Positions 1 through 64,000 of a DNA stretch of 64,000 nt are shown here, piece after piece (the first letter of the stretch is position 1; each line of letters begins with the position of its first letter). The notes beneath the pieces were generated by a model, which saw only the letters and a list, made by a program, of their open reading frames with translations, did not search any database and was not told where the DNA came from. The stretch comes from Paenibacillus sp. FSL R7-0345 (lineage in GTDB: Bacteria > Bacillota > Bacilli > Paenibacillales > Paenibacillaceae). The stretch spans positions 4,756,501-4,820,500 of the forward strand of contig NZ_CP152002.1 in the NCBI RefSeq assembly GCF_038595055.1, in the 5' to 3' direction. The translations under genes and the position numbers were made by a program.

Positions 1-34
1 TCATGTAGCATCACATTCAGATAGAATAACAAAC

Positions 35-69
35 AGCCGTTCATAAGCTCCAAGAGCTCATGAACGGCT
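35..69 (-). terminator. Rho-independent terminator after the esterase gene
   Basis: A 16-bp stem (35-50 with 54-69, one G-U pair) closes on a 3-base loop. On the minus strand it is followed by a T-rich stretch. It lies 30 bases past the stop of the esterase gene and would end that transcript. Confidence 0.75.
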
Positions 70-99
70 TGCATGCCTGAACGAATAATTAAGATCAGC

Positions 100-903
100 C
101 TATTTCCCGTACCCGTTCATCTGCAGCCAGGAAGCGCAGGCATCTGTCCAGCCGCGCGTATGCGGCTCCTCTTCAGCCAAACCCAGGCCATGTGCCCCGT
201 GCGCATAGACATGCAGGTCAAACGGAATCTGCTGGCGGCGCAGTGCGGCGGCAAGCAGCAGGCTGTTCTCCGCCGGAACGGCGGCATCATCCGCAGTATG
301 CCAGAGGAAGGCAGGCGGTGAATCAGGGGTGACCTGCAGTTCACCGCTTAAACGGCGGAGCAGCTCCTCAGGCGGGTTAGCACCAAGCAGATTCTCCCTG
401 GAGCCCTCATGTGTCACACCATCCATCATGGATACGACCGGATAACACAGTATGGAGAAGTCCGGACGGCAGGACTCCCGTTCCAGTACCTCCTCTGCCT
501 CCTTATTCCCTCTGTCAAACAGCCCCGATGCTGTTGAGGCAAGATGCCCCCCGGCGGAGAAACCCAGTATACCGGTTTTTTGCGGATCAATTCCGAATTC
601 CTCCGCGCGGTAACGGATGGTGCGCAGCGCTCTTTGGGCATCCAGCAGGGCGTTTGGATATAGATAAGGAGCTACACGGTAACGCAGCACAAAAGCGGAG
701 ATGCCCAGCGTGTTCAGCCACTCGGCTACCGGCCCTCCTTCATGGTCAGCCCGCAGCCAGTAAGCGCCGCCGGGACAGATCAGCACTGCCGCGTTATTGC
801 TTCCTTCCACCAGATACGGCGTAATTGCCGGGCAGTCCTCATCGCCTGCCCCCAGCGCCCCCGGAGCTCCCTCCGGCCATAATAATAACGTTTCCATCTG
901 CAT
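100..903 (-). CDS. Alpha/beta-hydrolase, acetyl-esterase/lipase type
   Basis: This is a 267-residue cytoplasmic hydrolase without a signal peptide. The nucleophile elbow GFSAGG puts the catalytic serine near residue 116; the likely acid is an Asp in HTADD (about 205) and the base a His in YAHGAHG (about 238). An oxyanion loop PGGAY sits near residue 45, as in the BD-FAE/acetyl-xylan esterase-like hydrolases. Length fits that family. It lies 135 bases after pgmB on the same strand, so it may be read from the sugar-phosphorylase operon, but an inverted repeat in the gap makes this uncertain. The start could also be the ATG two codons in, which sits better relative to the upstream G-rich stretch. 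The substrate is not evident; deacetylation of sugar esters is a guess from context. Confidence 0.85.
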   Translation of the reverse strand: MQMETLLLWPEGAPGALGAGDEDCPAITPYLVEGSNNAAVLICPGGAYWLRADHEGGPVAEWLNTLGISAFVLRYRVAPYLYPNALLDAQRALRTIRYRAEEFGIDPQKTGILGFSAGGHLASTASGLFDRGNKEAEEVLERESCRPDFSILCYPVVSMMDGVTHEGSRENLLGANPPEELLRRLSGELQVTPDSPPAFLWHTADDAAVPAENSLLLAAALRRQQIPFDLHVYAHGAHGLGLAEEEPHTRGWTDACASWLQMNGYGK

Positions 904-940
904 CCCCCAGGCTTTCCTTCTATAATAGAATCATGAGTCC

Positions 941-999
941 GCATAGATTGAACGCTGCTGATGCTTGTATATATGTATATTCTCATATTCAATCTATGC
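941..999. repeat. 12-bp perfect inverted repeat with 35-base loop
   Basis: GCATAGATTGAA at 941-952 is matched exactly in inverse at 988-999. The loop is an AT-rich near-alternating stretch containing TGTATATATGTATAT. There is no T-run next to it, so it is not a standard terminator. It lies between pgmB and the esterase gene. Confidence 0.6.
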
Positions 1000-1037
1000 C
1001 GGGATTGCTTTCCCTCGACTCTTAGTCTATCAAGCCC

Positions 1038-1682
1038 CTATAGATCATGCAATCCGCTTACAATAATGTCTGCCTCCTTCAGCACTTCAGACCTGCCGAT
1101 ACCGACGACCTGCATACCTGCAGCTTTGGCTGCAGCGACACCTGCTTCGGCATCCTCGAACACGACACATTGTCCGGGCTGCAAGTCCAGCTCCTCAGCA
1201 GCTGTAAGAAACACCTCCGGGTCCGGCTTGGCTTTGGATACCCTGTTGCCGTCAACAACGGCATCGAACAAACCGGCAATGTTCAGCCGGTCCAGAATGA
1301 ACAGCGCGTTTTTGCTTGCAGAGCCCAAGGCGATACTGATGCCGCTGCCGCGCAGCTCATCCAAATACGGCTTTACGCCAGGCAGCAGCTCCGATTCATC
1401 CAACCGGGAGATATACTCTACATAAAGGCGGTTCTTCTTGTCCGCCATGGCAAGTTTTTCCGCCTCAGTGAATTCCAGTCCGCCTATCTCCAGCAGGATA
1501 TCCAGCGACCGCATCCGGCTTACACCCTTAAGACGTTCATTATCCGCTTCAGTAAAATTGAAGCCGAGCTCTGAAGCCAAAGATCTCCACGCGAGATAAT
1601 GATATTTCGCTGTATCTACGATGACACCATCCAGATCAAAGATGGCCCCTTTCATTTCCTTCAGCATGCTATAATCCGGCAT
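1038..1682 (-). CDS. pgmB: Beta-phosphoglucomutase
   Basis: The product converts beta-D-glucose 1-phosphate to glucose 6-phosphate in the cytoplasm. The HAD-fold nucleophile motif FDLDGVIVDTAKYHYLAW (Asp at about 16 and 18) with the following LKGVSRMRSL cap-domain motif is diagnostic for beta-PGM, and 214 residues is the usual length. GGGGAGG lies 7 bases before the ATG. It is the third gene of a tight unit with two GH65 phosphorylases (22-base gap to the one before), which release exactly its substrate from disaccharides plus phosphate. The operon therefore feeds disaccharide carbon into glycolysis while saving one ATP per phosphorolysed glucose. Confidence 0.95.
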   Translation of the reverse strand: MPDYSMLKEMKGAIFDLDGVIVDTAKYHYLAWRSLASELGFNFTEADNERLKGVSRMRSLDILLEIGGLEFTEAEKLAMADKKNRLYVEYISRLDESELLPGVKPYLDELRGSGISIALGSASKNALFILDRLNIAGLFDAVVDGNRVSKAKPDPEVFLTAAEELDLQPGQCVVFEDAEAGVAAAKAAGMQVVGIGRSEVLKEADIIVSGLHDL

Positions 1683-1703
1683 ACATTCATAACCTCCCCG
1701 TTC

Positions 1704-3986
1704 TTACTTTAAGTTGATATCCGCAGTCCCTAGCGTCAGCACTGCTCCCGGCCGGCATAGCTGCTCTGCACTGCCGGACGAACATACCTTAAGCGCGCCC
1801 CGGTTGCCTGCTGCAGCACTGACGGTTATCTCTTCCCGGCTGACCCTCAGCCGGAAGCTGTCCCCGCGCAGGCTCAGCGGCAGCTCCACTGCCGTCCACT
1901 GCTCAGGCAGCGCAGGCTTCACCTGCAGCGTCTCCCTGTCAAACTGCACGCCGGCAAAGCCGAGCACCGCCGCCATCCAGGCTCCGCCGTTTGCAGCCGG
2001 ATGCGTTCCGCCAATGTACAGATCGCCGACATACTGCTTGGATTCCCCGGTCAAATCCACAGTCGCGGTCCGCATAAAGTAGGGGTAGCCCCAGTCGGGT
2101 GAACCGATATCTGCCGCAACCAGCGCATATATACACGGGCTTAGGCTGGAGCCGTGCTCGGTCCGCGGCTCATAGTACTGCCAGTTCGCCTGTTTGACTT
2201 CACTTGAGAAGAAGCTTTTGAACAGATTCAGCATCAGCACCACATCTGCCTGCTTAAGAATAGTGGTCGTTGTGGCCAGCCCGTTTCCGCCGCCTAAGTA
2301 CTCATTCGGGTGAAGCTGCCGTGCTTTCAGTTCGGCCAGCGGAACATCCTCCAGCCCGAAGTAGCGGTCAAACTGCTCGATAAGCAGCGTATTAGGATTA
2401 GGCTGAGGAACATAGAAGCTATCCAGCATTTCCCGGAACTCCTTCAGAAACGGACCGCCTGCGAATTGCCCTGCCAGCTGTTGATACCTCTCCGGAAACC
2501 TGGCCTGCAGCAGCTCCGAGCACTCAAGCGCCACCTCCAGCGTCCGACGCACCAGAGCGTTGGTAAAGGCATTGTTATTGACCCTTTCATGGTACTCATC
2601 GGGACCGGTAACATCAAGAACTTCATAGCGCTGTTTAACCGGATTATAGTAGGCATAGGAATAGAAGAAACGGGCGCATTCCCAGATTACTTCCGCTCCG
2701 CCGTCAGCCAGCAGGCTATCATCCCCGGTAAAGGAAACGTACTGCCGGATTCCATGAACCACATCTGCGCTGATATGCACCTGCTTATCACGGAAATAGG
2801 TACGCATCGGCCTGCCGGTAAATACATCGTTTACATTAAAAAGCGTGCAGGCATCATCGCCGGTGTCCTGGCTCTCCCAGGCATAAAAGGCGCCAAGATA
2901 GCCGTATTCAGCCGCCTTCCGCCGTGCGCCGTCCAGTGTATGAATCCGGTACATCAGCAGATTTCGGGCTGTACCCGGGTCACTGTGCAGAAAAAAAGGC
3001 AGCATGAACATCTCCGTATCCCAGAATACAGCGCCTTTGTATACCTGTCCGGACAGCCCCCTGGCCGGAATGGATACTTTCTCCGATCCGGTCGGAGCAA
3101 TAATCAGCAGCTGATAGATACTGTATCGGAGTGCAAACTGAGCGGCGTCATCCCCTTCAATGAGGCAGTCGCTCCGCTTCCAGCGTTCTGCCCAGGCCTC
3201 ACGGTGGGCTGCCAGCAGTTGCCCATACCCCGCCGCTTCTGCAGTACGGACATTCTGCATGGCCAGTACGTCCGGGTCGCTGCAGTCCAGCTCCGTATAG
3301 ACAGCAGCGTATTTAAACCATTCATAAACCTCACCGGCCTTAACGTCAAATGCAATGAACCGCCGTGCACCCTCACCCGCCGTTTCCAGCGCCTCAAATC
3401 CGTACACGGTCATTTCTGCTACCGCCACCTGCAGACCCAGCTCACCCGTAACCGCTGTGCACAGATGGACTCCCTCTGTACGCTGCTCCTGCAGTCCGTA
3501 TAAATGCGGACCATTAATATCCCATACCTCAGAGTCAATCCCCGTCTCCAGCTCAATCCGGCAATCTGCCGTGGCAACCAGGCAGAGCCGGGAAGCCAGC
3601 ACATGCAGCTGGTCCATGCTGACGAAGCGCTCGGCGGTAAAGGCCAGCTCGCCTCCGCTGATGCTGTATACCGTCCCGCGCTTGTGCAACGCCGCAGAAA
3701 GATCCAGCTCCTGCCTGTGGGACAGCGGCTCTGTATCAAGTACACCCAGCCGTTCACCGTTACAGCGCAGTCTGGTGAACAGCGCGTTCGGCGCATTTAC
3801 CGGCTCCCGCCATTTCCCTCCGGCCTGATCGTATACACCGGCAAGCGTAAGTGCGGCAAGCTGCTCCTTCCCGAATTCCTCCAGCGTTCCGCGGCAGCCC
3901 ATATAGCCGTTTCCGGTCATATATTTATTACCGTTCGTAACGATATTCTCCCGGCTGAATTCCCGGTCCTCTACCATGCGGCTCAT
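1704..3986 (-). CDS. GH65 family alpha-glucoside phosphorylase (second paralogue)
   Basis: A 760-residue GH65 inverting phosphorylase. The N-terminal beta-sandwich begins with the family motif NGYMGCRGTLEEF; the (alpha/alpha)6 barrel carries FWDTEMFMLPF (about 321-331) and TGPDEYHERVNNNAFTN, whose Glu464 is the expected general acid. The late EPRTEHGSSLSP segment is the usual phosphate-binding region. It cleaves an alpha-glucoside with phosphate to give beta-glucose 1-phosphate. It differs from the upstream copy (GPDEY-HERVNNN against GPDEF-QLMVNNN), so the acceptor specificity differs; the N-terminus recalls the nigerose/kojibiose/glucosyl-rhamnose phosphorylase side of the family, but I cannot assign the sugar. 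Its ATG overlaps the stop of the upstream GH65 gene as ATGA, so translation is coupled. Confidence 0.9.
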   Translation of the reverse strand: MSRMVEDREFSRENIVTNGNKYMTGNGYMGCRGTLEEFGKEQLAALTLAGVYDQAGGKWREPVNAPNALFTRLRCNGERLGVLDTEPLSHRQELDLSAALHKRGTVYSISGGELAFTAERFVSMDQLHVLASRLCLVATADCRIELETGIDSEVWDINGPHLYGLQEQRTEGVHLCTAVTGELGLQVAVAEMTVYGFEALETAGEGARRFIAFDVKAGEVYEWFKYAAVYTELDCSDPDVLAMQNVRTAEAAGYGQLLAAHREAWAERWKRSDCLIEGDDAAQFALRYSIYQLLIIAPTGSEKVSIPARGLSGQVYKGAVFWDTEMFMLPFFLHSDPGTARNLLMYRIHTLDGARRKAAEYGYLGAFYAWESQDTGDDACTLFNVNDVFTGRPMRTYFRDKQVHISADVVHGIRQYVSFTGDDSLLADGGAEVIWECARFFYSYAYYNPVKQRYEVLDVTGPDEYHERVNNNAFTNALVRRTLEVALECSELLQARFPERYQQLAGQFAGGPFLKEFREMLDSFYVPQPNPNTLLIEQFDRYFGLEDVPLAELKARQLHPNEYLGGGNGLATTTTILKQADVVLMLNLFKSFFSSEVKQANWQYYEPRTEHGSSLSPCIYALVAADIGSPDWGYPYFMRTATVDLTGESKQYVGDLYIGGTHPAANGGAWMAAVLGFAGVQFDRETLQVKPALPEQWTAVELPLSLRGDSFRLRVSREEITVSAAAGNRGALKVCSSGSAEQLCRPGAVLTLGTADINLK

Positions 3987-6289
3987 CCGGCCACCAGCCC
4001 TTCAGCAAGCGGGAGCGTTACAATATCGGGACCAGCACTCACCTGCTGTCCATACACAATAATTTCTGTACTTCCTCCTGAAACCGCCCTGACCTGCACT
4101 CCCTCCTGTGCAACAGCCAGACGGATCAGCACTCCTTCATACTGTATATGGAAGCTGTAGGACGTCCAGCGCTCAGGCAGCACCGGGTTAAAGCTGAGCC
4201 GCTCCCCGTCTGAACGCATACCGCCGAACCCGTAAACGATATTCATCCACGCTGCAGCAATCGAGGTGGTATGCAGTCCCTCACGCGTATTGCGGTTGTA
4301 ATTATCCAGATCCAGCCGGGTGGCGAATTCGAAGAAACGGTATGCCTCCTCATGCTTGCCGAGCTCACTGGCGAGAATGGAGTGAATGGACGGGGACAGC
4401 GAGGATTCATGAATACAGCGCGGCTCATAATATTCATAATTGGCCAGCTTGGCTTCCCTGCTGAACTCGCTGTTATACAGGAACATAAACATCAGCACAT
4501 CCGGCTGCTTAATCATGTCGTAACGGTACAGCCGGTCATAGGACCAGTTTGAATAAAGCGGAAACTCCGTCACCGGAATGGAGTGGATATCCATATGCGG
4601 CATATCGAAAAATCCGTCATGCTCCTCATACACCCCGCTGTCCGGGTCAGCCGGAATCTTCATATTCTCCGCCTTACCGGCCCAGTCCGTAAGCTCTTCT
4701 TCACGGAGCGCAGTCAGGGCAGCCAGTTCACGGAAACGCTCCGGCACACTTTCCCGCATTTCTGCCAGCGTATCGTTTGTGTACTCAAACAGCTTTTTGG
4801 CCATCAGATTGATATAGCAGTTGTTATTCACCATCAGCTGGAATTCATCCGGACCCATTACGCCATAATAGCCGTATTGCCCGGTACGTGCCCCCGACTG
4901 TCCCCGGGTAGCATAGAAACGGCTGATCTGGATCAGCATTTCGGCACCTTTGCTATACAGGAACTCTTTATCGCCCGTATTTTTAACATAGTGCCAGATA
5001 CCATAGGCGACAGCCGTCCCGACATGCAATTGCAGATTGGAATGCTGCCACAGATCGCAGCTTTCGGTTCCGTCGATGGTCGCTATCGGATAGCAGGCGC
5101 CTTCACAATCAACCTCCCTGGCCCGCTGCAGGGCCTCCGGCAGAGTTCTATAGCGGAATTCCAGCAGGCTCTTAGCTGCCTTCGGGTTGTTGAACATATA
5201 AAAAGGCAGACAGTAGGATTCCGTATCCCAGAAGGCCAGTCCCCGGTAAGCCTCGCCGGTCAGTCCTTTCGCTCCGATGTTATAGCCCGGATGATCTCCG
5301 TGGTAGGTCTGGTACAGCTGAAAAATACAAAACCGGATGCCCTGCTGGTTCTCCTCATCCCCCTCAATACAAATATCGCTGGTCTCCCAGACCCCGTTCC
5401 AATAGGCAGCCTGAGCAGCGAAGACCTCCGGCGCCTCAAGCATTGCTGCCTCCCCGGCAAGCTTCAGGCCTTTCTCCCAAAGCTGCTCCGGAGTACACAT
5501 GCCCGCGGTGTCCTTACAGTTTACAGTAAGTTTCGTATAATGAATCTCTTCTCCTTCTATTAAAGGCAGCGTGAAGGACTGTCCGATGAACCGCTCCCGC
5601 GCTGACAGTGACAGATCCAATTTAGCCGGCGATTGCAGGACAAACCCCGAGAACAGCTTGTTACCCGTAGTGAGCGTCTCTGCCATAACCGCCGTAACAC
5701 CATCTGCCGTAACGCTCCGCACACTTTTCCACATACTCCGGCCCCGCTCCTCATGGACCGCCCCGAAATCCAGCCCTGTACACACCTGCACCGCACCCGT
5801 GAAATTAAGCGGCTCAAAAGCCACCTGCTGCAGCCCGAGATGTGACATCGTCATGCTGACCAGCCGGGTGAACGTTACTTTAAGCCTTTTGCCGCCCTCC
5901 AGTATCCATATAAATTCACGGCGGTAAGTGCCGGTGCGGAAATCCAGCCTGCGGCTGAAATTCTCCACCTTGCTGCGGGCCAGATCCAACTGCTCACCGT
6001 CAACATTAATCCGCGTATACAGCCAGTCCACCGCATTCACCATATAACGCAGCGAACGGATAATTCCTTTATAGTGGTTGCCGATTGCATGCTCCTCATA
6101 TAATCCGTTAAAATAGCTGCCCAGCAGCGTATCCCCCGAGTAGCCCTCCTCCGGATAGCCGCGCACTCCCATATACTCATTGCCCAGCGAAAATATGGAC
6201 TCCGAAACCCTGTTCCGTAGCGGGTCAAACCCTTCCTCCACTACCGCCCACGGATCGACCGTCAAATATTTATCTGCTACTTTAGCCAT
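3983..6289 (-). CDS. mapA: GH65 maltose phosphorylase-like enzyme
   Basis: A 768-residue GH65 enzyme, probably maltose phosphorylase (maltose + phosphate to beta-glucose 1-phosphate + glucose). The start MAKVADKYL is chosen because AAGGAG precedes it at good distance; the open frame extends 66 codons further upstream without a ribosome site. Key motifs are NEYMGVRGYPEEGYSG (N-terminal domain), LAFWDTESYCLPFY (about 351-364) and VMGPDEFQLMVNNNCYINLMAK with the catalytic Glu near 482, close to known maltose phosphorylases. EPRCIHESSLSP is the phosphate-site region. It is the first gene of the mapA-GH65-pgmB operon and overlaps the next gene by 4 bases. The symbol is by family resemblance; another alpha-glucobiose as substrate is possible. 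Confidence 0.88.
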   Translation of the reverse strand: MAKVADKYLTVDPWAVVEEGFDPLRNRVSESIFSLGNEYMGVRGYPEEGYSGDTLLGSYFNGLYEEHAIGNHYKGIIRSLRYMVNAVDWLYTRINVDGEQLDLARSKVENFSRRLDFRTGTYRREFIWILEGGKRLKVTFTRLVSMTMSHLGLQQVAFEPLNFTGAVQVCTGLDFGAVHEERGRSMWKSVRSVTADGVTAVMAETLTTGNKLFSGFVLQSPAKLDLSLSARERFIGQSFTLPLIEGEEIHYTKLTVNCKDTAGMCTPEQLWEKGLKLAGEAAMLEAPEVFAAQAAYWNGVWETSDICIEGDEENQQGIRFCIFQLYQTYHGDHPGYNIGAKGLTGEAYRGLAFWDTESYCLPFYMFNNPKAAKSLLEFRYRTLPEALQRAREVDCEGACYPIATIDGTESCDLWQHSNLQLHVGTAVAYGIWHYVKNTGDKEFLYSKGAEMLIQISRFYATRGQSGARTGQYGYYGVMGPDEFQLMVNNNCYINLMAKKLFEYTNDTLAEMRESVPERFRELAALTALREEELTDWAGKAENMKIPADPDSGVYEEHDGFFDMPHMDIHSIPVTEFPLYSNWSYDRLYRYDMIKQPDVLMFMFLYNSEFSREAKLANYEYYEPRCIHESSLSPSIHSILASELGKHEEAYRFFEFATRLDLDNYNRNTREGLHTTSIAAAWMNIVYGFGGMRSDGERLSFNPVLPERWTSYSFHIQYEGVLIRLAVAQEGVQVRAVSGGSTEIIVYGQQVSAGPDIVTLPLAEGLVAG

Positions 6290-6369
6290 GAATGATTTCT
6301 CCTTCTCCGTTAATAAATGCCCGCCATAAGCGTACCCTTCACACCTTTCCGTTCCAATGTCAGGCTGTA

Positions 6370-6411
6370 ACGGAGTTATGTGCATTTTTACGGAGTTGAA
6401 TAAAATCCGTA
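6370..6411 (-). promoter_or_regulatory. Repeated ACGGAGTT motif in the mapA leader
   Basis: ACGGAGTT occurs at 6370-6377 and again at 6390-6397, 20 bases apart. The second copy also forms an inverted repeat TACGGA (6389-6394) / TCCGTA (6406-6411). The elements lie 80-120 bases before the mapA ATG, near the predicted transcript start, where a sugar-responsive regulator could bind. No cre-like site was seen here. Confidence 0.4.
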
Positions 6412-6571
6412 TTTCACAATATAATCTATAAGAAATGTCTCTTTGCGGCAGACAACACAAAAAAACCGTCTCCCAACAATTGTGCAAAATGGGAATCGGC
6501 TGTTATAATAGACGTTAATTATGTTTTCTATCCCTGGGCAGGCAAAAACATATCAAATCTCACAGGTTTGA

Positions 6572-6587
6572 AGTGAAAATTATCACA
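6572..6587. promoter_or_regulatory. Fnr-type box between mapA and fnr
   Basis: AGTGA-N6-TCACA is one base off the Fnr/Crp consensus TGTGA-N6-TCACA. It sits in the 411-base divergent region between mapA (minus) and fnr (plus). The likely fnr -10 element TATAAT is at 6647-6652, which puts the box near -80, an autoregulatory but not class II position. The remainder of the gap is AT-rich and holds no gene. Confidence 0.5.
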
Positions 6588-6700
6588 ATGTTAAAAATTC
6601 GACACTTTTTCGCGAAATTTTTTAACCATAATGAGGAATTAACATGTATAATTAATTTAAAATTTACTGAAAAACTGAGGGAATAAAGGGGATATCGATT

Positions 6701-7420
6701 ATGATAAAGGAACATTACAATGTTATCGAAGCCCACGGAAATACAAACTGTTTCTCCGAACAGAATTTCAACAGACTTCTCGTTACAATGAAGGAACGTA
6801 TGGTCCCTGAAGGATCACATTTGTTCTGGGAAGGCGACTACTCGGATAAATTGTTTTATATCAAACGTGGACGCGTGAAGCTGACCAAATCTACAGACGA
6901 AGGCAAGGAACTTATTCTTTATATGTATCAGGCAGGTGATATGGTAGGCCAGGCCGACCCGTTCTTCAGCACGAAGCACAGCTTCACTGCAGAAGTTATT
7001 GAAGAAAGCGAAGTTGGCGTGATTGAACAAAAGGATCTGGAAATTCTGATCTGCCAGCACTGCGATTTCGCAATTGATTTCATGAAGTGGATGGGCATTC
7101 ACCACCGTCTCACGCAGACGAAATTCCGTGATTTGATGATGTACGGCAAACCGGGCGCCCTTTGCTCCACCCTGATCCGTCTTGGCAATACCTATGGCGA
7201 GAAGAATGGCGACAACATCCTGATCAACAAAAAGATTACGCATACGGATCTGTCCAACATGATTGGCGCTACCCGTGAGAGTGTTAACCGGATGCTGAGC
7301 GATCTGCGTAAAAAAGATGCTGTTGAATACGAAAATGGCATGATTGTCATTAAGGATCTTGGCATGCTGCAGGAAATCTGCCATTGCGAAATGTGTCCTA
7401 ACGAAATTTGCCGGATTTAA
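6701..7420 (+). CDS. fnr: Anaerobic transcription regulator Fnr (Bacillus type)
   Basis: A 239-residue Crp/Fnr protein: N-terminal cNMP-binding-like beta roll (about 25-120), dimer helix (about 120-145), and C-terminal winged helix with recognition segment TRESVNRMLSDLRKKD (about 191-206). The cysteine cluster is at the C-terminus, Cys229-x2-Cys232-x4-Cys237 plus Cys227, exactly the spacing of the three cluster ligands of B. subtilis Fnr; Asp144 in KFRDLMMYGK probably matches its fourth ligand Asp141. It should carry a [4Fe-4S] cluster and activate genes when oxygen is absent. The neighbouring nirBDC and ric promoters carry TGTGA-N6-TCACA sites. AAAGGGG precedes the ATG by about 9 bases. Confidence 0.95.
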   Translation: MIKEHYNVIEAHGNTNCFSEQNFNRLLVTMKERMVPEGSHLFWEGDYSDKLFYIKRGRVKLTKSTDEGKELILYMYQAGDMVGQADPFFSTKHSFTAEVIEESEVGVIEQKDLEILICQHCDFAIDFMKWMGIHHRLTQTKFRDLMMYGKPGALCSTLIRLGNTYGEKNGDNILINKKITHTDLSNMIGATRESVNRMLSDLRKKDAVEYENGMIVIKDLGMLQEICHCEMCPNEICRI

Positions 7421-7500
7421 TTTCCTAGTAATAATACCCTCTATTCTCCTCATTGAAACAGTTCTGGCCCAAATATTATGAATAATACAATAGAGTGGTC

Positions 7501-7527
7501 AAAGGCGCCGTTAACGCGTCTTTTTTT
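7501..7527 (+). terminator. Terminator of fnr
   Basis: An 8-bp stem (7501-7508 with 7516-7523, one G-U) closes on a 7-base loop, and the T-run extends to 7527. It lies 80 bases after the fnr stop. Confidence 0.8.
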
Positions 7528-7553
7528 CTGTGTTTAAGTAGATTTAACTGCCA

Positions 7554-8045
7554 TTACGTCTCCAGTGGCTGCTTCATTTCCCATTGATCGTAAGCGCCCG
7601 CTACAGCTGGCAAACGCCCTCCGGCTAACCATTCGGCTGCAAGCACCGCTACAGGTGACGCCAACTCCAAAGAGATTTCCTCAAGCTCCACCCACACTGC
7701 CCCAAGTGAATCCTGCCCGGCGAACATTTCGATTGGAGCTGCTTGCTGGTCCTCTTTGACCTCGACCATATAAAGTGCCGCAATGTGATGCATGTGCGTA
7801 TAGAAATCCTCCTGATACCGTACAAAAAAATCATAGGTGCCCAGATTGTTCTTCACGGATACGGACAGTCCGGTCTCCTCTCTGAATTCCCGCACCAGGC
7901 CGTCTATCAGCGCCTCATCACTCTCCAGCCTTCCGCCGGGAAGATCATATCTTCCTGTATATGGTCCTCTACCTTTATGTATGAGCAGCAGTTTACCGTC
8001 CCTTATACAGATCCCGTACACTCCAAAATGATTAAAGCTCTTCAT
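7554..8045 (-). CDS. NUDIX hydrolase
   Basis: A 163-residue Nudix protein. The Nudix box GGRLESDEALIDGLVREFREETG (written here only by its invariant parts G-x5-E-x7-RE-x2-EE-x-G) is complete, so it should hydrolyse a nucleoside diphosphate linked to another moiety using Mg2+. The N-terminus FGVYGICIRDGKLLLIHKGR is the typical first strand pair. No further domain marks the substrate. It lies between fnr and nirC, in minus orientation and with a strong terminator between it and nirC, so it is probably not part of the nitrite operon. Confidence 0.88.
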   Translation of the reverse strand: MKSFNHFGVYGICIRDGKLLLIHKGRGPYTGRYDLPGGRLESDEALIDGLVREFREETGLSVSVKNNLGTYDFFVRYQEDFYTHMHHIAALYMVEVKEDQQAAPIEMFAGQDSLGAVWVELEEISLELASPVAVLAAEWLAGGRLPAVAGAYDQWEMKQPLET

Positions 8046-8083
8046 TGCTTACTCCCCCTAGCACCGGATATCCCCAGTGTAAC

Positions 8084-8122
8084 AAAAAAACTGTCCTGAA
8101 GGCTAATGCCTCAGGACAGTTT
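8084..8122 (-). terminator. Terminator of the nirBDC operon
   Basis: A perfect 12-bp stem (8088-8099 with 8111-8122) closes on an 11-base loop. On the minus strand it is followed by seven T. It starts 12 bases after the nirC stop. Confidence 0.9.
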
Positions 8123-8134
8123 ATCAGTACTACC

Positions 8135-8926
8135 TTAACGTTTGCTGAATGTGTTGCGGACAGGAGAGATGAGCCAGTACGCTGCGCCGACGAACAAGCC
8201 GCCGCCGATGATATTGCCAAGCGTAACCGGAATCATGTTGTGCAGCCAGCCGGCTATCGTAACGGTCTCGGGGTGGTTTGGCAGCAGGACAGCTACGCTA
8301 AGCAGGGTCATGTTGGCTACACTGTGCTCATAGCCGCTGGCGATGAAAGCGAACAGGCACCACCAGATGAGCACAAGCTTGGCGGCTTCACTTTTGGCAC
8401 GCGAGGACATCCAGATCGCCAAACAGACGAGCCAGTTACAGAGAATACCGCGGAAGAACAGCTCCGAGAAGGGTAGCGTCATTTTTTTGGCGGCGGCCGC
8501 GAAGATCAGATGCTCCGCAGGGGCAGCCTTAAATAACCCAGTTCCTTGAATTAACAGTGCAAGAATTATGGCACCGGCGACATTACCGATAAAGACGATC
8601 ACCCAGTTTTTGACCGTATCCCATACTGAAGTTCTTCCGGCAAGAGTACTTACGGTAAAAAACATATTGTTCCCGGTGAACAGCTCCGAGCCGGCAAAAA
8701 TAACCAGGGTCAGTGCGATCCCAAAGGAAGCGCCCATTACGAGCGGCTGGAACGGCGATTTAATCGCCGCCAGCGGTGCCCCCAATGAGAAAATTAGAAT
8801 AATTCCGATTCCGACATATGCCCCTGCCAGCAGTGCGGCCAAAAAGTACCGCGGCAAATTTTCATTCATTTTATCCCGTTTGCTGACTGCTGCTTCTACG
8901 ATGTTCTCGACACTTTGCGTAAACAT
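8135..8926 (-). CDS. nirC: Nitrite transporter, formate/nitrite (FNT) family
   Basis: A 263-residue FNT pentameric channel with six hydrophobic segments. Family signatures are present: FAGSELFTGN in the first re-entrant loop region, GILCNWLVCLAIWM before the second, and GYEHSVANM with the conserved central His. It moves nitrite (or formate) across the membrane. As third gene of nirB-nirD-nirC (30-base gap after nirD) it serves nitrite uptake for the reductase or nitrite export during nitrate respiration. GGTGGAGAG lies just before the ATG. The symbol rests on context as well as sequence. Confidence 0.93.
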   Translation of the reverse strand: MFTQSVENIVEAAVSKRDKMNENLPRYFLAALLAGAYVGIGIILIFSLGAPLAAIKSPFQPLVMGASFGIALTLVIFAGSELFTGNNMFFTVSTLAGRTSVWDTVKNWVIVFIGNVAGAIILALLIQGTGLFKAAPAEHLIFAAAAKKMTLPFSELFFRGILCNWLVCLAIWMSSRAKSEAAKLVLIWWCLFAFIASGYEHSVANMTLLSVAVLLPNHPETVTIAGWLHNMIPVTLGNIIGGGLFVGAAYWLISPVRNTFSKR

Positions 8927-8956
8927 CTCTCCACCCCGCCGTTTCTTATCTTAAAT

Positions 8957-9298
8957 TTAGCTTTGAATCAAAGTGCCCTGCAGGGTAACCTTCACGCTGT
9001 CACCGTCTACAGTAACAGGGAATGTCGCTACCGTACCGTTATCAGGAGCTTGAACCTCTCCGCTGCGCAGATCAATTTTCCAGTCATACAGCGGATCATA
9101 CAGATAATGTCCGGATACGATTCCTTCCGCGAGCGGACCGCCCTTCGGATGAGGATTCTTGTTCTCCACTGCGAAAATCTGGCCATCCGAGGTTTTGAAC
9201 ACAGCCAGCTCCACAGGACCGCAGCCGATTACACGCCCGATCTGCGGCAGGAAATGCTGAACCGTCCCAATCGTGTACTCATGATTTGTATTTTCCAT
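8957..9298 (-). CDS. nirD: Nitrite reductase small subunit, Rieske-like
   Basis: A 113-residue NirD/NasE-type protein with a Rieske-like beta fold. As in other NirD proteins the cluster ligands are absent: where a Rieske protein has C-x-H and C-x2-H, this one reads NKNPHPKGGPL and GHYLYDPLYDWKIDL. It is the small subunit of NADH-dependent siroheme nitrite reductase and has no cluster of its own. It starts 27 bases after nirB with AGGAGG upstream, and nirC follows, so the three are one operon. Confidence 0.92.
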   Translation of the reverse strand: MENTNHEYTIGTVQHFLPQIGRVIGCGPVELAVFKTSDGQIFAVENKNPHPKGGPLAEGIVSGHYLYDPLYDWKIDLRSGEVQAPDNGTVATFPVTVDGDSVKVTLQGTLIQS

Positions 9299-9325
9299 TG
9301 TTCTCTCTCCTCCTGAGCTTCCGTA

Positions 9326-11755
9326 TTAGTGCTGTGCTTTTTCAAACAATGCGCTGCGCGTGTCTTCGTCTTTCAGCATTTTTTCCCATGGATCGGACAC
9401 CTGGGCCAGGGCAAAGTCAATCCGTGCCGCCAGCTCCTTGCGGTTCTCCTCGTTGTTCAGAATGACACTCTGGATCTTTTCAAGACCCATGCGTTCTACC
9501 CACTCCGAGGTTCTTTCCAGATAATTGCCGGTTTCACGGTAGAACTGCATTACAGCAGAGCACACTTCGATCAGCTCTTCATCCGTCTTCACTTTGCAGA
9601 AGGAATCTGCAATACGCGGTTTAATACCGCCGTTACCGCCGATAAATACTTCCCATCCGCCGTCGTTGCCGACGATACCGATGTCCTTGGTGCATGATTC
9701 CGCACAGTTACGCGGGCAGCCGTTAACCGCCATTTTGAACTTGGCCGGGAAATCAAGCCGTTCGTATTTACGCTCAAGGAGTGCGCCCATTCCCATGGAA
9801 TCCTGGGTTCCGAAACGGCAGAACTGGCTGCCGACACAGGTTTTAACAGTACGAAGGGATTTAGCATAAGCATAACCGGATGGCATATCCAGCTCTTCCC
9901 ACACTTTAGGCACATCTTCTTTTTTGACACCAATCAGATCCAGACGCTGTCCGCCGGTTACCTTCACTACCTTCACATCATATTTCAGGGATACATCAGC
10001 AATCCGTTTCAGATCTTCCGGTGTAGTTACACCGCCGTACATACGCGGAACAACTGTAAAGGTACCATCCTTCTGAATATTGGCGCTCATACGCTCATTG
10101 ACAAAACGTGATTCTTTCTCGTCTTCATGAGTGTCCGGATAAATCATGCCCAGGTAGTAGTTGACGGCCGGACGGCATTTGGAGCAGCCTTCAGGCTGTT
10201 TCCACTCCAGCACGTTCATAACTTCCTTGGTAGTCTTGAGTCCCTTCGCTGTAATCTCAGCAACAATTTCATCACGGCTGAGCGAGGTACAGCCGCAGAT
10301 TCCGGCTTTGGCGCTCTCTTTAAAGCTGTCACCGAGCACGAACTGGAGGATCTGTTCAACAACCGGCTTACAGCCGCCGCATGAACGTGTTGCTCCGGTG
10401 CAGGCTTTAATTTCATCAACAGTTGTAAAGCCGTTCTCTGTCACCGCATCGACAATCGCTTTTTTGGTAACCCCGTTACAGCCGCAGACGATTTCTTCAT
10501 CAGCCATCGCTTCTACGGACATACCCTTTTTGGCACTTCCCCCGCTGCCGCAGCAGCCGGTTCCCATTACTTCGCTGTAAATCTCATCCGTCATCTCTGT
10601 GCCTTGTTTCACAAGCTTTTGCAGATTAGCAGATTCGGTTACATCACCGAACAGTACCGCACCGACGATCACATTATTTTTGAGCAAAATCTTCTTATAG
10701 GTTCTCTTCCACTCATCTTTGGCAGAGATAACAGTATGCTCCGGTGTATCCGTAAACTCACCTGCCGAAAAGACATCCACGCCGGAAATTTTCAGCTTAG
10801 TCGATACAACCGAACCTTCATACGGCTGGGTAGCTGCTCCGCACAGGTGCTTCGCCAATACCATTCCCTGTTCGAACAATGGGGCTACCAGACCGTAGCA
10901 GGTACCGCGGTGCTCTGTACATTCACCAACGGAGTAAACATTCTCCATCGAAGTCTGCAGGTAATCGTCAACGACAATCCCGCGGTTTACGGTGATGCCG
11001 CTGTCTTTGGCCAGCTGGGTATTCGGCTTGATGCCTACTGCCATAACCACAAAATCCGCCTGCAGCTCGGTGCCGTCACTGAATCTTAGTCCGTTAACGC
11101 GTTCATCTCCGGTCAATTCCGCTGTCTGCTTGCCCATCGCGAACTTCACACCTTGGCGTGTAAGCTCTGCCTGCAGCATCGACGATGCGGTGTGGTCAAG
11201 CTGGCGCTCCATCAGATCCTCAAGCAGATGCACTACTGTTACATCCATGCCGAGGTTAACCAGTCCTTTTGCCGCTTCAAGCCCGAGCAGGCCGCCGCCG
11301 ATTACTGCTGCTGTACGGTACTGCTTGGCCGCCGCCAGCATGGCATCACAGTCAGCAATGTCGCGGAACCCCACCACGCCTTCTTTGGTGCTGCCTGGAA
11401 CAGGCAGAATGAAGGAGTTGGAGCCTGTTGCAATAATGACTTTATCGTAAGGAACAGCCTGTCCGTTATCTGCGATAACCTGGCGGGATTCCTCATCGAT
11501 CTTTACAACCGTAGTTCCTGTATGCAGGGTAATGTTGTTATCTGCGTACCACTGGCGGTCATTTAGAATAATATCTTCAATACTTTTGCTGCCTTCAAGT
11601 ACATAGGACAGCATAATCCGGTTATAGTTGGGGTGAGGCTCACTGCCGAAGATCGTAATATCATAAGCGCCGCCCAGCTTCAAAATCTGTTCAATAGTCC
11701 CTACGCCTGCCATCCCGTTGCCTATCAATACTAACTTTTGTCTCTCCATTCTCAC
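9326..11755 (-). CDS. nirB: NADH-dependent nitrite reductase large subunit
   Basis: An 809-residue NirB/NasD protein that reduces nitrite to ammonium with NADH. Domains in order: FAD/NAD oxidoreductase (starts LVLIGNGMAG), two BFD-like [2Fe-2S] modules (VCGCNGVTK...CTGATRSCGGC and GICGCTSLS...GCSKCRP), then the ferredoxin half-domain and siroheme/[4Fe-4S] domain with C-x5-C (CVGSQFC) and C-x3-C (CPRNC). I chose the GTG at 11755 because GGGGAGG lies 8 bases before it; the next ATG (11749) would be 14 bases away. First gene of nirBDC. Two palindromes upstream suggest Fnr control, which argues for an anaerobic dissimilatory role; no assimilatory nitrate reductase gene is visible here. Confidence 0.95.
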   Translation of the reverse strand: MRMERQKLVLIGNGMAGVGTIEQILKLGGAYDITIFGSEPHPNYNRIMLSYVLEGSKSIEDIILNDRQWYADNNITLHTGTTVVKIDEESRQVIADNGQAVPYDKVIIATGSNSFILPVPGSTKEGVVGFRDIADCDAMLAAAKQYRTAAVIGGGLLGLEAAKGLVNLGMDVTVVHLLEDLMERQLDHTASSMLQAELTRQGVKFAMGKQTAELTGDERVNGLRFSDGTELQADFVVMAVGIKPNTQLAKDSGITVNRGIVVDDYLQTSMENVYSVGECTEHRGTCYGLVAPLFEQGMVLAKHLCGAATQPYEGSVVSTKLKISGVDVFSAGEFTDTPEHTVISAKDEWKRTYKKILLKNNVIVGAVLFGDVTESANLQKLVKQGTEMTDEIYSEVMGTGCCGSGGSAKKGMSVEAMADEEIVCGCNGVTKKAIVDAVTENGFTTVDEIKACTGATRSCGGCKPVVEQILQFVLGDSFKESAKAGICGCTSLSRDEIVAEITAKGLKTTKEVMNVLEWKQPEGCSKCRPAVNYYLGMIYPDTHEDEKESRFVNERMSANIQKDGTFTVVPRMYGGVTTPEDLKRIADVSLKYDVKVVKVTGGQRLDLIGVKKEDVPKVWEELDMPSGYAYAKSLRTVKTCVGSQFCRFGTQDSMGMGALLERKYERLDFPAKFKMAVNGCPRNCAESCTKDIGIVGNDGGWEVFIGGNGGIKPRIADSFCKVKTDEELIEVCSAVMQFYRETGNYLERTSEWVERMGLEKIQSVILNNEENRKELAARIDFALAQVSDPWEKMLKDEDTRSALFEKAQH

Positions 11756-11812
11756 TGTTAAAACCTCCCCGAAGCTTTTAAAAAATCCTTTTGCTTTCTA
11801 TCTCGTATCTGA

Positions 11813-11818
11813 ATTATA
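11813..11818 (-). promoter_or_regulatory. nirB promoter -10 element
   Basis: The minus strand reads TATAAT here, with no good -35. Transcription would start near 11806, about 50 bases before the nirB GTG. The upstream Fnr box is centred about 42 bases before that start, the class II activator position. Confidence 0.6.
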
Positions 11819-11840
11819 CATTTTAAATTTAAATGGCATT

Positions 11841-11856
11841 TGTGATTAGAATCACA
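11841..11856. promoter_or_regulatory. Perfect Fnr box upstream of nirB
   Basis: TGTGATTAGAATCACA matches the Bacillus Fnr consensus TGTGA-N6-TCACA in every fixed position. It is centred near -42 from the predicted nirB start, where Fnr activates in B. subtilis. Confidence 0.8.
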
Positions 11857-11860
11857 TTAA

Positions 11861-11878
11861 TTGTGAATGTTTTCACAA
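11861..11878. promoter_or_regulatory. Second palindrome upstream of nirB, Fnr or Rex site
   Basis: TTGTGAATGTTTTCACAA is a perfect Fnr box (TGTGA-N6-TCACA) and also exactly the Rex operator consensus TTGTGAA-N4-TTCACAA. It is centred 21 bases upstream of the first box, two helical turns away, near -63. Confidence 0.75.
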
Positions 11879-11930
11879 TATTACATGTTATGTTAGCTTA
11901 CATTTGATCAGTGGAACACTTAAAGTTTGC

Positions 11931-11986
11931 AAAAAAAGCAGCCAGGTTTCTCAGTAGCCGCCACCGGCGTATAGAGAAACCTGGCT
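11931..11986 (-). terminator. Terminator of the DUF4430-like lipoprotein gene
   Basis: A perfect 13-bp stem (11940-11952 with 11974-11986) encloses a smaller GCCG/CGGC hairpin. The minus strand continues GCTTTTTTT. It lies 31 bases past the lipoprotein stop and insulates the nirB promoter. Confidence 0.88.
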
Positions 11987-12017
11987 ATAAAAACCATCTG
12001 CACCTGACCTTCTTCCC

Positions 12018-12713
12018 TTACCGCAAAACAAGTGAAATCTCCAGCTCATCCTGGATTCTCAGCTTCATATCGATGCCGCTGTCCAGCAGTGTCTTGTCAT
12101 TCAGCTTCAGCTTCCATTCTTCATTTGAAAGCGGCTTGTATTCTTTGACAGCAAGCAGTGTCCTGTTGTTTTCGGCCAGATGAACCAGGCCGCTGCTCTT
12201 CAGCATCCCCCGCACCGTCAGATCCTCGGTATATGGGATGACATAGGAGTGGGTCAGCTCAGGCTGGCCGCTCCCGCCGTTGACGGTCAGTATAACCGGT
12301 CGGAGCGGAGTGTCCTGTACAGCTTCAGCTGTTATCAGGATTGTATCCTCCCGCTTTACCACGGTGCTTAGATCAGTAACGGGCTTGCCGCTTAATTGAA
12401 TCTCCCAGTCCATGTCAGGACTGAGCGATATGTGGTTTACAGTCAACAAAGAAGTGCCGTCTCCGGCAAAAGTGACAAGGCTGCTGGCATCAAGCAGTTC
12501 CTTAACAGTGATATCCGGCTTATACGCATCACTGATCTGCCGTCCTGAGCTGCCGGTCAGATCCGTGTCCCCTACTTTCAGGGAGAACACTGGCTGAACA
12601 GCACCGGCAGCAGCATTATTTACCTCCAGATTCCCGTTCAGGGCTTTACAGCCCCCGGCAATCACAATTAGCATGAGTCCCAGACAAACCCGCCACAGCA
12701 ACTTCACTGTCAT
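12018..12713 (-). CDS. Lipoprotein with two tandem repeats of a DUF4430-like fold
   Basis: A 231-residue exported lipoprotein: lysine-containing N-terminus, hydrophobic stretch, and lipobox IAGGC (Cys about 22). The mature part has two related halves. Each has a VKELLDASSLV / VRGMLKSSGLV helix, then LLTVNHISLSPDMDWEIQLSG / LLAVKEYKPLSNEEWKLKLND, and ends with a DTILI / DELEISL strand. This repeat resembles the DUF4430/SLBB ubiquitin-like fold used by proteins that hold cofactors or polysaccharides; the assignment is by pattern only. It lies between nirB and ric but has its own terminator. Function unknown. Confidence 0.8.
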   Translation of the reverse strand: MTVKLLWRVCLGLMLIVIAGGCKALNGNLEVNNAAAGAVQPVFSLKVGDTDLTGSSGRQISDAYKPDITVKELLDASSLVTFAGDGTSLLTVNHISLSPDMDWEIQLSGKPVTDLSTVVKREDTILITAEAVQDTPLRPVILTVNGGSGQPELTHSYVIPYTEDLTVRGMLKSSGLVHLAENNRTLLAVKEYKPLSNEEWKLKLNDKTLLDSGIDMKLRIQDELEISLVLR

Positions 12714-12826
12714 TTACCGGCACCGCCTTCTTTGGCCTGAACACAGCTTCCAGCATTTTCACAGGCCTGTAGTTGTTATGTATTCATCTTATTTAAGGAT
12801 AACGTAAATGGACAGGCTTCTCAAAT

Positions 12827-12852
12827 AAAAAAAGCCCCCCAAGGGGCTTTTT
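12827..12852 (-). terminator. Terminator of ric
   Basis: A 10-bp stem AAAAAGCCCC / GGGGCTTTTT (12829-12838 with 12843-12852) closes on a CCAA loop, with T-runs on both sides so it can work in both directions. It lies 17 bases past the ric stop. Confidence 0.88.
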
Positions 12853-12868
12853 CAACAGCAGACGTTGC

Positions 12869-13600
12869 TTATGCTTGTTGATAACGCAAGAACAGGTTGT
12901 TGTTCTCAAGGTGTACATGCTCGAAGGTCATGCCTTCCAGCTCTTCAAGCCGGGCATAGGTCAGACGGTAAGTGGTGCAGGCATGCGGCGGCGGGGTGAA
13001 GTCATTAGTAACCGCACGCAGCTCACGCAGAATTTCGCCGGCCCCATCATGCTCCTGCTCCAGATTGTGCAGCAGTTCATGCAGCTCAGCCAATTTTTGC
13101 TCGCTTGGATTTTCGCTGTAAGCCAGCATTTTAGGGAATTCCACTTCCTCTTCCTGTGCTGTGTGCTTCAGCAGATCTTCACGCAGCAGGTTGAACAGAC
13201 GGTGCACTTCAGCCAGATGAGGGGAATCATCGCCGTGGACACGGAAGACCTTGGTTACGTTCTGGCTGATCTGCGGAAGCTCTTCACGGAGGTAGCGGTG
13301 ATGCTTGTTCACAATATGCTCAACCAGCTCACGGGACGAGGCCTGATTCCATTTCGTATCTTCTTCTAGTACAGGATGCTCCTCTACCAGCTTGTGCAGA
13401 TCTCCGAGCAGCTGGTCTGCATTCAGACCCTTTTCTTCGGCTGCTTCAGCCAGCGGCTTGGCGCCACCGCAGCAAAAGTCGATCCGCTGTCCTTTGAAAT
13501 AATCTGCTGCTTTCGGAAATTGCAGTACGATATCTCTTACAAAATCTTCACCGCTGAAGCTAAGCTGTTCTGTTGTATGGTTTAGTTGATTGGCCGTCAT
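12869..13600 (-). CDS. ric: Iron-sulfur cluster repair di-iron protein (RIC/ScdA/YtfE)
   Basis: A 243-residue RIC protein that repairs iron-sulfur clusters damaged by nitric oxide or peroxide. The N-terminal ScdA_N (DUF542) domain carries the conserved IDFCCGG (about 40-46); the hemerythrin-like bundle holds the di-iron ligands in HIVNKHHRYLREELP, HTAQEEEVEFP, ELLHNLEQEHDGAGE and FEHVHLENNNLFLR. The start MTANQLN is chosen because AAAGGGAGGG lies 6 bases before it; a longer frame reaches 17 codons further up. The position beside nirBDC fits a nitrosative-stress role, since nitrite reduction yields NO as a by-product. A degenerate Fnr-type site is found in its promoter. Confidence 0.93.
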   Translation of the reverse strand: MTANQLNHTTEQLSFSGEDFVRDIVLQFPKAADYFKGQRIDFCCGGAKPLAEAAEEKGLNADQLLGDLHKLVEEHPVLEEDTKWNQASSRELVEHIVNKHHRYLREELPQISQNVTKVFRVHGDDSPHLAEVHRLFNLLREDLLKHTAQEEEVEFPKMLAYSENPSEQKLAELHELLHNLEQEHDGAGEILRELRAVTNDFTPPPHACTTYRLTYARLEELEGMTFEHVHLENNNLFLRYQQA

Positions 13601-13647
13601 AATAGGCCCTCCCTTTGTTATTGGTCTAGGTTCTTTCTTACCTCTAC

Positions 13648-13690
13648 ACAATAACGCTTAGCCAAACCCCGGCTTGTGATTTTACGCACT
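13648..13690 (-). promoter_or_regulatory. Predicted ric promoter with degenerate Fnr-type site
   Basis: The minus strand reads TATTGT at 13648-13653 as a possible -10. A TGTGA-N6-GCACT site (13675-13690; 8 of 10 fixed bases match Fnr) is centred 41.5 bases upstream of the implied start, the usual Fnr distance. Confidence 0.4.
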
Positions 13691-13695
13691 AAATA

Positions 13696-13709
13696 AATAA
13701 AATTTTATT
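13696..13709. promoter_or_regulatory. 14-bp AT palindrome upstream of ric
   Basis: AATAAAATTTTATT is a perfect palindrome just beyond the possible Fnr site of ric. NO-responsive NsrR operators are AT-rich palindromes of this sort, but this one does not match that consensus well. Confidence 0.3.
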
Positions 13710-13745
13710 GAACGCTTATTTCAAAAAGAAATGAAGCTTAGCAGC

Positions 13746-13774
13746 ATAAAAAGCACCCCTGGAAAGGAGTGCTT
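13746..13774 (-). terminator. Terminator of the 240-residue unknown gene
   Basis: A 10-bp stem with one mismatch (13751-13760 with 13765-13774) closes on GGAA; the minus strand then reads TTTTTATG. Confidence 0.75.
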
Positions 13775-13800
13775 AGGGCAATCCATCAGCATCAAATTGA

Positions 13801-14523
13801 CTACAGAATAGTTGCCCGCATATACGTACGCTTCCCCTGTGCGTCCTTCAGATATGGACCTAGCCCGGCGAACCTGGAATGGTCAACATACACACCGGTC
13901 ATCCAACGGCCTTCCGTCAGCCCTCCATTCCACTGCAGCACCAGATCAGGGGCGGATATCCATTCCTGATACACCTGTATATGATCTTCCTTATATTCTT
14001 TGAAAGGCTTGCCGTTCTCAATCAGCCGGAATGAGCTGACATAAGTCGGCACAAAATAGCTCGATATCGTATCCAGATCGTCCCCATCCAGAAAAGCGTC
14101 ACTGCCCAGATAATGCTGGAACAGCAGCGTATTCTCATACAGTGACCAAATAACCGCCTGTAACACCATGCTCTGCCTTATTCCGTTATGAAAAGTGAAC
14201 AGCCGCTGCCGGCCTGTTGCGGCCCGCTTTGCAGCATCCGCCGGCTCCAGGCAATGCCGCTCACAACCGATACACTTCCAGCCGGCTGGACTCTGAATCC
14301 ATTTCTGAAACACACTACCGCTGTCATTATCTCCTTTATATAATGAGGAAATAATTTCATAGGGCACGCCGATCCACGAATCCCACAAGGAGCCGGGAAG
14401 ATGGCCGTGCAGCATGAATAGCGCTTTATCGTAAATAAGCTGCACTTTAATCGAAGCGGTCTCCAGTTCGGCAACATCCTTTTTTCCATAGGTTATTTCC
14501 CGGGAAAACAAGGTGGTTTTCAT
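13801..14523 (-). CDS. Protein of unknown function with C-x2-C-x3-C motif
   Basis: I do not recognise this 240-residue protein. AGGAGG stands 8 bases before its ATG, so it is a real gene. It has no signal peptide or membrane segment. Near residue 84-91 it carries WKCIGCERHC, three cysteines and a His that could bind zinc or an iron-sulfur cluster, after which the charged segment AADAAKRAATGRQR would suit nucleic-acid contact. The C-terminal half is rich in aromatic residues (SYFVPTYVSSF, VLQWNGGLTEGRWMTG). It has its own terminator and lies between ric and an HxlR regulator. Confidence 0.7.
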   Translation of the reverse strand: MKTTLFSREITYGKKDVAELETASIKVQLIYDKALFMLHGHLPGSLWDSWIGVPYEIISSLYKGDNDSGSVFQKWIQSPAGWKCIGCERHCLEPADAAKRAATGRQRLFTFHNGIRQSMVLQAVIWSLYENTLLFQHYLGSDAFLDGDDLDTISSYFVPTYVSSFRLIENGKPFKEYKEDHIQVYQEWISAPDLVLQWNGGLTEGRWMTGVYVDHSRFAGLGPYLKDAQGKRTYMRATIL

Positions 14524-14715
14524 CTTCCTCGCCTCCTAAAAATGTTGTGCAGAACGGACTCCACAAATTGATTGCGCTTTCACTCTTATTCCCTGCGACA
14601 TCATAATCAGCGGTTAGACAGGCTGGCCTCACCAGTTTTTCCTATTATATTACATTTCCACACTCATTGTGCAAGTTTTATTTTGTTAAAATCTAATATT
14701 TTCCTCCACGCTGTT

Positions 14716-14751
14716 GAAAAAGCCCCTCTTTCCATAAAGGATAAAGGGGCT
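14716..14751 (-). terminator. Terminator of the HxlR regulator gene
   Basis: AGCCCCT (14721-14727) pairs with AGGGGCT (14745-14751), extended inward by an imperfect stem. The minus strand continues TTTTTC. It lies 25 bases after the stop. Confidence 0.75.
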
Positions 14752-14775
14752 ATCATCAGGACTACAGTAGCGGGA

Positions 14776-15093
14776 CTACTCGACCCAGCTCTCGGCCCAG
14801 GACTGAATCTGCTGCATGACCGGCTCAAGCGCGCGGCCCTTTGGCGTTAATTCGTACTCGATGCGTACCGGCGTTTCAGGATACACATGTCTTACCAGAA
14901 TGCCTTCACATTCCAGATCCTTCATCCGTTCCGACAGCATTTTATCGCTCATTGACGGAATCAGTCCGGAGATATCCTTGAAGCGCTTCGGCCCGCTCAT
15001 CAATGTCTGGATAATAAGTCCATTCCAGCGTTTGCCTAAGAAAGAGAAGGCCGTTTCGAATCTTGGGCACATCGTCATCTGATGTTCTTCCAT
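14776..15093 (-). CDS. HxlR-family winged-helix regulator
   Basis: A 105-residue HxlR/MarR-like regulator. The family pattern is complete: N-terminal CPRFETAFSFLGKRW with the conserved Cys used for redox or electrophile sensing in YodB-type members, ISGLIPSMSDKMLSERMKDLE as the HTH, and YELTPKGRAL in the wing and dimer helix. The ATG at 15093 has GAGAGG 8 bases upstream; a GTG three codons earlier is the alternative. An inverted repeat TACTA-N5-TAGTA overlaps its promoter, suggesting autorepression. No partner gene is adjacent on the other strand, so the target is unknown. Confidence 0.9.
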   Translation of the reverse strand: MEEHQMTMCPRFETAFSFLGKRWNGLIIQTLMSGPKRFKDISGLIPSMSDKMLSERMKDLECEGILVRHVYPETPVRIEYELTPKGRALEPVMQQIQSWAESWVE

Positions 15094-15119
15094 TGTTCTC
15101 ACCTCTCAGTTGTAAAGCT

Positions 15120-15134
15120 TACTATTAGTTAGTA
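15120..15134. promoter_or_regulatory. Operator-like inverted repeat at the HxlR promoter
   Basis: TACTATTAGTTAGTA has perfect 5-base arms. It overlaps a possible -10 (TATACT on the minus strand, 15131-15136), 27 bases before the ATG. YodB-class operators also have TACT/AGTA arms. Confidence 0.5.
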
Positions 15135-15219
15135 TATATAATTTTAACATATTTATAGCATAATGAACATCGTTTCGCCAAAAAAAATTCATCAGCCCTA
15201 CCTTATTATATCCGTAGTG

Positions 15220-15543
15220 TCAATCCCCTGTGCCTTCCTGCGGCTTGCGCCGGGCGATTGCTTCGGTCACTACGTAAGCCAGATCATCGTTACCGTACAA
15301 CGACAGAACCCCGAGAACCGTATCATCCGAAATATCTCCGGCTTCTTCTTCAGGCACAGTCAGCGCAAGCGCCCGGCCGAGTGCAGCATTCCCCTCCTGC
15401 TGCGGGTAAGCCTGCAAATATAGGGCATGCGGGTCCAGCTTGTTGTTTACGCACCACTGGGCAAATACGAGGATCATCATTTCTTCATCCCGCTTGTAGC
15501 TCTCGATGATTTGTTCCTCCATTGATTTACGGTAATCGTCCAT
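15220..15543 (-). CDS. Small conserved-looking protein of unknown function
   Basis: A 107-residue soluble acidic protein without recognisable domain, starting at an ATG with AGGAG upstream. Sequence features are an N-terminal helix EEQIIESYKRDEEMMILVFAQWC, then LDPHALYLQAYPQQ, and a C-terminal GVLSLYGNDDLAYVVTEAI helix. The low-complexity-free composition and the 18-base gap after the oxidoreductase gene indicate a genuine second gene of that operon. Confidence 0.7.
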   Translation of the reverse strand: MDDYRKSMEEQIIESYKRDEEMMILVFAQWCVNNKLDPHALYLQAYPQQEGNAALGRALALTVPEEEAGDISDDTVLGVLSLYGNDDLAYVVTEAIARRKPQEGTGD

Positions 15544-15561
15544 GTTCCTGCTCCTCTCTGT

Positions 15562-16503
15562 TTATCTGGCAGTCAGCTCTGCCGCCAGCCTGTGACCAGG
15601 CAGTACGGCGGATGCAGAAATGCTACACTGCTCCGGTGTATGAATAGTACTTAAAAAATGCTTGACCGCTCCGCTGAATCCCCTGCGCTCCAGCACCGTA
15701 TCCCAGCTACCAAAGCTTTGGTTGCGCGGCAGTGAGCCTTTTTCATATAACACAACCCGTTCCAGATCTGTTACCTCTACTGATCTCCCGCTGCCGTGCA
15801 GCTCCAGCTTCTCAATATCAGCCCCTGCATCCCTGACCATGCTGTACATCCCGGTAACCCCCCGTTTCCAGCCAAGAATTCCGGAAGACTGCAGCAGCCT
15901 GCCTTCACTGTCGGAGTTGAGACTGCTTTTGAGCAGCTCATAATCGTTACCGCACAGCCACAACAGCAGATCAAGCATATGAATCAGATCATCATGGATC
16001 GTCTCATGGCTGCTGCTTCCATTCTGCAGGCTGGTACGGTGCTTGACGGCATGGCACAGGCTGATGCCGCCTGCCTTCTCGAGCCAGGCCTTGGCTGCCG
16101 TATACATCGGGGCAAACCGCCGGTTAAAGCCAACAGCAAGCAGCAGCCCCCGGTCCTCAGCCAGCTGCGTCATCCGTTGCGATTCTTCCAGTTCATAAGA
16201 CAACGGCTTGTCTACATAAACCGGTAACCCGTGCTCCAAACATTTTGTCACATATTCATAATGGGTTGTAGTGGGACTGTGCACAAATACCGCATCCAGG
16301 TCCCAGGACAGCAGCTCATCCAGATCCGTTGTCCCTTTAGGCAAACGGTAGGAACGGACCGCTCCCTGCACTGTAACCGGCGAATGGCTGAGCACGCCGA
16401 CCAGCTCTGCCTGATCGTGACGGGACAGCAGCGGCAGATATACTTTGCGGGCAATATCGCCGATCCCGATCATCGCGACTTTTTTACGTACGGGAGTATT
16501 CAT
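15562..16503 (-). CDS. Gfo/Idh/MocA-family oxidoreductase
   Basis: A 313-residue NAD(P)-dependent sugar or cyclitol dehydrogenase-like protein. The N-terminal Rossmann fold begins VAMIGIGDIARKVYLPLL; the family motif VDKPLSYELEES (about 96-107) supplies the conserved Lys-Pro of the active site. FNRRFAPMY and the HDDLIHMLDLLLWL helix with a His (about 170) match the C-terminal substrate domain. Length is slightly below the usual 330-390. AAAGGAAG lies upstream of the ATG. It precedes a small unknown gene by 18 bases. The substrate cannot be told. Confidence 0.87.
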   Translation of the reverse strand: MNTPVRKKVAMIGIGDIARKVYLPLLSRHDQAELVGVLSHSPVTVQGAVRSYRLPKGTTDLDELLSWDLDAVFVHSPTTTHYEYVTKCLEHGLPVYVDKPLSYELEESQRMTQLAEDRGLLLAVGFNRRFAPMYTAAKAWLEKAGGISLCHAVKHRTSLQNGSSSHETIHDDLIHMLDLLLWLCGNDYELLKSSLNSDSEGRLLQSSGILGWKRGVTGMYSMVRDAGADIEKLELHGSGRSVEVTDLERVVLYEKGSLPRNQSFGSWDTVLERRGFSGAVKHFLSTIHTPEQCSISASAVLPGHRLAAELTAR

Positions 16504-16635
16504 AGTACATCTTCCTTTACATGTCGTATAGATGTATTATACCGTGACATCACGCCGCGACAATGATCTTTGCTTCATTAATTACTTTTTTTTCAGTATG
16601 ATGAGAGGATCAGCTTGCGAAGGGGCATAGTAGAA

Positions 16636-17256
16636 ATGAGAAAAGGGTTAACGGTTTTCCTGTATGTTTCGGTTATTATTCTCGCGTTTATCTACAGATA
16701 TGATCTGCTGGACTGGCTGCGAGAGGATCACAGTCCTTTTCTGGCTTTTATTGCAGCTGCGCTTCTGGCACTGTTTCCGGTCATGCCGTATAAGCTGATT
16801 ATCGGCTTGTTCGGATATATGTATGGCGGTTTCCTGGCGGCGGTAATCTGCTGGAGTGCCACAACTGTTGCGGCAGCGGCCATGTACGGTATTGTAAAAT
16901 ATCTGTTTCAGCAGCGCGCCTTAACTTATCTGGCTTCTGTGAAGGCGCTCCATAAATTCACTTTAGCTATACAGCGGCGTCCGTTCGCTTCCATAGTTCT
17001 AGCCAGGCTGCTTCCAGTAGTTCCGCAAACAGCGGTAAATATTTATGCCGGGGCCGCAGGTCTGCCCTTCTGGAGCTATCTGGCGGCATCCGGTATCGGC
17101 AAGCTTCCGGGCATTGCCTTATATGCGTTTCTCGGAGGCAGGTTGTCCGGTCACCCCGGTAGCGTTATTGCAGCACTGGCCTTGTATGCAGCAGTATTGG
17201 CAGCAGCCGGATGGTCCTTGCGCATACAGGCTAAGACCAAGATCGAAGAACAGTAA
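16636..17256 (+). CDS. TVP38/TMEM64 (VTT domain) membrane protein
   Basis: A 206-residue integral membrane protein of the VTT/DedA superfamily. After a first membrane helix it has the re-entrant helix region FPVMPYKLIIGLFGYMYGG and the conserved VLARLLPVVPQTAVNIYAGAAGL motif, with Arg and the PxxP pattern. DedA-type members flip isoprenoid or glycerophospholipids across the membrane; the TVP38 branch is less well known. I start at the ATG at 16636 (AAGGGG 10 bases before, then K/R residues and a helix); a TTG at 16615 with AGAGGA upstream is possible. Confidence 0.85.
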   Translation: MRKGLTVFLYVSVIILAFIYRYDLLDWLREDHSPFLAFIAAALLALFPVMPYKLIIGLFGYMYGGFLAAVICWSATTVAAAAMYGIVKYLFQQRALTYLASVKALHKFTLAIQRRPFASIVLARLLPVVPQTAVNIYAGAAGLPFWSYLAASGIGKLPGIALYAFLGGRLSGHPGSVIAALALYAAVLAAAGWSLRIQAKTKIEEQ

Positions 17257-17360
17257 TCCCGCCCGCCGGAGACGTTGGCAGACTGTGCTTATTTGTTTTA
17301 TAATATAGTTAATTAAATTTTGATCTATTTAATTGCATTCCATATTATGGAGGGATATTA

Positions 17361-18338
17361 ATGAGTGAATTTCAATCTGAACATATAGGCTCGAAGACGG
17401 AAAAAGCAACCTTCGCGGGCGGCTGCTTCTGGTGCATGGTATCCCCGTTCGAAGACTTGCCGGGCATTGCCGGGATTATCTCCGGGTATACGGGCGGTCA
17501 CACGGTTAACCCGACCTACCAGGAGGTATGCTCCGAGACAACCGGACATGTAGAAGCGGTACAAATTACATTTAACCCTGAAATCTTTCCATACAGCAAG
17601 CTGCTGGAGCTGTTCTGGCAGCAGATTGATCCGACAGATGCCGGCGGACAGTTCCATGACCGCGGGACTTCTTACGGCACTGCCATCTTCTATCATTCCG
17701 AAGAGCAGCGCCAGGAAGCCGAGGCTTCCAAAGCGGCACTGGCAGCCAGCGGACGTTTCTCGGCACCGATTGTAACGCCGATTCTGCCCGCCAAGCCATT
17801 TTATCCGGCAGAGGAATATCACCAGGATTACCACCGCAAAAACCCCGGGCATTACAAGCGTTACCGCAAGGGCTCCGGCCGGGAAGCTTTTATTGAAAAT
17901 CACTGGAAGCATAGCGAGGACAAGCAGAGCCTCAAGGAGCGCCTGACTCAGTTGCAGTATGAGGTTACACAGAATAATGCGACTGAATCACCGTTCCGCA
18001 ATGAGTTCTGGGACCATCATGGTGACGGTCTGTACGTAGATATCGTTTCGGGAGAACCGCTCTTCAGCTCTACGGATAAATATGATTCCGGCTGCGGCTG
18101 GCCCAGCTTCACCCGCCCGATCCGCGATTATGCTGTCAAAGAAAAGACAGATCTCAGCCATCTGATGATCCGCACCGAGGTGCGCAGCCAAACCGCCGAC
18201 TCCCATCTCGGACACGTTTTTACTGACGGTCCGGGTGAAAACGGTCTGCGTTATTGCATCAATTCAGCTGCTCTGCGTTTTGTGCCTAAGGAAGATCTGG
18301 AAAAGGAAGGCTACGGGGAGTACCGTGTGCTATTTTAG
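17361..18338 (+). CDS. msrAB: Fused peptide-methionine sulfoxide reductase MsrA/MsrB
   Basis: A 325-residue bifunctional enzyme that reduces both epimers of methionine sulfoxide in proteins. MsrA comes first: [12 protein letters not shown] with catalytic Cys22, then GYTGG, GHVEAVQ and [14 protein letters not shown]. MsrB follows from about residue 195: [20 protein letters not shown] with the resolving-side Cys and [11 protein letters not shown] with the catalytic Cys. The two CxxC zinc pairs found in some MsrB are absent. No signal peptide, so it is cytoplasmic. TATAAT-like sequence and GGAGGG lie upstream; it is a single-gene unit. Confidence 0.95.
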
Positions 18339-18385
18339 TACGCATAAGCTGAGTCTGACCTCAATTAGCAGAAATTAGCCCATAT

Positions 18386-18427
18386 AAAAAGCCTTCAGCC
18401 CGTTAATAAACGTGGCGGAGGCTTTAT
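18386..18427. terminator. Bidirectional terminator between msrAB and a GNAT gene
   Basis: AAAGCCT (18388-18394) pairs with AGGCTTT (18419-18425) around an inner CGTT/AACG hairpin. T-rich sequence follows on both strands, so it can serve the two convergent genes. Confidence 0.75.
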
Positions 18428-18451
18428 TTATGGGCATGTCCTTTTAAGCCA

Positions 18452-18910
18452 TTACAGAAACAAACTCATCCCCGGTGCATCAGCAGCTCTCCTCACAAAA
18501 CCAAACCGTTCATAAAATTCTGCTTTGCCGCTTGCTGCAGACAGCTGAATCCAGCGGATACCTTTTGCTTTACAGTGGCTGATCAAATGTTCCATTACCA
18601 TACTTCCAATCCCGTAGCCCTGAAAATCGGGTAATACGATCACATCGCAAATAATGCACTGGATGACTCCGTCTGATACAATCCTGCCGGATGCTGCAAG
18701 TCTTCCGTCTTTTACAACACTCAATATGTACCAGCTGTTTATCAATGATTCCTGAAGCATCTCTGCCGTCCAGCGGCCTTCCGGATCCCAGCCTGTTGAC
18801 TGATAGAGCCCGTAATATTCTTTTTCCTCAGGGAGTTTATTAAGAAAAATCAAATCAACCAAAACCCTTTCCCTCCATTTGCAGTATAGCTGCACAAACG
18901 TAACCAGCAT
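18452..18910 (-). CDS. GNAT-family N-acetyltransferase
   Basis: A GNAT domain of about 150 residues. The acetyl-CoA loop is VLPDFQGYGIGSMVMEHLI, and the C-terminal YERFGFVRR is the usual last motif. I use the ATG at 18910, which has GGAGGGG 5 bases upstream; but the residues up to about 17 do not look like a GNAT start, and a TTG at 18862 with GGAGGG 8 bases before it would give the more usual N-terminus VDLIFLNKLPEE. Substrate unknown. Confidence 0.82.
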   Translation of the reverse strand: MLVTFVQLYCKWRERVLVDLIFLNKLPEEKEYYGLYQSTGWDPEGRWTAEMLQESLINSWYILSVVKDGRLAASGRIVSDGVIQCIICDVIVLPDFQGYGIGSMVMEHLISHCKAKGIRWIQLSAASGKAEFYERFGFVRRAADAPGMSLFL

Positions 18911-18997
18911 ATAATCCCCTCCGGCAATCCTCTGCACCACTTCTCTTCACAAAGAAAAAATCCGGAGGGTCAATTGCATTTTTTTCTAACTATGAAT

Positions 18998-20056
18998 TCA
19001 ATTGTCATCCTCTTCTTTGACCGGAGCAGCCGTTACCCTGGTTTTAAGCCGCATGCGTATAATGAGCACTACAGCAGCAACGACCGCAAATACAACCAGT
19101 ATCGGCAAGGCTGCAGCCAGGAAGACAAACAGCCACTGGAACGTTACCGACAAGGCATGCAGACTCTTGGAGAGCGCATCGGATGCCCGTGTCAGCAGCG
19201 GACCCTGCTCCTTTTTCTGGATATCAACAATGCCTGAGTCCGTCTGATAGAGCCGCAGCTCTACTGTAGAAAAGGATACATTCTGGTCGATATAACGCAT
19301 TCTGCCTTTGATCTGCTCAATGGACTCCTGGATCGCTCCAAGCTCATTGGCAAAAGCTACAAGATCCGAGGATTTGGTCGCTTTTGACATAAAATCGATG
19401 TACTGGGTTTCCATCAGCTGCTTGGCCTTCAGCCGTGATTCCAGATCTACATATTCCTCCGATACATCCTGGCCTTCAATGCTCCGCTGAACCCCCTCGT
19501 TCTTAATCAGCTCTAATTTATCAAGAAACGGGGAGAATCCGGCCGCCGGCACCTTCAGCACAAAAGTACCGCCTTTTTCGTAGTCAGTCATATTCTCGGT
19601 AAATCCGATAATATAGCCTCCAGCCAGTGTCACCAGGTTGCGTACTTCCGACTGGGCTGCACCGTAATCCTCTACTTCCATGGTAAGGTTCGCTTTGTAG
19701 ATCAGCTTTTTGTTCAGTCCGGCTGCCACGTCAACGCCGCTGAACCCGGATGTTTCCGACGTGCCGCCCTGTGCCTGCTGTCCTGAAGCTGCGCCTTTAT
19801 CAGCCGTACTTCTGCCGCTGGTTACCACTGCTGCCTTGCCGTCCGCAGCAGCCTGATTCAGGTCCAAGTCTGCTGAACCGCCGTACTCCATCGTTTCTGC
19901 AGCTGCAGGCGCTGCTTGCGTTGAGGCTTCGCTGGCTGTCCCCTTATCCGCCGCTGCATTATCACTTGCCGAATTGTTGTCACCTGAACCGCAGCCCGCC
20001 AGTGTTACCGCCAAAACCAATAATCCTGTTAAGTAATGCAGACCCCTTTTGCGCAT
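18998..20056 (-). CDS. DUF4349 lipoprotein
   Basis: A 352-residue surface lipoprotein. Signal peptide MRKRGLHYLTGLL... ends at lipobox LAGC (Cys about 22). An Ala/Ser/Thr-rich linker (about 25-115) leads to the DUF4349 domain: LIYKANLTMEVEDYGAA, GGYIIGF, FVLKVPAAGF, then coiled coil from about 205 to 270 with EEYVDLESRLKAK and SIEQIKGRMRYIDQN. A membrane helix near 305-335 and a basic cytoplasmic tail end the protein, so it is anchored at both ends. GGAGG lies 7 bases before the second ATG, chosen here; the first ATG (20062) is almost on the ribosome site. Function of the family is unknown. Confidence 0.9.
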   Translation of the reverse strand: MRKRGLHYLTGLLVLAVTLAGCGSGDNNSASDNAAADKGTASEASTQAAPAAAETMEYGGSADLDLNQAAADGKAAVVTSGRSTADKGAASGQQAQGGTSETSGFSGVDVAAGLNKKLIYKANLTMEVEDYGAAQSEVRNLVTLAGGYIIGFTENMTDYEKGGTFVLKVPAAGFSPFLDKLELIKNEGVQRSIEGQDVSEEYVDLESRLKAKQLMETQYIDFMSKATKSSDLVAFANELGAIQESIEQIKGRMRYIDQNVSFSTVELRLYQTDSGIVDIQKKEQGPLLTRASDALSKSLHALSVTFQWLFVFLAAALPILVVFAVVAAVVLIIRMRLKTRVTAAPVKEEDDN

Positions 20057-20154
20057 ACTCATTCCTCCAAAAGTGTAGTGGAAATTCCGCTTCTTTTGTT
20101 CTCTACAACCAGCCGTTCCGCTTCTGTCTGTTTTTCAGCAGATCAGCCTACCCA

Positions 20155-20233
20155 TTTGACGTTCCAAATGCTGGAAGGTTGCAGGAGGAGGCCGTCAAAG
20201 CCCATTATTATTTAAACTTTTTCCCATAATCAA
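20155..20233 (-). promoter_or_regulatory. Promoter and structured leader of the DUF4349 gene
   Basis: On the minus strand TTGATT (20228-20233) and TAATAA (20205-20210) are 17 bases apart. The transcript would begin near 20198 with CTTTGACG, whose TTTGACG/CGTCAAA inverted repeat (20193-20199 with 20155-20161) closes a 31-base loop holding a TTCCA/TGGAA hairpin and a CCTCCTCC stretch complementary to the gene's ribosome site. Confidence 0.5.
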
Positions 20234-20278
20234 CAAAATAGACATAAAAAAAGACCCTCCATCACCGGATGATCCTGT

Positions 20279-20307
20279 TTGCGCAAATTCGCTTTTTTTG
20301 CTACAAT
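20279..20307 (+). promoter_or_regulatory. Promoter of the DUF1540 gene
   Basis: TTGCGC (20279-20284) and TACAAT (20302-20307) are 17 bases apart, giving a start near 20314 and a leader of about 144 bases before the 50-codon gene. Confidence 0.6.
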
Positions 20308-20312
20308 GATCG

Positions 20313-20404
20313 TGTCTAACAAGACAAGATACACCAAATACCCTATATTCCTAAGAATAAGGGTACGGTTCTGTTCGGACAAGCTCCACCTTGTTGAACA
20401 GGAC
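20313..20404 (+). promoter_or_regulatory. Three-hairpin leader of the DUF1540 gene
   Basis: The leader contains TGTCT/AGACA (20313-20326), an imperfect ACCCTATATTC/GAATAAGGGT hairpin (about 20340-20364), and a long stem GTTCTGTTC/GAACAGGAC with inner ACAAG/CTTGT (20369-20404). The strong ribosome site follows 45 bases later. It fits no riboswitch class I know. Confidence 0.5.
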
Positions 20405-20457
20405 ATGCTATTGTGCACTGACAACTTGATAATCTACTATAAGGGGAGGTGACCCTC

Positions 20458-20610
20458 ATGGCAAAAGACGTTATGTGTGCAGTAAACTCTTGCACCTACT
20501 GGGCTGAAGAGAACAAATGTAGCGCTGAAACAATCTTCGTTGCTTATCACAGTTCCAAGGAGCCGAAGCACTCTGAGGAAACAGACTGCAAAACATTCGA
20601 AAGCAAATAA
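20458..20610 (+). CDS. DUF1540 domain protein, 50 residues
   Basis: A tiny Cys-rich protein, MAKDVMCAVNSCTYWAEENK followed by 30 residues. The DUF1540 pattern is complete: Cys7, Cys12, Cys21 and Cys44, with KCSAETI and ETDCKTFE. The four cysteines may bind a metal. The start is certain: AAGGGGAGGTGA precedes the ATG by 6 bases. It has its own promoter, structured leader and terminator, so it is probably made in quantity. In other Firmicutes such genes are often linked to sporulation or dormancy, but the role is not known. Confidence 0.9.
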   Translation: MAKDVMCAVNSCTYWAEENKCSAETIFVAYHSSKEPKHSEETDCKTFESK

Positions 20611-20620
20611 GTAATACCTT

Positions 20621-20653
20621 AGAAGGGACCCTCCACGGTTCCTTCTTTTCTGT
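20621..20653 (+). terminator. Terminator of the DUF1540 gene
   Basis: A 10-bp stem (20621-20630 with 20637-20646, one G-U) closes on a 6-base loop and is followed by TTTTCTGTTT. Confidence 0.85.
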
Positions 20654-20671
20654 TTCTCATTTTATCAAGAA

Positions 20672-20686
20672 TGATAATTATTATCA
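20672..20686. promoter_or_regulatory. Perfect 7-1-7 Fur box
   Basis: TGATAATTATTATCA matches the Bacillus Fur consensus TGATAAT-N-ATTATCA in all fixed positions. On the minus strand it overlaps TTGATA (20682-20687), which is 17 bases from TAAAAT (20659-20664), a good promoter pointing towards the DUF1540 gene. On the plus strand it lies about 100 bases before the predicted start of the VOC gene. Confidence 0.7.
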
Positions 20687-20742
20687 AGTGTTTTAGTGAA
20701 AAAATCTTTACTTCAAGGCCAGCCCCCTGTGATGCGGCATGA

Positions 20743-20771
20743 TTGCAAACCCAGATGAATCACCGTACAAT
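20743..20771 (+). promoter_or_regulatory. Promoter of the VOC gene
   Basis: TTGCAA (20743-20748) and TACAAT (20766-20771) are 17 bases apart, 42 bases before the ATG. Confidence 0.6.
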
Positions 20772-20812
20772 GGGTTTACGCTTTCACGATAAACAAATCC
20801 GGAGGGTGAATG

Positions 20813-21190
20813 ATGATCAAGCAAATCGGCCAAATTATGCTCTATGTAAATGATCAGGACCAGGCAGTACGCTTTTGGACAGAGAAGCTCGGGTTTATCA
20901 AGGTTTCGGAAAATGACAACGGACAAGGCCTGCGCTGGATTGAGATTTCGCCGGCAGAAGGCGCCCAGACCTCCTTTGTTCTTCATAACAAGCAGCTTAT
21001 CGCCCAAATGCAGCCGGAGCTTCACCTTGGCACACCTTCCATTATACTTTACACTGACGACCTGGACGGGCTGTATCAGGATTTTCAGGATAAGGGGATT
21101 ACGGTCGGGGATCTGGTAGACATGCCGGAGGGCCGGGTATTCAACTTTGCCGATGATGAGAATAACTACTTTGCCGTTATTCAGAAATAA
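20813..21190 (+). CDS. VOC-family (glyoxalase/bleomycin-resistance fold) protein
   Basis: A 125-residue single VOC module pair: IGQIMLYVNDQDQAVRFWTEKLGF at the start and DMPEGRVFNFADDENNYFAVIQK at the end, the second beta-alpha-beta unit. Conserved Glu/His positions of metal-binding VOC enzymes are only partly present, so it may be an enzyme or a binding protein. GGAGGG favours the second of two adjacent ATG codons. It has its own promoter, and a perfect Fur box lies further upstream. Substrate unknown. Confidence 0.88.
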   Translation: MIKQIGQIMLYVNDQDQAVRFWTEKLGFIKVSENDNGQGLRWIEISPAEGAQTSFVLHNKQLIAQMQPELHLGTPSIILYTDDLDGLYQDFQDKGITVGDLVDMPEGRVFNFADDENNYFAVIQK

Positions 21191-21200
21191 CATAAAAATT

Positions 21201-21226
21201 ACGCCACCACAGCAATGTGGTGGCGT
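21201..21226. terminator. Bidirectional terminator between the VOC gene and metE
   Basis: A perfect 11-bp stem ACGCCACCACA/TGTGGTGGCGT closes on GCAA. A T-rich tail follows on each strand; it ends both convergent genes. Confidence 0.85.
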
Positions 21227-21279
21227 TTATTATGTCCATGCGGCATACTCAGATGCTTTTCACTCTGATTGCCGTCTTT

Positions 21280-23571
21280 TTATACCCCGACTGCCTTTCT
21301 TACCTGCACTGCCGCCTCGACCATATTACGCAGCGCCGCACCGGTTTCTTCCCAGCCTCTGGTTTTCAGGCCGCAGTCCGGATTAATCCAGAACTGTCCG
21401 GCATCAAGAACACGCAAGGCACGTTCAATGCTGGCAGTCATTTCCTTGGTATCCGGTACCCGCGGGCTGTGGATATCATATACCCCAAGCCCGATGCCCT
21501 TATCATATTCCTGCTCCTCAAAGCTGACAATCAGCTCGCCGTGGCTGCGTGAGGTTTCAATGGAGATGACATCGGCATCCATGGCTGAGATGGAATCAAT
21601 CATATCGTTAAATTCACTGTAGCACATATGGGTGTGGATTTGTGTTGTATCCTTGACCGGGTTCGTAGCAATCCGGAAAGCCCGTACTGCCCAGTTCAAA
21701 TAGTTCTCATGATCCTCTATTTTCAGCGGCAGCCCTTCACGGATGGCCGGCTCATCTACCTGAATCATCTCGATTCCCGCATCCTCCAAGGCCTTCACCT
21801 CCTGGCGCAGCGCCAGGGCAATCTGGTTCGCCACCGCTTCACGGCTCAGGTCATCGCGGACGAAGGACCAGTTCAGAATCGTCACCGGACCGGTGAGCAT
21901 TCCTTTTACCGGCAGCTTCGTGAGCGACTGGGCGTATACGCTTTCCTTGACGGTCATCGGCTCAACAAACGCAACATCCGCATAGATAACCGGCGGCTTC
22001 ACGCAGCGTGAGCCGTAGGACTGCACCCAGCCCCCCTTGGTGAACAGGTAGCCGGCCAGCTTCTCACCGAAGAACTCAACCATATCTGTCCGCTCGAACT
22101 CCCCGTGCACCAGCACATCCAGTCCCAGCTCCTCCTGAAAAGCGATGACGTCAGCGATCTGCTGGCGGACAAATCCGTCGTAGCGCTCCTGGCTCCATAC
22201 ACCCTTGCGCCATTTGAGACGGGCCTGCCGCACCTCAGCCGTCTGCGGGAAGCTGCCGATTGTCGTTGTCGGCAGCAGCGGCAGCTGCCATTTCTCGCGC
22301 TGTACCTTCTGCCGCTCGGCAAAAGGCAGGCTGCGGCTGTCCGGCAGCTGCTGGAGGCCTGCTGCCTGCTCGGCAACATCCTTACGGCCGCGTTCAGGCA
22401 GTGCGCGGAAGAGGGACAAGGCTTCGCGGTTCTCGGCCAGTGCTGCAGCATAGCTGTCCTGCCCATCCGCTGCCGCTGCTGCAATCAGGCTCAGCTCGGC
22501 CAGCTTCTCGTCCGCGAAGGCGATAGCGTTCTTGACCGTGCTCTTCAGCCGGTCTTCCCCCTGCACCGATACCGGGACATGCAGCAGACTGCAGGATGGC
22601 TGCAGGATCAGCCGCTCGTCCGGCACGAAGTTTCTCAGCTGGCGCACCAGCTCCAGCTTAGCCGCAGCATCGCTGCGCCAGATGTTGCGCCCGTCAATGA
22701 TGCCGGCGCCGAGCCACTTGTCTTCCGGCCAGCCCAGCCGCCGGATGGAATCGAGATTCGCTCCGCCATCATGTACAAAGTCCAGGCCAAGTCCGGCCAC
22801 CGGGAGTTTCAGCAGCGCTTCCAGCGGCTCCGCAGCCTCAAAATAAGTCTGCAGCAGCAGCTTGAGCCCCGGCACTTGGGAGGCTATCGTCCCGTAAATG
22901 TGCTCCAGCAGCTTGATCTCTTCTGCGTTCAGGCCGGTGACAACCGCCGCCTCATCAATCTGCACCCAGGCTACCCCTTCCTCCTGCAGCTCCTGCAGCA
23001 GCTGAATGTAGACCGGCAGGAAGCGGTCCGCTACTGCTGCAATATCTGCAGCCCGGAAGCCCTTGGACAGCTTCAGGAACGTGTAAAGGCCGAGTACAAC
23101 CGGCTTGCCTTCGATTCCAGCCTGCTCTTTGGCGAAGCGGTAAGCGGCAAGCGGCTTATTGGCTGTCAGCACCGGAGTCTGCTCACCGATTTCCGGTACG
23201 ATATAGTGATAGTTCGTATTGAACCATTTGGTCATTTCGCAGGCTGTAGCTCCGGCGCTGCCTCGGGCCATTGCAAAATACAGCTCCAGGGAAATCTCTC
23301 CGCCCTCATAGCCATAACGCGGAGGAATGATGCCAAACATAGCGGCTGTGTCCAGCACATGATCATAAAAGGTGAAGTCGCCGACCGGAATCAGATCAAT
23401 TCCGGCGTGCTGCTGTGTTTTCAGGTGCTGAAGCTGAAGTCCCGACATGCCGGACCGGAGCTCCTTCTCACTGATTTTACCGCTCCAGAAATCTTCGAGC
23501 AGCTTCTTCCACTCCCGGTTTCTGCCGATTCTCGGATAACCGAGGCTGCTGGTTGTTATTGTGCTGGACAT
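21280..23571 (-). CDS. metE: Cobalamin-independent methionine synthase
   Basis: A 763-residue MetE that transfers the methyl group of methyl-tetrahydropteroyl-triglutamate to homocysteine. The N-terminal half (SLGYPRIGRNREWKKLLEDFW) is the degenerate barrel; the C-terminal catalytic barrel has TTTIGSFPQT, QVDEPAIREGLP, HTHMCYSEFNDM (zinc His and Cys) and WINPDCGLKTRGW (zinc Cys). Length is normal. AGGAGTGAG precedes the ATG. It stands alone, with a hairpin touching the ribosome site region; no SAM-I riboswitch, T-box or cobalamin riboswitch was recognised upstream, which is notable for a Bacillota metE. Confidence 0.97.
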   Translation of the reverse strand: MSSTITTSSLGYPRIGRNREWKKLLEDFWSGKISEKELRSGMSGLQLQHLKTQQHAGIDLIPVGDFTFYDHVLDTAAMFGIIPPRYGYEGGEISLELYFAMARGSAGATACEMTKWFNTNYHYIVPEIGEQTPVLTANKPLAAYRFAKEQAGIEGKPVVLGLYTFLKLSKGFRAADIAAVADRFLPVYIQLLQELQEEGVAWVQIDEAAVVTGLNAEEIKLLEHIYGTIASQVPGLKLLLQTYFEAAEPLEALLKLPVAGLGLDFVHDGGANLDSIRRLGWPEDKWLGAGIIDGRNIWRSDAAAKLELVRQLRNFVPDERLILQPSCSLLHVPVSVQGEDRLKSTVKNAIAFADEKLAELSLIAAAAADGQDSYAAALAENREALSLFRALPERGRKDVAEQAAGLQQLPDSRSLPFAERQKVQREKWQLPLLPTTTIGSFPQTAEVRQARLKWRKGVWSQERYDGFVRQQIADVIAFQEELGLDVLVHGEFERTDMVEFFGEKLAGYLFTKGGWVQSYGSRCVKPPVIYADVAFVEPMTVKESVYAQSLTKLPVKGMLTGPVTILNWSFVRDDLSREAVANQIALALRQEVKALEDAGIEMIQVDEPAIREGLPLKIEDHENYLNWAVRAFRIATNPVKDTTQIHTHMCYSEFNDMIDSISAMDADVISIETSRSHGELIVSFEEQEYDKGIGLGVYDIHSPRVPDTKEMTASIERALRVLDAGQFWINPDCGLKTRGWEETGAALRNMVEAAVQVRKAVGV

Positions 23572-23590
23572 AATGACTCACTCCTGTTTC

Positions 23591-23637
23591 GTATGAAATG
23601 TATTTGCTGCCGTGCACCAAATCTGCAGCAATCATAC
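23591..23637 (-). promoter_or_regulatory. Hairpin in the metE leader
   Basis: In the transcript GTATGATTGCTGC pairs with GCAGCAA and TCATAC, a 13-bp stem with a 7-base bulge and a 14-base loop. It ends about 20 bases before the ATG, beside the ribosome site. The rest of the 333-base gap to uppP shows no gene. Confidence 0.45.
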
Positions 23638-23805
23638 TGAACCGCAGGGATAGTCCGCAATAGTTTCACGGTTTTCCGGTTATACGCATTCGCTATAGCT
23701 GACACCGCAAACAACTTACAGAGCAAGTCTGCCAGCGCTTTTCCGCTCTCCGCCTTTTCATTCATCCAGGCGGAAAATACGGAAAATAGCCGGGAAACCG
23801 CAAAG

Positions 23806-23845
23806 AAACGGCGGCTCCATCCCTTCCCGGGAGGAACCGCCGTTT
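23806..23845 (-). terminator. Terminator of the dedA-uppP unit
   Basis: AAACGGCGGCTCC pairs with GGAACCGCCGTTT (one mismatch), 60 bases after the uppP stop, followed by TTTCTTTG on the minus strand. Confidence 0.7.
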
Positions 23846-23904
23846 CCGGCAGCCTGTTATAAATTAGGTTTATGGACGCAGCCTAGAGATGGCTTATAAA
23901 CGAC

Positions 23905-24765
23905 CTAGAACCAGACCAGATAGACCACGGCAGCCAGTACAATCCGGTAGATGGCGAACGGCAGCAGCTTGATCCGGTTGATCAGCTTCAGGAAGAAGCG
24001 CATCGACAAAAGCGCGAACAGAAAGGCGCTGATGAAGCCCGCAATGAAGAACGGCAGCGCGTCCAGCGTAAAGTACTGCCAGTTCTTGATGAGCGAGATC
24101 AGGCTGGCTCCGGCCATAATCGGAACAGCCATAATAAAAGTAAAGTCCGCTGCAGCCCGGTGGCTCATCCCGAGCAGCACGCCGCCGGAGATGGTCGAGC
24201 CCGAGCGGGAAAAGCCCGGCCAGAGCGAGACACACTGGATCAGGCCGACCGAAAGTGCCTGACGGTATGTAATCTGGTCGACCGTTTCTGTTTTCGGCTT
24301 TTTGGGCGCAAAACGGTCGGCAATTATCATAAATACAGCCCCTACAACCAGACCGATCAGCACCGTTGAGGTTGAAAACAGATGCTCGTCAATGTAGTCC
24401 TCGAACAGCAGACCGAAGACTCCCGCGGGAATCAGGCCAACGAGAACCTGGCCCAGCTTCAGGCGGCCTTCTGTCTCCACCTGCGGCACACCATCCGGCA
24501 CGGCTGTCATTTCTTTGCGGCTGAACCGCTTGAGTCCGAGGAGATCAATAAACCGTTTGTAGAAAATAATGACGACTGCGAGAATCGAGCCCAGCTGGAT
24601 AACAACCTTAAATGTGTTGGCAGTATATTTGCCCAGGAACTCCTGTGATTTCAGCCACATGTCATCCACAATGATCATATGGCCGGTGGAGGAAACCGGA
24701 GCAAATTCAGTCAAGCCCTCAACAATTCCGAGAATAATTGCTTTAATAATGGTTAGCAGCTCCAT
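23905..24765 (-). CDS. uppP: Undecaprenyl-diphosphatase
   Basis: A 286-residue integral membrane enzyme (BacA/UppP) that dephosphorylates undecaprenyl diphosphate, renewing the lipid carrier for cell wall synthesis and giving bacitracin tolerance. Signature motifs are ILGIVEGLTEFAPVSSTGHMI (catalytic Glu-rich and PVSSTGH) near the N-terminus and GFSRSGSTISGG (catalytic Arg/Ser) near 180; about eight hydrophobic helices follow. It starts 23 bases after the dedA stop, so the two are co-transcribed. Confidence 0.96.
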   Translation of the reverse strand: MELLTIIKAIILGIVEGLTEFAPVSSTGHMIIVDDMWLKSQEFLGKYTANTFKVVIQLGSILAVVIIFYKRFIDLLGLKRFSRKEMTAVPDGVPQVETEGRLKLGQVLVGLIPAGVFGLLFEDYIDEHLFSTSTVLIGLVVGAVFMIIADRFAPKKPKTETVDQITYRQALSVGLIQCVSLWPGFSRSGSTISGGVLLGMSHRAAADFTFIMAVPIMAGASLISLIKNWQYFTLDALPFFIAGFISAFLFALLSMRFFLKLINRIKLLPFAIYRIVLAAVVYLVWF

Positions 24766-24788
24766 GTCAGCTCCTCCTTATTTTGTGT

Positions 24789-25412
24789 TTAGCCGCGGGC
24801 TTTGCCCGCCGCCTGGCGTCTGCGGAAAAACAGGACTCCCAGGACAAGAATTCCTGCGGCAAGGACAACATAGACAACGTTAGAATAAGTGTCCATATAA
24901 CCGGCGATATCTTCCCATGACTCGCCCAGCGCCGCGCCAAGCAGGATAAGCAGCGTATTCCAGCCCAGGGTACCGATGGTGGTGAACAGCATGAACTGGC
25001 CGAACTTCATCCCGGACATCCCGGCCGGAATGGAGATCAGGCTGCGCACCAGCGGAATCATCCGGCAGAACAGCACCGTCCAGTAGCCGTATTTGTCAAA
25101 CCAGGCATCTGCGCGGCGGATATCCTTGGCACTGATCCGCAGCCAGCCGCCCCAGCGCTCGACAATCCTTTCCAGCCTGCTCACATCCAGCATCCGGCCT
25201 ACCCAGTACAGCACGACAGCCCCAAGCAGTGAACCGATGGTTGCGGCGATCAGCACACCGGGAATAGTCATATCCGAGGTAGTTGTCATAAATCCGCCAA
25301 ACGGCAGGATAATCTCCGAAGGAATCGGCGGAAAAATGTTCTCAAAGGCAAGCATCAGCAAAATACCGAGATAGCCGAACTGCTCCATAAAATCAGTAAT
25401 CCAGGTTTCCAT
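24789..25412 (-). CDS. DedA-family membrane protein, possible undecaprenyl phosphate flippase
   Basis: A 207-residue DedA protein. Typical segments are ENIFPPIPSEIILPFGGFM with the acidic Glu and double-Pro re-entrant helix, IGSLLGAVVLYWVGRMLD, and FCRMIPLVRSLISIPAGMSGM with essential Arg residues. DedA proteins such as UptA return undecaprenyl phosphate across the membrane; being directly followed by uppP makes that role likely here, since UppP produces that lipid on the outer face. GGAGGAC-like sequence precedes the ATG. Confidence 0.9.
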   Translation of the reverse strand: METWITDFMEQFGYLGILLMLAFENIFPPIPSEIILPFGGFMTTTSDMTIPGVLIAATIGSLLGAVVLYWVGRMLDVSRLERIVERWGGWLRISAKDIRRADAWFDKYGYWTVLFCRMIPLVRSLISIPAGMSGMKFGQFMLFTTIGTLGWNTLLILLGAALGESWEDIAGYMDTYSNVVYVVLAAGILVLGVLFFRRRQAAGKARG

Positions 25413-25428
25413 TGTTAGTCCTCCGCAT

Positions 25429-27378
25429 TCAGATCAGATTTTTTTTGAGATTGCGCAGATAACGGCCGCGGATCAGGAAGAAGTACAGACCCTGTGCAGC
25501 CAGATAGCCGGCCAGCACCGCACCGGTCTCGGCAGCAATGGACAGGTAGAACAGCCGCTGCAGGGCGATAAAAGCAAACAGGCTGTGGAGAATAGCCAAT
25601 CCGGAAGGTATAAAAAACATCAGTGCCAGCTGCAGCGTAACGGTGCGGTCAAGCTCCTTGTCGGTCAGCCCCATTTTAGACAAGGTGGAATACTGCTGCC
25701 GGTCATGATCAAGATCCGTATACAGCCGGAAATATAAGAAGCTGCCTGCGGCAATGAAGAAGACAGTGCCAACCAGCAGGGAAGCGAACAGCATCGTACT
25801 GTACAGAATTTTCTGGATTTCAAACAGTGTACCGCTGACAACTACCGCATAAGGGGCATCGCTCTCATAGGCCACTTTCCCTTTGCCGCTGAGTGTCCGG
25901 GCAATGCCTGCAGTCTGCGGAAAATCATCAACGTAAAAGCCTGTATAGCGGTCTGTGTGCACCGGGATAACGGCCTGAAACAGGCTGTCACTGACAACAA
26001 TACCGCTGAAATCTCCCCCGTCCCTGCCGTCCAGCTCAGGCAGCAGATATTCGGTGATGGGAACATGTCCGGTGTAGCCGGCCTCCTCAATCTTCATTCC
26101 CTGCTCCAGGGTATATACCGTCTTGACCCGGCTGGAGGTTAAGCTGCGGTCACGCTGCGAGCCGATCATCACCAGCCCTGCGCTGCCCTGGGGCTGCTGC
26201 TCGCCGGAGGTGAAGCCTGCCTTCTCCAAAGCCTGCATGTAGTCGCTGTAAGCTATCAGCGGAAGCTGTTTCGTCTGGTCAGGTCCTGTCTGTGAGACGA
26301 CTTCGGCATATTTCACGGGGAGGGTTAGGGTCTCGTAGGGCAGCCCGAGGCGCTTCAGCTCGCTGCGGATTCCCTGCAGATCATGCTCAGCCTTATCTTC
26401 CCTCTGGTTGGCCTTGGCTACATAGCCTACAGCCGCCGGATAATCCAGCTTCAGCTCTTTGGACAGGGTATGGATGGAGGCAAATACACCTACAGAGGTA
26501 AAGGATACCGCCGACACAATCGTAACCATAAAAAACATCCGCCCGTTAGCCCTCCAGCGGTGGGACAGGCCCGACAGCATAATCAGATTCGTCTTATGCC
26601 AATAGAACCGTCGCACGTTTCGCAGAACCGCTGCGATATACAGGCTCAGCTGCGTATAAAAGAGATAGGTACCTGCAACAGTAACGGCGACCACCGGGAA
26701 CATGACCACTTCCACCGAGGCGGCTGAGGCAGAAGCCGCAAAGGCATATCCGCCCAGCAGCAACAGCGCAGAGGCGGCAGCCCCAAACAGGGATACACGC
26801 GGCGCCTGTTCCCTCCGCTGTCCGCTCTGGAACAGGCCTCGCGGTGAATCCTGACCGATCAGCACGAAGGTGCACAGCGAGATTAGGACAAACAGCAGGG
26901 CGAAGCTGCTGACAGTCAGTACAGGCGCCTGCCAGGAGAAATAGAATGGCAGCGGTCCGATGCCGAGGAAGCCTGCCCCGATCATCAGAAACAGCTTGCC
27001 GAGCAGCATTCCCAGCAGGGTTCCGCTCAGGATGGCCGAGCCGCCGATCATCATATTTTCCAGGAAGACCATTTTGTTAAGCTGGCCCTTGGTCATTCCA
27101 TGCATTAACAGGATGCCAAACTCCAGCTTGCGTGACTGCAAAAAGGAGCCGACAGACACCAGAACGAACAGCGAGGAGAATACATAGATGATCCCCTCCG
27201 CCGCCAGCATCGTGCTCGCCGCAGTCCCGAGAATCAGATCACCGGAAATGGCCGGATGAAATACAAACAGCGCACAAAGGAAAAATACCATTACCGAAAA
27301 GGAGCTGCAGACAAAATAGGCGGCATACTTGCGTTTGTTACGGGTAACGTTCCTATAAGCGAACTGGCGAAAGGTCAT
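25429..27378 (-). CDS. Bce-type ABC transporter permease (FtsX family)
   Basis: A 649-residue BceB-like permease: ten hydrophobic segments, with a large extracellular domain of about 200 residues (about 305-520) between helices 7 and 8, the hallmark of peptide-sensing Bce transporters. The start MTFRQFAYRNVTRNK has GGGAGGAG upstream; the open frame extends 38 codons further but only inside the ATPase gene. It overlaps the ATPase gene by 26 bases. Such transporters free lipid II-cycle intermediates from antibiotics such as bacitracin and also signal to their kinase. The matching kinase and regulator are found 3 kb away. Confidence 0.92.
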   Translation of the reverse strand: MTFRQFAYRNVTRNKRKYAAYFVCSSFSVMVFFLCALFVFHPAISGDLILGTAASTMLAAEGIIYVFSSLFVLVSVGSFLQSRKLEFGILLMHGMTKGQLNKMVFLENMMIGGSAILSGTLLGMLLGKLFLMIGAGFLGIGPLPFYFSWQAPVLTVSSFALLFVLISLCTFVLIGQDSPRGLFQSGQRREQAPRVSLFGAAASALLLLGGYAFAASASAASVEVVMFPVVAVTVAGTYLFYTQLSLYIAAVLRNVRRFYWHKTNLIMLSGLSHRWRANGRMFFMVTIVSAVSFTSVGVFASIHTLSKELKLDYPAAVGYVAKANQREDKAEHDLQGIRSELKRLGLPYETLTLPVKYAEVVSQTGPDQTKQLPLIAYSDYMQALEKAGFTSGEQQPQGSAGLVMIGSQRDRSLTSSRVKTVYTLEQGMKIEEAGYTGHVPITEYLLPELDGRDGGDFSGIVVSDSLFQAVIPVHTDRYTGFYVDDFPQTAGIARTLSGKGKVAYESDAPYAVVVSGTLFEIQKILYSTMLFASLLVGTVFFIAAGSFLYFRLYTDLDHDRQQYSTLSKMGLTDKELDRTVTLQLALMFFIPSGLAILHSLFAFIALQRLFYLSIAAETGAVLAGYLAAQGLYFFLIRGRYLRNLKKNLI

Positions 27379-28123
27379 GGGAAGCTCCTCCCAGCAGCGA
27401 CAGCATATCGATGATATTCTGGAAAAAGGCCGCCCTGCTGCTTCCCCGGTACATCTCATTGTAGAAGCGTCCGTCTTTGATAAAAATGACACGATGGCAG
27501 AAGCTCGCTGCTACGGCATCATGGGTAACCATCAGCACGGTGGCTCCTTCGGCCTCGTTCACCTCGGCCAGCAGACCCATGACTTCGCCGGCCGTTTTGG
27601 AATCGAGGCTGCCTGTGGGCTCATCGGCCAGAATCAGCGACGGACGGTGAATCATCGCCCGGGCAATTGCAACGCGCTGCATCTGGCCGCCGGAGATCTC
27701 GTACGTCCGCTTGGCCAGCAGCTGCATGATCTCAAGCCTGGATGCCACTTCCTGCAGCCGGCGTTCCATTTCTGCTACCGGAACACCGGCCAGAGTGAGC
27801 GGAAGCACGATGTTCTCCTGCACGGTGAGCGTATCCAGCAGGTTGAACTGCTGGAAGACAAAGCCCAGCTCCTTGCGGCGGAAGAGCGCCTTCTCCTTAC
27901 GGCCCAGCAGGTTGGGATCACGCCCGCCGATCATCACTTCACCCGAGGTAGGCTCATCTATGGTGGCAATGACGTTGAGCAGCGTGGTCTTACCGCTGCC
28001 GGAAGGACCCATAATGCCGACGAATTCCCCCTTCTCTACAGCAAAGCGGATGTGATTCAGCGCATGGGTCGACACCTTGCCCTCGTATATTTTGGATAAA
28101 TTGTGTACGTCTAACAGAGGCAA
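27353..28123 (-). CDS. Bce-type ABC transporter ATP-binding protein
   Basis: A 256-residue MacB/BceA-class ATPase: Walker A GPSGSGKTT (about 39-47), Q-loop FVFQQFNLL, signature ISGGQMQRVAIARAM, Walker B LILADEPTGSLD and switch His in MVTHD. It energises the overlapping BceB-type permease. The promoter has TATAAT on the minus strand (28160-28165) without a good -35 and a TTACA-N4-TGTAA operator at 28210-28223, as expected for activation by a BceR-like regulator. Confidence 0.95.
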   Translation of the reverse strand: MPLLDVHNLSKIYEGKVSTHALNHIRFAVEKGEFVGIMGPSGSGKTTLLNVIATIDEPTSGEVMIGGRDPNLLGRKEKALFRRKELGFVFQQFNLLDTLTVQENIVLPLTLAGVPVAEMERRLQEVASRLEIMQLLAKRTYEISGGQMQRVAIARAMIHRPSLILADEPTGSLDSKTAGEVMGLLAEVNEAEGATVLMVTHDAVAASFCHRVIFIKDGRFYNEMYRGSSRAAFFQNIIDMLSLLGGASHDLSPVRL

Positions 28124-28197
28124 TTGCGTCCGCTCCTTCTGTCACTTCGAATTTCTTTCATTATACAAAGTGTTAACACCGCCTACTATTTCTGAAA

Positions 28198-28224
28198 CTT
28201 ACAGTCACCTTACATTATTGTAAG
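28198..28224 (-). promoter_or_regulatory. BceR-type operator upstream of the ABC transporter
   Basis: CTTACATTATTGTAAG (28209-28224) is a perfect match to the TNACA-N4-TGTAA motif known for Bce-type response regulators. A third half-site CTTACA lies one helical turn away (28198-28203). The centre is about 63 bases before the predicted start of the ABC operon. Confidence 0.75.
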
Positions 28225-28234
28225 CAAACAGGGG

Positions 28235-28282
28235 TTGACAGCAGCTGCCGTTCATTCTATATTTATATGCATGAGCATGCAT
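28235..28282 (+). promoter_or_regulatory. namA promoter with operator palindrome
   Basis: TTGACA (28235-28240) and TATATT (28258-28263) are 17 bases apart, a near-consensus promoter. ATGCATG-AG-CATGCAT (28267-28282), perfect 7-base arms, covers the predicted start at about 28270, where a repressor would block transcription. The downstream MarR protein is the obvious candidate. Confidence 0.65.
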
Positions 28283-28354
28283 TTTATTAAATCGATGATT
28301 TGTATTACATAAAGCATGCCAAATTCAGGCACTCTGCCAAGGAGAGATAACCGA

Positions 28355-29392
28355 ATGAAAGATCTGTTCACCCCATATGAGCTCAAGGATTTAAAGCTGA
28401 AAAACCGTGTAGTTCTGCCTCCTATGTGCCAATATTCCGTTACTGCTAAGGACGGGATTGCTACAGACTGGCATTATAACCACTATGTAAGCCGGGCCGT
28501 CGGCGGCACCGGGCTGATTATTATAGAAATGACGGATGTGGAGCCTGACGGCCGCATTACCGATTATGATCTGGGTATCTGGTCAGACGACCATATTCCT
28601 GCGCTGGCCCGTATTGTCGATGCCTGCCATGCCTATGGCGCTAAAGTCGGCATTCAGATCGCCCACGCCGGACGCAAAGCTGAAGATGCAGCTGTTCCTG
28701 TATCCTCTTCCCCGATTCCGTTCGACGAGAAATCCAAAACACCCCGCGAGCTGACCACAGCTGAAGTGAAGGACATGGTCGGCAAATTCCAGGCGGGCGT
28801 AAGACGGGCAGTTCAGGCCGGCTTTGATGTAATCGAGCTGCATGGTGCCCACGGCTACCTGATTCACCAGTTCCATTCTCCGCTGACTAACCGCAGAGCC
28901 GATGAATACGGCCAGGATCTGACCTTGTTCGGCAGAGAAGTAATTGCCGCTGCCAAGCAGGAAATTCCGGCAGGCATGCCGCTCATTATGCGTATCTCGG
29001 CCCAGGAATATGTTGAGGGCGGCTACGGAATTGAAGAAAGCCTTAAGATTGGTGCAGCCTACAAGGAAGCTGGCGCTGACATCTTCCACATCAGTGCCGG
29101 CGGAGAAGGTGCAATTGCCGCTGCGGGCAGACCAGGAACCCACGCCGCGTATCAGGTGCCTCTGGCCCGTGCGTTCAAACAGGAGCTGAATGTTCCTGTC
29201 ATTGCTGTCGGCCGGCTGGATGAGCCCGCCCTTGCTAATGCCGTAATCGGCAATGAGGATGCGGACCTGGTTGCTGTCGGACGCGGAATGCTGCGGAATC
29301 CATACTGGACGCTGGAAGCAGGCGTACAGCTCGGCAAGGCTGCAGGTGTTCCGAAGCAGTATGAATTCGGTTTTCCCCGGAGCAGCCACTAA
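28355..29392 (+). CDS. namA: NADPH dehydrogenase, Old Yellow Enzyme family (YqjM type)
   Basis: A 345-residue FMN enzyme that reduces activated C=C bonds of enones and other electrophiles with NADPH. YqjM signatures are LKLKNRVVLPPMCQYSV (catalytic Cys), IQIAHAGRKA, and ELHGAHGYLIHQFHSPLTN with the two substrate-binding His; VGRGMLRNPYW closes the barrel. AAGGAGAG is 9 bases before the ATG at 28355. A MarR regulator follows after 137 bases. The setting suggests electrophile or oxidative stress response; the gene separates the Bce transporter from its two-component system. Confidence 0.95.
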   Translation: MKDLFTPYELKDLKLKNRVVLPPMCQYSVTAKDGIATDWHYNHYVSRAVGGTGLIIIEMTDVEPDGRITDYDLGIWSDDHIPALARIVDACHAYGAKVGIQIAHAGRKAEDAAVPVSSSPIPFDEKSKTPRELTTAEVKDMVGKFQAGVRRAVQAGFDVIELHGAHGYLIHQFHSPLTNRRADEYGQDLTLFGREVIAAAKQEIPAGMPLIMRISAQEYVEGGYGIEESLKIGAAYKEAGADIFHISAGGEGAIAAAGRPGTHAAYQVPLARAFKQELNVPVIAVGRLDEPALANAVIGNEDADLVAVGRGMLRNPYWTLEAGVQLGKAAGVPKQYEFGFPRSSH

Positions 29393-29470
29393 GCACTGAC
29401 CCGGATATTCCGGAATTATGCAAAATTATTACAGTACGGCTTCTTTTCTCGCAACCTGCAGCGCGGTAAT

Positions 29471-29478
29471 GGTATAAT
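29471..29478 (+). promoter_or_regulatory. Extended -10 promoter of the marR gene
   Basis: TGGTATAAT (the TATAAT is 29473-29478) forms an extended -10 about 52 bases before the ATG; no clear -35 is present. Confidence 0.5.
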
Positions 29479-29529
29479 GGACCATATTTCATTTCATGTG
29501 CCGGCATGCACCGGGAGAGGACTTATCAG

Positions 29530-29967
29530 ATGAAGAATAATCCGGAGAATGACCTGATAGCCAGCTGGCTGTCGCTGACTCATATACAGATGAATGTTGC
29601 CAATGAGCTGGAAGCGCGGCTTCAGGAGAATTACCAGCTGTCGCTCAAGGAATTTTACCTGCTGCTCTTTCTGTCTGAAGCCCCTGAGAAGAAGCTGCGG
29701 CTGCAGCAGCTTGAAGCGATGGTCGGCCTCAGCCAGAGTGCGGTCTCCCGGCTGGTCAGCCGGTTCGAAGCCAAGGGCTGCGGCGCGCTGGAGCGCAAGT
29801 CCTGCGACAGCGACCGCAGAAGCATCTACACCTCGCTGACAGAGATCGGACAGAGCAAGGTGGACCGGGCGCGGGTAACCGTTAGCGAAGTACTGGCCGA
29901 AGCTTTTCCGTTCAGTGAAGCTGCAGAGCTGCTGAAGCAGCTTGCACGCCTGGGGCGGCAGCAGTAG
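29530..29967 (+). CDS. MarR-family transcriptional regulator
   Basis: A 145-residue MarR protein: dimer helix LIASWLSLTHIQMNVANELEARL, HTH LRLQQLEAMVGLSQSAVSRLVSRFEAKG and wing ERKSCDSDRRSIYTSLTEIG. Two cysteines (in GCGALERKSCDS) lie in or near the recognition helix and wing and could sense electrophiles. Start at the ATG at 29530 (GGGAGAGG 9 bases before), not the upstream ATG at 29506. It lies just behind namA and may repress it through the palindrome at the namA start. A strong terminator follows. Confidence 0.9.
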   Translation: MKNNPENDLIASWLSLTHIQMNVANELEARLQENYQLSLKEFYLLLFLSEAPEKKLRLQQLEAMVGLSQSAVSRLVSRFEAKGCGALERKSCDSDRRSIYTSLTEIGQSKVDRARVTVSEVLAEAFPFSEAAELLKQLARLGRQQ

Positions 29968-30001
29968 CCTGCGCTCCCCTGCTGCTCCCCCAGACATGAG
30001 T

Positions 30002-30040
30002 AATACCCCGCTATCCTCAAAGGGATAGCGGGGTATTTTT
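30002..30040 (+). terminator. Terminator of the marR gene
   Basis: A perfect 15-bp stem (30002-30016 with 30023-30037) closes on TCAAAG and runs into T's. Confidence 0.92.
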
Positions 30041-30126
30041 ATGCCCGTTCGGCTGCCAGCTGCAAAGTAACTCATCCGGCCACTCCGGCATACAACGTAC
30101 TAGACAATAAAACCGGAGGTGTAACC

Positions 30127-30411
30127 ATGCTCTTCGCGCTGATGCAGCTGCTTGGCGGCATTATTCTGTCTGTGGGCTGGATTCCGCAGATTATTCAGAT
30201 GATAAGAACAAAATCGGTTAACGACCTCAATCTGAAAGCCTATCTGCTGATGCTGCTGGGCATCGGGCTGATGGAGGCTTATGCGGTGAACCTGGCTGCT
30301 GACGGGACAGGGCTGGCTTTTCTCGTTACAAATACATTATCGCTTACCGTAGTTTCTACTGTGGTGCTCCTGATCCTGCATTACCGGGGGCCGCAGCGCC
30401 CGCGAAAATAA
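30127..30411 (+). CDS. SemiSWEET-type PQ-loop sugar transporter
   Basis: A 94-residue three-helix membrane protein. Helix 1 holds the PQ motif GWIPQIIQMIRTKSVNDLNLKAYLLM, helix 2 LGIGLMEAYAVNL, helix 3 TNTLSLTVVSTVVLLILHY. Half-size SWEETs dimerise to move sugars. Gene start with ACCGGAGG 6 bases upstream. Its last 56 bases overlap the end of the convergent histidine kinase gene. Confidence 0.85.
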   Translation: MLFALMQLLGGIILSVGWIPQIIQMIRTKSVNDLNLKAYLLMLLGIGLMEAYAVNLAADGTGLAFLVTNTLSLTVVSTVVLLILHYRGPQRPRK

Positions 30412-31375
30412 TCCGCACCGCCGTCCCCTTGCCGACCTCCGAGGAAATTTCCACCTCATGTCCCAGCTTGCCGCAGATCTGCTTCACCAGGTACAGGCCC
30501 ATCCCTGTCGATTCCTGAAACGTGCGCCCGTTGACACCGGTAAAATACGGATCGAACACCCGCGGCAGGTCACCGGGCGGAATGCCCACCCCTTCATCAC
30601 GCACCTCAAGCGTAACCCGCCCATGCTCCTCTATATAACCGTGAAAATGTACCCGTCTGCCCTCCTCCACCGTATACCTGAGCGCGTTGGTAATGAGCTG
30701 CGTCAGTAGAAACCCCAGCCACTTTTCGTCGGAAGTGATGGTTATGCCGCTGTCTACGGTAATTGCCGGAAAAATACGTTTGCGGATAAAAAGCCGCTTC
30801 TGCTCGGAAGTCACACTGCGCAGAACTGCTGCCAGCTCCAGCTGCTCCACATAAAAATCATGCTCGAATGTATCGAGCCGGGCGGTATACAGCACAGTAT
30901 CCAGCCCTTTTTTCAGCCGGTCCAGCTCATCGCCGATCGCCGTAAAAGGCGGACCGTCCTTGTCCTGTATGATCAGATGTATCACGGACAGCGGCGTCTT
31001 CATGCCGTGCACCCACTGGTTGATGAAGTGAATATGCTCCTCCAGCTTGTGGCGGTAGCTGTGCAGATCATTCTGATAGAGCCGGAACTGCCGGGTCAGC
31101 AGCTTGCGCAGGCTGTCAGCCAGCGGCGAGCTTTGGGCCGGTCCCCCTGATTCATTAAGCGAATCCGGCTGGGTCTGCAGCCGTTCATAGAAGGAACGGT
31201 TGGTGAGATAGCGGTAGGCCAGATAAGCCAGCAGCAGGCAGGTGCTGAGCAGCATCGCGTACAGACTTACTTCCACTGCGCTTCCGCCGTCCAGCCGGTA
31301 TATCAGCGTGATGATCAGCAGCTGCGAAAGATAAACTATAATTAACGGCGTCTGTTCCCGTAAAAATAACCTCAC
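30356..31375 (-). CDS. Bce-type intramembrane-sensing histidine kinase
   Basis: A 339-residue kinase of the BceS kind: two membrane helices near the N-terminus (about 12-28 and 36-56) with only a few residues outside, so it cannot sense by itself and relies on the transporter. H-box INQWVHGMKTPLSVIHL (His about 136), N-box QLITNALRYT, G-boxes DEGVGIPPGD and GMGLYLVKQICGKLG. The start is a GTG immediately after the regulator stop (TAGGTG). Its 3' end overlaps the convergent SemiSWEET gene by 56 bases. Its transporter is most likely the Bce-type pair at 25.4-28.1 kb. Confidence 0.93.
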   Translation of the reverse strand: MRLFLREQTPLIIVYLSQLLIITLIYRLDGGSAVEVSLYAMLLSTCLLLAYLAYRYLTNRSFYERLQTQPDSLNESGGPAQSSPLADSLRKLLTRQFRLYQNDLHSYRHKLEEHIHFINQWVHGMKTPLSVIHLIIQDKDGPPFTAIGDELDRLKKGLDTVLYTARLDTFEHDFYVEQLELAAVLRSVTSEQKRLFIRKRIFPAITVDSGITITSDEKWLGFLLTQLITNALRYTVEEGRRVHFHGYIEEHGRVTLEVRDEGVGIPPGDLPRVFDPYFTGVNGRTFQESTGMGLYLVKQICGKLGHEVEISSEVGKGTAVRIIFAGAAAPGNAGSGAPQ

Positions 31376-32074
31376 CTATGCTTCCCCCCAGTCGCCCGAT
31401 AACCGGTAGCCCTGGCCGCGTACGGTCTGAAGGCCGTCCTGGATGTTCAGGACGGCCAGCTTTTTGCGGACCCGGGTGACATAGACATTCAGCGTATTGT
31501 CATCGACAAATACCTGGTCATCCCAGATTTTCTCCAGCAGCCGGTCTCGTGTGACGATGGTGCCGGCTTTTTGCATCAGCTCGCCGAGGATCTTGGCTTC
31601 CGTATGGCTAAGCTCGGTCTTCAGGCTGCCGCGGGACAGAATGAGCCGCTCACCATCCAGCGTCAGCCCGGAAACATTCAAGCCGCGCTCGGTCCCGCCT
31701 GCTGCATAGGAGCCGTAAGCACGGCGGAGATGGCTCTTGATTTTGGCAAACGCAATTTCATAGTCAAATGGCTTGGTGATATAATCATCCGCCCCGTTTT
31801 CCAGTGCCATCACCTGGTCCATCTTTCCTTCGCGGGCGGAGATGAACAGAATCGGACAGGTGGAGATCCCGCGGATCTGGCGGCACCAGTAATAACCGTC
31901 GAACTTGGGCAGATTGACATCCAGCAGCACCAGATGCGGCGCATACTGCTCAAATTGCGCTTTTACGGCCTCGAAATCCTGCACTGCCATTGTCTCATAG
32001 CCGAATTTATGTAAGTAATCCTGAAGCAGGGACACCAGCCCCTGATCGTCCTCGATAATGAAAATTTTGAACAT
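31376..32074 (-). CDS. OmpR-family response regulator (BceR type)
   Basis: A 232-residue regulator: receiver domain with FIIEDD, phosphorylation Asp in LVLLDVNLPKFDGYYW (about 52), Lys in YITKPFDYE, and C-terminal winged helix RDRLLEKIWDDQVFVDDNTLNVYVTRVRKKL. The start MFKIFIIEDD has GGAGGCC upstream; 16 further codons are open but lack a site. It pairs with the kinase that follows without gap and probably binds TTACA-N4-TGTAA before the ABC transporter genes. Confidence 0.95.
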   Translation of the reverse strand: MFKIFIIEDDQGLVSLLQDYLHKFGYETMAVQDFEAVKAQFEQYAPHLVLLDVNLPKFDGYYWCRQIRGISTCPILFISAREGKMDQVMALENGADDYITKPFDYEIAFAKIKSHLRRAYGSYAAGGTERGLNVSGLTLDGERLILSRGSLKTELSHTEAKILGELMQKAGTIVTRDRLLEKIWDDQVFVDDNTLNVYVTRVRKKLAVLNIQDGLQTVRGQGYRLSGDWGEA

Positions 32075-32200
32075 AGGAGGCCTCCGGTCGCAGCCTTGGC
32101 TTAGTCCAAGGGCTTTGCCCATAATATATACAGTCCCGGCAGGCTAGTCAAATATGGGATATACTATTTAAGAGATTTTTAAAATGTCAGGGGGCTTCAG

Positions 32201-32935
32201 ATGAAAGAGAATAAATATGATAATGCCGTTTTCTTTGAAAAATACAGTGCAATGCCCCGCTCCGTCGGAGGCCTGGAGTCAGCAGGTGAATGGCAGACCT
32301 TCCGCTCTCTGCTGCCTGTTTTGGATGGTAAGAAGGTACTAGACCTCGGCTGCGGATTCGGCTGGCACTGCCGGTATGCGCGTGAGCAGGGGGCGGCTTC
32401 CGTTACCGGCATTGACCTCTCAGATAATATGCTGCAGCGGGCCAGGGAGATGACTAATGATCCGCTGATCGAATATATACAAATGCCGATAGAGGATATC
32501 TCATTTGGTGAAGGTGAGTTCGATACGGTCATCAGCTCGCTGGCCATTCATTATGTGGAGCAGTTCGGTGACCTGTGCAGGCGTGTGAATGATTGCCTGA
32601 AAAACGGCGGACAGTTTGTGCTATCTGTGGAGCATCCTGTCTTTACAGCATTGGCAGCCCAAGACTGGCACTATAGCCAAAGCGGCGAAAAGCTGCATTG
32701 GCCGGTAGATGGTTATCATCTCGAAGGTGCGCGCACCGCCAGATTTCTTGGAGAGAATGTGGTAAAATATCATCGCACATTGTCCACCTATTTAAACGTG
32801 CTGCTGGAGTCCGGCTTTACGCTTGCCAAGATCTCCGAGCTGCAGCCCACCACAGAGATGCTGGAACAGGATCCGGCATGGCATGAGGAAGTACGCCGGC
32901 CGATGTTTCTGCTGCTGTCTGTTTTTAAAGCATAA
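32201..32935 (+). CDS. Class I SAM-dependent methyltransferase
   Basis: A 244-residue methyltransferase: motif I VLDLGCGFGWHCRYA (about 46-60), acidic motif II GIDLSDNML, motif III EFDTVISSLAIHYVE. The HPVFTALAAQDW region and C-terminal helix bundle resemble small-molecule (Methyltransf_11) enzymes. No neighbour suggests a substrate. AGGGGGC is 6 bases before the ATG. Confidence 0.9.
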   Translation: MKENKYDNAVFFEKYSAMPRSVGGLESAGEWQTFRSLLPVLDGKKVLDLGCGFGWHCRYAREQGAASVTGIDLSDNMLQRAREMTNDPLIEYIQMPIEDISFGEGEFDTVISSLAIHYVEQFGDLCRRVNDCLKNGGQFVLSVEHPVFTALAAQDWHYSQSGEKLHWPVDGYHLEGARTARFLGENVVKYHRTLSTYLNVLLESGFTLAKISELQPTTEMLEQDPAWHEEVRRPMFLLLSVFKA

Positions 32936-32968
32936 ATGCCATCTTGTTGCTTATTGGCCAGACTACCA

Positions 32969-33012
32969 CCAAAAACAGCCGTACCTCCGGTCAACCCCGC
33001 GGTACGGCTGTT
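32969..33012. terminator. Terminator between methyltransferase and AIM24-like genes
   Basis: A perfect 12-bp stem AACAGCCGTACC/GGTACGGCTGTT (32974-32985 with 33001-33012) closes on 15 bases. A run of T follows on the minus strand, so it mainly ends the AIM24-like gene. Confidence 0.8.
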
Positions 33013-33043
33013 CTGTGTGTTAGATGTTGTTACTTCGCGCTGC

Positions 33044-33838
33044 TTATCTGCCGTCCAGCAGATTGCCCAGGCCGCCGAGAATGCTGCCTTCCTCCTTGCG
33101 TCCGGAGCCGCCTGCCGCCGACAGGATGCGGTCGGCCATCCGGCTGAACGGCAGCGACTGCACCCACACCTTGCCCGGCCCGCGCAGGGTGGCAAAGAAC
33201 AGGCCTTCGCCGCCGAACAGCGCTGTTTTGACGCCTTTGACGAACTCAATATTGTAATCTACTGAGGAGGTCATCGCTACAAGGCAGCCTGTATCGAGCT
33301 TAATCGTCTCGCCGGGCTGCAGCGTCCGCTCCAGCACATGTCCGCCGGAATGGACAAAGGCCAGGCCGTCTCCCTCCAGCTTTTGCATAATGAAGCCTTC
33401 GCCGCCGAAGAATCCGACGCCCAGCTTACGCTGAAATTCGATGCCTACAGATACGCCTTTAGCCGCACAGAGAAAGGAATCCTTTTGGCAGATGATCTTG
33501 CCGGAGTACTGCTGGAGGTCAAGCGGGATAATCTTACCCGGATACGGCGCGGCAAAGGTTACATTCTTCCGCCCGTAATGCCCGCTGTGTGTGAAGACGG
33601 TCATGAACAGGCTTTCTCCCGTCAGGATCCGCTTGCCTGCACCCATCAGCTTGCCCATTAGTCCGCTGCCCTGACGGGAGCCGGAGCCATCCCCAAAGAT
33701 CGTCTCCATCGTAATCTCCGGGTCCATCATCATAAAGCTGCCCGCTTCGGCAACCACACTTTCTCCGGGATCAAGCTGAACCTCCACACACTGGATTTCC
33801 CCGCCCATAATGGCATAATCAATTTCATGTGCACTCAT
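33044..33838 (-). CDS. AIM24/TIGR00266-family protein
   Basis: A 264-residue beta-rich protein of the TIGR00266 family (TRAP-like beta barrel; related to yeast mitochondrial AIM24). Recognised by GESVVAEAGSFMMMD, ITMETIFGDGS, GKRILTGESLFMTVFTH, GVGFFGGEGFIMQKLEGDGLAFVHSGG and TALFGGEGLFFATLRGPGKVW. It has no signal peptide. The function is unknown; some homologues are linked to membrane stress. Confidence 0.88.
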   Translation of the reverse strand: MSAHEIDYAIMGGEIQCVEVQLDPGESVVAEAGSFMMMDPEITMETIFGDGSGSRQGSGLMGKLMGAGKRILTGESLFMTVFTHSGHYGRKNVTFAAPYPGKIIPLDLQQYSGKIICQKDSFLCAAKGVSVGIEFQRKLGVGFFGGEGFIMQKLEGDGLAFVHSGGHVLERTLQPGETIKLDTGCLVAMTSSVDYNIEFVKGVKTALFGGEGLFFATLRGPGKVWVQSLPFSRMADRILSAAGGSGRKEEGSILGGLGNLLDGR

Positions 33839-33954
33839 TCCTGCAGCCTCCTAAATGGTTTATAGTGCCTGTGTACCCGCTCTCTGTAATCCCGTGATGT
33901 TATGAACGAGATATATACGCGCTGCCCGGCGCTGCGGTTTCAGCCTTTCCCGCA

Positions 33955-33999
33955 CAAATAAAGGCCGGCTTAGATGCATCGCATCATAAGCTGGCCTTT
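33955..33999 (-). terminator. Terminator of yitT
   Basis: A 13-bp stem AAAGGCCGGCTTA/TAAGCTGGCCTTT (33960-33972 with 33987-33999, one G-U) followed by TTTATTTG on the minus strand. Confidence 0.8.
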
Positions 34000-34006
34000 G
34001 ATCATG

Positions 34007-34025
34007 AACCCCGCAGCGCGGGGTT
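34007..34025 (-). other. GC-rich hairpin just after yitT
   Basis: AACCCCGC-AGC-GCGGGGTT, perfect 8-bp stem with a 3-base loop, starts 14 bases after the yitT stop and precedes the true terminator. It may protect the 3' end. Confidence 0.6.
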
Positions 34026-34038
34026 AACTTTGCGCTGT

Positions 34039-34710
34039 TCACACTGCTGTACCATCTTGCGGCTTGCTTAGTTTCGGTTGAAGCTTCGGTACCTTGTTCA
34101 GCTTTGGTCTGCCCAGTGAGGTAGTCAGGGTAATTACATAACCGGCTACTACTACAGCCATCACTGTATACAGTGTCTCCTTGACCGGCATATACATAAG
34201 GGATAATGCCAGAACAACAACATCCATAAGGATGAACACCGTACCTACCTTGATTCCCTTCCACTCACTGATCAGCAGCGACAAAATATCGTCACCGCCG
34301 CTCGCACCGCCGCCCCGCAGGACCAAGCCCGCACCAAGACCTGTCAGTACACCGGACAACAATGCCGCGAGCGGCAGGTTATCCTGTAAGTCAATCACCC
34401 ATCCGGAATAGCGTTCCATCAGTCCGTAGGACAGCGTAAAGGCTGCTACAGAGATGAACGTGTTCACCACGAACGATTTTCCTTTAAAGATCATGGCGAT
34501 TATAAGTACTGGTATGTCCAAGAGTAGAGTTGATACAGATGGTGAAATGCCTAGTACATATTTGCCGAGCAATGCCAGGCCGACAAACCCGCCCTCGGTC
34601 AAATGGTTCTGATAATTAATGTGATAATAAGTAAACGCTAATAGCAAAGTTCCGGACAAAATAACGGTGAGTCGTAACGGCAGTCTCATGCCGTCGTTGT
34701 GATTCCTCAT
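34039..34710 (-). CDS. YitT-family membrane protein
   Basis: A 223-residue member of the YitT/DUF161 family with five or six hydrophobic helices; conserved segments are HLTEGGFVGLALL, GLGAGLVLRGGGASGGDDILSLLIS and KVGTVFILMDVVVLALSL. It lacks the usual C-terminal DUF2179 cytoplasmic domain and ends in a Lys/Pro-rich tail. Function unknown. AAGGGGAG lies 6 bases before the ATG. The transcript has a leader of about 255 bases with extensive secondary structure. Confidence 0.88.
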   Translation of the reverse strand: MRNHNDGMRLPLRLTVILSGTLLLAFTYYHINYQNHLTEGGFVGLALLGKYVLGISPSVSTLLLDIPVLIIAMIFKGKSFVVNTFISVAAFTLSYGLMERYSGWVIDLQDNLPLAALLSGVLTGLGAGLVLRGGGASGGDDILSLLISEWKGIKVGTVFILMDVVVLALSLMYMPVKETLYTVMAVVVAGYVITLTTSLGRPKLNKVPKLQPKLSKPQDGTAV

Positions 34711-34965
34711 ACAGGTCTCCCCTTATCGTAGTTGGCGGCTTAGACATCACCGGACCCTCTACGACGGGTTATACCAGAGGAGCTTATCCTTCGCATACAA
34801 TACTCCCTTCCCATGGCAGAGGCGGCTTCGTCATTAACAACGTTTCGCACCTTCTACAGGGAAGCTAAGTATAAGACAGATCATAACGTTTCCAAATCGT
34901 CCTTTGGGGAATCGTCCTTCGGGGACACATGGTATCCTGATCCTTTCTTTAATTTAATAACTTCT
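34711..34965 (-). ncRNA. Long structured 5' leader of yitT, class unknown
   Basis: The predicted transcript start (-10 TATAAT at 34972-34977) lies 255 bases before the ATG. The leader contains CTTCCC/GGGAAG pairing over about 50 bases, TCGTAG/CTACGA, two self-complementary GAAACGTT segments, and a 15-base tandem repeat near the 5' end. The ribosome site GGGGAG can pair with CTCC upstream. It resembles a cis-regulatory RNA but I cannot match it to a known riboswitch family. Confidence 0.4.
34895..34924 (-). repeat. 15-bp tandem repeat in the yitT leader
   Basis: AATCGTCCTTTGGGG is directly followed by AATCGTCCTTCGGGG, 14 of 15 bases identical. Each copy could form a small CC..GG hairpin. Confidence 0.65.
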
Positions 34966-34971
34966 GAATAG

Positions 34972-35000
34972 ATTATACCACGCGGCAGGCCGTCTCTAAA
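34972..35000 (-). promoter_or_regulatory. yitT promoter
   Basis: On the minus strand TTTAGA (34995-35000) and TGGTATAAT (TATAAT at 34972-34977) are 17 bases apart, an extended -10 promoter. Confidence 0.6.
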
Positions 35001-35027
35001 CAGGTTTCCAGTAAAAACATCACGATT

Positions 35028-35065
35028 CATGTAAATTTTACGCTGTATTCATGTAAAATTTACAT
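35028..35065. promoter_or_regulatory. Two copies of an ATGTAAAWTTTACAT palindrome
   Basis: CATGTAAATTTTACG (35028-35042) and CATGTAAAATTTACAT (35050-35065) are 22 bases apart, two helical turns. The second is a perfect palindrome and abuts the stop codon of the Crp-like gene. They lie 70 and 93 bases upstream of the yitT start. The cognate regulator is unknown. Confidence 0.55.
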
Positions 35066-35566
35066 TTAGTCCTGATTCCGCAGCAGCCGGTTCACCGTTT
35101 CACGCCGTACACCAATCAATTGTCCAATTTCTTCCTGGGTTAACAGATCTGTCAGCTGTGCGCCGTAAGCGTAATCTTTCATCCAGCGGTTAAGCAGCTC
35201 CATGCGTTCAGCAGGTGAGCCGACAGTCAGGTGATCCAGCCGGGTCTGCATAAACCGGACCTTCTCCTGGAGCAGCAGCGCAATCTCCATCACTTTGTCC
35301 GGATTCTCGCGCAGCTCCCGGTACCATTCCGCCGCCGGAACGATCTCAATCTCGCTCTTGATCATTGCAACAGCCGTTCCATGCGCCTCCTTAGGCGAAA
35401 TGAGGGAATGATGGGGGACGGTCTCACCGGGATACAGCAGATTGAACAGCACCATATTCCCGTTCTCATGCAGCCTCGTTACTTTGAACAGCCCGCTTTT
35501 CACCTTATACAGATATTCGCAGCTGTCTCCCTGACGGAACAAGACTTCCCCTCTGTGCAGAATCAT
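35066..35566 (-). CDS. Short Crp/Fnr-family regulator
   Basis: A 166-residue regulator, shorter than the family norm of 220-240. The cNMP-binding-like roll starts almost at the N-terminus (HRGEVLFRQGDSCEYLYKVKSGLFKV) and the C-terminal HTH is truncated after QEEIGQLIGVRRETVNRLLRNQD, lacking the wing strands. Residues for cAMP or an iron-sulfur cluster are absent. AAAGGAGAG precedes the ATG. It lies between yitT and the fructose operon; a twin palindrome follows directly and might be its site. Confidence 0.88.
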   Translation of the reverse strand: MILHRGEVLFRQGDSCEYLYKVKSGLFKVTRLHENGNMVLFNLLYPGETVPHHSLISPKEAHGTAVAMIKSEIEIVPAAEWYRELRENPDKVMEIALLLQEKVRFMQTRLDHLTVGSPAERMELLNRWMKDYAYGAQLTDLLTQEEIGQLIGVRRETVNRLLRNQD

Positions 35567-35645
35567 TTCGCTCTCTCCTTTAGCTTCTGTTTATGTATAT
35601 TAATAATTATACAGAATTACACCTTAAAATTGCAGTGAAACAAAC

Positions 35646-35690
35646 AGAAAAAACTGCGGGGAACAGACTGGTGTCTGATCCCCGCAGTTT
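35646..35690 (-). terminator. Terminator of the fructose operon
   Basis: A perfect 11-bp stem AAACTGCGGGG/CCCCGCAGTTT (35651-35661 with 35680-35690) with an inner CAGAC/GTCTG hairpin; the minus strand then has six T. It lies 20 bases past the fruA stop. Confidence 0.92.
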
Positions 35691-35710
35691 CATATGCGGA
35701 TCGTTAATTA

Positions 35711-37636
35711 TTATTTCGTCTGCAGCGGCTTCTTCCACAGTCCCAGCGTCAGGCCGGAGATCACGGCACCGATCAGCACAGCCAGCAGGAACAGCAGCGC
35801 GTTGCTGGAAAGAAAGGCAACGAATATCCCGCCGTGCGGTGCAGGCACGTTAATGTGCCAGAGCTGTGTCAGTCCGCCAGCAACAGCAGAACCGACGATG
35901 CAGGTAGTCAGCACGCGCAGCGGATCGGCTGCAGCAAATGGAATCGCACCTTCAGTGATAAAGGACAGTCCCAGTACGTAATTCGTAATCCCGGACTTGC
36001 GTTCAGTTTCGGTGAACTTGTTCTTAAACAGGGTAGTTGCCAGGGCAATTGCCAGCGGAGGCACCATACCGCCGGCCATAACTGCAGCCATCATCAGGCC
36101 GTTCGTGTTACCGCTGGAGGTGAATACGCCGATTGCAAAGGTATACGCTGCTTTGTTGAACGGGCCGCCCATATCAATAGCCATCATTCCGCCAAGAACA
36201 ATACCCAGGAGAACCATGTTGCCGGTGCCCAATTTGTTAAGGGCATCAATCATTGCTGTATTAATGGAGCCAAAGACCGGATCGAATATATAATAGGCTA
36301 CAGCTCCGGTGATCAGCAGGCCAAAGACCGGGTAGAGCAGAATCGGCTTCAGTCCGTCGAGCGTGCGCGGCAGGCCGGCAAAGGCTTTACGCAGGCCGAT
36401 GATGACATAACCGGCCAGGAACCCGGCAGCCAGACCGCCTAGGAAGCCGGCGTTGGAATTCAGGGCCATAATACCGCCGACCATACCCGGCATAAGCGCC
36501 GGACGGTCGCCGATGCTCATCGCGATAAATCCGGCGAGGATCGGGATCAGGAAGTGGAAGGCACCATCGCCGCCGCCGATCGTCTGCAGCAGCTTCACCA
36601 GCGGGTTATCGACGCCGGCCACCTGCTCGATCAGGAAGGAAATGGCAAGCAGGATGCCGCCGCCGACTACGAACGGAAGCATGTGCGAAATACCGTTCAT
36701 CAGATCTTTGTAGATTTTGCTTCCCACGCTGCCTGATTTAGCCGGAGCAGCTTCGCTGCTGGTGCTGCGTCCGCCGTCCTGGTAGATCGGGGCATCGCCC
36801 TTGAGAGCTTTGCTGATCAGCTCTTCAGGCTTGCGGATACCGTCACTTACCGGTCTTTGCAGCACCGGCTTGCCGGCGAAGCGGGCCATTTCAACATTCT
36901 TGTCGGCTGCCACAATAACGCCGCTGGCCCGGCGGATCTCATCCGCGGTAAGCACATTCTGCGCGCCTTCCGAGCCGTTCGTTTCAACGCGGATATTAAC
37001 ACCCATCTCCAGCGCTTTCTTCTTCAGCGCATCTTCTGCCATAAAGGTATGGGCAATTCCCGTAGGACATGCCGTTACTGCTACAACAAAACCGGAGGAC
37101 TCCGGATTTCCCACAATCATTTTTTCAGGCGCCGGCTTGGCTGCAGGTGCGGCTTTCTCCGCTTCTGCCTTGGCATCCTGCTCCGCCTGCTTGGCATCGA
37201 ACAGGGCGGCCACTTCATCCGGAGTGGAGGCATTCATCAGCGCATCGATGAATTCGCTTTCAATGAGCAGCCTGGACAGAGCTGCGAGTGTTCGCATGTG
37301 CATATTTCCAGCACCTTCCGGTGCGGCAATCATGAAGAACAGCTTGGCCGGCTCATCGTCCAGCGATTCATACTCAACGCCGGCGCTGCTCTTGGCAAAT
37401 ACTACTGTTGCCTGATTCACTGCAGAGGTTTTGGCATGAGGCATCGCAATTCCGCCGCCGATTCCGGTACTGGACTGGGCTTCACGCGCCAGGATTTTCT
37501 CTTTAAACAACACCTTATCATTGATTCTTCCGCTGGCTGCCAGACTGGCGATCAGTTCGTCGATCGCCGCTTCTTTGGTAGTTGCCTGCAGATTCATGAT
37601 CATTGCTTCTTTTATCATCAAATCTGTAATTCTCAT
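35711..37636 (-). CDS. fruA: Fructose PTS permease EIIABC
   Basis: A 641-residue three-domain PTS enzyme that imports fructose as fructose 1-phosphate. EIIA (about 1-150) has phospho-His in GGIAMPHAKT (about 66); a Lys/Ala/Pro-rich linker leads to EIIB (about 175-275) with phospho-Cys in TACPTGIAHTFMAE; EIIC (about 310-640) follows with GGILLAISFLIEQ and the GIxxGF-type loops. Third gene of fruR-fruK-fruA, 38 bases after fruK. Expression is probably controlled by FruR and CcpA. Confidence 0.96.
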   Translation of the reverse strand: MRITDLMIKEAMIMNLQATTKEAAIDELIASLAASGRINDKVLFKEKILAREAQSSTGIGGGIAMPHAKTSAVNQATVVFAKSSAGVEYESLDDEPAKLFFMIAAPEGAGNMHMRTLAALSRLLIESEFIDALMNASTPDEVAALFDAKQAEQDAKAEAEKAAPAAKPAPEKMIVGNPESSGFVVAVTACPTGIAHTFMAEDALKKKALEMGVNIRVETNGSEGAQNVLTADEIRRASGVIVAADKNVEMARFAGKPVLQRPVSDGIRKPEELISKALKGDAPIYQDGGRSTSSEAAPAKSGSVGSKIYKDLMNGISHMLPFVVGGGILLAISFLIEQVAGVDNPLVKLLQTIGGGDGAFHFLIPILAGFIAMSIGDRPALMPGMVGGIMALNSNAGFLGGLAAGFLAGYVIIGLRKAFAGLPRTLDGLKPILLYPVFGLLITGAVAYYIFDPVFGSINTAMIDALNKLGTGNMVLLGIVLGGMMAIDMGGPFNKAAYTFAIGVFTSSGNTNGLMMAAVMAGGMVPPLAIALATTLFKNKFTETERKSGITNYVLGLSFITEGAIPFAAADPLRVLTTCIVGSAVAGGLTQLWHINVPAPHGGIFVAFLSSNALLFLLAVLIGAVISGLTLGLWKKPLQTK

Positions 37637-37674
37637 ATTGTTCAGCTCCCTATGTTCCTCATAAATGCTGTTAA

Positions 37675-38589
37675 CTAACCTAGCTGTGTAATCTGAATAC
37701 GGGGGCGCAGCTCGCTGATAAATCCGCCATCCGCCAGATCATCGGAGAAAGCTGTTGCACTGCCTGAAGCCACGCCTGTGCGGAACGCCTCCAGTACATT
37801 GCCCTCTTTGGATAAGGTACCTACAAAACCTGCGATCATCGAATCGCCTGCACCTACCGAATTTCTCACCTGGCCTGCTGGTGCACTCGCGCTGTATACT
37901 CCCTGCTCGGTGATCAGCAATGCCCCGTCGCCGGCCATCGAGACCAGCACATGCTGTGCTCCCGCCTCCAGCAGCTTGCGGCCGTACGTAATAATTTCTT
38001 CTCTGGTGGTGATGGTAACCCCGAACAGTTCGGCAAGCTCATGATGATTGGGCTTGACGAGCAGCGGACCGTACACAAGAGCCTGCTGCAGGGCCTGTCC
38101 CGTCGTATCTATGACGAACTGTGCGCCCTGCTGCTTGCACACCCCGATCAGTCTGTTATAGAAATCCCCGCCAAGTGAAGGCGGAATACTGCCGGACAAA
38201 ACGACGATATCCCCCGCCTGAAGATGACCCAGCTTGTTTATCAGCGCCTCGGCTTCAGCTGCGGTAATTTCCGGTCCGGCTCCGTTAATCTCGGTCTCTT
38301 CCCCGGATTTCAGCTTGATGTTAATCCGTGTGTCACCGCCGACAGGAACGAAATCACTTGAGGTTCCTTCCTCACGCAGCCAGTCCTCAATGAACCGGCC
38401 GGTGAAGCCGCCGAGAAAGCCGGTCGCCGTATTGTTCACACCAAGCTGATTCAGCACGCGTGATACGTTAATGCCTTTGCCGCCTGGCAGCTTCAGGTCA
38501 CGGGACATCCGGTTCAGGCTGCCGAGCTTCATATCTTCCACTTCCACGATATAGTCAATGGAAGGATTAAGTGTAACGGTATAGATCAT
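37675..38589 (-). CDS. fruK: 1-phosphofructokinase
   Basis: A 304-residue PfkB-family kinase, fructose 1-phosphate to fructose 1,6-bisphosphate. Begins MIYTVTLNPSIDYIVEV; carries KLPGGKGINVSRVL near 35, and the C-terminal PfkB signature NSVGAGDSMIAGFV with the catalytic Asp. I start at the ATG at 38589 because GAGGG lies 6 bases before it; the ATG two codons earlier touches the ribosome site. Sits 38 bases before fruA and 32 after fruR. Confidence 0.96.
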   Translation of the reverse strand: MIYTVTLNPSIDYIVEVEDMKLGSLNRMSRDLKLPGGKGINVSRVLNQLGVNNTATGFLGGFTGRFIEDWLREEGTSSDFVPVGGDTRINIKLKSGEETEINGAGPEITAAEAEALINKLGHLQAGDIVVLSGSIPPSLGGDFYNRLIGVCKQQGAQFVIDTTGQALQQALVYGPLLVKPNHHELAELFGVTITTREEIITYGRKLLEAGAQHVLVSMAGDGALLITEQGVYSASAPAGQVRNSVGAGDSMIAGFVGTLSKEGNVLEAFRTGVASGSATAFSDDLADGGFISELRPRIQITQLG

Positions 38590-38621
38590 GTTCATCCCTC
38601 ATTATTGTGGTTTACTTGCCT

Positions 38622-39386
38622 TCACACGATGGTAAAGCCGATATCCAGGGCTTCAAGTCCGCGGGTAAAGCTGTCCGGCGCTGCCGAATCCAGGATGCAG
38701 TGATCGATTTCCTGCAGATCAGCCACTTTACAGAAGGATACCTGGCCGATCTTGCTGTGATCCGCAAGCAGAATGGACTGCTTGGCAACGGCGATCATTT
38801 TGCGCTTCGTAGCTGCCTCCAGCATGTTGGGAGTGGTAATTCCCTCCTGCAGATCAAGCCCGTTCGTTCCCAGAAAGGCTTTGTCCACCCGGACCATCTC
38901 AAGTGACCGTTCCGTCATCGGACCGACAAACGCCATCGTATCCGGCCTCAGCATGCCGCCGGTAATCGACACTTCAATATTCCGGCAGTCCCTCAGCTCA
39001 TTCAAAGCCATGATTGAATTGGTAATGACCTTCAGATTGGAGAAGCTCTTGAGCGCCTTGGCGATCTGTAGGGTCGTTGTCCCTCCGTCAAGCAGAATGG
39101 CATCGCCTTCCTGAATCATCTGGACTGCCTTGGCAGCAATCCGCAGCTTCTCGTCCTGCAGCCGGTCTTCCTTATCCGGAAAAGCAGCTTCAAAGTTAAC
39201 ACTCTGCAGCGATACTGCCCCTCCGTGCGTCCGCTTCAGGAGCCTTGCTTCCTCCAGCTCCTTCAAATCCCGGCGCACCGTTGATTCGGAGACGCCGAGC
39301 TCCAGGCTCAGCTCCTGAACCGATGCCCTTGTACGCTGCTCGACAAACTGTACGATGCTCCGTTTTCTTTCTTCTTCAAACAGCAC
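38622..39386 (-). CDS. fruR: DeoR-family fructose operon repressor
   Basis: A 254-residue DeoR regulator: N-terminal HTH FEEERKRSIVQFVEQRTRASVQELSLELGVSESTVRRDLKELE and effector domain with ILLDGGTTTLQIAKAL and VITNSIMALNEL. It should release DNA on binding fructose 1-phosphate. First gene of the operon; repeated TTGATCATTT motifs lie in the promoter region. Confidence 0.94.
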   Translation of the reverse strand: MLFEEERKRSIVQFVEQRTRASVQELSLELGVSESTVRRDLKELEEARLLKRTHGGAVSLQSVNFEAAFPDKEDRLQDEKLRIAAKAVQMIQEGDAILLDGGTTTLQIAKALKSFSNLKVITNSIMALNELRDCRNIEVSITGGMLRPDTMAFVGPMTERSLEMVRVDKAFLGTNGLDLQEGITTPNMLEAATKRKMIAVAKQSILLADHSKIGQVSFCKVADLQEIDHCILDSAAPDSFTRGLEALDIGFTIV

Positions 39387-39462
39387 AGCAGTTCACTCCC
39401 TCTACGCATAGCGTAAGCACGAAGTCACCCTGCTATGCAAATCTATGTTATTAACCGCTAAC

Positions 39463-39535
39463 TTGATCATTTATCTGACGTTTGATGCTCATTATTGATC
39501 ATTTCTGCTTATTTATGATTTTAACAGCGTTTTCA
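39463..39535 (-). promoter_or_regulatory. Fructose operon control region: FruR repeats and cre-like site
   Basis: TTGATCATTT occurs at 39463-39472 and 39495-39504, 32 bases (three turns) apart, probable FruR sites. TAACAGCGTTTTCA (39522-39535) matches 12 of 14 positions of the CcpA cre consensus TGWAANCGNTNWCA and lies at the upstream edge of the promoter. Confidence 0.55.
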
Positions 39536-39671
39536 AATGAAGTAAAGTGATTTTTTTTGCTCATATATACAAAAAGTAAGTCTTGAGAAATATCCTCCCT
39601 ATTGCCTATTTCCTCCCGCAGGCAAGCAACATATTAATAAATATATATGGCGAAAAGCAGGTGAACAGGAA

Positions 39672-39962
39672 ATGGCCAATAACATAAACGGTTATGGCAG
39701 CGGCATCAGCAATAATAAGAGCAGCAAAAATCCCGGCAGCACCGGGAATCCTGTGGAGTCTGCGGAATTAACCGCTGATGACTACGAGATTATCGCAGCC
39801 GGACTGGCTGCTCTTGGAGAGGTCTTTGCATTCCTTGCACTCGTCAAGGCTAAGCAGGTTACAAAAGAAACCGGCGGCCAGGTTGATATAGAGCCTGCTC
39901 TGTTCATCCAATCCCGGCGCAAAAAAGCGGCAGACAAGAAATCCCGTCTGCCGCGCCGTTAA
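39672..39962 (+). CDS. Small protein of unknown function
   Basis: A 96-residue protein with a Gly/Ser/Asn-rich N-terminus (about 1-28), one hydrophobic segment YEIIAAGLAALGEVFAFLALVKAKQ (shown by its extent, about 38-60) and a very basic C-terminus SRRKKAADKKSRLPRR. AGGTGAAC and AGGAA precede the ATG. The last 36 bases double as the terminator of the convergent gene, so the basic tail is partly dictated by that hairpin. No family recognised. Confidence 0.7.
   Translation: MANNINGYGSGISNNKSSKNPGSTGNPVESAELTADDYEIIAAGLAALGEVFAFLALVKAKQVTKETGGQVDIEPALFIQSRRKKAADKKSRLPRR
39921..39954 (-). terminator. Terminator of the stress-protein gene, inside the opposite CDS
   Basis: A perfect 9-bp stem GCGGCAGAC/GTCTGCCGC (39927-39935 with 39946-39954) closes on 10 bases and is followed on the minus strand by six T. 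It serves the minus-strand gene ending at 39971 but lies in the coding end of the plus-strand gene. Confidence 0.85.
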
Positions 39963-39970
39963 CTGCTGAT

Positions 39971-40450
39971 TTATTCAGCAGCGGCCAGTGGAATGGCATG
40001 ATGCTGCTCCATGATCTCACTGATCTGCCCGCGCTGATCCTCTTCAATGTCCACAATGACAATAATATGCTCCATTTCGGCATGCTCCGCATATTTAAGG
40101 GCATCCGCCTCCGGTATGCCCATTCCGATCAGGCTGACAGCAAGGCCATCCCCCTCCAGGTCAGCCCCGGCCAGCTTGCGCGCTGCCGGGCCCGCGGATA
40201 CAGCGGTATCGTTAATCATATCCAGTCCGACACCCAACTCCCGGGCTGTTCCGAACAAGCCTTCATTACCGGCTCCACTCTCCGCCCTGCCGATTCCTGT
40301 ATCGTGGCTGATCAGCTCCAGCGTATTTTTTTGCTTCGCCACAGCTGAAATATGCTTCTTCTTAATACCACTCTTCCTTAAATCTTCGATTGCCAGTATG
40401 GCATCGCTCCGGTGTCCGAAGATCCCCAAAACCAGCGTAGTCATCTGCAT
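39971..40450 (-). CDS. General stress protein 17M-like protein
   Basis: A 159-residue protein related to the YflT/17M and low-temperature-induced protein group: N-terminal ferredoxin-like unit VLGIFGHRSDAILAIEDLRKSGIKKKHISAVAKQ (by extent, about 6-40), a Gly-rich loop region near 55-95 and a second unit LIGMGIPEADALKYAEHAEMEHIIVIVDIEE. Gly-rich middle usually inserts in or packs on membranes in longer homologues. Role in stress is inferred from family only. Confidence 0.78.
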   Translation of the reverse strand: MQMTTLVLGIFGHRSDAILAIEDLRKSGIKKKHISAVAKQKNTLELISHDTGIGRAESGAGNEGLFGTARELGVGLDMINDTAVSAGPAARKLAGADLEGDGLAVSLIGMGIPEADALKYAEHAEMEHIIVIVDIEEDQRGQISEIMEQHHAIPLAAAE

Positions 40451-40620
40451 CCCCTCCTTTTAATCCGTATTAACCGGCTCTTTTCCCGCCTAAACCCGGC
40501 CTCTGGGAATTTGCAATCTAGCAGGCTGAATCAATCTCTATCGTTTCGGTTATAAAGATAGAATCGGGATGAGCTGTACATAGGGTCACGCTACACAATC
40601 AAAATTACGGAGGTGCTGCT

Positions 40621-41721
40621 ATGCTGCAAAGCAAATATTTTCGGACAAGCCTGTCCATCATTGCCTTTCTATTGATTCTTTATTTGGGCTCCAAGGTGAT
40701 GTTCCTGTTCACGCCGCTGCTCTCCATCATAAATCTGCTGCTCGTGCCGATGATGCTGTCAGGGTTCATGTATTATCTGCTGCGCCCGCTGGTCAGATTT
40801 CTGGAGAAGCATAAACTGAACCGTGCGCTCTCCATTCTGCTGATTTATCTCGTCTTCGCCGGCCTGTTCGTCCTGTTCTGGATTCTGCTCTGGCCGACAC
40901 TGCGCGAGCAGTTCAAGAATTTTATTGATAACATGCCTTACCTGGTACAGGGAATGCAGAATCAATTTAATGAGCTGCGGAATAACCCTGCACTGTCACG
41001 GTTTTTCTCGGGCGATACGGACCTGTCCGACAAAATATCCGAATATTTAAGCAACGCGATTAACTGGATGACCAATTCCATGTCCAATCTGATCGGTGTG
41101 ATCTCCAGTATTGTCGTGGTTATCGCCACACTGCCGATCATTCTCTATTACATGCTAAAGGACGGGCATAAGCTGTCCCCTATCCTGCTGGGTCTGTTCC
41201 CGCGGAAATTCCGCAAGGAAGGCCAGGATATGCTTGTCGATATCGACGGTGCGCTAAGCGGCTTCATTGTCACCCGGGTTATTCTGAATGTGGTGCTCGG
41301 GATTCTGCTGTACATCGGTTTCCTGTTCATCGGTCTGCCTTATTCACTGCTGCTAGCCGTAATCTCCATTCCGCTTAACTTCATTCCTTATGTAGGGTCA
41401 CTGCTTGCTTCCATACCGGTTCTTATCGTCGGATTCATTGAATCCCCTACCATGGCGATCTGGTCGCTCGTCATTATTCTGGTTGCCCAGCAGATACAGG
41501 ATAATGTGCTATCACCGATCATTTACGGCAAATCGCTGGATGTGCATCCGCTGACTACGGTAGTTATTGTGCTCGTCGGCGGAGATTTCTTCGGAATCAT
41601 CGGTGTGCTGATTGCCCTGCCTGTCTATATGATTGCCAAAATTATTTTTTTGCGCATATACGAGATTATCGTGGCAGAGCGGGTCGAGGAGATCCAGCTG
41701 CCTAAAGAAGAGCAGTTATAG
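40621..41721 (+). CDS. AI-2E/UPF0118 family permease
   Basis: A 366-residue membrane protein of the AI-2E (PerM/YtvI) family with about eight helices. Conserved regions: YYLLRPLVRFLEKHKLNRALSIL, a cytoplasmic or outer loop rich in charged residues (about 100-165), IGLPYSLLLAVISIPLNFIPYVGSLLASIP and LSPIIYGKSLDVHPLTTVVIVLVGGDFFGIIGVLIALPV. Members move small solutes or ions such as Na+; the substrate here is unknown. ACGGAGGTG precedes the ATG. Confidence 0.92.
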   Translation: MLQSKYFRTSLSIIAFLLILYLGSKVMFLFTPLLSIINLLLVPMMLSGFMYYLLRPLVRFLEKHKLNRALSILLIYLVFAGLFVLFWILLWPTLREQFKNFIDNMPYLVQGMQNQFNELRNNPALSRFFSGDTDLSDKISEYLSNAINWMTNSMSNLIGVISSIVVVIATLPIILYYMLKDGHKLSPILLGLFPRKFRKEGQDMLVDIDGALSGFIVTRVILNVVLGILLYIGFLFIGLPYSLLLAVISIPLNFIPYVGSLLASIPVLIVGFIESPTMAIWSLVIILVAQQIQDNVLSPIIYGKSLDVHPLTTVVIVLVGGDFFGIIGVLIALPVYMIAKIIFLRIYEIIVAERVEEIQLPKEEQL

Positions 41722-41734
41722 CTTTTGGTAAATC

Positions 41735-41775
41735 AAAGAGCAGCGTCCTCCCGTTACAGGAGAATGCTGCTCTTT
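41735..41775 (+). terminator. Terminator of the UPF0118 permease gene
   Basis: AAAGAGCAGC (41735-41744) pairs with GCTGCTCTTT (41766-41775), with an inner CTCC/GGAG stem. It can act in both directions for the convergent gene. Confidence 0.8.
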
Positions 41776-41800
41776 ATGTTTGCTCTGATTGTACAGCTGA

Positions 41801-42205
41801 TTAACCCCGCAGGGAGCGGACCACAAAGATATGCGTGCCCTTCATCAGATTCTGCCCGTCCTGCAGCGTAACCGCACCCTTTGTGTGTGAGACGATCACG
41901 GAATTGAAGGCAACCAGCTGGTCGCCTTTCCAGACGGTAACAGCCGATTTAAAATAGACTGCGTTATCAAACTGCTGGCGTTCTCTCATGACATATCCGA
42001 CGGAGTGAAGAACCGGGGGCAATGCCCGTTCCTTGGGAGCGAGCGCCTTAATGTAGACAATGTCACGAAAAGGTACAGCAATTTCCTGATGGCCGATAAC
42101 GGCCAGCGAAGCCTGAGGATCCCATTTGCGCAGCACGCCCTTCATAATCGTATAGGGTGCCTCACCGCAATACATGATGACCGGTCTGCCTACCCAATGC
42201 TTCAT
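41801..42205 (-). CDS. Unknown protein, 134 residues
   Basis: A mostly beta protein with no recognised domain. Visible features are IMYCGEAPYTIMKGVLRKWDPQASLAVIG near the start, where an Sm-like or RNA-binding barrel would be plausible, and VTLQDGQNLMKGTHIFVVRSLRG at the end. GGGGGGAG precedes the ATG. It begins 31 bases after ung on the same strand and is probably co-transcribed with it. Confidence 0.7.
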   Translation of the reverse strand: MKHWVGRPVIMYCGEAPYTIMKGVLRKWDPQASLAVIGHQEIAVPFRDIVYIKALAPKERALPPVLHSVGYVMRERQQFDNAVYFKSAVTVWKGDQLVAFNSVIVSHTKGAVTLQDGQNLMKGTHIFVVRSLRG

Positions 42206-42236
42206 TGCTCTCCCCCCTTCACTATGCCTGTGCTAC

Positions 42237-42905
42237 CTATAAATTCGGTATGGACCAGTCTATTCCTGTCAAACCGTGTGATTCCAGATACTCATTCGCC
42301 TGCGAAAACGGCTTGCTGCCCAAAAATCCGCGGTGCGCCGAGAACGGGCTGGGATGCGGAGACTGGATAACCTTGTGGAGGCTCCGGTCGATATAGGCCC
42401 CTTTTTGCTGGGCATGACTGCCCCAGAGGATAAATACAAGCGGCTCAGTGCGTTCATTCAGCTTCTCCATAATAGCGTCGGTAAATGTCTCCCAGCCTAA
42501 CCCCTTATGCGAATTCGGCTGCCCTTCACGGACGGTCAGCACTGCGTTAAGCATAAGCACGCCTTCTTCTGCCCAGTGCAGCAGGGAGCCGTGGTTCGGC
42601 ACAGATGTGCCTGTATCATTGTGCAGCTCCTGGTAAATATTGCGCAATGAAGGCGGTATGCGTACGCCCGGCTTGACAGAAAAGCTCAGCCCGTGGGCTT
42701 GTCCTGCGCCGTGATAAGGGTCCTGGCCCAATATAACAACCCGTGTCTTATTGTATGGTGTCAGCTTGAGTGCCGAGAACAGCAGCTCCTTGGGCGGATA
42801 GACCGTATACTGCTTGTACTCCGCCGCTAACGCATAGCGCAGCTCCTGAAAATAAGGCTTCTGAATTTCCTCCTGCAGCACTTCATCCCAATCATTTCCG
42901 AACAT
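42237..42905 (-). CDS. ung: Uracil-DNA glycosylase, family 1
   Basis: A 222-residue repair enzyme that removes uracil from DNA. Catalytic motif VVILGQDPYHGAGQAHGLSFSV (water-activating Asp) and the minor-groove loop HPSPFSAHRGF with catalytic His are both intact. Length is normal. AGGAGAG precedes the ATG. It follows rnhA by 54 bases. Confidence 0.97.
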   Translation of the reverse strand: MFGNDWDEVLQEEIQKPYFQELRYALAAEYKQYTVYPPKELLFSALKLTPYNKTRVVILGQDPYHGAGQAHGLSFSVKPGVRIPPSLRNIYQELHNDTGTSVPNHGSLLHWAEEGVLMLNAVLTVREGQPNSHKGLGWETFTDAIMEKLNERTEPLVFILWGSHAQQKGAYIDRSLHKVIQSPHPSPFSAHRGFLGSKPFSQANEYLESHGLTGIDWSIPNL

Positions 42906-42959
42906 GCCGGTTCTCTCCTCCCGATTCCTGCTGTAATTTAGACCGTACCTTGTATTACC

Positions 42960-43628
42960 CTATTTCCGCCCGTAGTCCGCTTTGATTTCTCCCCACTCTC
43001 TGGTCTGCCACTTCAGTACTTTATTTTCATACGTGTTAGTCCTCAGCCAGTTCTCAGCCCTGTCGATCAATATCCAAATCTCCTCTGTCGAAGCATCACG
43101 GGCCAGGGTGGTCGCCACCTTTTTTTGCTTGACCCATTTCATCGCGTTGACAGAATCGCTGTAAACAGTCTTGCTGCTGCCCTCTTTCTTCAGATGAGCC
43201 AGCGCGTGCACAATGGCCAGGAATTCACCCAAATTGTTTGTGCCTTTGCGGATCGGGCCGCAGGAGAAAATGATATCGCCGGTCTGCGTATCCACGCCTT
43301 TATATTCAACCGGTCCCGGGTTGCCCCTTGTACCCACATCTACAGAGATGCTGTCGTAATCAATTTCCATTGATTCCGGCGCGGCCGCAGCTGTACTGCG
43401 GCCCCGGGAGCCTGCAGGTTTGCTTTTGGCTGCACCTGCGCCAGCAGCGCCGCTTCCCCAATTGCCTCTCCAGCCTGCTTTAAAGGCTGCATCTGCGGCA
43501 GCCCTGGACTCATAGGATTTGTACTTGGCTCCGGTGTAATGATCCGTCTGAGCCTGGCACTCCGCCCAGGTGGTGTACACCCCCGGCTGCTTGCCCTCCC
43601 AGACCACATAAAATTTCTGTTTAGCCAT
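42960..43628 (-). CDS. rnhA: Ribonuclease H with N-terminal viroplasmin domain
   Basis: A 222-residue RNase HI. The N-terminal domain (about 1-50; KFYVVWEGKQPGVYTTWAECQAQ and YKSYESRAAADAAFKAG) is the viroplasmin-type hybrid-binding module. After a Gly/Ala/Ser linker the catalytic domain has the DEDD set: Asp in SVDVGTRGNPG, Glu in NNLGEFLAIVHAL, Asp in VYSDSVNAMKWV, Asp in EIKADYGRK. It removes RNA from RNA-DNA hybrids. Start at 43628 (AGGAGGAG before it); 48 upstream open codons are not needed by the family. Confidence 0.93.
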   Translation of the reverse strand: MAKQKFYVVWEGKQPGVYTTWAECQAQTDHYTGAKYKSYESRAAADAAFKAGWRGNWGSGAAGAGAAKSKPAGSRGRSTAAAAPESMEIDYDSISVDVGTRGNPGPVEYKGVDTQTGDIIFSCGPIRKGTNNLGEFLAIVHALAHLKKEGSSKTVYSDSVNAMKWVKQKKVATTLARDASTEEIWILIDRAENWLRTNTYENKVLKWQTREWGEIKADYGRK

Positions 43629-43786
43629 ATTTGCTGCTCCTCCTGCCACATAAAATTCCTCAGAAGAATATTGTAATCCAAACCGCGCCGGGATAGAAGC
43701 CCGGATCAGCAGATCAAGCGCCCGGCCCGGGGAAATCTCGGGTACCCGGATAATCGGCAGCCGGTGCGCCAATACTAGACCGGTGA

Positions 43787-44362
43787 TTAATCCAGTGACT
43801 TAAGTGTCAGATCGATAATGGTCTGCAGCCTGCCGGCATCCGGTTCTGTCTTGACCAGCACCCGCAGGCCGACTAGTGCGTTGTGCAGATAGGCTGCCAT
43901 ATCAGAAGGATCAAAGCTGCGCGTAAGCTCTCCGCTCTCCTGCCCCTGGCGCAGCAGGCGTTCCAGTAGGTGCTCTGTGTCCAGAAAAGCATCCTTTACT
44001 CTCGCCGCTGCCTCAGGATCATGAACGGCAAGCTCCACCGCAGTATTTACAAGCAGGCATCCTTTTGGCTCCGGGCCATTATTGTATGCTATAGCTTCAA
44101 ATAACAGGCGGATGGCTTTCTTGGCAGATGACAGTCCTTCAACCTTGCTCTCCATCTTGCCGGAAACAGTGCCGGCATATCGCTCCAACACTTTCATATA
44201 TAAAGTATGCTTATCACCAAACGTATCGTACATGCTCCGCTTATGGATGCCCATGCCCGTTACCAGGTCCTGCATAGAGGTTCTCTCATAACCTTGCTGC
44301 CAAAAAACCGTCACCGCTTTACCGAGGACGTTGTCAACGTCAAACTCTTTACTTCTGGCCAT
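43787..44362 (-). CDS. TetR/AcrR-family regulator
   Basis: A 191-residue TetR protein with HTH VFWQQGYERTSMQDLVTGMGIHKRSMYDTFGDKHTLYMKVLERY near the N-terminus and a C-terminal ligand domain with KGCLLVNTAVELAVHDPEAA, a pattern of regulators of alkylation or electrophile-responsive genes. A partly symmetric CGATCG site lies before the gene. AAGGAG precedes the ATG. No clear target pump is adjacent. Confidence 0.92.
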   Translation of the reverse strand: MARSKEFDVDNVLGKAVTVFWQQGYERTSMQDLVTGMGIHKRSMYDTFGDKHTLYMKVLERYAGTVSGKMESKVEGLSSAKKAIRLLFEAIAYNNGPEPKGCLLVNTAVELAVHDPEAAARVKDAFLDTEHLLERLLRQGQESGELTRSFDPSDMAAYLHNALVGLRVLVKTEPDAGRLQTIIDLTLKSLD

Positions 44363-44394
44363 GAATCATGCTCCTTTCCTTGGCTTATTTTATC

Positions 44395-44416
44395 ATTTAT
44401 AGAACGATCGGTAAAT
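44395..44416. promoter_or_regulatory. TetR-type operator before the tetR gene
   Basis: The core AACGATCGGT (44403-44412) is nearly symmetric about CGATCG, within a wider ATTTAT...AAAT context. It lies 33-54 bases before the tetR start and also faces the plus-strand lipoprotein gene. Confidence 0.45.
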
Positions 44417-44532
44417 ATTAAGGGCAACAGTGAGCTAGATCACTTCAGTTCCGCACCAACCGTTCTATATTAATTTTGAAGCGATCCGAATCCAATTTAG
44501 ATCCACCACACTCTATCAGGAGGCTTTGTAAC

Positions 44533-45084
44533 ATGAACAAGATTACTTTAAGCGCGGCTGTACTTGCTTTAATACTGCTGGCGGGATGTTCGGATTCAGG
44601 CAGCAGCAATGCAGTGAATAACAATACGGGTACAGCTGCCGGGACAAACGGCAACGTGACCGTAGATGCCGTTACTACCGCTTCCATTGTCGATAATGAG
44701 GCGGCCTTCAAACAGGCGCTCAGCAAGGAAGGCACCTGGATTGCCGCGGCACTGCGGGACTTCACCTTCGACGAGGAGCTTATTGTTGACGGCCAGTTCG
44801 TCCACAACGGTGAACCTGCCCGCAAAATCGCCCTCTACACCCAGGACGAGGATCAGAGCATCACTAATTCCTTTACTTTGACCGCACCCAAGCTGACGAT
44901 CCGCAGTGAGAATACCCGGCTGGAAGGCGGGATTTTTATCGGGGATGTTTACGTCGAGGCTGACGGGTTCACCGTGATCAGCGCTACGGTTAGAGGAAAC
45001 GTCTATTTTGCCAATAAGCAATATTTGTCCACGTTCAATCTGGGGGATCAGGGAATCGTCAGCGGGAATGCCAGAGTGAAATAA
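44533..45084 (+). CDS. Lipoprotein of unknown function
   Basis: A 183-residue exported lipoprotein: MNKITLSAAVLALILLAGC (lipobox LAGC, Cys 19), Ser/Asn/Thr/Gly linker to about 45, then a beta-rich domain with VTTASIVDNEAAFKQAL and ending in repeated short strands RLEGGIFIGDVYVEADGFTVI / ATVRGNVYFANK that look like right-handed beta-helix rungs. AGGAGG lies 9 bases before this ATG. A metallophosphoesterase lipoprotein follows after 33 bases. Confidence 0.8.
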   Translation: MNKITLSAAVLALILLAGCSDSGSSNAVNNNTGTAAGTNGNVTVDAVTTASIVDNEAAFKQALSKEGTWIAAALRDFTFDEELIVDGQFVHNGEPARKIALYTQDEDQSITNSFTLTAPKLTIRSENTRLEGGIFIGDVYVEADGFTVISATVRGNVYFANKQYLSTFNLGDQGIVSGNARVK

Positions 45085-45117
45085 CAGAGCTTTTTCAAAA
45101 GAAATGAGGTGTTTCTA

Positions 45118-46470
45118 TTGTCCGTCCGGCGGATTAATGCGGCCATTCTATTCTCCCTGCTTCTTCTGCTCTCCTCTTGCAGCGGGCAGGCGTCAGAGCA
45201 GCAGCAGGTGCTCCGGGTTCAGTCCGGCCAGAATATCAGGCTGCTGACCACGACAGACACCCATTACCTGTCCCCCAGACTGACTGATAATGGACCTGCC
45301 TTCAGCAAATTTATGGCTGCCGGAGACGGCAAGCAGCTGGCCTACAGCGATGAAATGCTGGATGCCCTTGAGTTTGATATCGGAATCCAGCGTCCGGCGG
45401 CAGTCATAATCAGCGGGGATCTGACCAATAACGGGGAAAAAGCCAGTCATCAGGACCTTGCGGAGCACCTGCGGGCTATTGAGCAGCATACCGGAACGCA
45501 GATTTATGTCATTCCGGGCAATCATGATGTGATGAATCCCTGGGCCAGACGCTTTAAGGGTGAACGGCAGATTCCGGTGGACTCTGTCACTCCAAGGAGC
45601 TTCCGCAGCATTTACAGTGAATTCGGTTATGGCGAGGCGCTGCTGAGAGACAATGACTCCCTTAGCTACCTGGCTGCCCCTTCAGAGGATCTTTGGCTTC
45701 TGATGCTGGATACCAGCCAGTACAGCAGCAACAAGAAGCTGGGACATCCCCAGCTTGACGGCCAGCTAACCGCCGCCACTCTGGGATGGATCGGCCGGTG
45801 CAGCCGCCTGGCCGCAGAGAGCGGGGCGCAGATAGTAGCGGTTATGCACCATAGCCTGCAAGATCACAGTGATTTTCTCCAGGAAGGCTTTACGCTTAAC
45901 AATAATAAGCGGACTGCTGATGTCCTGATGCGAAACGGAATCACAATGGTCTTCAGCGGGCATATTCATTTCCAGGATATCCGTGAAAGTGACCAAGGTG
46001 TTTATGATATTGCCGGCAGTGCTTTGTCCGTCTACCCGCACCAGTATGGGATTGTGGATTATACCCCTGTTTCCCGCACGCTAGAATATAATACGTCGAA
46101 GCTGAATGTAGAGCTCTGGGCCAGGGCGGCAGGCAGCTCGAATCCGGATCTGCTGAATTTTACTGCTTACAGTGAGGAGGCATTCCGGAAGCTGTCAGCA
46201 GACCGGAGCTTCGTCAGGTTATCCGGCGACAGCAGCTATGCCGATTATACGCAGGAGCAGTTGAGGGCAATGGCAGACGTGGTCGGACGGCTGAATGAGA
46301 TTTATTTTGCCGGGAATGCTGATAAGGAGATTGTTGCTGTTACCGCATTGGAAGGCTTCCGGCTGTGGCATGCTGCCCCTTACAGCGGTTTAAAAAGCTA
46401 TGTGCTGCGCATGTCGGAGCTTGAGCAGAAGGATAATAACCATTTTGTTACAACACTGCCTCTGCGGTAA
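45118..46470 (+). CDS. Secreted lipoprotein metallophosphoesterase
   Basis: A calcineurin-like phosphoesterase of about 450 residues, exported (hydrophobic ILFSLLLLLSSC lipobox). Di-metal motifs in order: TDTHYL, SGDLTNNGEK, IPGNHDVM, VMHHSLQDH and FSGHIHFQD. I start at the TTG at 45118, which has GAGGTG 6 bases upstream; the GTG at 45109 lies within that ribosome site. It could cleave extracellular phosphodiesters. It is the second gene after a beta-helix-like lipoprotein. Confidence 0.88.
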   Translation: MSVRRINAAILFSLLLLLSSCSGQASEQQQVLRVQSGQNIRLLTTTDTHYLSPRLTDNGPAFSKFMAAGDGKQLAYSDEMLDALEFDIGIQRPAAVIISGDLTNNGEKASHQDLAEHLRAIEQHTGTQIYVIPGNHDVMNPWARRFKGERQIPVDSVTPRSFRSIYSEFGYGEALLRDNDSLSYLAAPSEDLWLLMLDTSQYSSNKKLGHPQLDGQLTAATLGWIGRCSRLAAESGAQIVAVMHHSLQDHSDFLQEGFTLNNNKRTADVLMRNGITMVFSGHIHFQDIRESDQGVYDIAGSALSVYPHQYGIVDYTPVSRTLEYNTSKLNVELWARAAGSSNPDLLNFTAYSEEAFRKLSADRSFVRLSGDSSYADYTQEQLRAMADVVGRLNEIYFAGNADKEIVAVTALEGFRLWHAAPYSGLKSYVLRMSELEQKDNNHFVTTLPLR

Positions 46471-46549
46471 CGTTTGAACCCGGCAGATTGCGTTTAATGT
46501 AGGTCGAGCACTCTAATCAAGCATAAGCCCTAAGGAGGACGACAAGTCA

Positions 46550-47452
46550 ATGTTCAAACGGATGGATGAAATTATGATTGAGATTCCCGATGTCGAGAAA
46601 CCGGACCCGAATGCCGCCGCTGCCGTGCAAGAGCTGTTAGGCGGCAAATTCGGCGAGATGTCCACCCTCAACAACTATCTCTACCAGTCTTTTAATTTCC
46701 GTTCCAAGGACAAGCTGAAGCCGTTTTATGACCTGGTGATGAGTATTACCGCAGAAGAGCTGGGCCATGTGGAGCTGGTCTCCCATGCTGTGAACAAATG
46801 TCTCAGAGGCTCAACCGATTATAAAAAACCGGACTCTACGCCGCTGGAAGCAGTGAAGGACGCACGCTTGTCGTATCACTTTCTGGCCGGAGCCCAGGGT
46901 GCCATGCCGTTCGACTCAATGGGTAACCCGTGGACCGGAGCCAATGTGTTTAACAGCGGCAATCTGGTTGAAGATCTGCTGCATAACTTCTTCCTCGAAT
47001 GCGGGGCCAGAACCCACAAGATGAAGGTATATGAAATGACCGATCATCCGGCTGCCCGTGCGGTTGTCGGCTTCCTGCTGGTACGAGGCGGCGTCCATGT
47101 GGTGGCTTATGCAAAGGCGCTGGAAATTGCTACAGGCGTGAACGTGACCAAGCTGGTTCCGATTCCGTCTCTGAGCAATAAACTGTTTACCGAGGCCAAA
47201 AAATACGAGGAAAAGGGCGTTCACACCAAGCTGTATACTTGGAGTGATAAAGATTTCAGCACGATCGGCCAGATCTGGAAGGGAACGCATCCGGAGGACG
47301 GTCTTCCGCTGGAAGTAATCGAAGGCGCTCCTAAGGGCTTCCCTATTCCTGAAGCGCCTGAATCCAAGGAAGAATTCGCGCCGGGCATCTCCGAAGAGGA
47401 ATTCAAAGAAATTGCCAAACGGCTCAAAATGGCAGGCAATATCACCGACTAG
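46550..47452 (+). CDS. Manganese catalase
   Basis: A 300-residue non-heme Mn catalase that dismutates hydrogen peroxide. Ferritin-like bundle with metal ligands Glu36 (GKFGEMST), Glu70 and His73 (ITAEELGHVE), a Glu in LLHNFFLECGARTHKMKVYE and a His in VRGGVHVVAYAKALE. C-terminal extension with EAPKGFPIPEAP-type sequence is normal for the family. AAGGAGG lies 11 bases before the ATG. No PerR-like box was seen in the 79-base gap upstream. Confidence 0.95.
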   Translation: MFKRMDEIMIEIPDVEKPDPNAAAAVQELLGGKFGEMSTLNNYLYQSFNFRSKDKLKPFYDLVMSITAEELGHVELVSHAVNKCLRGSTDYKKPDSTPLEAVKDARLSYHFLAGAQGAMPFDSMGNPWTGANVFNSGNLVEDLLHNFFLECGARTHKMKVYEMTDHPAARAVVGFLLVRGGVHVVAYAKALEIATGVNVTKLVPIPSLSNKLFTEAKKYEEKGVHTKLYTWSDKDFSTIGQIWKGTHPEDGLPLEVIEGAPKGFPIPEAPESKEEFAPGISEEEFKEIAKRLKMAGNITD

Positions 47453-47549
47453 CTTTTACGCAGCTGTGTAATAGAAGGCTTGATCGCTTGAAAGCAGCTA
47501 CCTTACTGCTGTGTGTATCGGGCATGTATAAAATATATGATTAAACAGT

Positions 47550-47582
47550 TAGGGCGCCTGCTTATGCAGGACGCCCTATTTT
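47550..47582 (+). terminator. Terminator of the Mn catalase gene
   Basis: TAGGGCG and CTGC pair with GCAG and CGCCCTA around a TTAT loop (47550-47578), followed by TTTTG. Confidence 0.8.
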
Positions 47583-47650
47583 GTCGTGTGAATATCCTTT
47601 TGTCTGAAAGCTCAAGAATGTTTCTGTGGAAGGAATGCTGGTTTTACTGC

Positions 47651-48307
47651 TCAATCATAACCGCCTTCCGCCTCCGGCAGCTCCAGATACGCCTGCTTGT
47701 TTTTAACCAGCTCAAAAATATAACTCCGCAGCTCCTTCAGCTGCTCAGCATCCGCAGTCGTTTCGCAGTTTTCATCGTCCCAATCAAACGACCGCTGTTC
47801 CCCGTCCAGCCTAATCTGCCAGTGTTCCTCATCAAAAGGTGTCTTCGCACAGTTTTTCCTGTCCGGCTCCAGCTTCAGCTCCCTGTAAATATTGATTGTA
47901 CGCAGACGCGCATAAATATCTGCCAGCTCACTATCAGTAAAAACGAAATCTGCCTGCGCCGTACCGAGAGTCACCAGATCCTTGGTTACCGTCCCGTTAA
48001 AGGTGTTGATTTCATTTTTACCCGTAATGCCAAACCGTACAGAGAATGCAAAATCCGCCGGCATCGTTTCCGGCATCTGTCCGGTAACGGAGGTACGGGG
48101 TGTGATGAAGGAGTCGGGTGCGGCGGGTGCCGGGGTTGTGTCGGGTACGCTAGGTGCGGTAGATGTGTTAGGTGGTGTGTTAGGTGCCGGGATTGTATTA
48201 CTCGTATCGTTTGCTGCCCCATATTCAGCACTTGGACTATGATTTCCTGCGCAGCCTGTCAGAACAAGAAGTAACACCAGAGAAGCGACTGGTAGTAACA
48301 GGCGCAT
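47651..48307 (-). CDS. Lipoprotein of unknown function
   Basis: A 218-residue exported lipoprotein: MRLLLPVASLVLLLVLTGC (lipobox LTGC, Cys 19), a Pro/Thr/Ala-rich wall-spanning linker from about 35 to 72, then an alpha/beta domain with FAFSVRFGITGKNEINTF, TDSELADIYARLRTINIYRE and a Cys pair (about 154 and 181) that could form a disulfide. No family recognised. AAGGAGG lies just upstream. Confidence 0.78.
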   Translation of the reverse strand: MRLLLPVASLVLLLVLTGCAGNHSPSAEYGAANDTSNTIPAPNTPPNTSTAPSVPDTTPAPAAPDSFITPRTSVTGQMPETMPADFAFSVRFGITGKNEINTFNGTVTKDLVTLGTAQADFVFTDSELADIYARLRTINIYRELKLEPDRKNCAKTPFDEEHWQIRLDGEQRSFDWDDENCETTADAEQLKELRSYIFELVKNKQAYLELPEAEGGYD

Positions 48308-48432
48308 TTTTCCCCCTCCTTCTGTAACTGGTAACTAGTTATTGCTCCTACTCTTTCTCAAACGGCTGATTACCGATAATGTTGCGCTGGAGAAAAAGGC
48401 GAGGCATATTCTGCGCTAATCAAAGTCGAATC

Positions 48433-48450
48433 AGAGGCATTTTTGCCTCT
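48433..48450. other. Hairpin between the lipoprotein and AlkC-like genes
   Basis: AGAGGCA-TTTT-TGCCTCT, a perfect 7-bp stem. The minus strand lacks a T-run after it, so it is not a clear terminator of the AlkC-like gene. Confidence 0.5.
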
Positions 48451-48492
48451 CATTTCGGCCATCCGGCTGCGGCCAGCTGCGGATTCCCCCCT

Positions 48493-49620
48493 TTATTCCA
48501 GCGGCCCTTCTTCCCGCACCGCAGCTTCAAGCACGAGCTCCGTGGAGGCAACCTCCCTGCCGTTCACCAGCAGCACAATCCGGTGCCCGCCCGGATAGTG
48601 GCGGCGGGTGGTCAGGTCTGCCCAGCGGTGTGTTCGGACAGCGGACAGCCTTGATCCTCCCGGAACCGTTTTGTCGGAGAGCAGGAACAGCTTGCGGGAG
48701 GTTTTGCCGCCAGCCTTCACAAAGTCAATTCCGTATTCCACCCGGATCCTCACGGCCTCCCCTTCCCGTACCCTTAGTTCATAGCTAAGCACACAATTCT
48801 CGCCGATCCGCAGAACCGCCGGATTGACGGACAAGGCCGCGGCAGCCACTAGCGGCGTGCCCTCCTCCTCCGCATACCCGAAAAGGGCCATAATCTCCGG
48901 GTTAGCTTTGCGGATCAGCGAGCGGCAGCCATGCCGCACAATCCAGTCGGTACGGGTGCTTGCGCCTATCCAGCGGCGGGCAATACCAATCACGACATCA
49001 GGATGATCCTTGGCGATATCATTCAGATTGTTAGCCACACTCTTGCGTACGTACAGCGACGGATCATCCTTCAGCTGCTCCAGCACCGGCAAAACGGGGG
49101 AAGGATCGCGTTTGAACACCGGCAGCGCCTGCCCCCACGGCAGACGCGGACGGCAGCCTTCGCTGGCAAGCCGGCGCACATGCTCATTGCTGTGCCGCGA
49201 CCAGAATAGCATCTGCTCCATCATCCGCTGCGGGTCACGCAGCAGGAATGGTCTTACGGCAAACTCGGCACTCGACCCCTGTGTAAACCGTTCCAGTGCG
49301 GCCATTGACAACGTCCAATGCTCCTCGGCCTGCCCGTATACCTCAACGAAATCGGGGAGGATCAGGTAAGGAAAGCCGACACATTCATGATCTACCGCGT
49401 AGAGGACCGCCAAAGCTTGTTCATAGCTTTCAGGCAAAAAAGCCCCCAGTGTCTCCGTAATCCGCCGCATCCGCGCTTTCAGCTCCAGCTCTTCCCACGG
49501 CTCCCGCATCGCTTCGGCAACAAAGCCTTCTATATCGAATGCGTCATAAGCTCCACGCAGCTTCCTGCCGAAGTCTCGCAAAAATTCTTCATTGTACATT
49601 GCCTTTAACGGCTCTGCCAT
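48493..49620 (-). CDS. DNA alkylation repair protein, AlkC-like (HEAT-repeat glycosylase)
   Basis: A 375-residue protein of the AlkC/AlkD superfamily. The N-terminal two-thirds are helical HEAT-like repeats (HSNEHVRRLASEGCRPRLPWG, DPSLYVRKSVANNLNDIAKDHPDVV, TDWIVRHGCRSLIRKANPE); the C-terminal 100 residues are beta-rich (LSYELRVREGEAVRIRVEYGIDF, HYPGGHRIVLLVNGREVAS), fitting the Ig-like domain that marks AlkC as opposed to AlkD. These glycosylases remove positively charged alkylated bases without flipping. Start at 49620 (AGGAGGG before it); an 18-codon upstream extension lacks a ribosome site. Confidence 0.88.
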   Translation of the reverse strand: MAEPLKAMYNEEFLRDFGRKLRGAYDAFDIEGFVAEAMREPWEELELKARMRRITETLGAFLPESYEQALAVLYAVDHECVGFPYLILPDFVEVYGQAEEHWTLSMAALERFTQGSSAEFAVRPFLLRDPQRMMEQMLFWSRHSNEHVRRLASEGCRPRLPWGQALPVFKRDPSPVLPVLEQLKDDPSLYVRKSVANNLNDIAKDHPDVVIGIARRWIGASTRTDWIVRHGCRSLIRKANPEIMALFGYAEEEGTPLVAAAALSVNPAVLRIGENCVLSYELRVREGEAVRIRVEYGIDFVKAGGKTSRKLFLLSDKTVPGGSRLSAVRTHRWADLTTRRHYPGGHRIVLLVNGREVASTELVLEAAVREEGPLE

Positions 49621-49735
49621 GTCTTGTTCCCTCCTGCAGTTATTGAAATCTGTTATGAAAGCATAGCATGGCATACTGGACAGCCTTGTGTCAGGTTTAT
49701 TTTTAAACTCCCGCTATTTATACAGAATTCTATGC

Positions 49736-50044
49736 TCATCCGTTATTCTCGCGTTGCAGCAGCCCGCCGATGCCCTGCTTCTGACAATCCGGATGCACCG
49801 CAATCGGCGCCAGCACAATCACCCGCTGCTAATGCTCCTTGTCTGCTACCTTAGCCCCGCTCAGTAAAATATGGCCGACCACATTGCCCTTCACCTCAGC
49901 CACAATAGACGGCTCCGGGATGAACTCTACTGAAGCCCTGATCCTTTCAACCAGCTTCGCCTCTTCCTCACGGTTTCCGAATGCCTGTTCATTCAGCCGG
50001 AAAACCTGCCCATAATCCTCAGCCCTCTCCGTTCTGATCAGCAT
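49736..50044 (-). pseudogene. GNAT acetyltransferase pseudogene (in-frame amber, truncated)
   Basis: The first 71 codons give an intact N-terminal GNAT half (MLIRTERAEDYGQVFRLNEQ, ending GHILLSGAKVADKEH). A TAG at 49829-49831 then stops the frame. Reading on in the same frame gives QRVIVLAPIAVHPDCQKQGI and GGLLQRENNG before a TGA at 49736, which is the acetyl-CoA loop of a YhbS-like enzyme followed by an early end. So the gene has a nonsense codon and has lost its last third. Confidence 0.85.
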
Positions 50045-50122
50045 GTATCCCCCTCCTCCATTCAGCCATCCCCGATTTCATGTATAGCCTTTTACGCGTG
50101 TAAATCCGTATTGTCCAGAACC

Positions 50123-50488
50123 TCACCATCCTTCGGCAGAATCCACATGCTTCAATCTGGCCTCCCTGTATCCGTTCTCCCGCCCCTCGGGAGTAATGCT
50201 GTAACTAAACTGCAGGACACCGGCATGGGCAAAATAAATATACTCCACCCCCGGCTCATCCCTAAACTCAACCTCTACCAAAAAAGGCGGCGCCTTGATG
50301 CTCCAGATCCCTTCTACCGAAGCAATCTCCTCTTTCTTGTAGCCCTTTGTATCCGTCAGATAGGCGGAGACCCGCTTGGCGTACAGGATTTTATTAACCT
50401 GCACATACACCACCGGAGACAGAACCAGCAGCACAATCAGAACACGCAATACGTAAACAAACCTTCGCCTCACCGGACTCAGCTCCAA
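50123..50488 (-). CDS. DUF3139 family membrane-anchored protein
   Basis: A 121-residue protein: one N-terminal membrane helix VLRVLIVLLVLSPVVYVQV, then an extracellular domain AYLTDTKGYKKEEIASVEGIW and FLVEVEFRDEPGVEYIYF matching DUF3139. Start is a TTG (50488) with AAGGAGG only 3-4 bases before it; other starts fit worse. Function unknown. Confidence 0.75.
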   Translation of the reverse strand: MELSPVRRRFVYVLRVLIVLLVLSPVVYVQVNKILYAKRVSAYLTDTKGYKKEEIASVEGIWSIKAPPFLVEVEFRDEPGVEYIYFAHAGVLQFSYSITPEGRENGYREARLKHVDSAEGW

Positions 50489-50614
50489 TCGCCTCCTTCT
50501 GCTAATGACCTGCTTTCATCATTTTTGCAAATTAAACCTGTTTTCAAAACGCGTCTGCTGTCGTAAAATAGTTGAAAAGCATTTGGAGCGAAAAGGATAC
50601 GGAGGGCCGTGACG

Positions 50615-50833
50615 ATGCCAAAGCCGCTTGTCAAAAACATTGATTTTTTTGTTGCCGCCATGTCGCAGACCTTTGTGTCCGCACTGCAGCTTGACCCTGA
50701 CGGAATGTATTCCCAGGTCGGCTACGGCATTATTGAAAAATTCTCCGAGGATTATGTGCGGGTCAAACGCTTTGACGGCACGGTGTCGCATTATGACCGG
50801 GGAATAACCAAATTTCAGCATAACCGGGCATAG
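50615..50833 (+). CDS. Small unknown protein, 72 residues
   Basis: A small soluble protein MPKPLVKNIDFFVAAMSQTF followed by about 50 residues, ending VSHYDRGITKFQHNRA. GGAGGG lies 8 bases before the ATG at 50615; a GTG two codons earlier is too near. No recognised family. The following 322-base gap holds a terminator-like hairpin and an AT-rich promoter region of the next gene. Confidence 0.65.
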   Translation: MPKPLVKNIDFFVAAMSQTFVSALQLDPDGMYSQVGYGIIEKFSEDYVRVKRFDGTVSHYDRGITKFQHNRA

Positions 50834-50943
50834 GACATCAGATACACTATTTCTCCCGCCGGGCTGAATTTCCTTCTTTTTCCACAGGCGGATATAATTC
50901 TGGCGCTGATGGATCAGATAGAAGAAGCAGTATTCCAGTTGGC

Positions 50944-50983
50944 AAAAAAAAGCGGACGCACGCTCAGCATGCATCCGCTTTTT
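50944..50983. terminator. Bidirectional terminator
   Basis: AAAAAGCGGA (50947-50956) pairs with TCCGCTTTTT (50974-50983), with inner GCA/TGC. T-runs on both strands. It lies 110 bases after the small plus-strand gene. Confidence 0.75.
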
Positions 50984-51155
50984 GGGTTGTTTGTGTACAG
51001 CCGCCCCGCCTATGTCTGAAGCTGCTTCAATTCGTAGAAGGTGCAACGTTGACGAAAAATATTTTCACCATTAAGATCATATTATGATAATAAATTTCAT
51101 CATTACGCGCCCGTCAGTCTAACTAAATTCGTGGCCACGCAGGAGGAAATGAAAG

Positions 51156-52364
51156 ATGACGACAGCTTCAGACAGAACGATCACGGTAACGAACCGTCCT
51201 ACCAGAGATCAGCTTGAGAAGATTTACGATATTTTGGATGAATGTTTTTCCGTAGGTCGGACTTTTTTTCAGGAAAGACTAGACCTCGACAGCGCATACG
51301 ATCCGGATACTACATGGTTTGCGACGGTCGACGGCAAGATCGCTGCCAATGTTCAAATCTTTCCGCTCTCTGTCAGAGTCGGCCAAGCGGTCTTGCAGGC
51401 GGGTGCAATGGGCAGCGTCGCTGCAGATCCGAGTTACCGCGGCATGGGACTTACTCACAAAATTCTTGCTGCACAAACGGACTATATGAGAGAAACCGGT
51501 TATGATATAAGTTTACTTTTGGCCAGTAAGCACGCATTTTATGAGAAGGTCGGCTGGAGACTTGTTCCCGAGACTGCTTACGCTGTTGAGAAGCAGCCGG
51601 GTGGTGAGCAGCCGGACGGTTACACCATTATTCCTTTTGATTCCCGCTATCTTAATGATATCCGCTGTATCTATGATCGTTTTAATCAAAACCGCACCTA
51701 CACCGTAGTGCGTAATGAAACCTACTGGGAGGATCTGATCCATTGGCCGGAATGGAAAAAGGCTGACTGTCTGCTGCTTCAGCAAAACAATAAAATTGTA
51801 GCTTACGGCATTATTGAAAAAAAGGACACCGAACAGGTATTTATCAACGAATTTATCTACTTGGATGAAGCGGCGGACGGGGTTGAATACTTGTTTCATG
51901 CATTATGCCGGCTCCGCCCGAAGGCCAGGCAAATCTTAGCAATGCTGCCGGAGGATCATAAGCTATATTCCTATTATCAGCAGCATCAGGCACAACCCGT
52001 AGAAATCCATATAGCGATGTGGAAAATGATCAACCTGCATTCTACATTCCATAAGCTTCAGCCTGAATTGGAGCGCCGCCTTAATGATAATGATCGGACG
52101 GCAAATCAAGAGCTATGCATAGCGCTGAAATGCGGAGAGGAGCGGATCTGTCTTGATTACCGTCACCAGCGGCTCTCCGTTTCAGAGGATATTCCTGCCG
52201 GTTCCTATGTATCGATAGATGTGGATGAACGGAATCTGATCACTTATATGATATTCGGCTATCCGGCGGAAGGCGCCGTCGAAGAAGCTGCTGAACATGC
52301 CGATATTTTGCGGGCCCTGTTCCCGAAACAGCAGGCTGTGTTTTATTTGACCGACAAGTTTTAA
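51156..52364 (+). CDS. Eis-like GNAT N-acetyltransferase
   Basis: A 402-residue protein with the Eis architecture: N-terminal GNAT domain with acetyl-CoA loop AADPSYRGMGLTHKIL (about 89-104) and FYEKVGWRLVPE (about 128-139), a second degenerate GNAT unit (about 160-285), and a C-terminal SCP2-like domain (about 295-402). Eis enzymes acetylate aminoglycosides or protein and small amines; the natural substrate here is unknown. AGGAGG precedes the ATG. It converges with the wall-sugar operon at a shared terminator. Confidence 0.9.
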   Translation: MTTASDRTITVTNRPTRDQLEKIYDILDECFSVGRTFFQERLDLDSAYDPDTTWFATVDGKIAANVQIFPLSVRVGQAVLQAGAMGSVAADPSYRGMGLTHKILAAQTDYMRETGYDISLLLASKHAFYEKVGWRLVPETAYAVEKQPGGEQPDGYTIIPFDSRYLNDIRCIYDRFNQNRTYTVVRNETYWEDLIHWPEWKKADCLLLQQNNKIVAYGIIEKKDTEQVFINEFIYLDEAADGVEYLFHALCRLRPKARQILAMLPEDHKLYSYYQQHQAQPVEIHIAMWKMINLHSTFHKLQPELERRLNDNDRTANQELCIALKCGEERICLDYRHQRLSVSEDIPAGSYVSIDVDERNLITYMIFGYPAEGAVEEAAEHADILRALFPKQQAVFYLTDKF

Positions 52365-52421
52365 ACCGTTTCTGCGAGAAATAGAAGGATTATTGATGTC
52401 ATGCAACATATAAATTCTTAT

Positions 52422-52472
52422 AAAAAAGGGTGTGCCGCAAGTCCAAAATAGCCGGACTTATGACACACCCTT
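52422..52472. terminator. Two-tier terminator at the end of the wall-sugar operon
   Basis: Outer stem AAGGGTGTG/CACACCCTT (52426-52434 with 52464-52472) and inner AAGTCC/GGACTT (52439-52444 with 52453-52458). T-rich on both strands; serves the operon and the Eis-like gene. Confidence 0.88.
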
Positions 52473-52492
52473 CTTTTGCTTCATACCAGTGA

Positions 52493-53413
52493 TTACCCGT
52501 TGATCGCTTTTGATTTTCCGAGCAAAACAGCACCATAGGCTGCATTGTTAACAGGCATAATCAGCTTTGTCTGCGGGTAGCTTTGGGCAAGCTTCCGCTC
52601 TAATGCCTCTCTTACAAAACGGGACTTCTGCAGCACACTTCCAGCCGTTGCAATCGGGCTTTCATGTAATTCCAGCCGCTCAATAACAGGCACCACAAGC
52701 TCCAGCAGACTGGCTGCGCATTGCTCCGCAAGCTTTAGCGCCCGGGCGTCACCCAACTCGCAGGCCTTCGTCATAACCGGGGCGAGCTCTGCGATATCTT
52801 TTTTCGTTGTGTTTTTGTGATAGACAAAGCCGATAACTTCTTGTACAGTGCCAAGTCCAAGCCGCTCGTATACCAGCGCAGGGATGATCGTATCCGCTAT
52901 TCTTCCGTCCTCTGCCTGAACCAGTACGGACAGGAGGTCACGCCCAATGCTATATCCGCTTCCCTCATCATCAATCAGATGGCCAAAGCCTCCTGTGCGA
53001 TGCCGTCCTCCCTTATGATTAACCCCGAAGCAAATAGAGCCTGTTCCGGCAATAAGAATAATGCCCTGCATCGCATTTTGCGCTCCATACAATGCCGTTT
53101 CCTGATCACCGGTAATCGTTAAAGGGCCCATATAACCGTTATCTCTCACCTGCTTCTCCAAAAAACGAGCGACTACCGGATTGCTTACTCCTGCCGCTCC
53201 TATACATACATGAGTAACTTCCTCTAAATGGGTGCAGCAGAGCTTCGTCCGATTAAAAATCTCCTCAAAAGAGGCTGCAATAGCCTCGGCGTCACCGCCG
53301 TTATAATTAATAGGCCCTACAGTAAAGGTTAGTAAAACCTCTTCAGTATCGCCATGTGCAACGGTAACGGCTGTCTTGGTGCCGCCCCCGTCAATTCCAA
53401 CAATAAACGACAT
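52493..53413 (-). CDS. BadF/BadG-type N-acetylamino-sugar kinase (MurK-like)
   Basis: A 306-residue ASKHA kinase. Phosphate motif 1 GIDGGGTKTAV (about 6-16), GAAGVSNP, and adenosine/phosphate-2 motif IILIAGTGSICFGVN (about 114-128); GFGHLIDDEGSGYSIGRDLL is typical of the BadF/BadG group that includes N-acetylglucosamine kinase and Clostridium MurK (MurNAc/GlcNAc kinase). In this operon it should phosphorylate GlcNAc and MurNAc set free by NagZ and NamZ; MurNAc 6-phosphate is then the substrate of MurQ. Last gene of the operon, 12 bases after nagZ. Confidence 0.9.
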   Translation of the reverse strand: MSFIVGIDGGGTKTAVTVAHGDTEEVLLTFTVGPINYNGGDAEAIAASFEEIFNRTKLCCTHLEEVTHVCIGAAGVSNPVVARFLEKQVRDNGYMGPLTITGDQETALYGAQNAMQGIILIAGTGSICFGVNHKGGRHRTGGFGHLIDDEGSGYSIGRDLLSVLVQAEDGRIADTIIPALVYERLGLGTVQEVIGFVYHKNTTKKDIAELAPVMTKACELGDARALKLAEQCAASLLELVVPVIERLELHESPIATAGSVLQKSRFVREALERKLAQSYPQTKLIMPVNNAAYGAVLLGKSKAING

Positions 53414-53425
53414 ACTTATATCCCC

Positions 53426-54988
53426 CTAAAGCTGAATCGTAATGCTGGCAGCCGGTGTTACCTCACCATTCAGGATGGGAATAAGGGATTTGAATGCCTC
53501 CGGAGAATATTCAAATGCCGTAAGGCCGCAGAACTCACCTTCGATTAATGACAAATCATAAGGCCGACCTAACGTAATTGCCGTTACTTTACAGTCTGCT
53601 GTCAAAAGCTTCTGTACAAGCGCCAGCTGACCTTTATTTTCACGCGCATTGAACAGCCCGATTACAACATGCTTGTACCCTTCAGCCTTTTGCAGCGCAG
53701 TGTTCATTTGCTCCTCGCCCGGATCAATGCTGATCATCTCATACGCTGCATCAAAATACTCACCCATATATTGGGGAAAGCTAAGCTCTTGATTCACGCT
53801 GCTGGAGGCAAGATCGGTCCGGTAGGAATGGGAGCCCATAAATAATACCTGCTTATCACCTGTTTGAACAGGCTCGAATTCACCTTTTATACGGCAAATG
53901 GTTTCGGTCCGCATCAGCTCATTCGCCCGGCGGTGAACCCCGCAGCCCACCACCCCGTAATCCGGCTCCTCAATAACCGCATACCGGGCTTTATAGGCTA
54001 AAATTTTGGCCACAGCTGCATCAATAAAAGCTTCATCTAAATCACCGGCCGCTACAGCTTCTTCTATTAAATGAACCGCTTCTTTAACCGCTGCAGGCGT
54101 GTGACTGATGAACACCAGATCAATCCCTGCTTTAATGGCTTGCAAGGCGCCTTTTGCTGTCCCGTAGTAACGTTTAATCGCATCCATTTCCAGACAATCG
54201 GATACAATCAGTCCGTTAAATCCCAATTTCTTTTTGAGCAGCTCTGTAATAATCGTATAAGACATCGTTCCCGGCACGCCGGACTTGTCGATTTGCGGAA
54301 ACAAGATATGCGCACTCATGATGGCCTGTGCACCTTGCCCGATTGCGGCCTTAAACGGCAGCAGTTCAAGCTGCTCTAATTCCTCAGCCGTTTTATTAAT
54401 CACAGGCAAGCCAATATGCGAATCGACATGGGTATCCCCATGACCCGGAAAATGCTTCAGCGAGGACATTACACCCCCATCGAGTAAGCCTTTCATCATT
54501 TGAATCCCGTACTGCGCTACTGTCTCAGCGGAATCCCCGTAAGAGCGAACGTTGATCACCGGATTCAAAGCATTATTGTTCACGTCCATCACGGGCGCAA
54601 GATTGAAATTAATACCTAATGCTTTTAATTCCCTGGCGGTAATTCTGCCTGCTGCATAAGCATTTTCAGGGCGTCCTGAAGAAGCAATCGCCATGGCTCC
54701 GGCTACATTCGTTGCATCCTTGGGCATTCGGGTAACCCGGCCGCCCTCCTGGTCAATCGTAATAAAGCCCGGGATGCCTGTATGTGCGGTGAACCATTGC
54801 TGCAGCTCAGCTACAAGCCCGCCTAATTGATATTTATTGCTGATATTATGTGAGAATAAAATAATATTGCCGACTTTATACTGCTCAATGACTTCCTTCA
54901 GCTCGGGGGATATCTCCGTTGACGGGAAGCCTGTTACGAACATTTGCCCGATTTTCTCGCGTAAGCTCATTTGTTCTATCGTTTTCAT
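53426..54988 (-). CDS. nagZ: Beta-N-acetylglucosaminidase NagZ (GH3), cytoplasmic
   Basis: A 520-residue GH3 enzyme. The barrel starts MSLREKIGQMFVTGFP; KHFPGHGDTHVDSHIGLP (about 188-205) bears the catalytic His of NagZ, and LIVSDCLEMDAI (about 267-278) the nucleophile Asp. A second alpha/beta domain (about 345-520) follows, as in Gram-positive NagZ. It removes GlcNAc from the non-reducing end of muropeptides or GlcNAc-MurNAc. Unlike B. subtilis NagZ it has no signal peptide or lipobox, so it acts in the cytoplasm. 17-base gap after namZ. Confidence 0.95.
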   Translation of the reverse strand: MKTIEQMSLREKIGQMFVTGFPSTEISPELKEVIEQYKVGNIILFSHNISNKYQLGGLVAELQQWFTAHTGIPGFITIDQEGGRVTRMPKDATNVAGAMAIASSGRPENAYAAGRITARELKALGINFNLAPVMDVNNNALNPVINVRSYGDSAETVAQYGIQMMKGLLDGGVMSSLKHFPGHGDTHVDSHIGLPVINKTAEELEQLELLPFKAAIGQGAQAIMSAHILFPQIDKSGVPGTMSYTIITELLKKKLGFNGLIVSDCLEMDAIKRYYGTAKGALQAIKAGIDLVFISHTPAAVKEAVHLIEEAVAAGDLDEAFIDAAVAKILAYKARYAVIEEPDYGVVGCGVHRRANELMRTETICRIKGEFEPVQTGDKQVLFMGSHSYRTDLASSSVNQELSFPQYMGEYFDAAYEMISIDPGEEQMNTALQKAEGYKHVVIGLFNARENKGQLALVQKLLTADCKVTAITLGRPYDLSLIEGEFCGLTAFEYSPEAFKSLIPILNGEVTPAASITIQL

Positions 54989-55005
54989 TCATCGCTCACC
55001 ATCCG

Positions 55006-56157
55006 CTAGTGATATAAATGGTATTGCTTTTTCATTTCCGCAAATTGCCTGCTTTCCTCTGCAAACTGTTCGAGCAGCTGCTTTGCCTGAATATCTTTCG
55101 TACGATATACGCCGCTTCCGCCCAGCAAATCAATAAACGGGCGTGAGCCCTCCTTCACAGGAGGCAGAAATGCGAATTGCTCATACAAATCTCTTATCGT
55201 AAATAATAAGGTTACGCCAACTTCTAACGGCTTCATCACTTGAGGATCTGTAATATATATTTGTACTCCGCCGCATAGCTCCCCTGAATGCTTGGATGAC
55301 GTTGGCTTGAAATGAACCGGACGGAAATACACGCCTGGAATCAGGCAGGCATTCATCTCCTCTGCCAGCTGCTTTGCCTGAATGAAGGGGGCCCCGATCA
55401 TTTCAAAGGGGAACGTTGTACCCCGTCCTTCGGAGCAGTTAGTACCTTCAAATAAACATGTGCCTGTGTATAACAATGCTGTTTCATACCGCGGGATTCC
55501 AAGTGAAGGATGAACCCAAGTTAAGGCAGTATCCGGGAAAGACATGCTCCGTTCCCAGCCTTCCAGGCGCACGATATGAAGCGACGCCTTCCAGTTCATT
55601 TGATCATTTGCCATGATAGCCACTTCACCTGCGGTCAGGCCGTACCGGACAGCCAGCTCATAATTCCCGACAAAGGATTTGAAGCCTGGCTTTAAGATAT
55701 TCCCTTCCACGTTCACCCCGTTAAGCGGATTCACCCGGTCGAGAACAACAAATTCCACGCCGGCTGCAGCACAATCCTCAAGGGCATACAGCATCGTATA
55801 TATGAAGGTATAATACCGCACACCAATATCCTGGATATCATACACAAGGATATCTACCTTCTCCAGCATTTCCTTTGTTAAACGTTTGGAATCTTTCCGG
55901 TACAGGCTGTAGACCGGAACGTTGGTATAAGGGTCCGTATACGTCTCTACTAATGCTCCTGCGTCCAAATCTCCGCGAACCCCATGTTCAGGCGAGAACA
56001 TTGCAGTAAGATTACAACGTTCATGCAATATCGTAATGGTTGATCTAAAGTCTTTGGTGAGCCCTGTCGGCGCAGTAATTAACCCCACACGCTTGCCTTC
56101 AAACAAGTGAGGATACTTTGCAATAGAGTCGATCCCGTTTAACACCATGCTACGCAA
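55006..56157 (-). CDS. namZ: Exo-beta-N-acetylmuramidase NamZ (DUF1343, GH171), cytoplasmic
   Basis: A 383-residue GH171 protein. Family blocks are GKRVGLITAPTGLTKDFRSTI, FSPEHGVRGDLDAGA, YSLYRKDSKRLT, DILVYDIQDIGVRYYTFIYTM, VLDRVNPLNG and ALLYTGTCLFEGTNCSEGRGTTFPFE. It releases MurNAc from the non-reducing end of MurNAc-GlcNAc. No signal peptide, in contrast to the secreted B. subtilis enzyme. Its ATG overlaps the end of the PIG-L gene by 8 bases. Confidence 0.94.
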   Translation of the reverse strand: MRSMVLNGIDSIAKYPHLFEGKRVGLITAPTGLTKDFRSTITILHERCNLTAMFSPEHGVRGDLDAGALVETYTDPYTNVPVYSLYRKDSKRLTKEMLEKVDILVYDIQDIGVRYYTFIYTMLYALEDCAAAGVEFVVLDRVNPLNGVNVEGNILKPGFKSFVGNYELAVRYGLTAGEVAIMANDQMNWKASLHIVRLEGWERSMSFPDTALTWVHPSLGIPRYETALLYTGTCLFEGTNCSEGRGTTFPFEMIGAPFIQAKQLAEEMNACLIPGVYFRPVHFKPTSSKHSGELCGGVQIYITDPQVMKPLEVGVTLLFTIRDLYEQFAFLPPVKEGSRPFIDLLGGSGVYRTKDIQAKQLLEQFAEESRQFAEMKKQYHLYH

Positions 56158-56854
56158 GACCCGGCTGTCTGATCTTCATCGTCTCAGCAGGCACCATGAA
56201 GGCTTCGGCATACGTTTTTCTAGCTTCACAGCCCCGGACAACCGCCAATGCTTTATAGTAATCCATATATTTAAAAGATTTGCTGTTCGTCACAAACCAA
56301 TGCCGGCTTAAAGCCTCAATCCATAAGTCATAGGCCGCCTGATCAAAATCCACATATACGTAAGGGACAAAGTCCACGGCATCTTCCCAGTTTTCCGAAT
56401 AGTACAGCTTGGCTGCAAAGTGGGCGGGAAGCTCACGCTCAAAGGAGGACAGGCTTGCGAAGAATCTTGCATCGCCCACGATATGATGGGTCAGTGCATG
56501 ATCCTTATGCATGCTGTTTTTCCAATGAGTTATGATAATGTCGGGCTTCACGCGCCGGATAACATCGCAGACTTCCATACGAATCTGCTGATGGTCAGGC
56601 AGCTCTCCGTCACAATAATCAAATACAACAGCCTCACCGCCCAGCATAGCGGCAAAGCTTTCCGCCTCTTTCACTTTTTGCTTACGGTACTCATTCATCT
56701 CCTGCCCTGCCGGCACGCCTCTTTCACCTGGAGTTAACGCCAGTGTTACTATACGGTCTCCCTTCAAGCTATGGCTGGCCAGCACACCGCCGGATGCCAA
56801 TTCCACATCGCCGACATGTGCTCCAATCGCTAATACTGTTAACTTTCCGCCCAT
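56150..56854 (-). CDS. PIG-L/LmbE-family deacetylase-like protein
   Basis: A 234-residue PIG-L protein, a family of zinc de-N-acetylases of GlcNAc-type sugars. The N-terminal metal motif reads GAHVGDVELASGG where active members have AHPDD-x-E: the zinc His and Asp are kept, but the Asp that acts as general base is Gly. The second zinc site SMHKDHALTHHI is intact. It may be an altered or non-hydrolytic member. Starts 2 bases after the acetyltransferase gene, so it is strictly co-translated with it. Confidence 0.88.
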   Translation of the reverse strand: MGGKLTVLAIGAHVGDVELASGGVLASHSLKGDRIVTLALTPGERGVPAGQEMNEYRKQKVKEAESFAAMLGGEAVVFDYCDGELPDHQQIRMEVCDVIRRVKPDIIITHWKNSMHKDHALTHHIVGDARFFASLSSFERELPAHFAAKLYYSENWEDAVDFVPYVYVDFDQAAYDLWIEALSRHWFVTNSKSFKYMDYYKALAVVRGCEARKTYAEAFMVPAETMKIRQPGLA

Positions 56855-56856
56855 CC

Positions 56857-57825
56857 TTATAGCTCCCTCCGCAATATGGAAAATTGTTTTTCAACATGAA
56901 ATCCTGCTTTTTGATAGATTCGAAGAGCCGGGTTATTACTGCCAGTAAATAAAGAGATATATTGACAGCCCGCATTTTGAAAAGCTTCGACCATCCGGAA
57001 AAACAATACACTGCCGAGACCATGACCCTCATGCTCCGGGTGCACCCCGATTCCGCAAAAAAAGCCCCGGCCATCCGGCTCTACAATAATGGGACCTGCA
57101 AAACCAACAACCTCATCGCCATACACAGCCGCCACAAGAGGTTCGCCATCCCTCACATAAGCCGCTACATCCTGTTCCCACTGCGGATTCTGCAGGGCAG
57201 CAAGCATGGATTCAAGCCCTTTATGAACGGCAGGGACATAAGGAGTAACCCGATAGCCTTCTCGGTTTGCTTTTCTTTCTTTGCCTGCAATATCTTCAGG
57301 AATACTGAAATTCCCCAGCTTCAGGTACATACCGCATTGTGTCGCCCGGTCTATATACCCTCTGGCGATTAAAGCAGCATATAATGGCTGGTCCTTACTA
57401 ATGCCCGGGGCATTATTGTGTTCATGCTGCGGCGCACTTGGAATATTCCATTTCAGCTTCACAGGGTTAAAGAACAGTACTTCCGCCTGTCCTTTCCCAA
57501 GCTGGCGGAATCTTGCTTCCAAACGCCGCACAAAGGCGTCGTACAGTTCCATAGAAGCGGCCTCGGAATCTATAATAACGCACGTAATATAACCGGCCAC
57601 ATCGCCAAGCGGGAGATTCTCCCCGCTGCAGCCGGCTGCAAAACCAGCTACGCCTTTTTCATTGCAGCCTACCCATATACACTCCGCATCGAAATAAGGA
57701 TGATTAATGAATGTGTCCTGAAATTCCCGTTCGGTAAACGGCTTGTAATCATATTGGGTAGCCTGCCGGTTCCAGAGCGCCACAACTGCAGAAAGATCTT
57801 CCATGGAGAAAAGCCTGATTTGCAT
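56857..57825 (-). CDS. Two-domain GNAT acetyltransferase
   Basis: A 322-residue protein with two GNAT modules. The second is canonical (IGVHPEHEGHGLGSVLFFRMV near 255-275 and IYQKAGFHVEKQF at the end); the first (about 1-140) is degenerate. The ATG at 57825 shares one base with the anmK stop (TAATG) and has GGGAGG 8 bases upstream. In an amino-sugar operon beside a deacetylase-like protein it may re-acetylate glucosamine or muramic residues; this is inference. Confidence 0.85.
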   Translation of the reverse strand: MQIRLFSMEDLSAVVALWNRQATQYDYKPFTEREFQDTFINHPYFDAECIWVGCNEKGVAGFAAGCSGENLPLGDVAGYITCVIIDSEAASMELYDAFVRRLEARFRQLGKGQAEVLFFNPVKLKWNIPSAPQHEHNNAPGISKDQPLYAALIARGYIDRATQCGMYLKLGNFSIPEDIAGKERKANREGYRVTPYVPAVHKGLESMLAALQNPQWEQDVAAYVRDGEPLVAAVYGDEVVGFAGPIIVEPDGRGFFCGIGVHPEHEGHGLGSVLFFRMVEAFQNAGCQYISLFTGSNNPALRIYQKAGFHVEKQFSILRREL

Positions 57826-59045
57826 TATTCGAACCTCCCAGGCTGCGGATAGGGCCAAGCAATTTTGCCCATGACTACCGGCCGGGAAGCCCCGGTTACT
57901 TGTGTAACATTGTTCGGCAGCTGCTTCATCGTATGATAAGCCAGCACCGCAAAAGCAACGGCTTCTTTGGCATCACTGTTACTGCCAATATCCTCCTGTG
58001 TCAGCACCTGTACTCCATAGGGTGCAAATAATTGCCGCAAATCCCGCAATAAAGTTTGGTTATAACTCCCGCCGCCGCCAATCAACAATTGCTGAGCCTG
58101 ATGCTTCGGTGCAATATACCGTTCATAGCTGTCGGCAATGCTCCAGGCCGTTAAGCGTGTAGCCGTAGCAATAACATCCTCGGCTTTCCAGTTATTCGCC
58201 TCCATTAACTGAATCATCTGTGCAGCATATTGCTCTCCAAACCGTTCTCTCCCCGTCGATTTTGGTAGAGGCATCGTATAATATTCATCCTGCTGCATCC
58301 ATTTCAAAAGCTCATCAATGACCTGGCCGCCCGCAGCAATTTCACCGCCGGTATCCATTGTCATTGGCGCAAATAATCGGGATACAAGGCCATCGATAAT
58401 CATATTTCCCGGCCCTGTATCGTAAGCATATACCTCTTCCGGAGAAGCATTTGCAGGAAGAACAGTCACATTTCCTATTCCTCCAATATTCTGCAGAAGC
58501 GATGTTTTCTCCGGATGGTTAAACAATAAATATTCAGTAAAAGGCACCAAAGGCGCTCCTTGTCCACCCACTGCCATATCAGCGACTCTAAAGTCTGATA
58601 TGCACGGAATGCCTGTACGATTCGCTATAACTGCACTTTCGCCAATTTGAACTGTACAATGCAGGTTATAGCCGTCCATAATCTTCTCTTCCGGAGCATG
58701 GTAGATCGTTTGGCCATGTGATCCTATCGCAAATATTTGTGATGGCGTAAGTCCGCACTTTCCGATTACAGACATTGCAGCCTGGGCGTACAATTCGCCC
58801 AGCCACATGTTCATTGCGCCTACCTTATCAACCGTTGCGTTGGATGGATCAAACAGCTCAAATATCTTACTCCTGACATGCGCCGGAAACGGAGTGTTCT
58901 CAAAAGCCAATACTTCCGCCTCGATCCCAAACTCTTTTTCCGGCGAAGGTGACAGTTTAATTGCCGCCGCATCAATACCGTCTACCGATGTGCCGGACAT
59001 CAGGCCGACCAGGTAAGTTACATCGACTTTCGACGTGCTGCCCAT
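57825..59045 (-). CDS. anmK: Anhydro-N-acetylmuramic acid kinase
   Basis: A 406-residue AnmK: N-terminal YLVGLMSGTSVDGIDAAAI, SHGQTIYH, QNIGGIGNVTVLP, AYDTGPGNMIIDGLV and LIGGGGSYN are all diagnostic. It opens the 1,6-anhydro ring of anhydroMurNAc and phosphorylates it to MurNAc 6-phosphate, MurQ's substrate. Its start shares one base with the stop of the permease gene. AnmK implies that anhydro sugars made by lytic transglycosylases reach the cytoplasm. Confidence 0.96.
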   Translation of the reverse strand: MGSTSKVDVTYLVGLMSGTSVDGIDAAAIKLSPSPEKEFGIEAEVLAFENTPFPAHVRSKIFELFDPSNATVDKVGAMNMWLGELYAQAAMSVIGKCGLTPSQIFAIGSHGQTIYHAPEEKIMDGYNLHCTVQIGESAVIANRTGIPCISDFRVADMAVGGQGAPLVPFTEYLLFNHPEKTSLLQNIGGIGNVTVLPANASPEEVYAYDTGPGNMIIDGLVSRLFAPMTMDTGGEIAAGGQVIDELLKWMQQDEYYTMPLPKSTGRERFGEQYAAQMIQLMEANNWKAEDVIATATRLTAWSIADSYERYIAPKHQAQQLLIGGGGSYNQTLLRDLRQLFAPYGVQVLTQEDIGSNSDAKEAVAFAVLAYHTMKQLPNNVTQVTGASRPVVMGKIAWPYPQPGRFE

Positions 59046-59905
59046 TACCCTTTCACCGCTCCGACAGCCACCCCTTCAAGGAAATACTTTTGCAGGCTGA
59101 AGAACAAAATAAACATCGGAACAGCAGAAATGGTTGCACCGGCCATCATAGGCGCAAAGTAAGTGGTATTGGCAAAGCGGAAGTTTTTGAGGCCCACCTG
59201 AATCGTCTGCATGTCCATCGTATTGGTGACCAGAAACGGCCAGAAGAAGTCATTCCATGCTGCCATAAACGTCAGAATCGCCAATACTGCCATAACGGTT
59301 TTGGATAAAGGCATAATGATATGCCAAAAGATTTTGGGTTGAGAGCAACCCTCGATTTTCGCAGCCTCAATAATTTCAACCGGAATGGAAGACATGAACT
59401 GCTTAACCAGGAATATGTTATACACGGTCACTAAGCTTGGCATAATTAATGCTGTATACGTATTTTGCAATTCAAAAACATTTACGATCAATATATACAG
59501 CGGAACCTGTGTTACCTGTGTTGGGATCATCATAGACCCCAGCAGGATAGCAAACAAAATCCCTTTTCCTTTAAATCTCATTTTGGCAAAAGCATAGCCT
59601 GCCAGCGTAGCGAAAAATACATTAGACACCGTAATACAGGCTGCTACGATAAAGGAATTGATTAACCAGTCCCAGGAATGGGAGCTGAAGTTAAAAAAGA
59701 ATTTATAGGACTCAAAAGAAATTTTCGACGGGAGGATCGAATAGCTCATTGCACCGGCTTCCACCGGATCGCCGAACGAGGAAATAATCATAAAGTATAT
59801 CGGGAAAATGGTCGCTGCGGCAAACAGGAGAAGGCACGTAATGATCAGACCATTACGGGCGAACAGAGACCCATTGCTTTTTATGTTATTGTTATACAAA
59901 CCCAT
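59045..59905 (-). CDS. Carbohydrate ABC transporter permease (MalG type)
   Basis: A 286-residue CUT1-family inner-membrane permease with six helices. The ATPase-contact EAA loop reads EIIEAAKIEGCSQPKIFWHIIMPL. Pairs with the MalF-type gene 17 bases upstream. No ATPase gene is in the cluster, so a shared MsmX-type ATPase is probably used, as commonly for CUT1 importers of Firmicutes. Confidence 0.95.
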   Translation of the reverse strand: MGLYNNNIKSNGSLFARNGLIITCLLLFAAATIFPIYFMIISSFGDPVEAGAMSYSILPSKISFESYKFFFNFSSHSWDWLINSFIVAACITVSNVFFATLAGYAFAKMRFKGKGILFAILLGSMMIPTQVTQVPLYILIVNVFELQNTYTALIMPSLVTVYNIFLVKQFMSSIPVEIIEAAKIEGCSQPKIFWHIIMPLSKTVMAVLAILTFMAAWNDFFWPFLVTNTMDMQTIQVGLKNFRFANTTYFAPMMAGATISAVPMFILFFSLQKYFLEGVAVGAVKG

Positions 59906-59922
59906 AGGTTTCTGCCCCTTTC

Positions 59923-60825
59923 CTAGTATTCTATGTCTTTACCTAAAAACTTAAATTGAAGGAATGAGATCAAAGCAATAACCGCTGCCAGAAGTAAGGA
60001 CTGGGCCGCCGCCTCACCAAATTCGAAATATGTGAACGCATTGTTAAAAATCAACAATCCCACCATGGTTGTTGCATGGTCTGGTCCGCCGCCGGTCATC
60101 AGATAAGCATTCTGGAACACCTGGAAGGAACCGATGACCCCTGTAACCAGCAGGAATAGCGTTGTTGGCTTAAGGAAAGGGATGACGATAAACCACAGCT
60201 TTTGCAAAAAAGTTGCGCCGTCAATGTCTGCCGCTTCATAATAGCTGTTATCAATACCGAGCAAGGCCGCAAGGTAGATAATAATGGCTGTACCATGACT
60301 CGATAACCAGGACATTAACACCAGTGAAAACATGGAAGTTGCGCTGGAACCAAGCCAGTTTTGATTATCGATACCAAAAAGGCCCACCAGCTGATTGGCA
60401 ATACCCGATTTTAACGGATCGAAGATCCACAGCCATACAACAGCAAGAGATACACCTGATGCTACAGCAGGCAAATAATATACCGCTTTAAAGATCGACT
60501 GTGTCTTTTTCTTGAAAGGCATAATTAAAATGGCAATCAGGAAGGACAGAAAAATATTAAACGGAACAGTTAACAGCGTATAGACTAATGTATTTTTCAG
60601 CGCTTTCCAGAACAGTTCATCTGCAAAGGAATTAACAAAGTTCTCCAGACCTACGTAAGTGGACCCCAATGGACCGTATTCCTGCAGGCTGATTATAAAT
60701 GCATTGATTACCGGATAGGCGGTAAATAAAGAAAACGCAATAAGTGCTACTGCGATAAACGCGTATCCCCAACCAGAGTCACTTTCAAGCTTCAACTTTT
60801 TTCTTTTGGTCAACATTTGATTCAT
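59923..60825 (-). CDS. Carbohydrate ABC transporter permease (MalF type)
   Basis: A 300-residue CUT1 permease with six helices; EAA loop YYEAADIDGATFLQKLWFIVIPFL. I begin at MNQMLTKRKK (60825, GAGAGGTG upstream); 30 more codons are open upstream but encode no membrane or family sequence and cross the intergenic hairpin. Confidence 0.94.
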   Translation of the reverse strand: MNQMLTKRKKLKLESDSGWGYAFIAVALIAFSLFTAYPVINAFIISLQEYGPLGSTYVGLENFVNSFADELFWKALKNTLVYTLLTVPFNIFLSFLIAILIMPFKKKTQSIFKAVYYLPAVASGVSLAVVWLWIFDPLKSGIANQLVGLFGIDNQNWLGSSATSMFSLVLMSWLSSHGTAIIIYLAALLGIDNSYYEAADIDGATFLQKLWFIVIPFLKPTTLFLLVTGVIGSFQVFQNAYLMTGGGPDHATTMVGLLIFNNAFTYFEFGEAAAQSLLLAAVIALISFLQFKFLGKDIEY

Positions 60826-60879
60826 TGGGCCGCACCTCTCTTCTTCAAAAAATACCAGCTGCTGACTAGATCCAGAAGG

Positions 60880-60910
60880 AAAGCTGTACGTTCCAGTTAC
60901 GTACAGCTTT
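60880..60910 (-). other. Intergenic hairpin after the binding-protein gene
   Basis: A perfect 11-bp stem AAAGCTGTACG/CGTACAGCTTT with a 9-base loop, followed by CTTTCCTTC on the minus strand. Such a hairpin would stabilise the upstream mRNA and let only part of transcription pass to the permeases. Confidence 0.7.
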
Positions 60911-60931
60911 CGCATGCCTTTCTAAGACAAT

Positions 60932-62368
60932 CTAGTCAACTACTACACCGTCTTCACCGAAGGATTTGACGGCAGCTGCTTTAACTGCCTCGTACATCTC
61001 CTGCGGGGTAATTTCATCGGCAAGCAGGGCTTGCAGTTTGGGAATAATCACTTCTGTTTCAATTTTAATGGCTTCTGCAGCCAGATCTGTAGGAATATCT
61101 GTACGGGCCGGGAGCGCTTTGGCCATCATAGCTTGACCTGCCGCAACGTTATCTTCGTTCCGAGGAAATTGTTCCAGCACTTCTGCCTTACGACCGGACT
61201 CTGTAATAGGTGTCAGGAAGAGCTCGTTACTATAGTTAGCAGCAATGGAACCGGAGGACAGGAAGTTCATCGCCAAGGCGATATTTTTGATATGTTCTTC
61301 AGAAGGCTCCTTTTTACCACGCAGTGCGATGTAACCATCTACTATGGAAGTAGGAATATAATCGGCACCGTTGAAGGTTGGGACCGGAAGCGAAATGTAG
61401 TCCACTTCAATTGAATCTGCAACAGCCGAACCATCGTTCGCTTTAATCTTCTCATTGTTCAGACGGGCGGAGTTTTCAAATGCAGATAAACCTTTACCCG
61501 TGATCATCGTCTGGCCGGTCAGGAACATATTCCAGCGTTTGCCGGCATCGATGGAGCTCAACTCTTTAGGCATAGAACCATCGTCGACCATTTCACGGAT
61601 AGCTGTCAGCAGACCCAGGAATTTTTTGCTTGTATATGTGTATTTCAGGTCATTATCGAAGTAATCCGGCAGACCTGCCGTTTTGGCAAGGATAGCCAGA
61701 TAATCTTTAGAGGCCACACCGGATGTGGCGAACACGAAACCGTAACGGGTAGTTTCACCGCTATCATTTTTCACTACGCCTTTTGAGATGGCATCCCGGA
61801 ACTCTTCATAGGTCCAGCCGTTTTGCTGAATACTTTTCCAATCAATCCCGGCTTCTTCAAGGAATTGTTTGTTCCCGCCGATTGTGTGGATTTCCATATA
61901 TGCCGGCAGGCCGTATTGAGCGTCACCTAACTGGAAATATTTCATTGGAACTTCATCATAATCCGCCTTTATTTCATCAGATAGTACGGTGTTCAGGTCG
62001 ATCAGTACATTCAGCGCTGCATATTTTGAAAGTCCGGAGGCACCGATCCAGGCAATGTCGGGAGGGGAGCCCGCATTTACTTGAGTATCAAGCTTTTGCG
62101 TCATATCTTCCCAGCTCGCCGGTTCGATTTTCAGAGTCAAATTAGGATGCAGTGTATTAAATTCTTGTTCCATATCTGCAAAACGCGCCTGGTAATTAGC
62201 CGATACCGGTGGCAATAATGCAGTTATCGTATCTTTCTTCACACCGCCGCCGCTGTTGCCTGCACTTCCGGAATCAGCAGTGTTATTTGCGTTTCCTCCA
62301 CAAGCGGATAACAACGATACCATCATGATTGCTGACAAAAGCAGAGTTGATACACTTCTTTTTTTCAT
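60932..62368 (-). CDS. Carbohydrate ABC transporter substrate-binding lipoprotein
   Basis: A 478-residue CUT1 extracellular binding protein. Signal MKKRSVSTLLLSAIMMVSLLS, lipobox LSAC (Cys 23), Gly/Asn/Ser linker, then the two-lobe SBP_bac_1 fold (DTITALLPPVSANYQARFADME, SWEDMTQKLDTQVNAGSPPDIAWIG, GWTYEEFRDAI). Start at 62368 with AAGGAGG upstream. Given the operon it probably binds muropeptide sugars such as GlcNAc-MurNAc. Confidence 0.93.
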   Translation of the reverse strand: MKKRSVSTLLLSAIMMVSLLSACGGNANNTADSGSAGNSGGGVKKDTITALLPPVSANYQARFADMEQEFNTLHPNLTLKIEPASWEDMTQKLDTQVNAGSPPDIAWIGASGLSKYAALNVLIDLNTVLSDEIKADYDEVPMKYFQLGDAQYGLPAYMEIHTIGGNKQFLEEAGIDWKSIQQNGWTYEEFRDAISKGVVKNDSGETTRYGFVFATSGVASKDYLAILAKTAGLPDYFDNDLKYTYTSKKFLGLLTAIREMVDDGSMPKELSSIDAGKRWNMFLTGQTMITGKGLSAFENSARLNNEKIKANDGSAVADSIEVDYISLPVPTFNGADYIPTSIVDGYIALRGKKEPSEEHIKNIALAMNFLSSGSIAANYSNELFLTPITESGRKAEVLEQFPRNEDNVAAGQAMMAKALPARTDIPTDLAAEAIKIETEVIIPKLQALLADEITPQEMYEAVKAAAVKSFGEDGVVVD

Positions 62369-62425
62369 TGAGGCAGCCTCCTTAATTTTCAAAAGCATCC
62401 ATCGTCTCATTTCACTTCTTGGCCA

Positions 62426-63331
62426 TTAATTAAATGATAAGATTGCCTGTTTCAGTTGTCCGCCATTCGCATCAAGCGCCTCTCCTGCCGCCTTAGCATC
62501 TAACCCCGTTTTAATCATCATGATCGCCAGCTTACAATTCAATCCTGCCTTTTCAAGTGTATCTGCGGCGGTTGAAGCATCTACATCCGTAGTACTCATG
62601 ATAATACGGATTGAACGATCCACCAGCTTAACGTTGCTCGCCTTTAAATCCACCATTAAGTTGTTATACGTTTTCCCTAACTTGACCATGGTGCATGTGG
62701 TCAGCATGTTAAGCACCAGCTTTTGTGCGGTTCCTGCCTTTAACCGGGTCGAGCCGCTAATGACCTCCGGCCCCACAACAGGTGAAATACAAATATCTAC
62801 AATAGGTTCAAACATCGAGCCTTTGTTATTGCACACACCGATCGTTGCTGCTCCCAGCTCCTTTGCCTTCGTTAAAGCTGCAATAACAAACTTTGCACTG
62901 CCGCTTGCCGAAATGCCAATCAGGACATCCTTGTCTGTGACACCTATGCTTTCAATTAATGCGATCCCTTCATCAGCATCGTCTTCACAGCCTTCAACCG
63001 CAGTTCGTAAAGCGATATCACCCCCAGCAATATAACCCTGTACCAGGGAGGGATCGGTACCAAAGGTAGGAGGACATTCGGAAGCATCCAAAACACCCAA
63101 TCTTCCTGATGTGCCGGCTCCTATATACAACATTCTTCCACCAGCAGACAGTCTGTGGTGCAGAACATCTACCGCCCTTGCAATCTGCGGAATTTCCTTA
63201 GCGATAGCCCCGGAGACCAGAGCATCTTGTTGATTCATTAACTGGACCATTTGTTCTGTGGTACATTCATCAATCAACAGGGTGTCTGGATTTACAGCCT
63301 CAGTTGTTAATCCCGCAAGGTAGTCGTTCAT
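62426..63331 (-). CDS. murQ: MurNAc 6-phosphate etherase
   Basis: A 301-residue SIS-fold etherase that splits MurNAc 6-phosphate into GlcNAc 6-phosphate and D-lactate. GAGTSGRLGVLDASECPPTFG, AVEGCEDDADEG, GISASGSAKFV and SGSTRLKAGTAQKLVLNML are diagnostic. The ATG at 63331 has AAGGAGG 6 bases upstream. First gene of the operon. Confidence 0.96.
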   Translation of the reverse strand: MNDYLAGLTTEAVNPDTLLIDECTTEQMVQLMNQQDALVSGAIAKEIPQIARAVDVLHHRLSAGGRMLYIGAGTSGRLGVLDASECPPTFGTDPSLVQGYIAGGDIALRTAVEGCEDDADEGIALIESIGVTDKDVLIGISASGSAKFVIAALTKAKELGAATIGVCNNKGSMFEPIVDICISPVVGPEVISGSTRLKAGTAQKLVLNMLTTCTMVKLGKTYNNLMVDLKASNVKLVDRSIRIIMSTTDVDASTAADTLEKAGLNCKLAIMMIKTGLDAKAAGEALDANGGQLKQAILSFN

Positions 63332-63370
63332 AGTCATCCTCCTTCTTGTCAGTGTAACCTCACAATTAAT

Positions 63371-63439
63371 TAACAATGCATGTTAGAATACCATACATTT
63401 ATTAATTTTTATACTAATATATATCCTGTAACCCGTCAA
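63371..63439 (-). promoter_or_regulatory. murQ promoter with operator-like palindrome
   Basis: On the minus strand TTGACG (63434-63439) and TAGTAT (63411-63416) are 17 bases apart. TAACAATGCATGTTA (63371-63385) has 5-base inverted arms and lies just downstream of the predicted start near 63404, a repressor position for MurR. Confidence 0.55.
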
Positions 63440-63520
63440 TAGATTTTGAAATAAATTTTTATAAGTAAATTTTATTGCGGTTTTTTATTTCATAACCTTA
63501 TACAATCTGTTATATCATAT

Positions 63521-63537
63521 TTGTAAAGCGCTTACAA
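63521..63537. promoter_or_regulatory. cre-like CcpA site upstream of murQ
   Basis: TTGTAAAGCGCTTACAA is a cre-like palindrome with one extra base in one arm. It lies about 85 bases upstream of the murQ -35. The rest of the 356-base gap between murQ and murR is AT-rich without a gene. Confidence 0.5.
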
Positions 63538-63630
63538 TAAGAGGGTTTCAAGTAAACCTTTGACTGGTTAAACCCACATGGTTTTATTATGTAGATAATC
63601 TGACATAGCCGAAGAAAGCCGGGCATACTA

Positions 63631-63663
63631 AAAAAAGCATTGACCGATGATCGATCAATGCTT
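63631..63663 (-). terminator. Terminator of the murR-type gene
   Basis: A 9-bp stem AAGCATTGA/TCAATGCTT (63635-63643 with 63655-63663) with inner CGAT/ATCG; the minus strand then has six T. Confidence 0.85.
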
Positions 63664-63687
63664 CACTAAAATCCATTCTATGAGAGA

Positions 63688-64000
63688 CTAATATCTGAGC
63701 TTTTTCTTCAATATGTTATGGGTTTTGGTTAATGAGGATTTCACCTGTTCATATTCTGCACTTGCGACACCGGCAAATAAAATGTCGACAATCGTCAGCA
63801 TAGCAATACGCGAGCCCATAGCACCGCTGCGGATGGTTATTTCAGGTGTAGATATACTAAGAACAATATCCGCCCGAACTGCAAGCTCACTTTTATTGTA
63901 TCTCGTAATCGCAATACAAGTCGCTTTATTCTTTTGGGCAATGATCAGGGCATCAATAATATCACTGGTTGCCCCGGAGTTAGAAATGAAAATGGCAACA
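63688..64000 (-). CDS. murR: RpiR-family regulator, MurR type (partial, 5' end outside)
   Basis: The last 103 codons of an RpiR/MurR regulator that runs off the window. They encode the second half of the SIS domain: VAIFISNSGATSDIIDALII, then KATCIAITRYNKSELAVRAD and a C-terminal helical tail SSLTKTHNILKKKLRY. MurR senses MurNAc 6-phosphate in known systems. Located directly upstream of murQ on the same strand with a terminator between, so it is a separate unit. Confidence 0.85.
   Translation of the reverse strand, partial: VAIFISNSGATSDIIDALIIAQKNKATCIAITRYNKSELAVRADIVLSISTPEITIRSGAMGSRIAMLTIVDILFAGVASAEYEQVKSSLTKTHNILKKKLRY

Follow-up and report, generated by a model that had tools for sequence, protein, structure and literature searches.

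Paired Fnr-type and Rex-type palindromes upstream of nirB in Paenibacillus: a candidate two-input redox switch

Which regulators read the two palindromes that stand upstream of nirB in the soil bacterium Paenibacillus sp. FSL R7-0345? A preliminary description had proposed joint control by oxygen (through Fnr) and by NADH (through Rex), with an Fnr box at -42 and a combined Fnr/Rex site at -63. The stretch of DNA analyzed, referred to as the window, comprises 64 kb (positions 4,756,501 to 4,820,500 of contig NZ_CP152002.1). Within it, the pattern TGTGA-N6-TCACA is matched exactly at only two places, both upstream of nirB, at 11841-11856 (TGTGATTAGAATCACA) and 11862-11877 (TGTGAATGTTTTCACA), whose centers are 21 bp, or two helix turns, apart. 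With up to two mismatches allowed, the window shows no excess of matches (14 observed versus 22.5 expected), so only exact matches are informative. The 6.98 Mb genome as a whole contains 18 exact matches, versus 2 for a reversed control pattern. The distal palindrome lies within an 18-mer (11861-11878) that is the genome's sole perfect match to the Rex consensus TTGTGAA-N4-TTCACAA; the proximal box has 3 mismatches to it. Sites with up to two mismatches to this consensus number 45 genome-wide, versus 15 for the control. The two perfect palindromes, their 21-base spacing and the identity of the upstream one with the Rex consensus were thus confirmed as described. Coordinates of all features are collected in Table 1.

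Table 1. Features of the nirB promoter and the adjoining genes (window coordinates).
Feature	Position	Strand	Basis
Distal box, Rex-type	11861..11878	-	TTGTGAA-N4-TTCACAA, with an Fnr core inside at 11862-11877; center ~-63.5
Proximal box, Fnr-type	11841..11856	-	minus strand reads TGTGATTCTAATCACA, exact TGTGA-N6-TCACA; center ~-42.5
Conserved A/T block TTnAAATTTnAA, between Fnr box and -10	11822..11833	-	column conservation, low change counts
Predicted -10 hexamer of nirB, TATAAT	11813..11818	-	best -10 on the minus strand
nirB, NADH-dependent nitrite reductase large subunit	9326..11755	-	TIGR02374, 1028.5 bits versus cut-off 578.35
nirD, small subunit	8957..9298	-	TIGR02378, 76.5 bits versus cut-off 74.65
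nirC-like formate/nitrite transporter	8135..8926	-	TIGR00790, 245.8 bits versus cut-off 232.3
fnr, convergent to nirBDC	6701..7420	+	Pfam cNMP_binding and HTH_Crp_2 over cut-off

Genes for both regulators are present. The Fnr encoded in the window is the only one of the genome's seven cNMP-binding-domain proteins to carry a C-terminal CxxCxxxxC, which we take to be the ligand pattern of the iron-sulfur Fnr of Bacillus, and its recognition helix reads RESVNR. An fnr relative is convergent to nirB in the available flank of 45 of 80 nirB loci. A one-mismatch box (AGTGAAAATTATCACA, 6572-6587) stands upstream of fnr, possibly for autoregulation. Two further Crp/Fnr-like proteins have a similar recognition helix (L231, RETISR; L235, RETVNR); L235, a cNMP-domain regulator of the Crp/Fnr kind, is encoded inside the window at about 35306-35560. 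The genome's own rex scores 288.1 bits versus a cut-off of 126, its product matches solved Rex structures (E 9e-44 at best), and rex was found over the cut-off in 60 of 61 genomes of the genus. A RIC/ScdA-type iron-sulfur cluster repair gene lies near nirB at 12869-13651 and may be compared with the region described in B. cereus (PMC8151001).

The predicted -10 hexamer begins 22 bases past the proximal 16-mer, an offset shared, within the window's clade, by 18 of 21 promoters and, in Saccharibacillus, by 5/5. If the hexamer is taken to span -12 to -7, the predicted start falls near 11806, and from this start the box centers given in Table 1 agree with the -42 and -63 proposed before. The proximal box is therefore near the class II position of -41.5, as judged from the predicted -10. 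No sigma-70 promoter with a -35 element was found at nirB by a consensus scan, as would be expected if the promoter were activator-dependent. The A/T block TTnAAATTTnAA is more conserved than its surroundings. NsrR was considered as its reader and rejected, since the NsrR consensus finds no match: ATGYAT-N5-ATRCAT, allowing up to two mismatches, does not occur between 11700 and 11900. The genome does encode an NsrR-like protein (L133), which falls short of the cut-off (129.6 bits versus 182).

The reading that we favor, and hold to be reasonably probable on the sequence evidence, treats the nirBDC promoter as a redox switch with two inputs, in which Fnr would activate from -42 and Rex would repress from -63. 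When oxygen is lacking, Fnr on the proximal box would serve as a class II activator of RNA polymerase, and NAD-bound Rex on the distal box would keep expression low until a rise in NADH releases it. NirB, which consumes NADH, would then be made only without oxygen and with NADH in excess. Because the Fnr core is retained in the distal box of the window genome, Fnr may occupy that box after Rex departs, and the two proteins may compete there. A position of -63 is unusual for a repressor, which we count against the two-input reading. For CAP, class I activation works from -61.5 and class II from -41.5 (PMC7192510), and a Rex dimer at -63 might occupy the place beside Fnr where the polymerase's alpha C-terminal domain would otherwise dock. 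We infer the occupant of each box, the direction of its effect and this docking block, the last because no density for the alpha C-terminal domain was seen in the available part of the CAP study (PMC7192510).

To follow the pair through evolution, 81 nirB promoters (80 related loci plus the window) were compared, with pairing called by a mismatch rule. A pair was present in 50 of the 81, at exactly 21 bp in 47 and at 20, 22 and 25 bp once each; 28 of the 81 promoters had unpaired boxes only and three had no box, and in several species a single box stands upstream of nirB. If the second palindrome were a functionless chance likeness and the proximal Fnr box alone mattered, promoters such as these 28 are what one would see. 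The 47 promoters paired at exactly 21 bp and the conservation described below contradict this view. So does the relaxed tandem GTGA-N6-TCAC-N7-GTGA-N6-TCAC, which is found in 98 of 100 Paenibacillus genomes, with one to four copies each, whereas its reversed control is found in none (0/100). Chance as the origin of the pair was rejected on this control, and we regard a functionless second palindrome as extremely improbable.

Near-identical promoters (four, by a 93% rule) were removed from the 47 twin promoters to give a non-redundant set of 43, consisting of the window's clade (21), a clade designated B (17) and Saccharibacillus (5). Promoters were assigned to clades by hand before the tree was made, and for the window's group the assignment matches a clade of the NirB tree; by NirB identity, the window genome is near P. 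typhae and P. camerounensis. Boxes were designated Rex-type if they read GTGAA-N4-TTCAC, Fnr-type if neither inner base was so, and half-type otherwise. Note that these classes were set after inspecting nirB. Proximal boxes were Fnr-type in 27 promoters, half-type in 16 and never Rex-type (0/43); distal boxes were Rex-type in 31, half-type in 12 and never Fnr-type. In the window's clade (21/21) and in Saccharibacillus (5/5, a small and closely related sample), every promoter combines a Rex-type distal with a Fnr-type proximal box. For clade B, 11 of 17 promoters are half-type at both boxes, five have a Rex-type distal and a half-type proximal box, and one has a half-type distal and a Fnr-type proximal box. 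The Rex-type distal core is thus found in 26/26 of the former two groups but in 5/17 of clade B, which, with its mostly broken core, was retained in all totals.

The two boxes are under separate constraint. Parsimony on the NirB tree, which corrects only in part for the kinship of the counted sequences, inferred no change within the clade of 21 at positions 5, 6 and 10 of the distal box, compared with 6, 7 and 4 changes at its spacer positions 7-9, a mean of 7.46 for the upstream flank columns, and 4 and 3 changes at positions 5 and 10 of the proximal box. Judged by its sequence, the proximal nirB box is evolving as an Fnr site would. Within the window's clade, 18 of the 21 distal boxes are also exact Fnr cores. 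In Saccharibacillus a perfect Fnr core is absent from all five distal boxes, each of which keeps the Rex-type core; together with the conservation of the inner distal bases within the clade, this suggests that the distal box may serve as an operator for Rex alone and not for Fnr and Rex in common. Comparison lends partial support to joint control by Fnr and Rex, as first proposed; in the window the distal box carries both cores. The Rex signature is not universal at nirB, given that distal boxes in clade B are mostly half-type and that several species have one box only.

An alternative is that Fnr reads both boxes, two dimers acting from the class II and class I places, so that anaerobic activation would be strong or cooperative. 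Rex would then have no role, its consensus merely overlapping that of Fnr in TGTGA...TCACA. Both window boxes being exact Fnr cores, as distal boxes are through most of the clade, is what two Fnr dimers would require, and the prevalence in clade B of half-type sequence at both boxes fits as well. Such an arrangement leaves the retention of the distal inner bases unexplained, since a box read by Fnr, to judge from the proximal one, shows no preference for Rex-type inner bases, and it is at odds with the Saccharibacillus distal boxes, which lost the perfect Fnr core and kept that of Rex. We consider it unlikely that Fnr alone serves both boxes.

For comparison with a standard Rex target, sequences upstream of adhE were collected from 30 loci, of which one was unreadable. 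WTGTGAA-N4-TTCACTA was present in 29/29 readable loci, and the adhE site and the distal nirB box share the core GTGAA-N4-TTCAC. In the available sections of a study of S. aureus Rex, changing position 1, 4, 5, 6 or 7 of the half-site weakened binding, position 7 (the inner A) was required, an A/T-rich spacer was best, and perfect sites such as that of nirC gave the strongest binding; some fragments resembling TGTGA-N6-TCACA (pgi, 5S rRNA and hemE) were not shifted by Rex (PMC2883068). These data also bear on whether a different Crp/Fnr-family member encoded in this genome might read the distal box, in response to another signal. The seven cNMP-binding-domain proteins, with the similar recognition helices of L231 and L235, supply candidates for such a reader. 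The conserved core is nevertheless that of the adhE Rex operator and of the S. aureus Rex consensus, which makes a paralogue unnecessary, and we think this explanation improbable.

The genus has few perfect copies of the Rex consensus: 15 sites, spread over 14 of 61 genomes. This scarcity counts against two-input control at nirB. Six of the 15 precede flavocytochrome c-like genes (L143, L145, L147, L148, L153, L155), three precede genes for PplA-like lipoproteins (L142, L146, L149) and two precede nirB. Note that gene kinds at these sites were assigned by likeness of the N-terminus, with four left without confident assignment; one flavocytochrome c-like and one PplA-like representative were checked further, as was the flavocytochrome c gene of the window genome itself. 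The sites at the flavocytochrome c-like and PplA-like genes are a hint, from sequence, that Rex may control electron transfer to outside acceptors. Exact Fnr cores were also searched by eye for the Rex-type core, which was found in 6 of the 75 listed (five genomes, one in part): two nirB distal boxes, one partner box of a DoxX-like gene (L192), one site before adhE and two others.

Spacing was surveyed in 25 genomes for gaps of 1 to 31 bases. Among the 75 pairs listed of 118 counted, the centers were 21 bp apart in 30, 20 bp apart in two and 22 bp apart in five. The 30 listed pairs at 21 bp comprised 13 of a Fnr-type with a Rex-type box, 10 of two Fnr-type boxes and none of two Rex-type boxes. 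The tandem loci inspected were mainly at nirB, at a gene for a DoxX/DoxD-like membrane protein, at pflB, and at a divergent FMN-binding lipoprotein/hemH-like pair (the names pflB and hemH being assigned by eye). At the DoxX/DoxD-like gene (L220, L215, L216, L223 and others) a Fnr-type box is centered at -41.5 in 14/14 loci, and its partner lies downstream at -20.5, beside the -10, as a Rex-type box in four and a half-type box in ten. Taken with nirB, these box classes indicate that the class II place is never Rex-type and that the partner stands two helical turns to either side. At pflB both tandem boxes are Fnr-type in 13/13 loci, and a Rex-like site is separate and downstream. The first pflB box is GTGACAAATATCAC in all 13. 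In the window genome this locus (L112, G000:C1:4744640-4744674, outside the window) is a 35-bp palindrome, GTGACAAATATCAC-N7-GTGATATTTGTCAC, with the Rex-like TTGTGAATTTTATAACAA downstream. Homotypic Fnr-type pairs with the nirB spacing therefore probably exist in the genus, a point in favor of Fnr at both nirB boxes. A 21-bp tandem also occurs between the FMN-binding lipoprotein gene and the divergent hemH-like gene (L228, G000:C1:1520231-1520265). Before an NADH oxidase-like gene (L015, G000:C1:6600541-6600585), TGTGATTTTTCTCACA occurs twice, identically, 29 bp apart.

On balance, several results argue for two inputs at nirB: the disjoint box classes, the lack of change in the distal inner bases, the core shared with adhE, the presence of rex, the adjoining fnr and the dominance of the 21-bp spacing. 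Clade B, with few Rex-type distal boxes, and the promoters with unpaired boxes or none imply that in some species the Rex input is dispensable. The recurrence of 21-bp pairing across the genus suggests a reusable two-signal switch. More tentatively, and as a possibility rather than a probability, Paenibacillus may possess a modular composite operator in which a Fnr dimer near -41.5 is joined by a second dimer site, often Rex-type, two helical turns upstream or downstream. The fixed register would then permit direct contact or exclusion between Fnr and Rex, and the whole would act as a logic gate for low oxygen and excess NADH.

Taken singly, Fnr sites and Rex sites are familiar elements. At E. 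coli nirB, FNR is placed at -41.5, close to the position predicted for Fnr at Paenibacillus nirB, and the upstream input is NarL/NarP rather than the Rex proposed here. The precedent cited in the preliminary description, Rex control of nitrite genes in S. aureus, is correct: Rex shifts nirC strongly, at a perfect site, and shifts the nir operon more weakly, at a site upstream of nirR with three mismatches (Kd 2.7e-7 M) (PMC2883068). TTGTGAA-W4-TTCACAA likewise precedes nitrite genes there; however, no paired Fnr box is seen in the available part of that report, NreBC and SrrAB are used and the nir site is weak (PMC2883068). In the window genome a perfect match to the Rex consensus is paired, at 21 bp, with an Fnr box on its downstream side. 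At B. cereus ldhA one promoter region carries a Rex motif that overlaps motifs for Fnr and for ResD; the sections available describe neither a pair held at 21 bp nor a nitrite gene (PMC4162614). The B. cereus ric-nitrite reductase region also has a predicted Fnr site before nitrite reductase and ric nearby, but with one Fnr site reported in the available sections and no mention of Rex in the text (PMC8151001). In Paenibacillus sp. WLY78, fnr and nitrite-reductase genes are up under nitrogen fixation, Rex being unmentioned in the available part of that article (PMC4774088). A search of open-licence papers, mostly at the level of title and start of abstract, found no report of Fnr/Rex control of Paenibacillus nirB; absence from print is not claimed.

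A rigid register of two helical turns between Fnr-type and Rex-type boxes, reused across promoters of the genus, would show integration of oxygen and NADH at a single promoter. With its partner box upstream at nirB and downstream at the DoxX-like gene, the genus offers a natural pair in which to ask whether a single repressor is able to act on either side.

Follow-up and report, generated by a model that had tools for sequence, protein, structure and literature searches.

Organisation of the operon

The window, that is, the whole stretch of 64,000 nucleotides of the spore former Paenibacillus sp. FSL R7-0345 that was analysed, contains an operon of ten genes that all lie on the minus strand, with murQ first and a BadF-type kinase gene last in transcription order (Table 1). 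The genes were identified from open reading frames and from Pfam and NCBIfam scans, and the gaps from neighbour to neighbour, in transcription order, were 15, 16, 17, -1, -1, 2, -8, 17 and 12 bp, bearing out the tight ten-gene operon described in an earlier note on this DNA. The curated family cut-offs were reached, or nearly so, by MurQ, AnmK, NamZ, the GH3 enzyme, the permeases and the binding protein.

Table 1. Genes and signals of the operon and its upstream boundary (positions in the window)
Feature	Position	Strand	Remarks
MurR/RpiR-type regulator, C-terminal part	63688..64000	-	287 aa; start of gene beyond window
Intrinsic-terminator-like hairpin 3' of murR	63634..63664	-	14-pair stem, then T-run
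Promoter-like site TTGACG-17-TAGTAT upstream of murQ	63411..63439	-	
murQ, N-acetylmuramic acid 6-phosphate etherase	62426..63376	-	TIGR00274 above cut-off
ABC solute-binding lipoprotein (SBP_bac_1)	60932..62410	-	LLSAC lipobox
ABC permease 1 (UgpA/MalF-like)	59923..60915	-	
ABC permease 2 (UgpE/MalG-like)	59045..59905	-	
anmK, anhydro-N-acetylmuramic acid kinase	57825..59045	-	PF03702
Tandem-GNAT acetyltransferase	56857..57825	-	Nearest by structure: C. acetobutylicum glucosamine N-acetyltransferase
PIG-L-fold protein	56150..56854	-	HVGD replaces HPDD
namZ, exo-beta-N-acetylmuramidase	55006..56157	-	Both NamZ domains; without signal peptide
nagZ, GH3 beta-N-acetylglucosaminidase	53426..54988	-	Without signal peptide
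BadF-family kinase, MurK-type (MurNAc/GlcNAc kinase)	52493..53413	-	PF01869

The operon had also been placed behind a MurR-type gene. A MurR/RpiR-type gene is indeed present, but it is followed by the strong terminator-like hairpin and then by the promoter-like site before murQ, and on these predicted signals murR is a transcription unit apart from the murQ operon. In a comparison of 109 upstream regions of murQ, TATTGACG was found in 61 and ATTTCAAAA in 85.

The same gene set in the same order was detected in dozens of Paenibacillaceae genomes, which argues that the operon did not arise by chance. In a scan of named genomes that was built on Paenibacillaceae-like peptide patterns, and is thus uninformative on other phyla, murQ and the ABC genes were kept with the operon in most of 80 loci, all of them from Paenibacillaceae. 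NamZ was nearly constant among the 80 sister operons, whereas NagZ was optional (28/80). Other Bacillota families have kept the operon too, with a shuffled gene order.

Kinases, etherase and hydrolases

MurQ reached 367 bits with TIGR00274 (cut-off 302). AnmK, encoded by the sole PF03702 copy in the genome, scored 356 bits with this family and 466 with NCBIfam NF007148 (cut-off 387), and in a sequence comparison with the PDB its nearest solved relative was levoglucosan kinase, which scored slightly better than AnmK itself. The BadF-type kinase (PF01869) matched the MurNAc/GlcNAc kinase 8zo3 over its full length (residues 1-302, E 6.9e-53); it scored far under the NagK cut-off of NCBIfam and gave no match to a MurK model in the NCBIfam scan. 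The MurK of C. acetobutylicum accepts both MurNAc and GlcNAc (PMC5790795, PMC10465942). The matches to TIGR00274, PF03702 and 8zo3 support the set of kinase, AnmK and MurQ that had been proposed.

NamZ, whose gene is single-copy in the genome, contained the NamZ_N and NamZ_C domains (PF07075, 257 bits; PF20732, 165 bits) and matched 4k05 over 366 residues (E 5.7e-81). The operon NagZ scored 293 bits with PF00933, carried the KHFPGHGDT..DSH dyad (motif KHFPGHGDTHVDSH in the ORF), fell slightly short of the NF003740 cut-off (205.4 against 207) and matched the GH3 N-acetylglucosaminidases 6k5j and 4zm6 (E 4.4e-88 for the latter). The stop-to-stop frames of NamZ and NagZ have 389 and 520 codons respectively, and both proteins start without a hydrophobic segment, making a signal peptide impossible on either one. 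The operon NamZ thus departs from the exported enzyme of B. subtilis, although membership of the family does not depend on export. The earlier note had regarded NagZ and NamZ as internal enzymes without signal peptides, which holds for the operon copies; however, a second NagZ of the genome is an exported lipoprotein with a catalytic KHFPGHGDTSVDSH motif, and NagZ activity is therefore not confined to the cytoplasm.

The same note took AnmK and an internal NagZ for Gram-negative traits, a frame that we consider to be wrong, because throughout Bacillota such gene neighbourhoods commonly include AnmK and a NagZ without a leader, and the nearest solved structures are a MurNAc/GlcNAc kinase for the kinase and the glucosamine N-acetyltransferase of C. 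acetobutylicum for the GNAT protein.

Proposed import of the sugars

The binding protein and two permeases of a CUT1-type importer are encoded in the operon, as had been claimed, and the one MalK/MsmX-type ATPase of the genome is encoded outside it. The complete genome has eight PTS EIIB genes, one of them belonging to a GlcNAc PTS. None of the eight EIIB proteins was a MurP-like EIIBC, the best one reaching 199 bits against the NF007152 cut-off of 516, and the EIIBC region was still covered in the five that were clipped at the locus edge. This search through the complete genome for a MurP-like PTS, with its negative outcome, favours the PTS-independence that the earlier note had predicted.

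The note went further in suggesting that GlcNAc-MurNAc oligomers may enter intact. The sequence of the binding protein pointed to no particular substrate, its PDB relatives being weak and for varied sugars. MurNAc-GlcNAc would be at least as likely as the imported substrate, because NamZ is near-constant in the sister operons and NagZ occurs in only 28 of 80. The operon has no amidase gene, which would require the imported material to be free of peptides or to be trimmed by an unlinked enzyme.

The GNAT and PIG-L proteins

The unusual part of the operon is the pair formed by the GNAT and PIG-L proteins. GNAT has the tandem GNAT fold of the GlmA-type glucosamine N-acetyltransferases, and its best fold match was the enzyme of C. 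acetobutylicum (5kf1; Z 23.6, rmsd 4.1, 290 residues aligned, 19% identity); the GNAT part of 4zm6, a GH3 fusion protein, matched with Z 23.2. It was the fold search alone that linked GNAT to 5kf1, which had no match in the profile search at E 0.01.

PIG-L (PF02585) matched BshB, BC1534 and Dac, all of the PIG-L fold, with Z of 26-28, and the top match of its model was the hydratase GalB (Z 28.7, HSAD motif), with BshB and BC1534 within 1 Z. The likely metal ligands are kept, but the Asp that acts as catalytic base in the HPDD motif is gone (HVGD). H-[VA]-G-D was present in all 29 Paenibacillaceae copies of PIG-L with residues at that site, and the copies of other families had Gly, Ala or another residue at the position of the deacetylase Asp. 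Since the catalytic Asp of the HPDD deacetylases is missing, PIG-L is, judging by its motif, probably not a deacetylase. Assignment as the bacillithiol deacetylase BshB1 was rejected (83 bits with TIGR04001 against a cut-off of 182.5, relatives 82-112, and a different motif).

The two genes were inherited together. GNAT adjoined PIG-L in 80/80 PIG-L loci of the named genomes, all from Paenibacillaceae; among 56 NamZ loci of this family it lay beside PIG-L in 28 of the 29 loci having the latter and never occurred without it. In other Bacillota the two genes were adjacent, in both orders, in 14 of 18 loci, and in four genomes the pair lay apart from the MurNAc genes. A conserved pair of uncharacterised enzymes is in this way linked to the use of cell-wall sugars in several Bacillota families. 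As GNAT is nearest to a glucosamine N-acetyltransferase, a partner that frees an amine would be logical and one that removes acetyl groups would be futile, and a hydrolase that frees the amine of a sugar, followed by GNAT, fits the pair.

Proposed pathway and alternative explanations

On its gene content, the operon probably encodes a cytoplasmic, PTS-independent salvage and catabolism of MurNAc-containing cell-wall sugars. We infer all the substrates of its enzymes, and the flux through them, as follows. Autolysins and amidases would produce short peptide-free glycans outside the cell, and the binding protein and the two permeases, driven by a shared MsmX-type ATPase, would import them, most likely as disaccharides. 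In the cytoplasm, NamZ would cut off non-reducing MurNAc and NagZ non-reducing GlcNAc; the MurK-type kinase would phosphorylate free MurNAc, and perhaps GlcNAc too; AnmK would open and phosphorylate the ring of 1,6-anhydroMurNAc; and MurQ would convert MurNAc 6-phosphate into GlcNAc 6-phosphate and D-lactate. Sugars arriving without their acetyl group would be re-N-acetylated by GNAT and so become usable by the other enzymes of the operon, and PIG-L most likely makes the substrate of GNAT by a step other than acetyl removal.

A serious candidate for the role of the pair, although we stop short of favouring it, is that GNAT restores the N-acetyl group on de-N-acetylated glucosamine or muramic acid of vegetative peptidoglycan. 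PIG-L would then cleave a different N-acyl or peptide amide as a metal-dependent deacylase or amidase, or would work as a GalB-like hydratase. GlmA is said to re-N-acetylate de-N-acetylated sugars in C. acetobutylicum, and the fold matches of GNAT to that enzyme and to the GNAT region of 4zm6 agree with this, as does the near tie of GalB with BshB and BC1534 for PIG-L. Vegetative re-N-acetylation alone, however, leaves the co-inheritance of PIG-L and GNAT unexplained. A pair that is not specific for a lactam would still represent a new activity of a fold that automatic annotation would label, probably wrongly, as a deacetylase.

We consider it rather unlikely that the operon reclaims, at least partly, the glycans of the spore cortex. 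Muramic delta-lactam is a sugar found only in the bacterial spore cortex, and SleB is a germination enzyme that makes anhydroMurNAc; PIG-L would open the ring amide of the lactam to give muramic acid, GNAT would turn this into MurNAc, and AnmK would take the SleB-made anhydroMurNAc. The unit behaviour of the pair, the structural affinity of GNAT and the amide-hydrolase fold of PIG-L, always without the deacetylase Asp at these loci, are all consistent with such a route. SpoIVA was present in 21/21 pair carriers tested, but the association (combined p about 0.03, uncorrected for shared ancestry) is weak and not decisive because the background is high (209/300 and 333/398; 70-84%). The pair is missing from many spore formers, congeners included, its separation from the MurNAc genes in four genomes also speaks against the cortex, and we found no recycling route for muramic delta-lactam in the papers searched. 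PdaA (TIGR02884) was discarded as a marker of delta-lactam synthesis, since the model overlaps with other deacetylases and the genome studied here itself stays below 1e-40. If the pair does act on the lactam, the fate of a cortex sugar after germination becomes directly testable.

Uptake of chitin oligosaccharides by NagZ and the ABC transporter, with MurNAc as a secondary substrate, accords with the general GH3 beta-N-acetylglucosaminidase 6k5j being the nearest solved relative of NagZ, but is very improbable, given that the MurNAc-linked NamZ and MurQ, and mostly AnmK and the kinase, stay with the ABC genes and NagZ is often missing. It is equally doubtful that MurNAc flows by another route (PTS or extracellular hydrolysis), leaving the operon a minor or stress-specific part: the exported NagZ lipoprotein and the GlcNAc PTS would suit this, but the genome lacks a MurP-like PTS and a second NamZ or AnmK.

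Comparison with known systems

No earlier description of a system like this cytoplasmic MurNAc salvage was found for Paenibacillus in the papers searched. Among its closest counterparts is the cytoplasmic, kinase-based MurK/GlmA salvage of C. acetobutylicum, whose glucosamine N-acetyltransferase is nearest to GNAT by structure and whose murK and glmA genes are presumably clustered with an ABC transporter. In contrast with it, the Paenibacillus unit includes NamZ, AnmK and the PIG-L protein without the Asp, extending a kinase-based, PTS-free salvage of MurNAc to the Paenibacillaceae, where a cytoplasmic NamZ and AnmK widen the set of enzymes.

The muropeptide rescue of B. subtilis has the same hydrolase families, MurQ and a MurR-type regulator, but there NagZ-AmiE and NamZ are exported and uptake is by the MurP PTS, whereas the Paenibacillus operon has leaderless hydrolases, no amidase gene, no MurP, and ABC import with kinases. 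In the MurP/MupG pathway of S. aureus (PMC6262408), MurNAc-GlcNAc is imported intact and cleaved in the cytoplasm, so that intact uptake in Gram-positives was already known; that pathway uses a PTS with phosphorylation and a 6-phospho-muramidase in place of the ABC transporter and NamZ. Cytoplasmic NagZ, AnmK and MurQ are shared with the anhydromuropeptide recycling of E. coli, in which AmpG takes the place of the ABC importer; the operon has in addition NamZ, the kinase and GNAT/PIG-L, and contains no AmpD or LdcA. Finally, the fungal GH3-GNAT fusion 4zm6, which is related to both the operon NagZ and GNAT, combines in one protein what is encoded here by two genes.

Comparison with known salvage routes

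The core of the earlier note, a MurNAc-sugar salvage operon, was right, and its chemistry is mostly of known kinds. Intact uptake followed by cytoplasmic cleavage is already known in S. aureus, which resembles the proposed operon route in this respect but works by a PTS (PMC6262408), and kinase-based MurNAc use is already known in C. acetobutylicum, whose MurK is active on MurNAc and GlcNAc (PMC5790795, PMC10465942). What is new is the combination of parts, how widely it is conserved, and the pairing of GNAT with PIG-L.

Operon layout and upstream region

The genome holding the operon is complete (6.98 Mb), and the window spans positions 4756501-4820500 of it. Gaps between consecutive genes, from murQ to the kinase gene, were 15, 16, 17, -1, -1, 2, -8, 17 and 12 bp, the GNAT start being set at the 1-base overlap with anmK and not at the longer-ORF start, 57858. 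The operon had been described as lying behind a MurR-type gene; murR was indeed found upstream of murQ on the same strand, although a terminator-like hairpin and a promoter-like site intervene, both located by consensus matching only, with a promoter-like count not above that of shuffles. The promoter-like site is nevertheless conserved: among 109 murQ upstream regions, TATTGACG was present in 61 and ATTTCAAAA in 85; in this genome, the TGAAATAAA and TTTATTTCA arms at the site plausibly represent a MurR operator.

Features of the operon and of related loci (window positions unless a locus handle is given)
Feature	Position	Strand	Remark
Pectin/uronate use region (apparent)	L003:629-9092		upstream of murR; by eye, pectinesterase-like, LacI regulator and altronate/tagaturonate-type ORFs
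Terminator-like hairpin	63664-63634		14-pair, T-run after; 3' of murR
Region with the hairpin and the promoter-like site with TGAAATAAA/TTTATTTCA arms	63340-63700		hairpin after murR, arms before murQ; likely MurR operator
Promoter-like site	63439-63411		TTGACG-17-TAGTAT; before murQ
murQ, binding lipoprotein, permease, permease, anmK		-	in this order
GNAT	56857-57825	-	follows anmK
PIG-L	56150-56854	-	follows GNAT
namZ, nagZ		-	in this order
Kinase	52493-53413	-	last gene
GNAT-like gene	51156-52364	+	convergent, Eis-like by eye; just downstream of, and outside, the operon
Second GH3 gene	L006:1399-2808	-	genome 3.23 Mb; 469 aa in longest reading

Transport, hydrolysis and phosphorylation

None of the eight PTS EIIB-domain genes of the genome, one of which belongs to a GlcNAc PTS (L022), was MurP-like, the best of them scoring 199 bits with the MurP model, whose cut-off is 516; the search for a MurP-type PTS that the earlier note had proposed thus found none. 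The operon has no ABC ATPase gene, and the only MalK/MsmX-type OB-domain ATPase of the 7 Mb genome, at 145 kb (L186), is presumably shared by many CUT1 importers. The PDB relatives of the binding protein were weak and its ligand could not be read from them.

NamZ, the sole copy in the genome, and NagZ have open frames of 389 and 520 codons, too short for a classical signal peptide, and their N-termini are not hydrophobic, so that neither can leave the cell by a classical signal, in agreement with what had been claimed. The idea of an internal NagZ holds for this leaderless copy, but the second GH3 protein combines the NagZ dyad KHFPGHGDTSVDSH with a signal of the lipoprotein type (FVLISGC), and it exceeds the NCBIfam beta-N-acetylhexosaminidase cut-off (232 versus 207), indicating an exported paralogue beside the cytoplasmic enzyme. 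AnmK, also the sole copy, passed one curated AnmK model; since levoglucosan kinase marginally outscored AnmK in the PDB, 1,6-anhydro-sugar kinase is the safe label.

Possible role of the GNAT/PIG-L pair

For the AlphaFold2 model of GNAT (pLDDT 92), C. acetobutylicum glucosamine N-acetyltransferase (5kf2, 5kga and 5kf1) gave Z 23.5-23.6, with 290 residues aligned at 19% identity, and the GH3 fusion 4zm6 gave Z 23.2 in its GNAT region; other tandem GNATs fell below both (Z about 20 or less). Such likeness of fold is no proof of the substrate.

The PIG-L model (pLDDT 86) matched GalB hydratase (Z 28.7), BC1534 (28.1) and BshB (27.8) in a tie. Characterised PIG-L deacetylases use the first Asp of HPDD as general base. 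The operon protein has HVGD, and each of the 29 Paenibacillaceae copies that have residues at that site of the alignment reads H-[VA]-G-D. Other Bacillota copies at MurNAc or GNAT loci have H-x-[GA]-D, apart from two weaker copies that show HALD and HSLD, and five of the weak relatives, found at unrelated loci, keep HPDD. This makes ordinary deacetylation unlikely, and next to an acetyltransferase it would be futile. Little or no variation is seen at the remaining His, Asp and HKDH positions, and by homology PIG-L probably binds metal. Further PIG-L proteins lacking the Asp were L177, L183, L165 and L185 (HAMD, HAFD, HALD and HSLD), the last two by a GNAT and L185 also by murQ.

The pairing would not be futile if a hydrolase freed the sugar amine from another amide before acetylation, and the muramic delta-lactam of spore cortex would be a fitting substrate: opening would give muramic acid, acetylation would convert this to MurNAc, and the kinase and MurQ would consume it. 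This genome carries spoIVA, as did 21 of 21 pair carriers tested (background 209/300 and 333/398; combined p about 0.03, uncorrected for shared ancestry), which is only consistent with a spore link. At 1e-40 this spore former gave no PdaA match (TIGR02884); its delta-lactam deacetylase is thus either a divergent one or a different type of enzyme. Alternatively, PIG-L may cleave N-acyl groups other than acetyl, or be a MurNAc amidase, or a hydratase like GalB, which likewise lacks the first Asp (HSAD in the alignment).

Conservation

NamZ occurred in 56 of 120 Paenibacillaceae genomes. The 56 NamZ loci retrieved had murQ or ABC genes close by and usually a kinase too, with anmK in 44 and nagZ in 26. 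GNAT and PIG-L were together in 28, PIG-L alone in one and GNAT alone in none (Fisher p 4e-15, a purely descriptive figure given the shared ancestry of the loci). Named relatives of the PIG-L protein were from Paenibacillus sp. PastM-3 (98%) and P. typhae (96%), which places the source in Paenibacillus or near it. At 80 named loci, all Paenibacillaceae and found with the PIG-L profile, GNAT preceded PIG-L in 80 and NamZ followed in 79, with anmK in 67 and nagZ in 28; this selection leaves the counts for GNAT and NamZ meaningful, but not that for PIG-L. Strong PIG-L relatives of other Bacillota adjoined a GNAT, upstream or downstream, in 14 of 18 loci, mostly amid murQ, namZ, nagZ, anmK and kinase genes in shuffled order; in family f58 (L169, L172, L173 and L176) the pair stood without MurNAc genes near by, and trmFO- and tsaD-like genes were near by in two loci. 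A second Paenibacillaceae NamZ locus type (L036-L042, L051, L057 and L060), without GNAT and PIG-L, has murQ and the kinase gene opposite to the binding protein, permease, namZ and nagZ genes.
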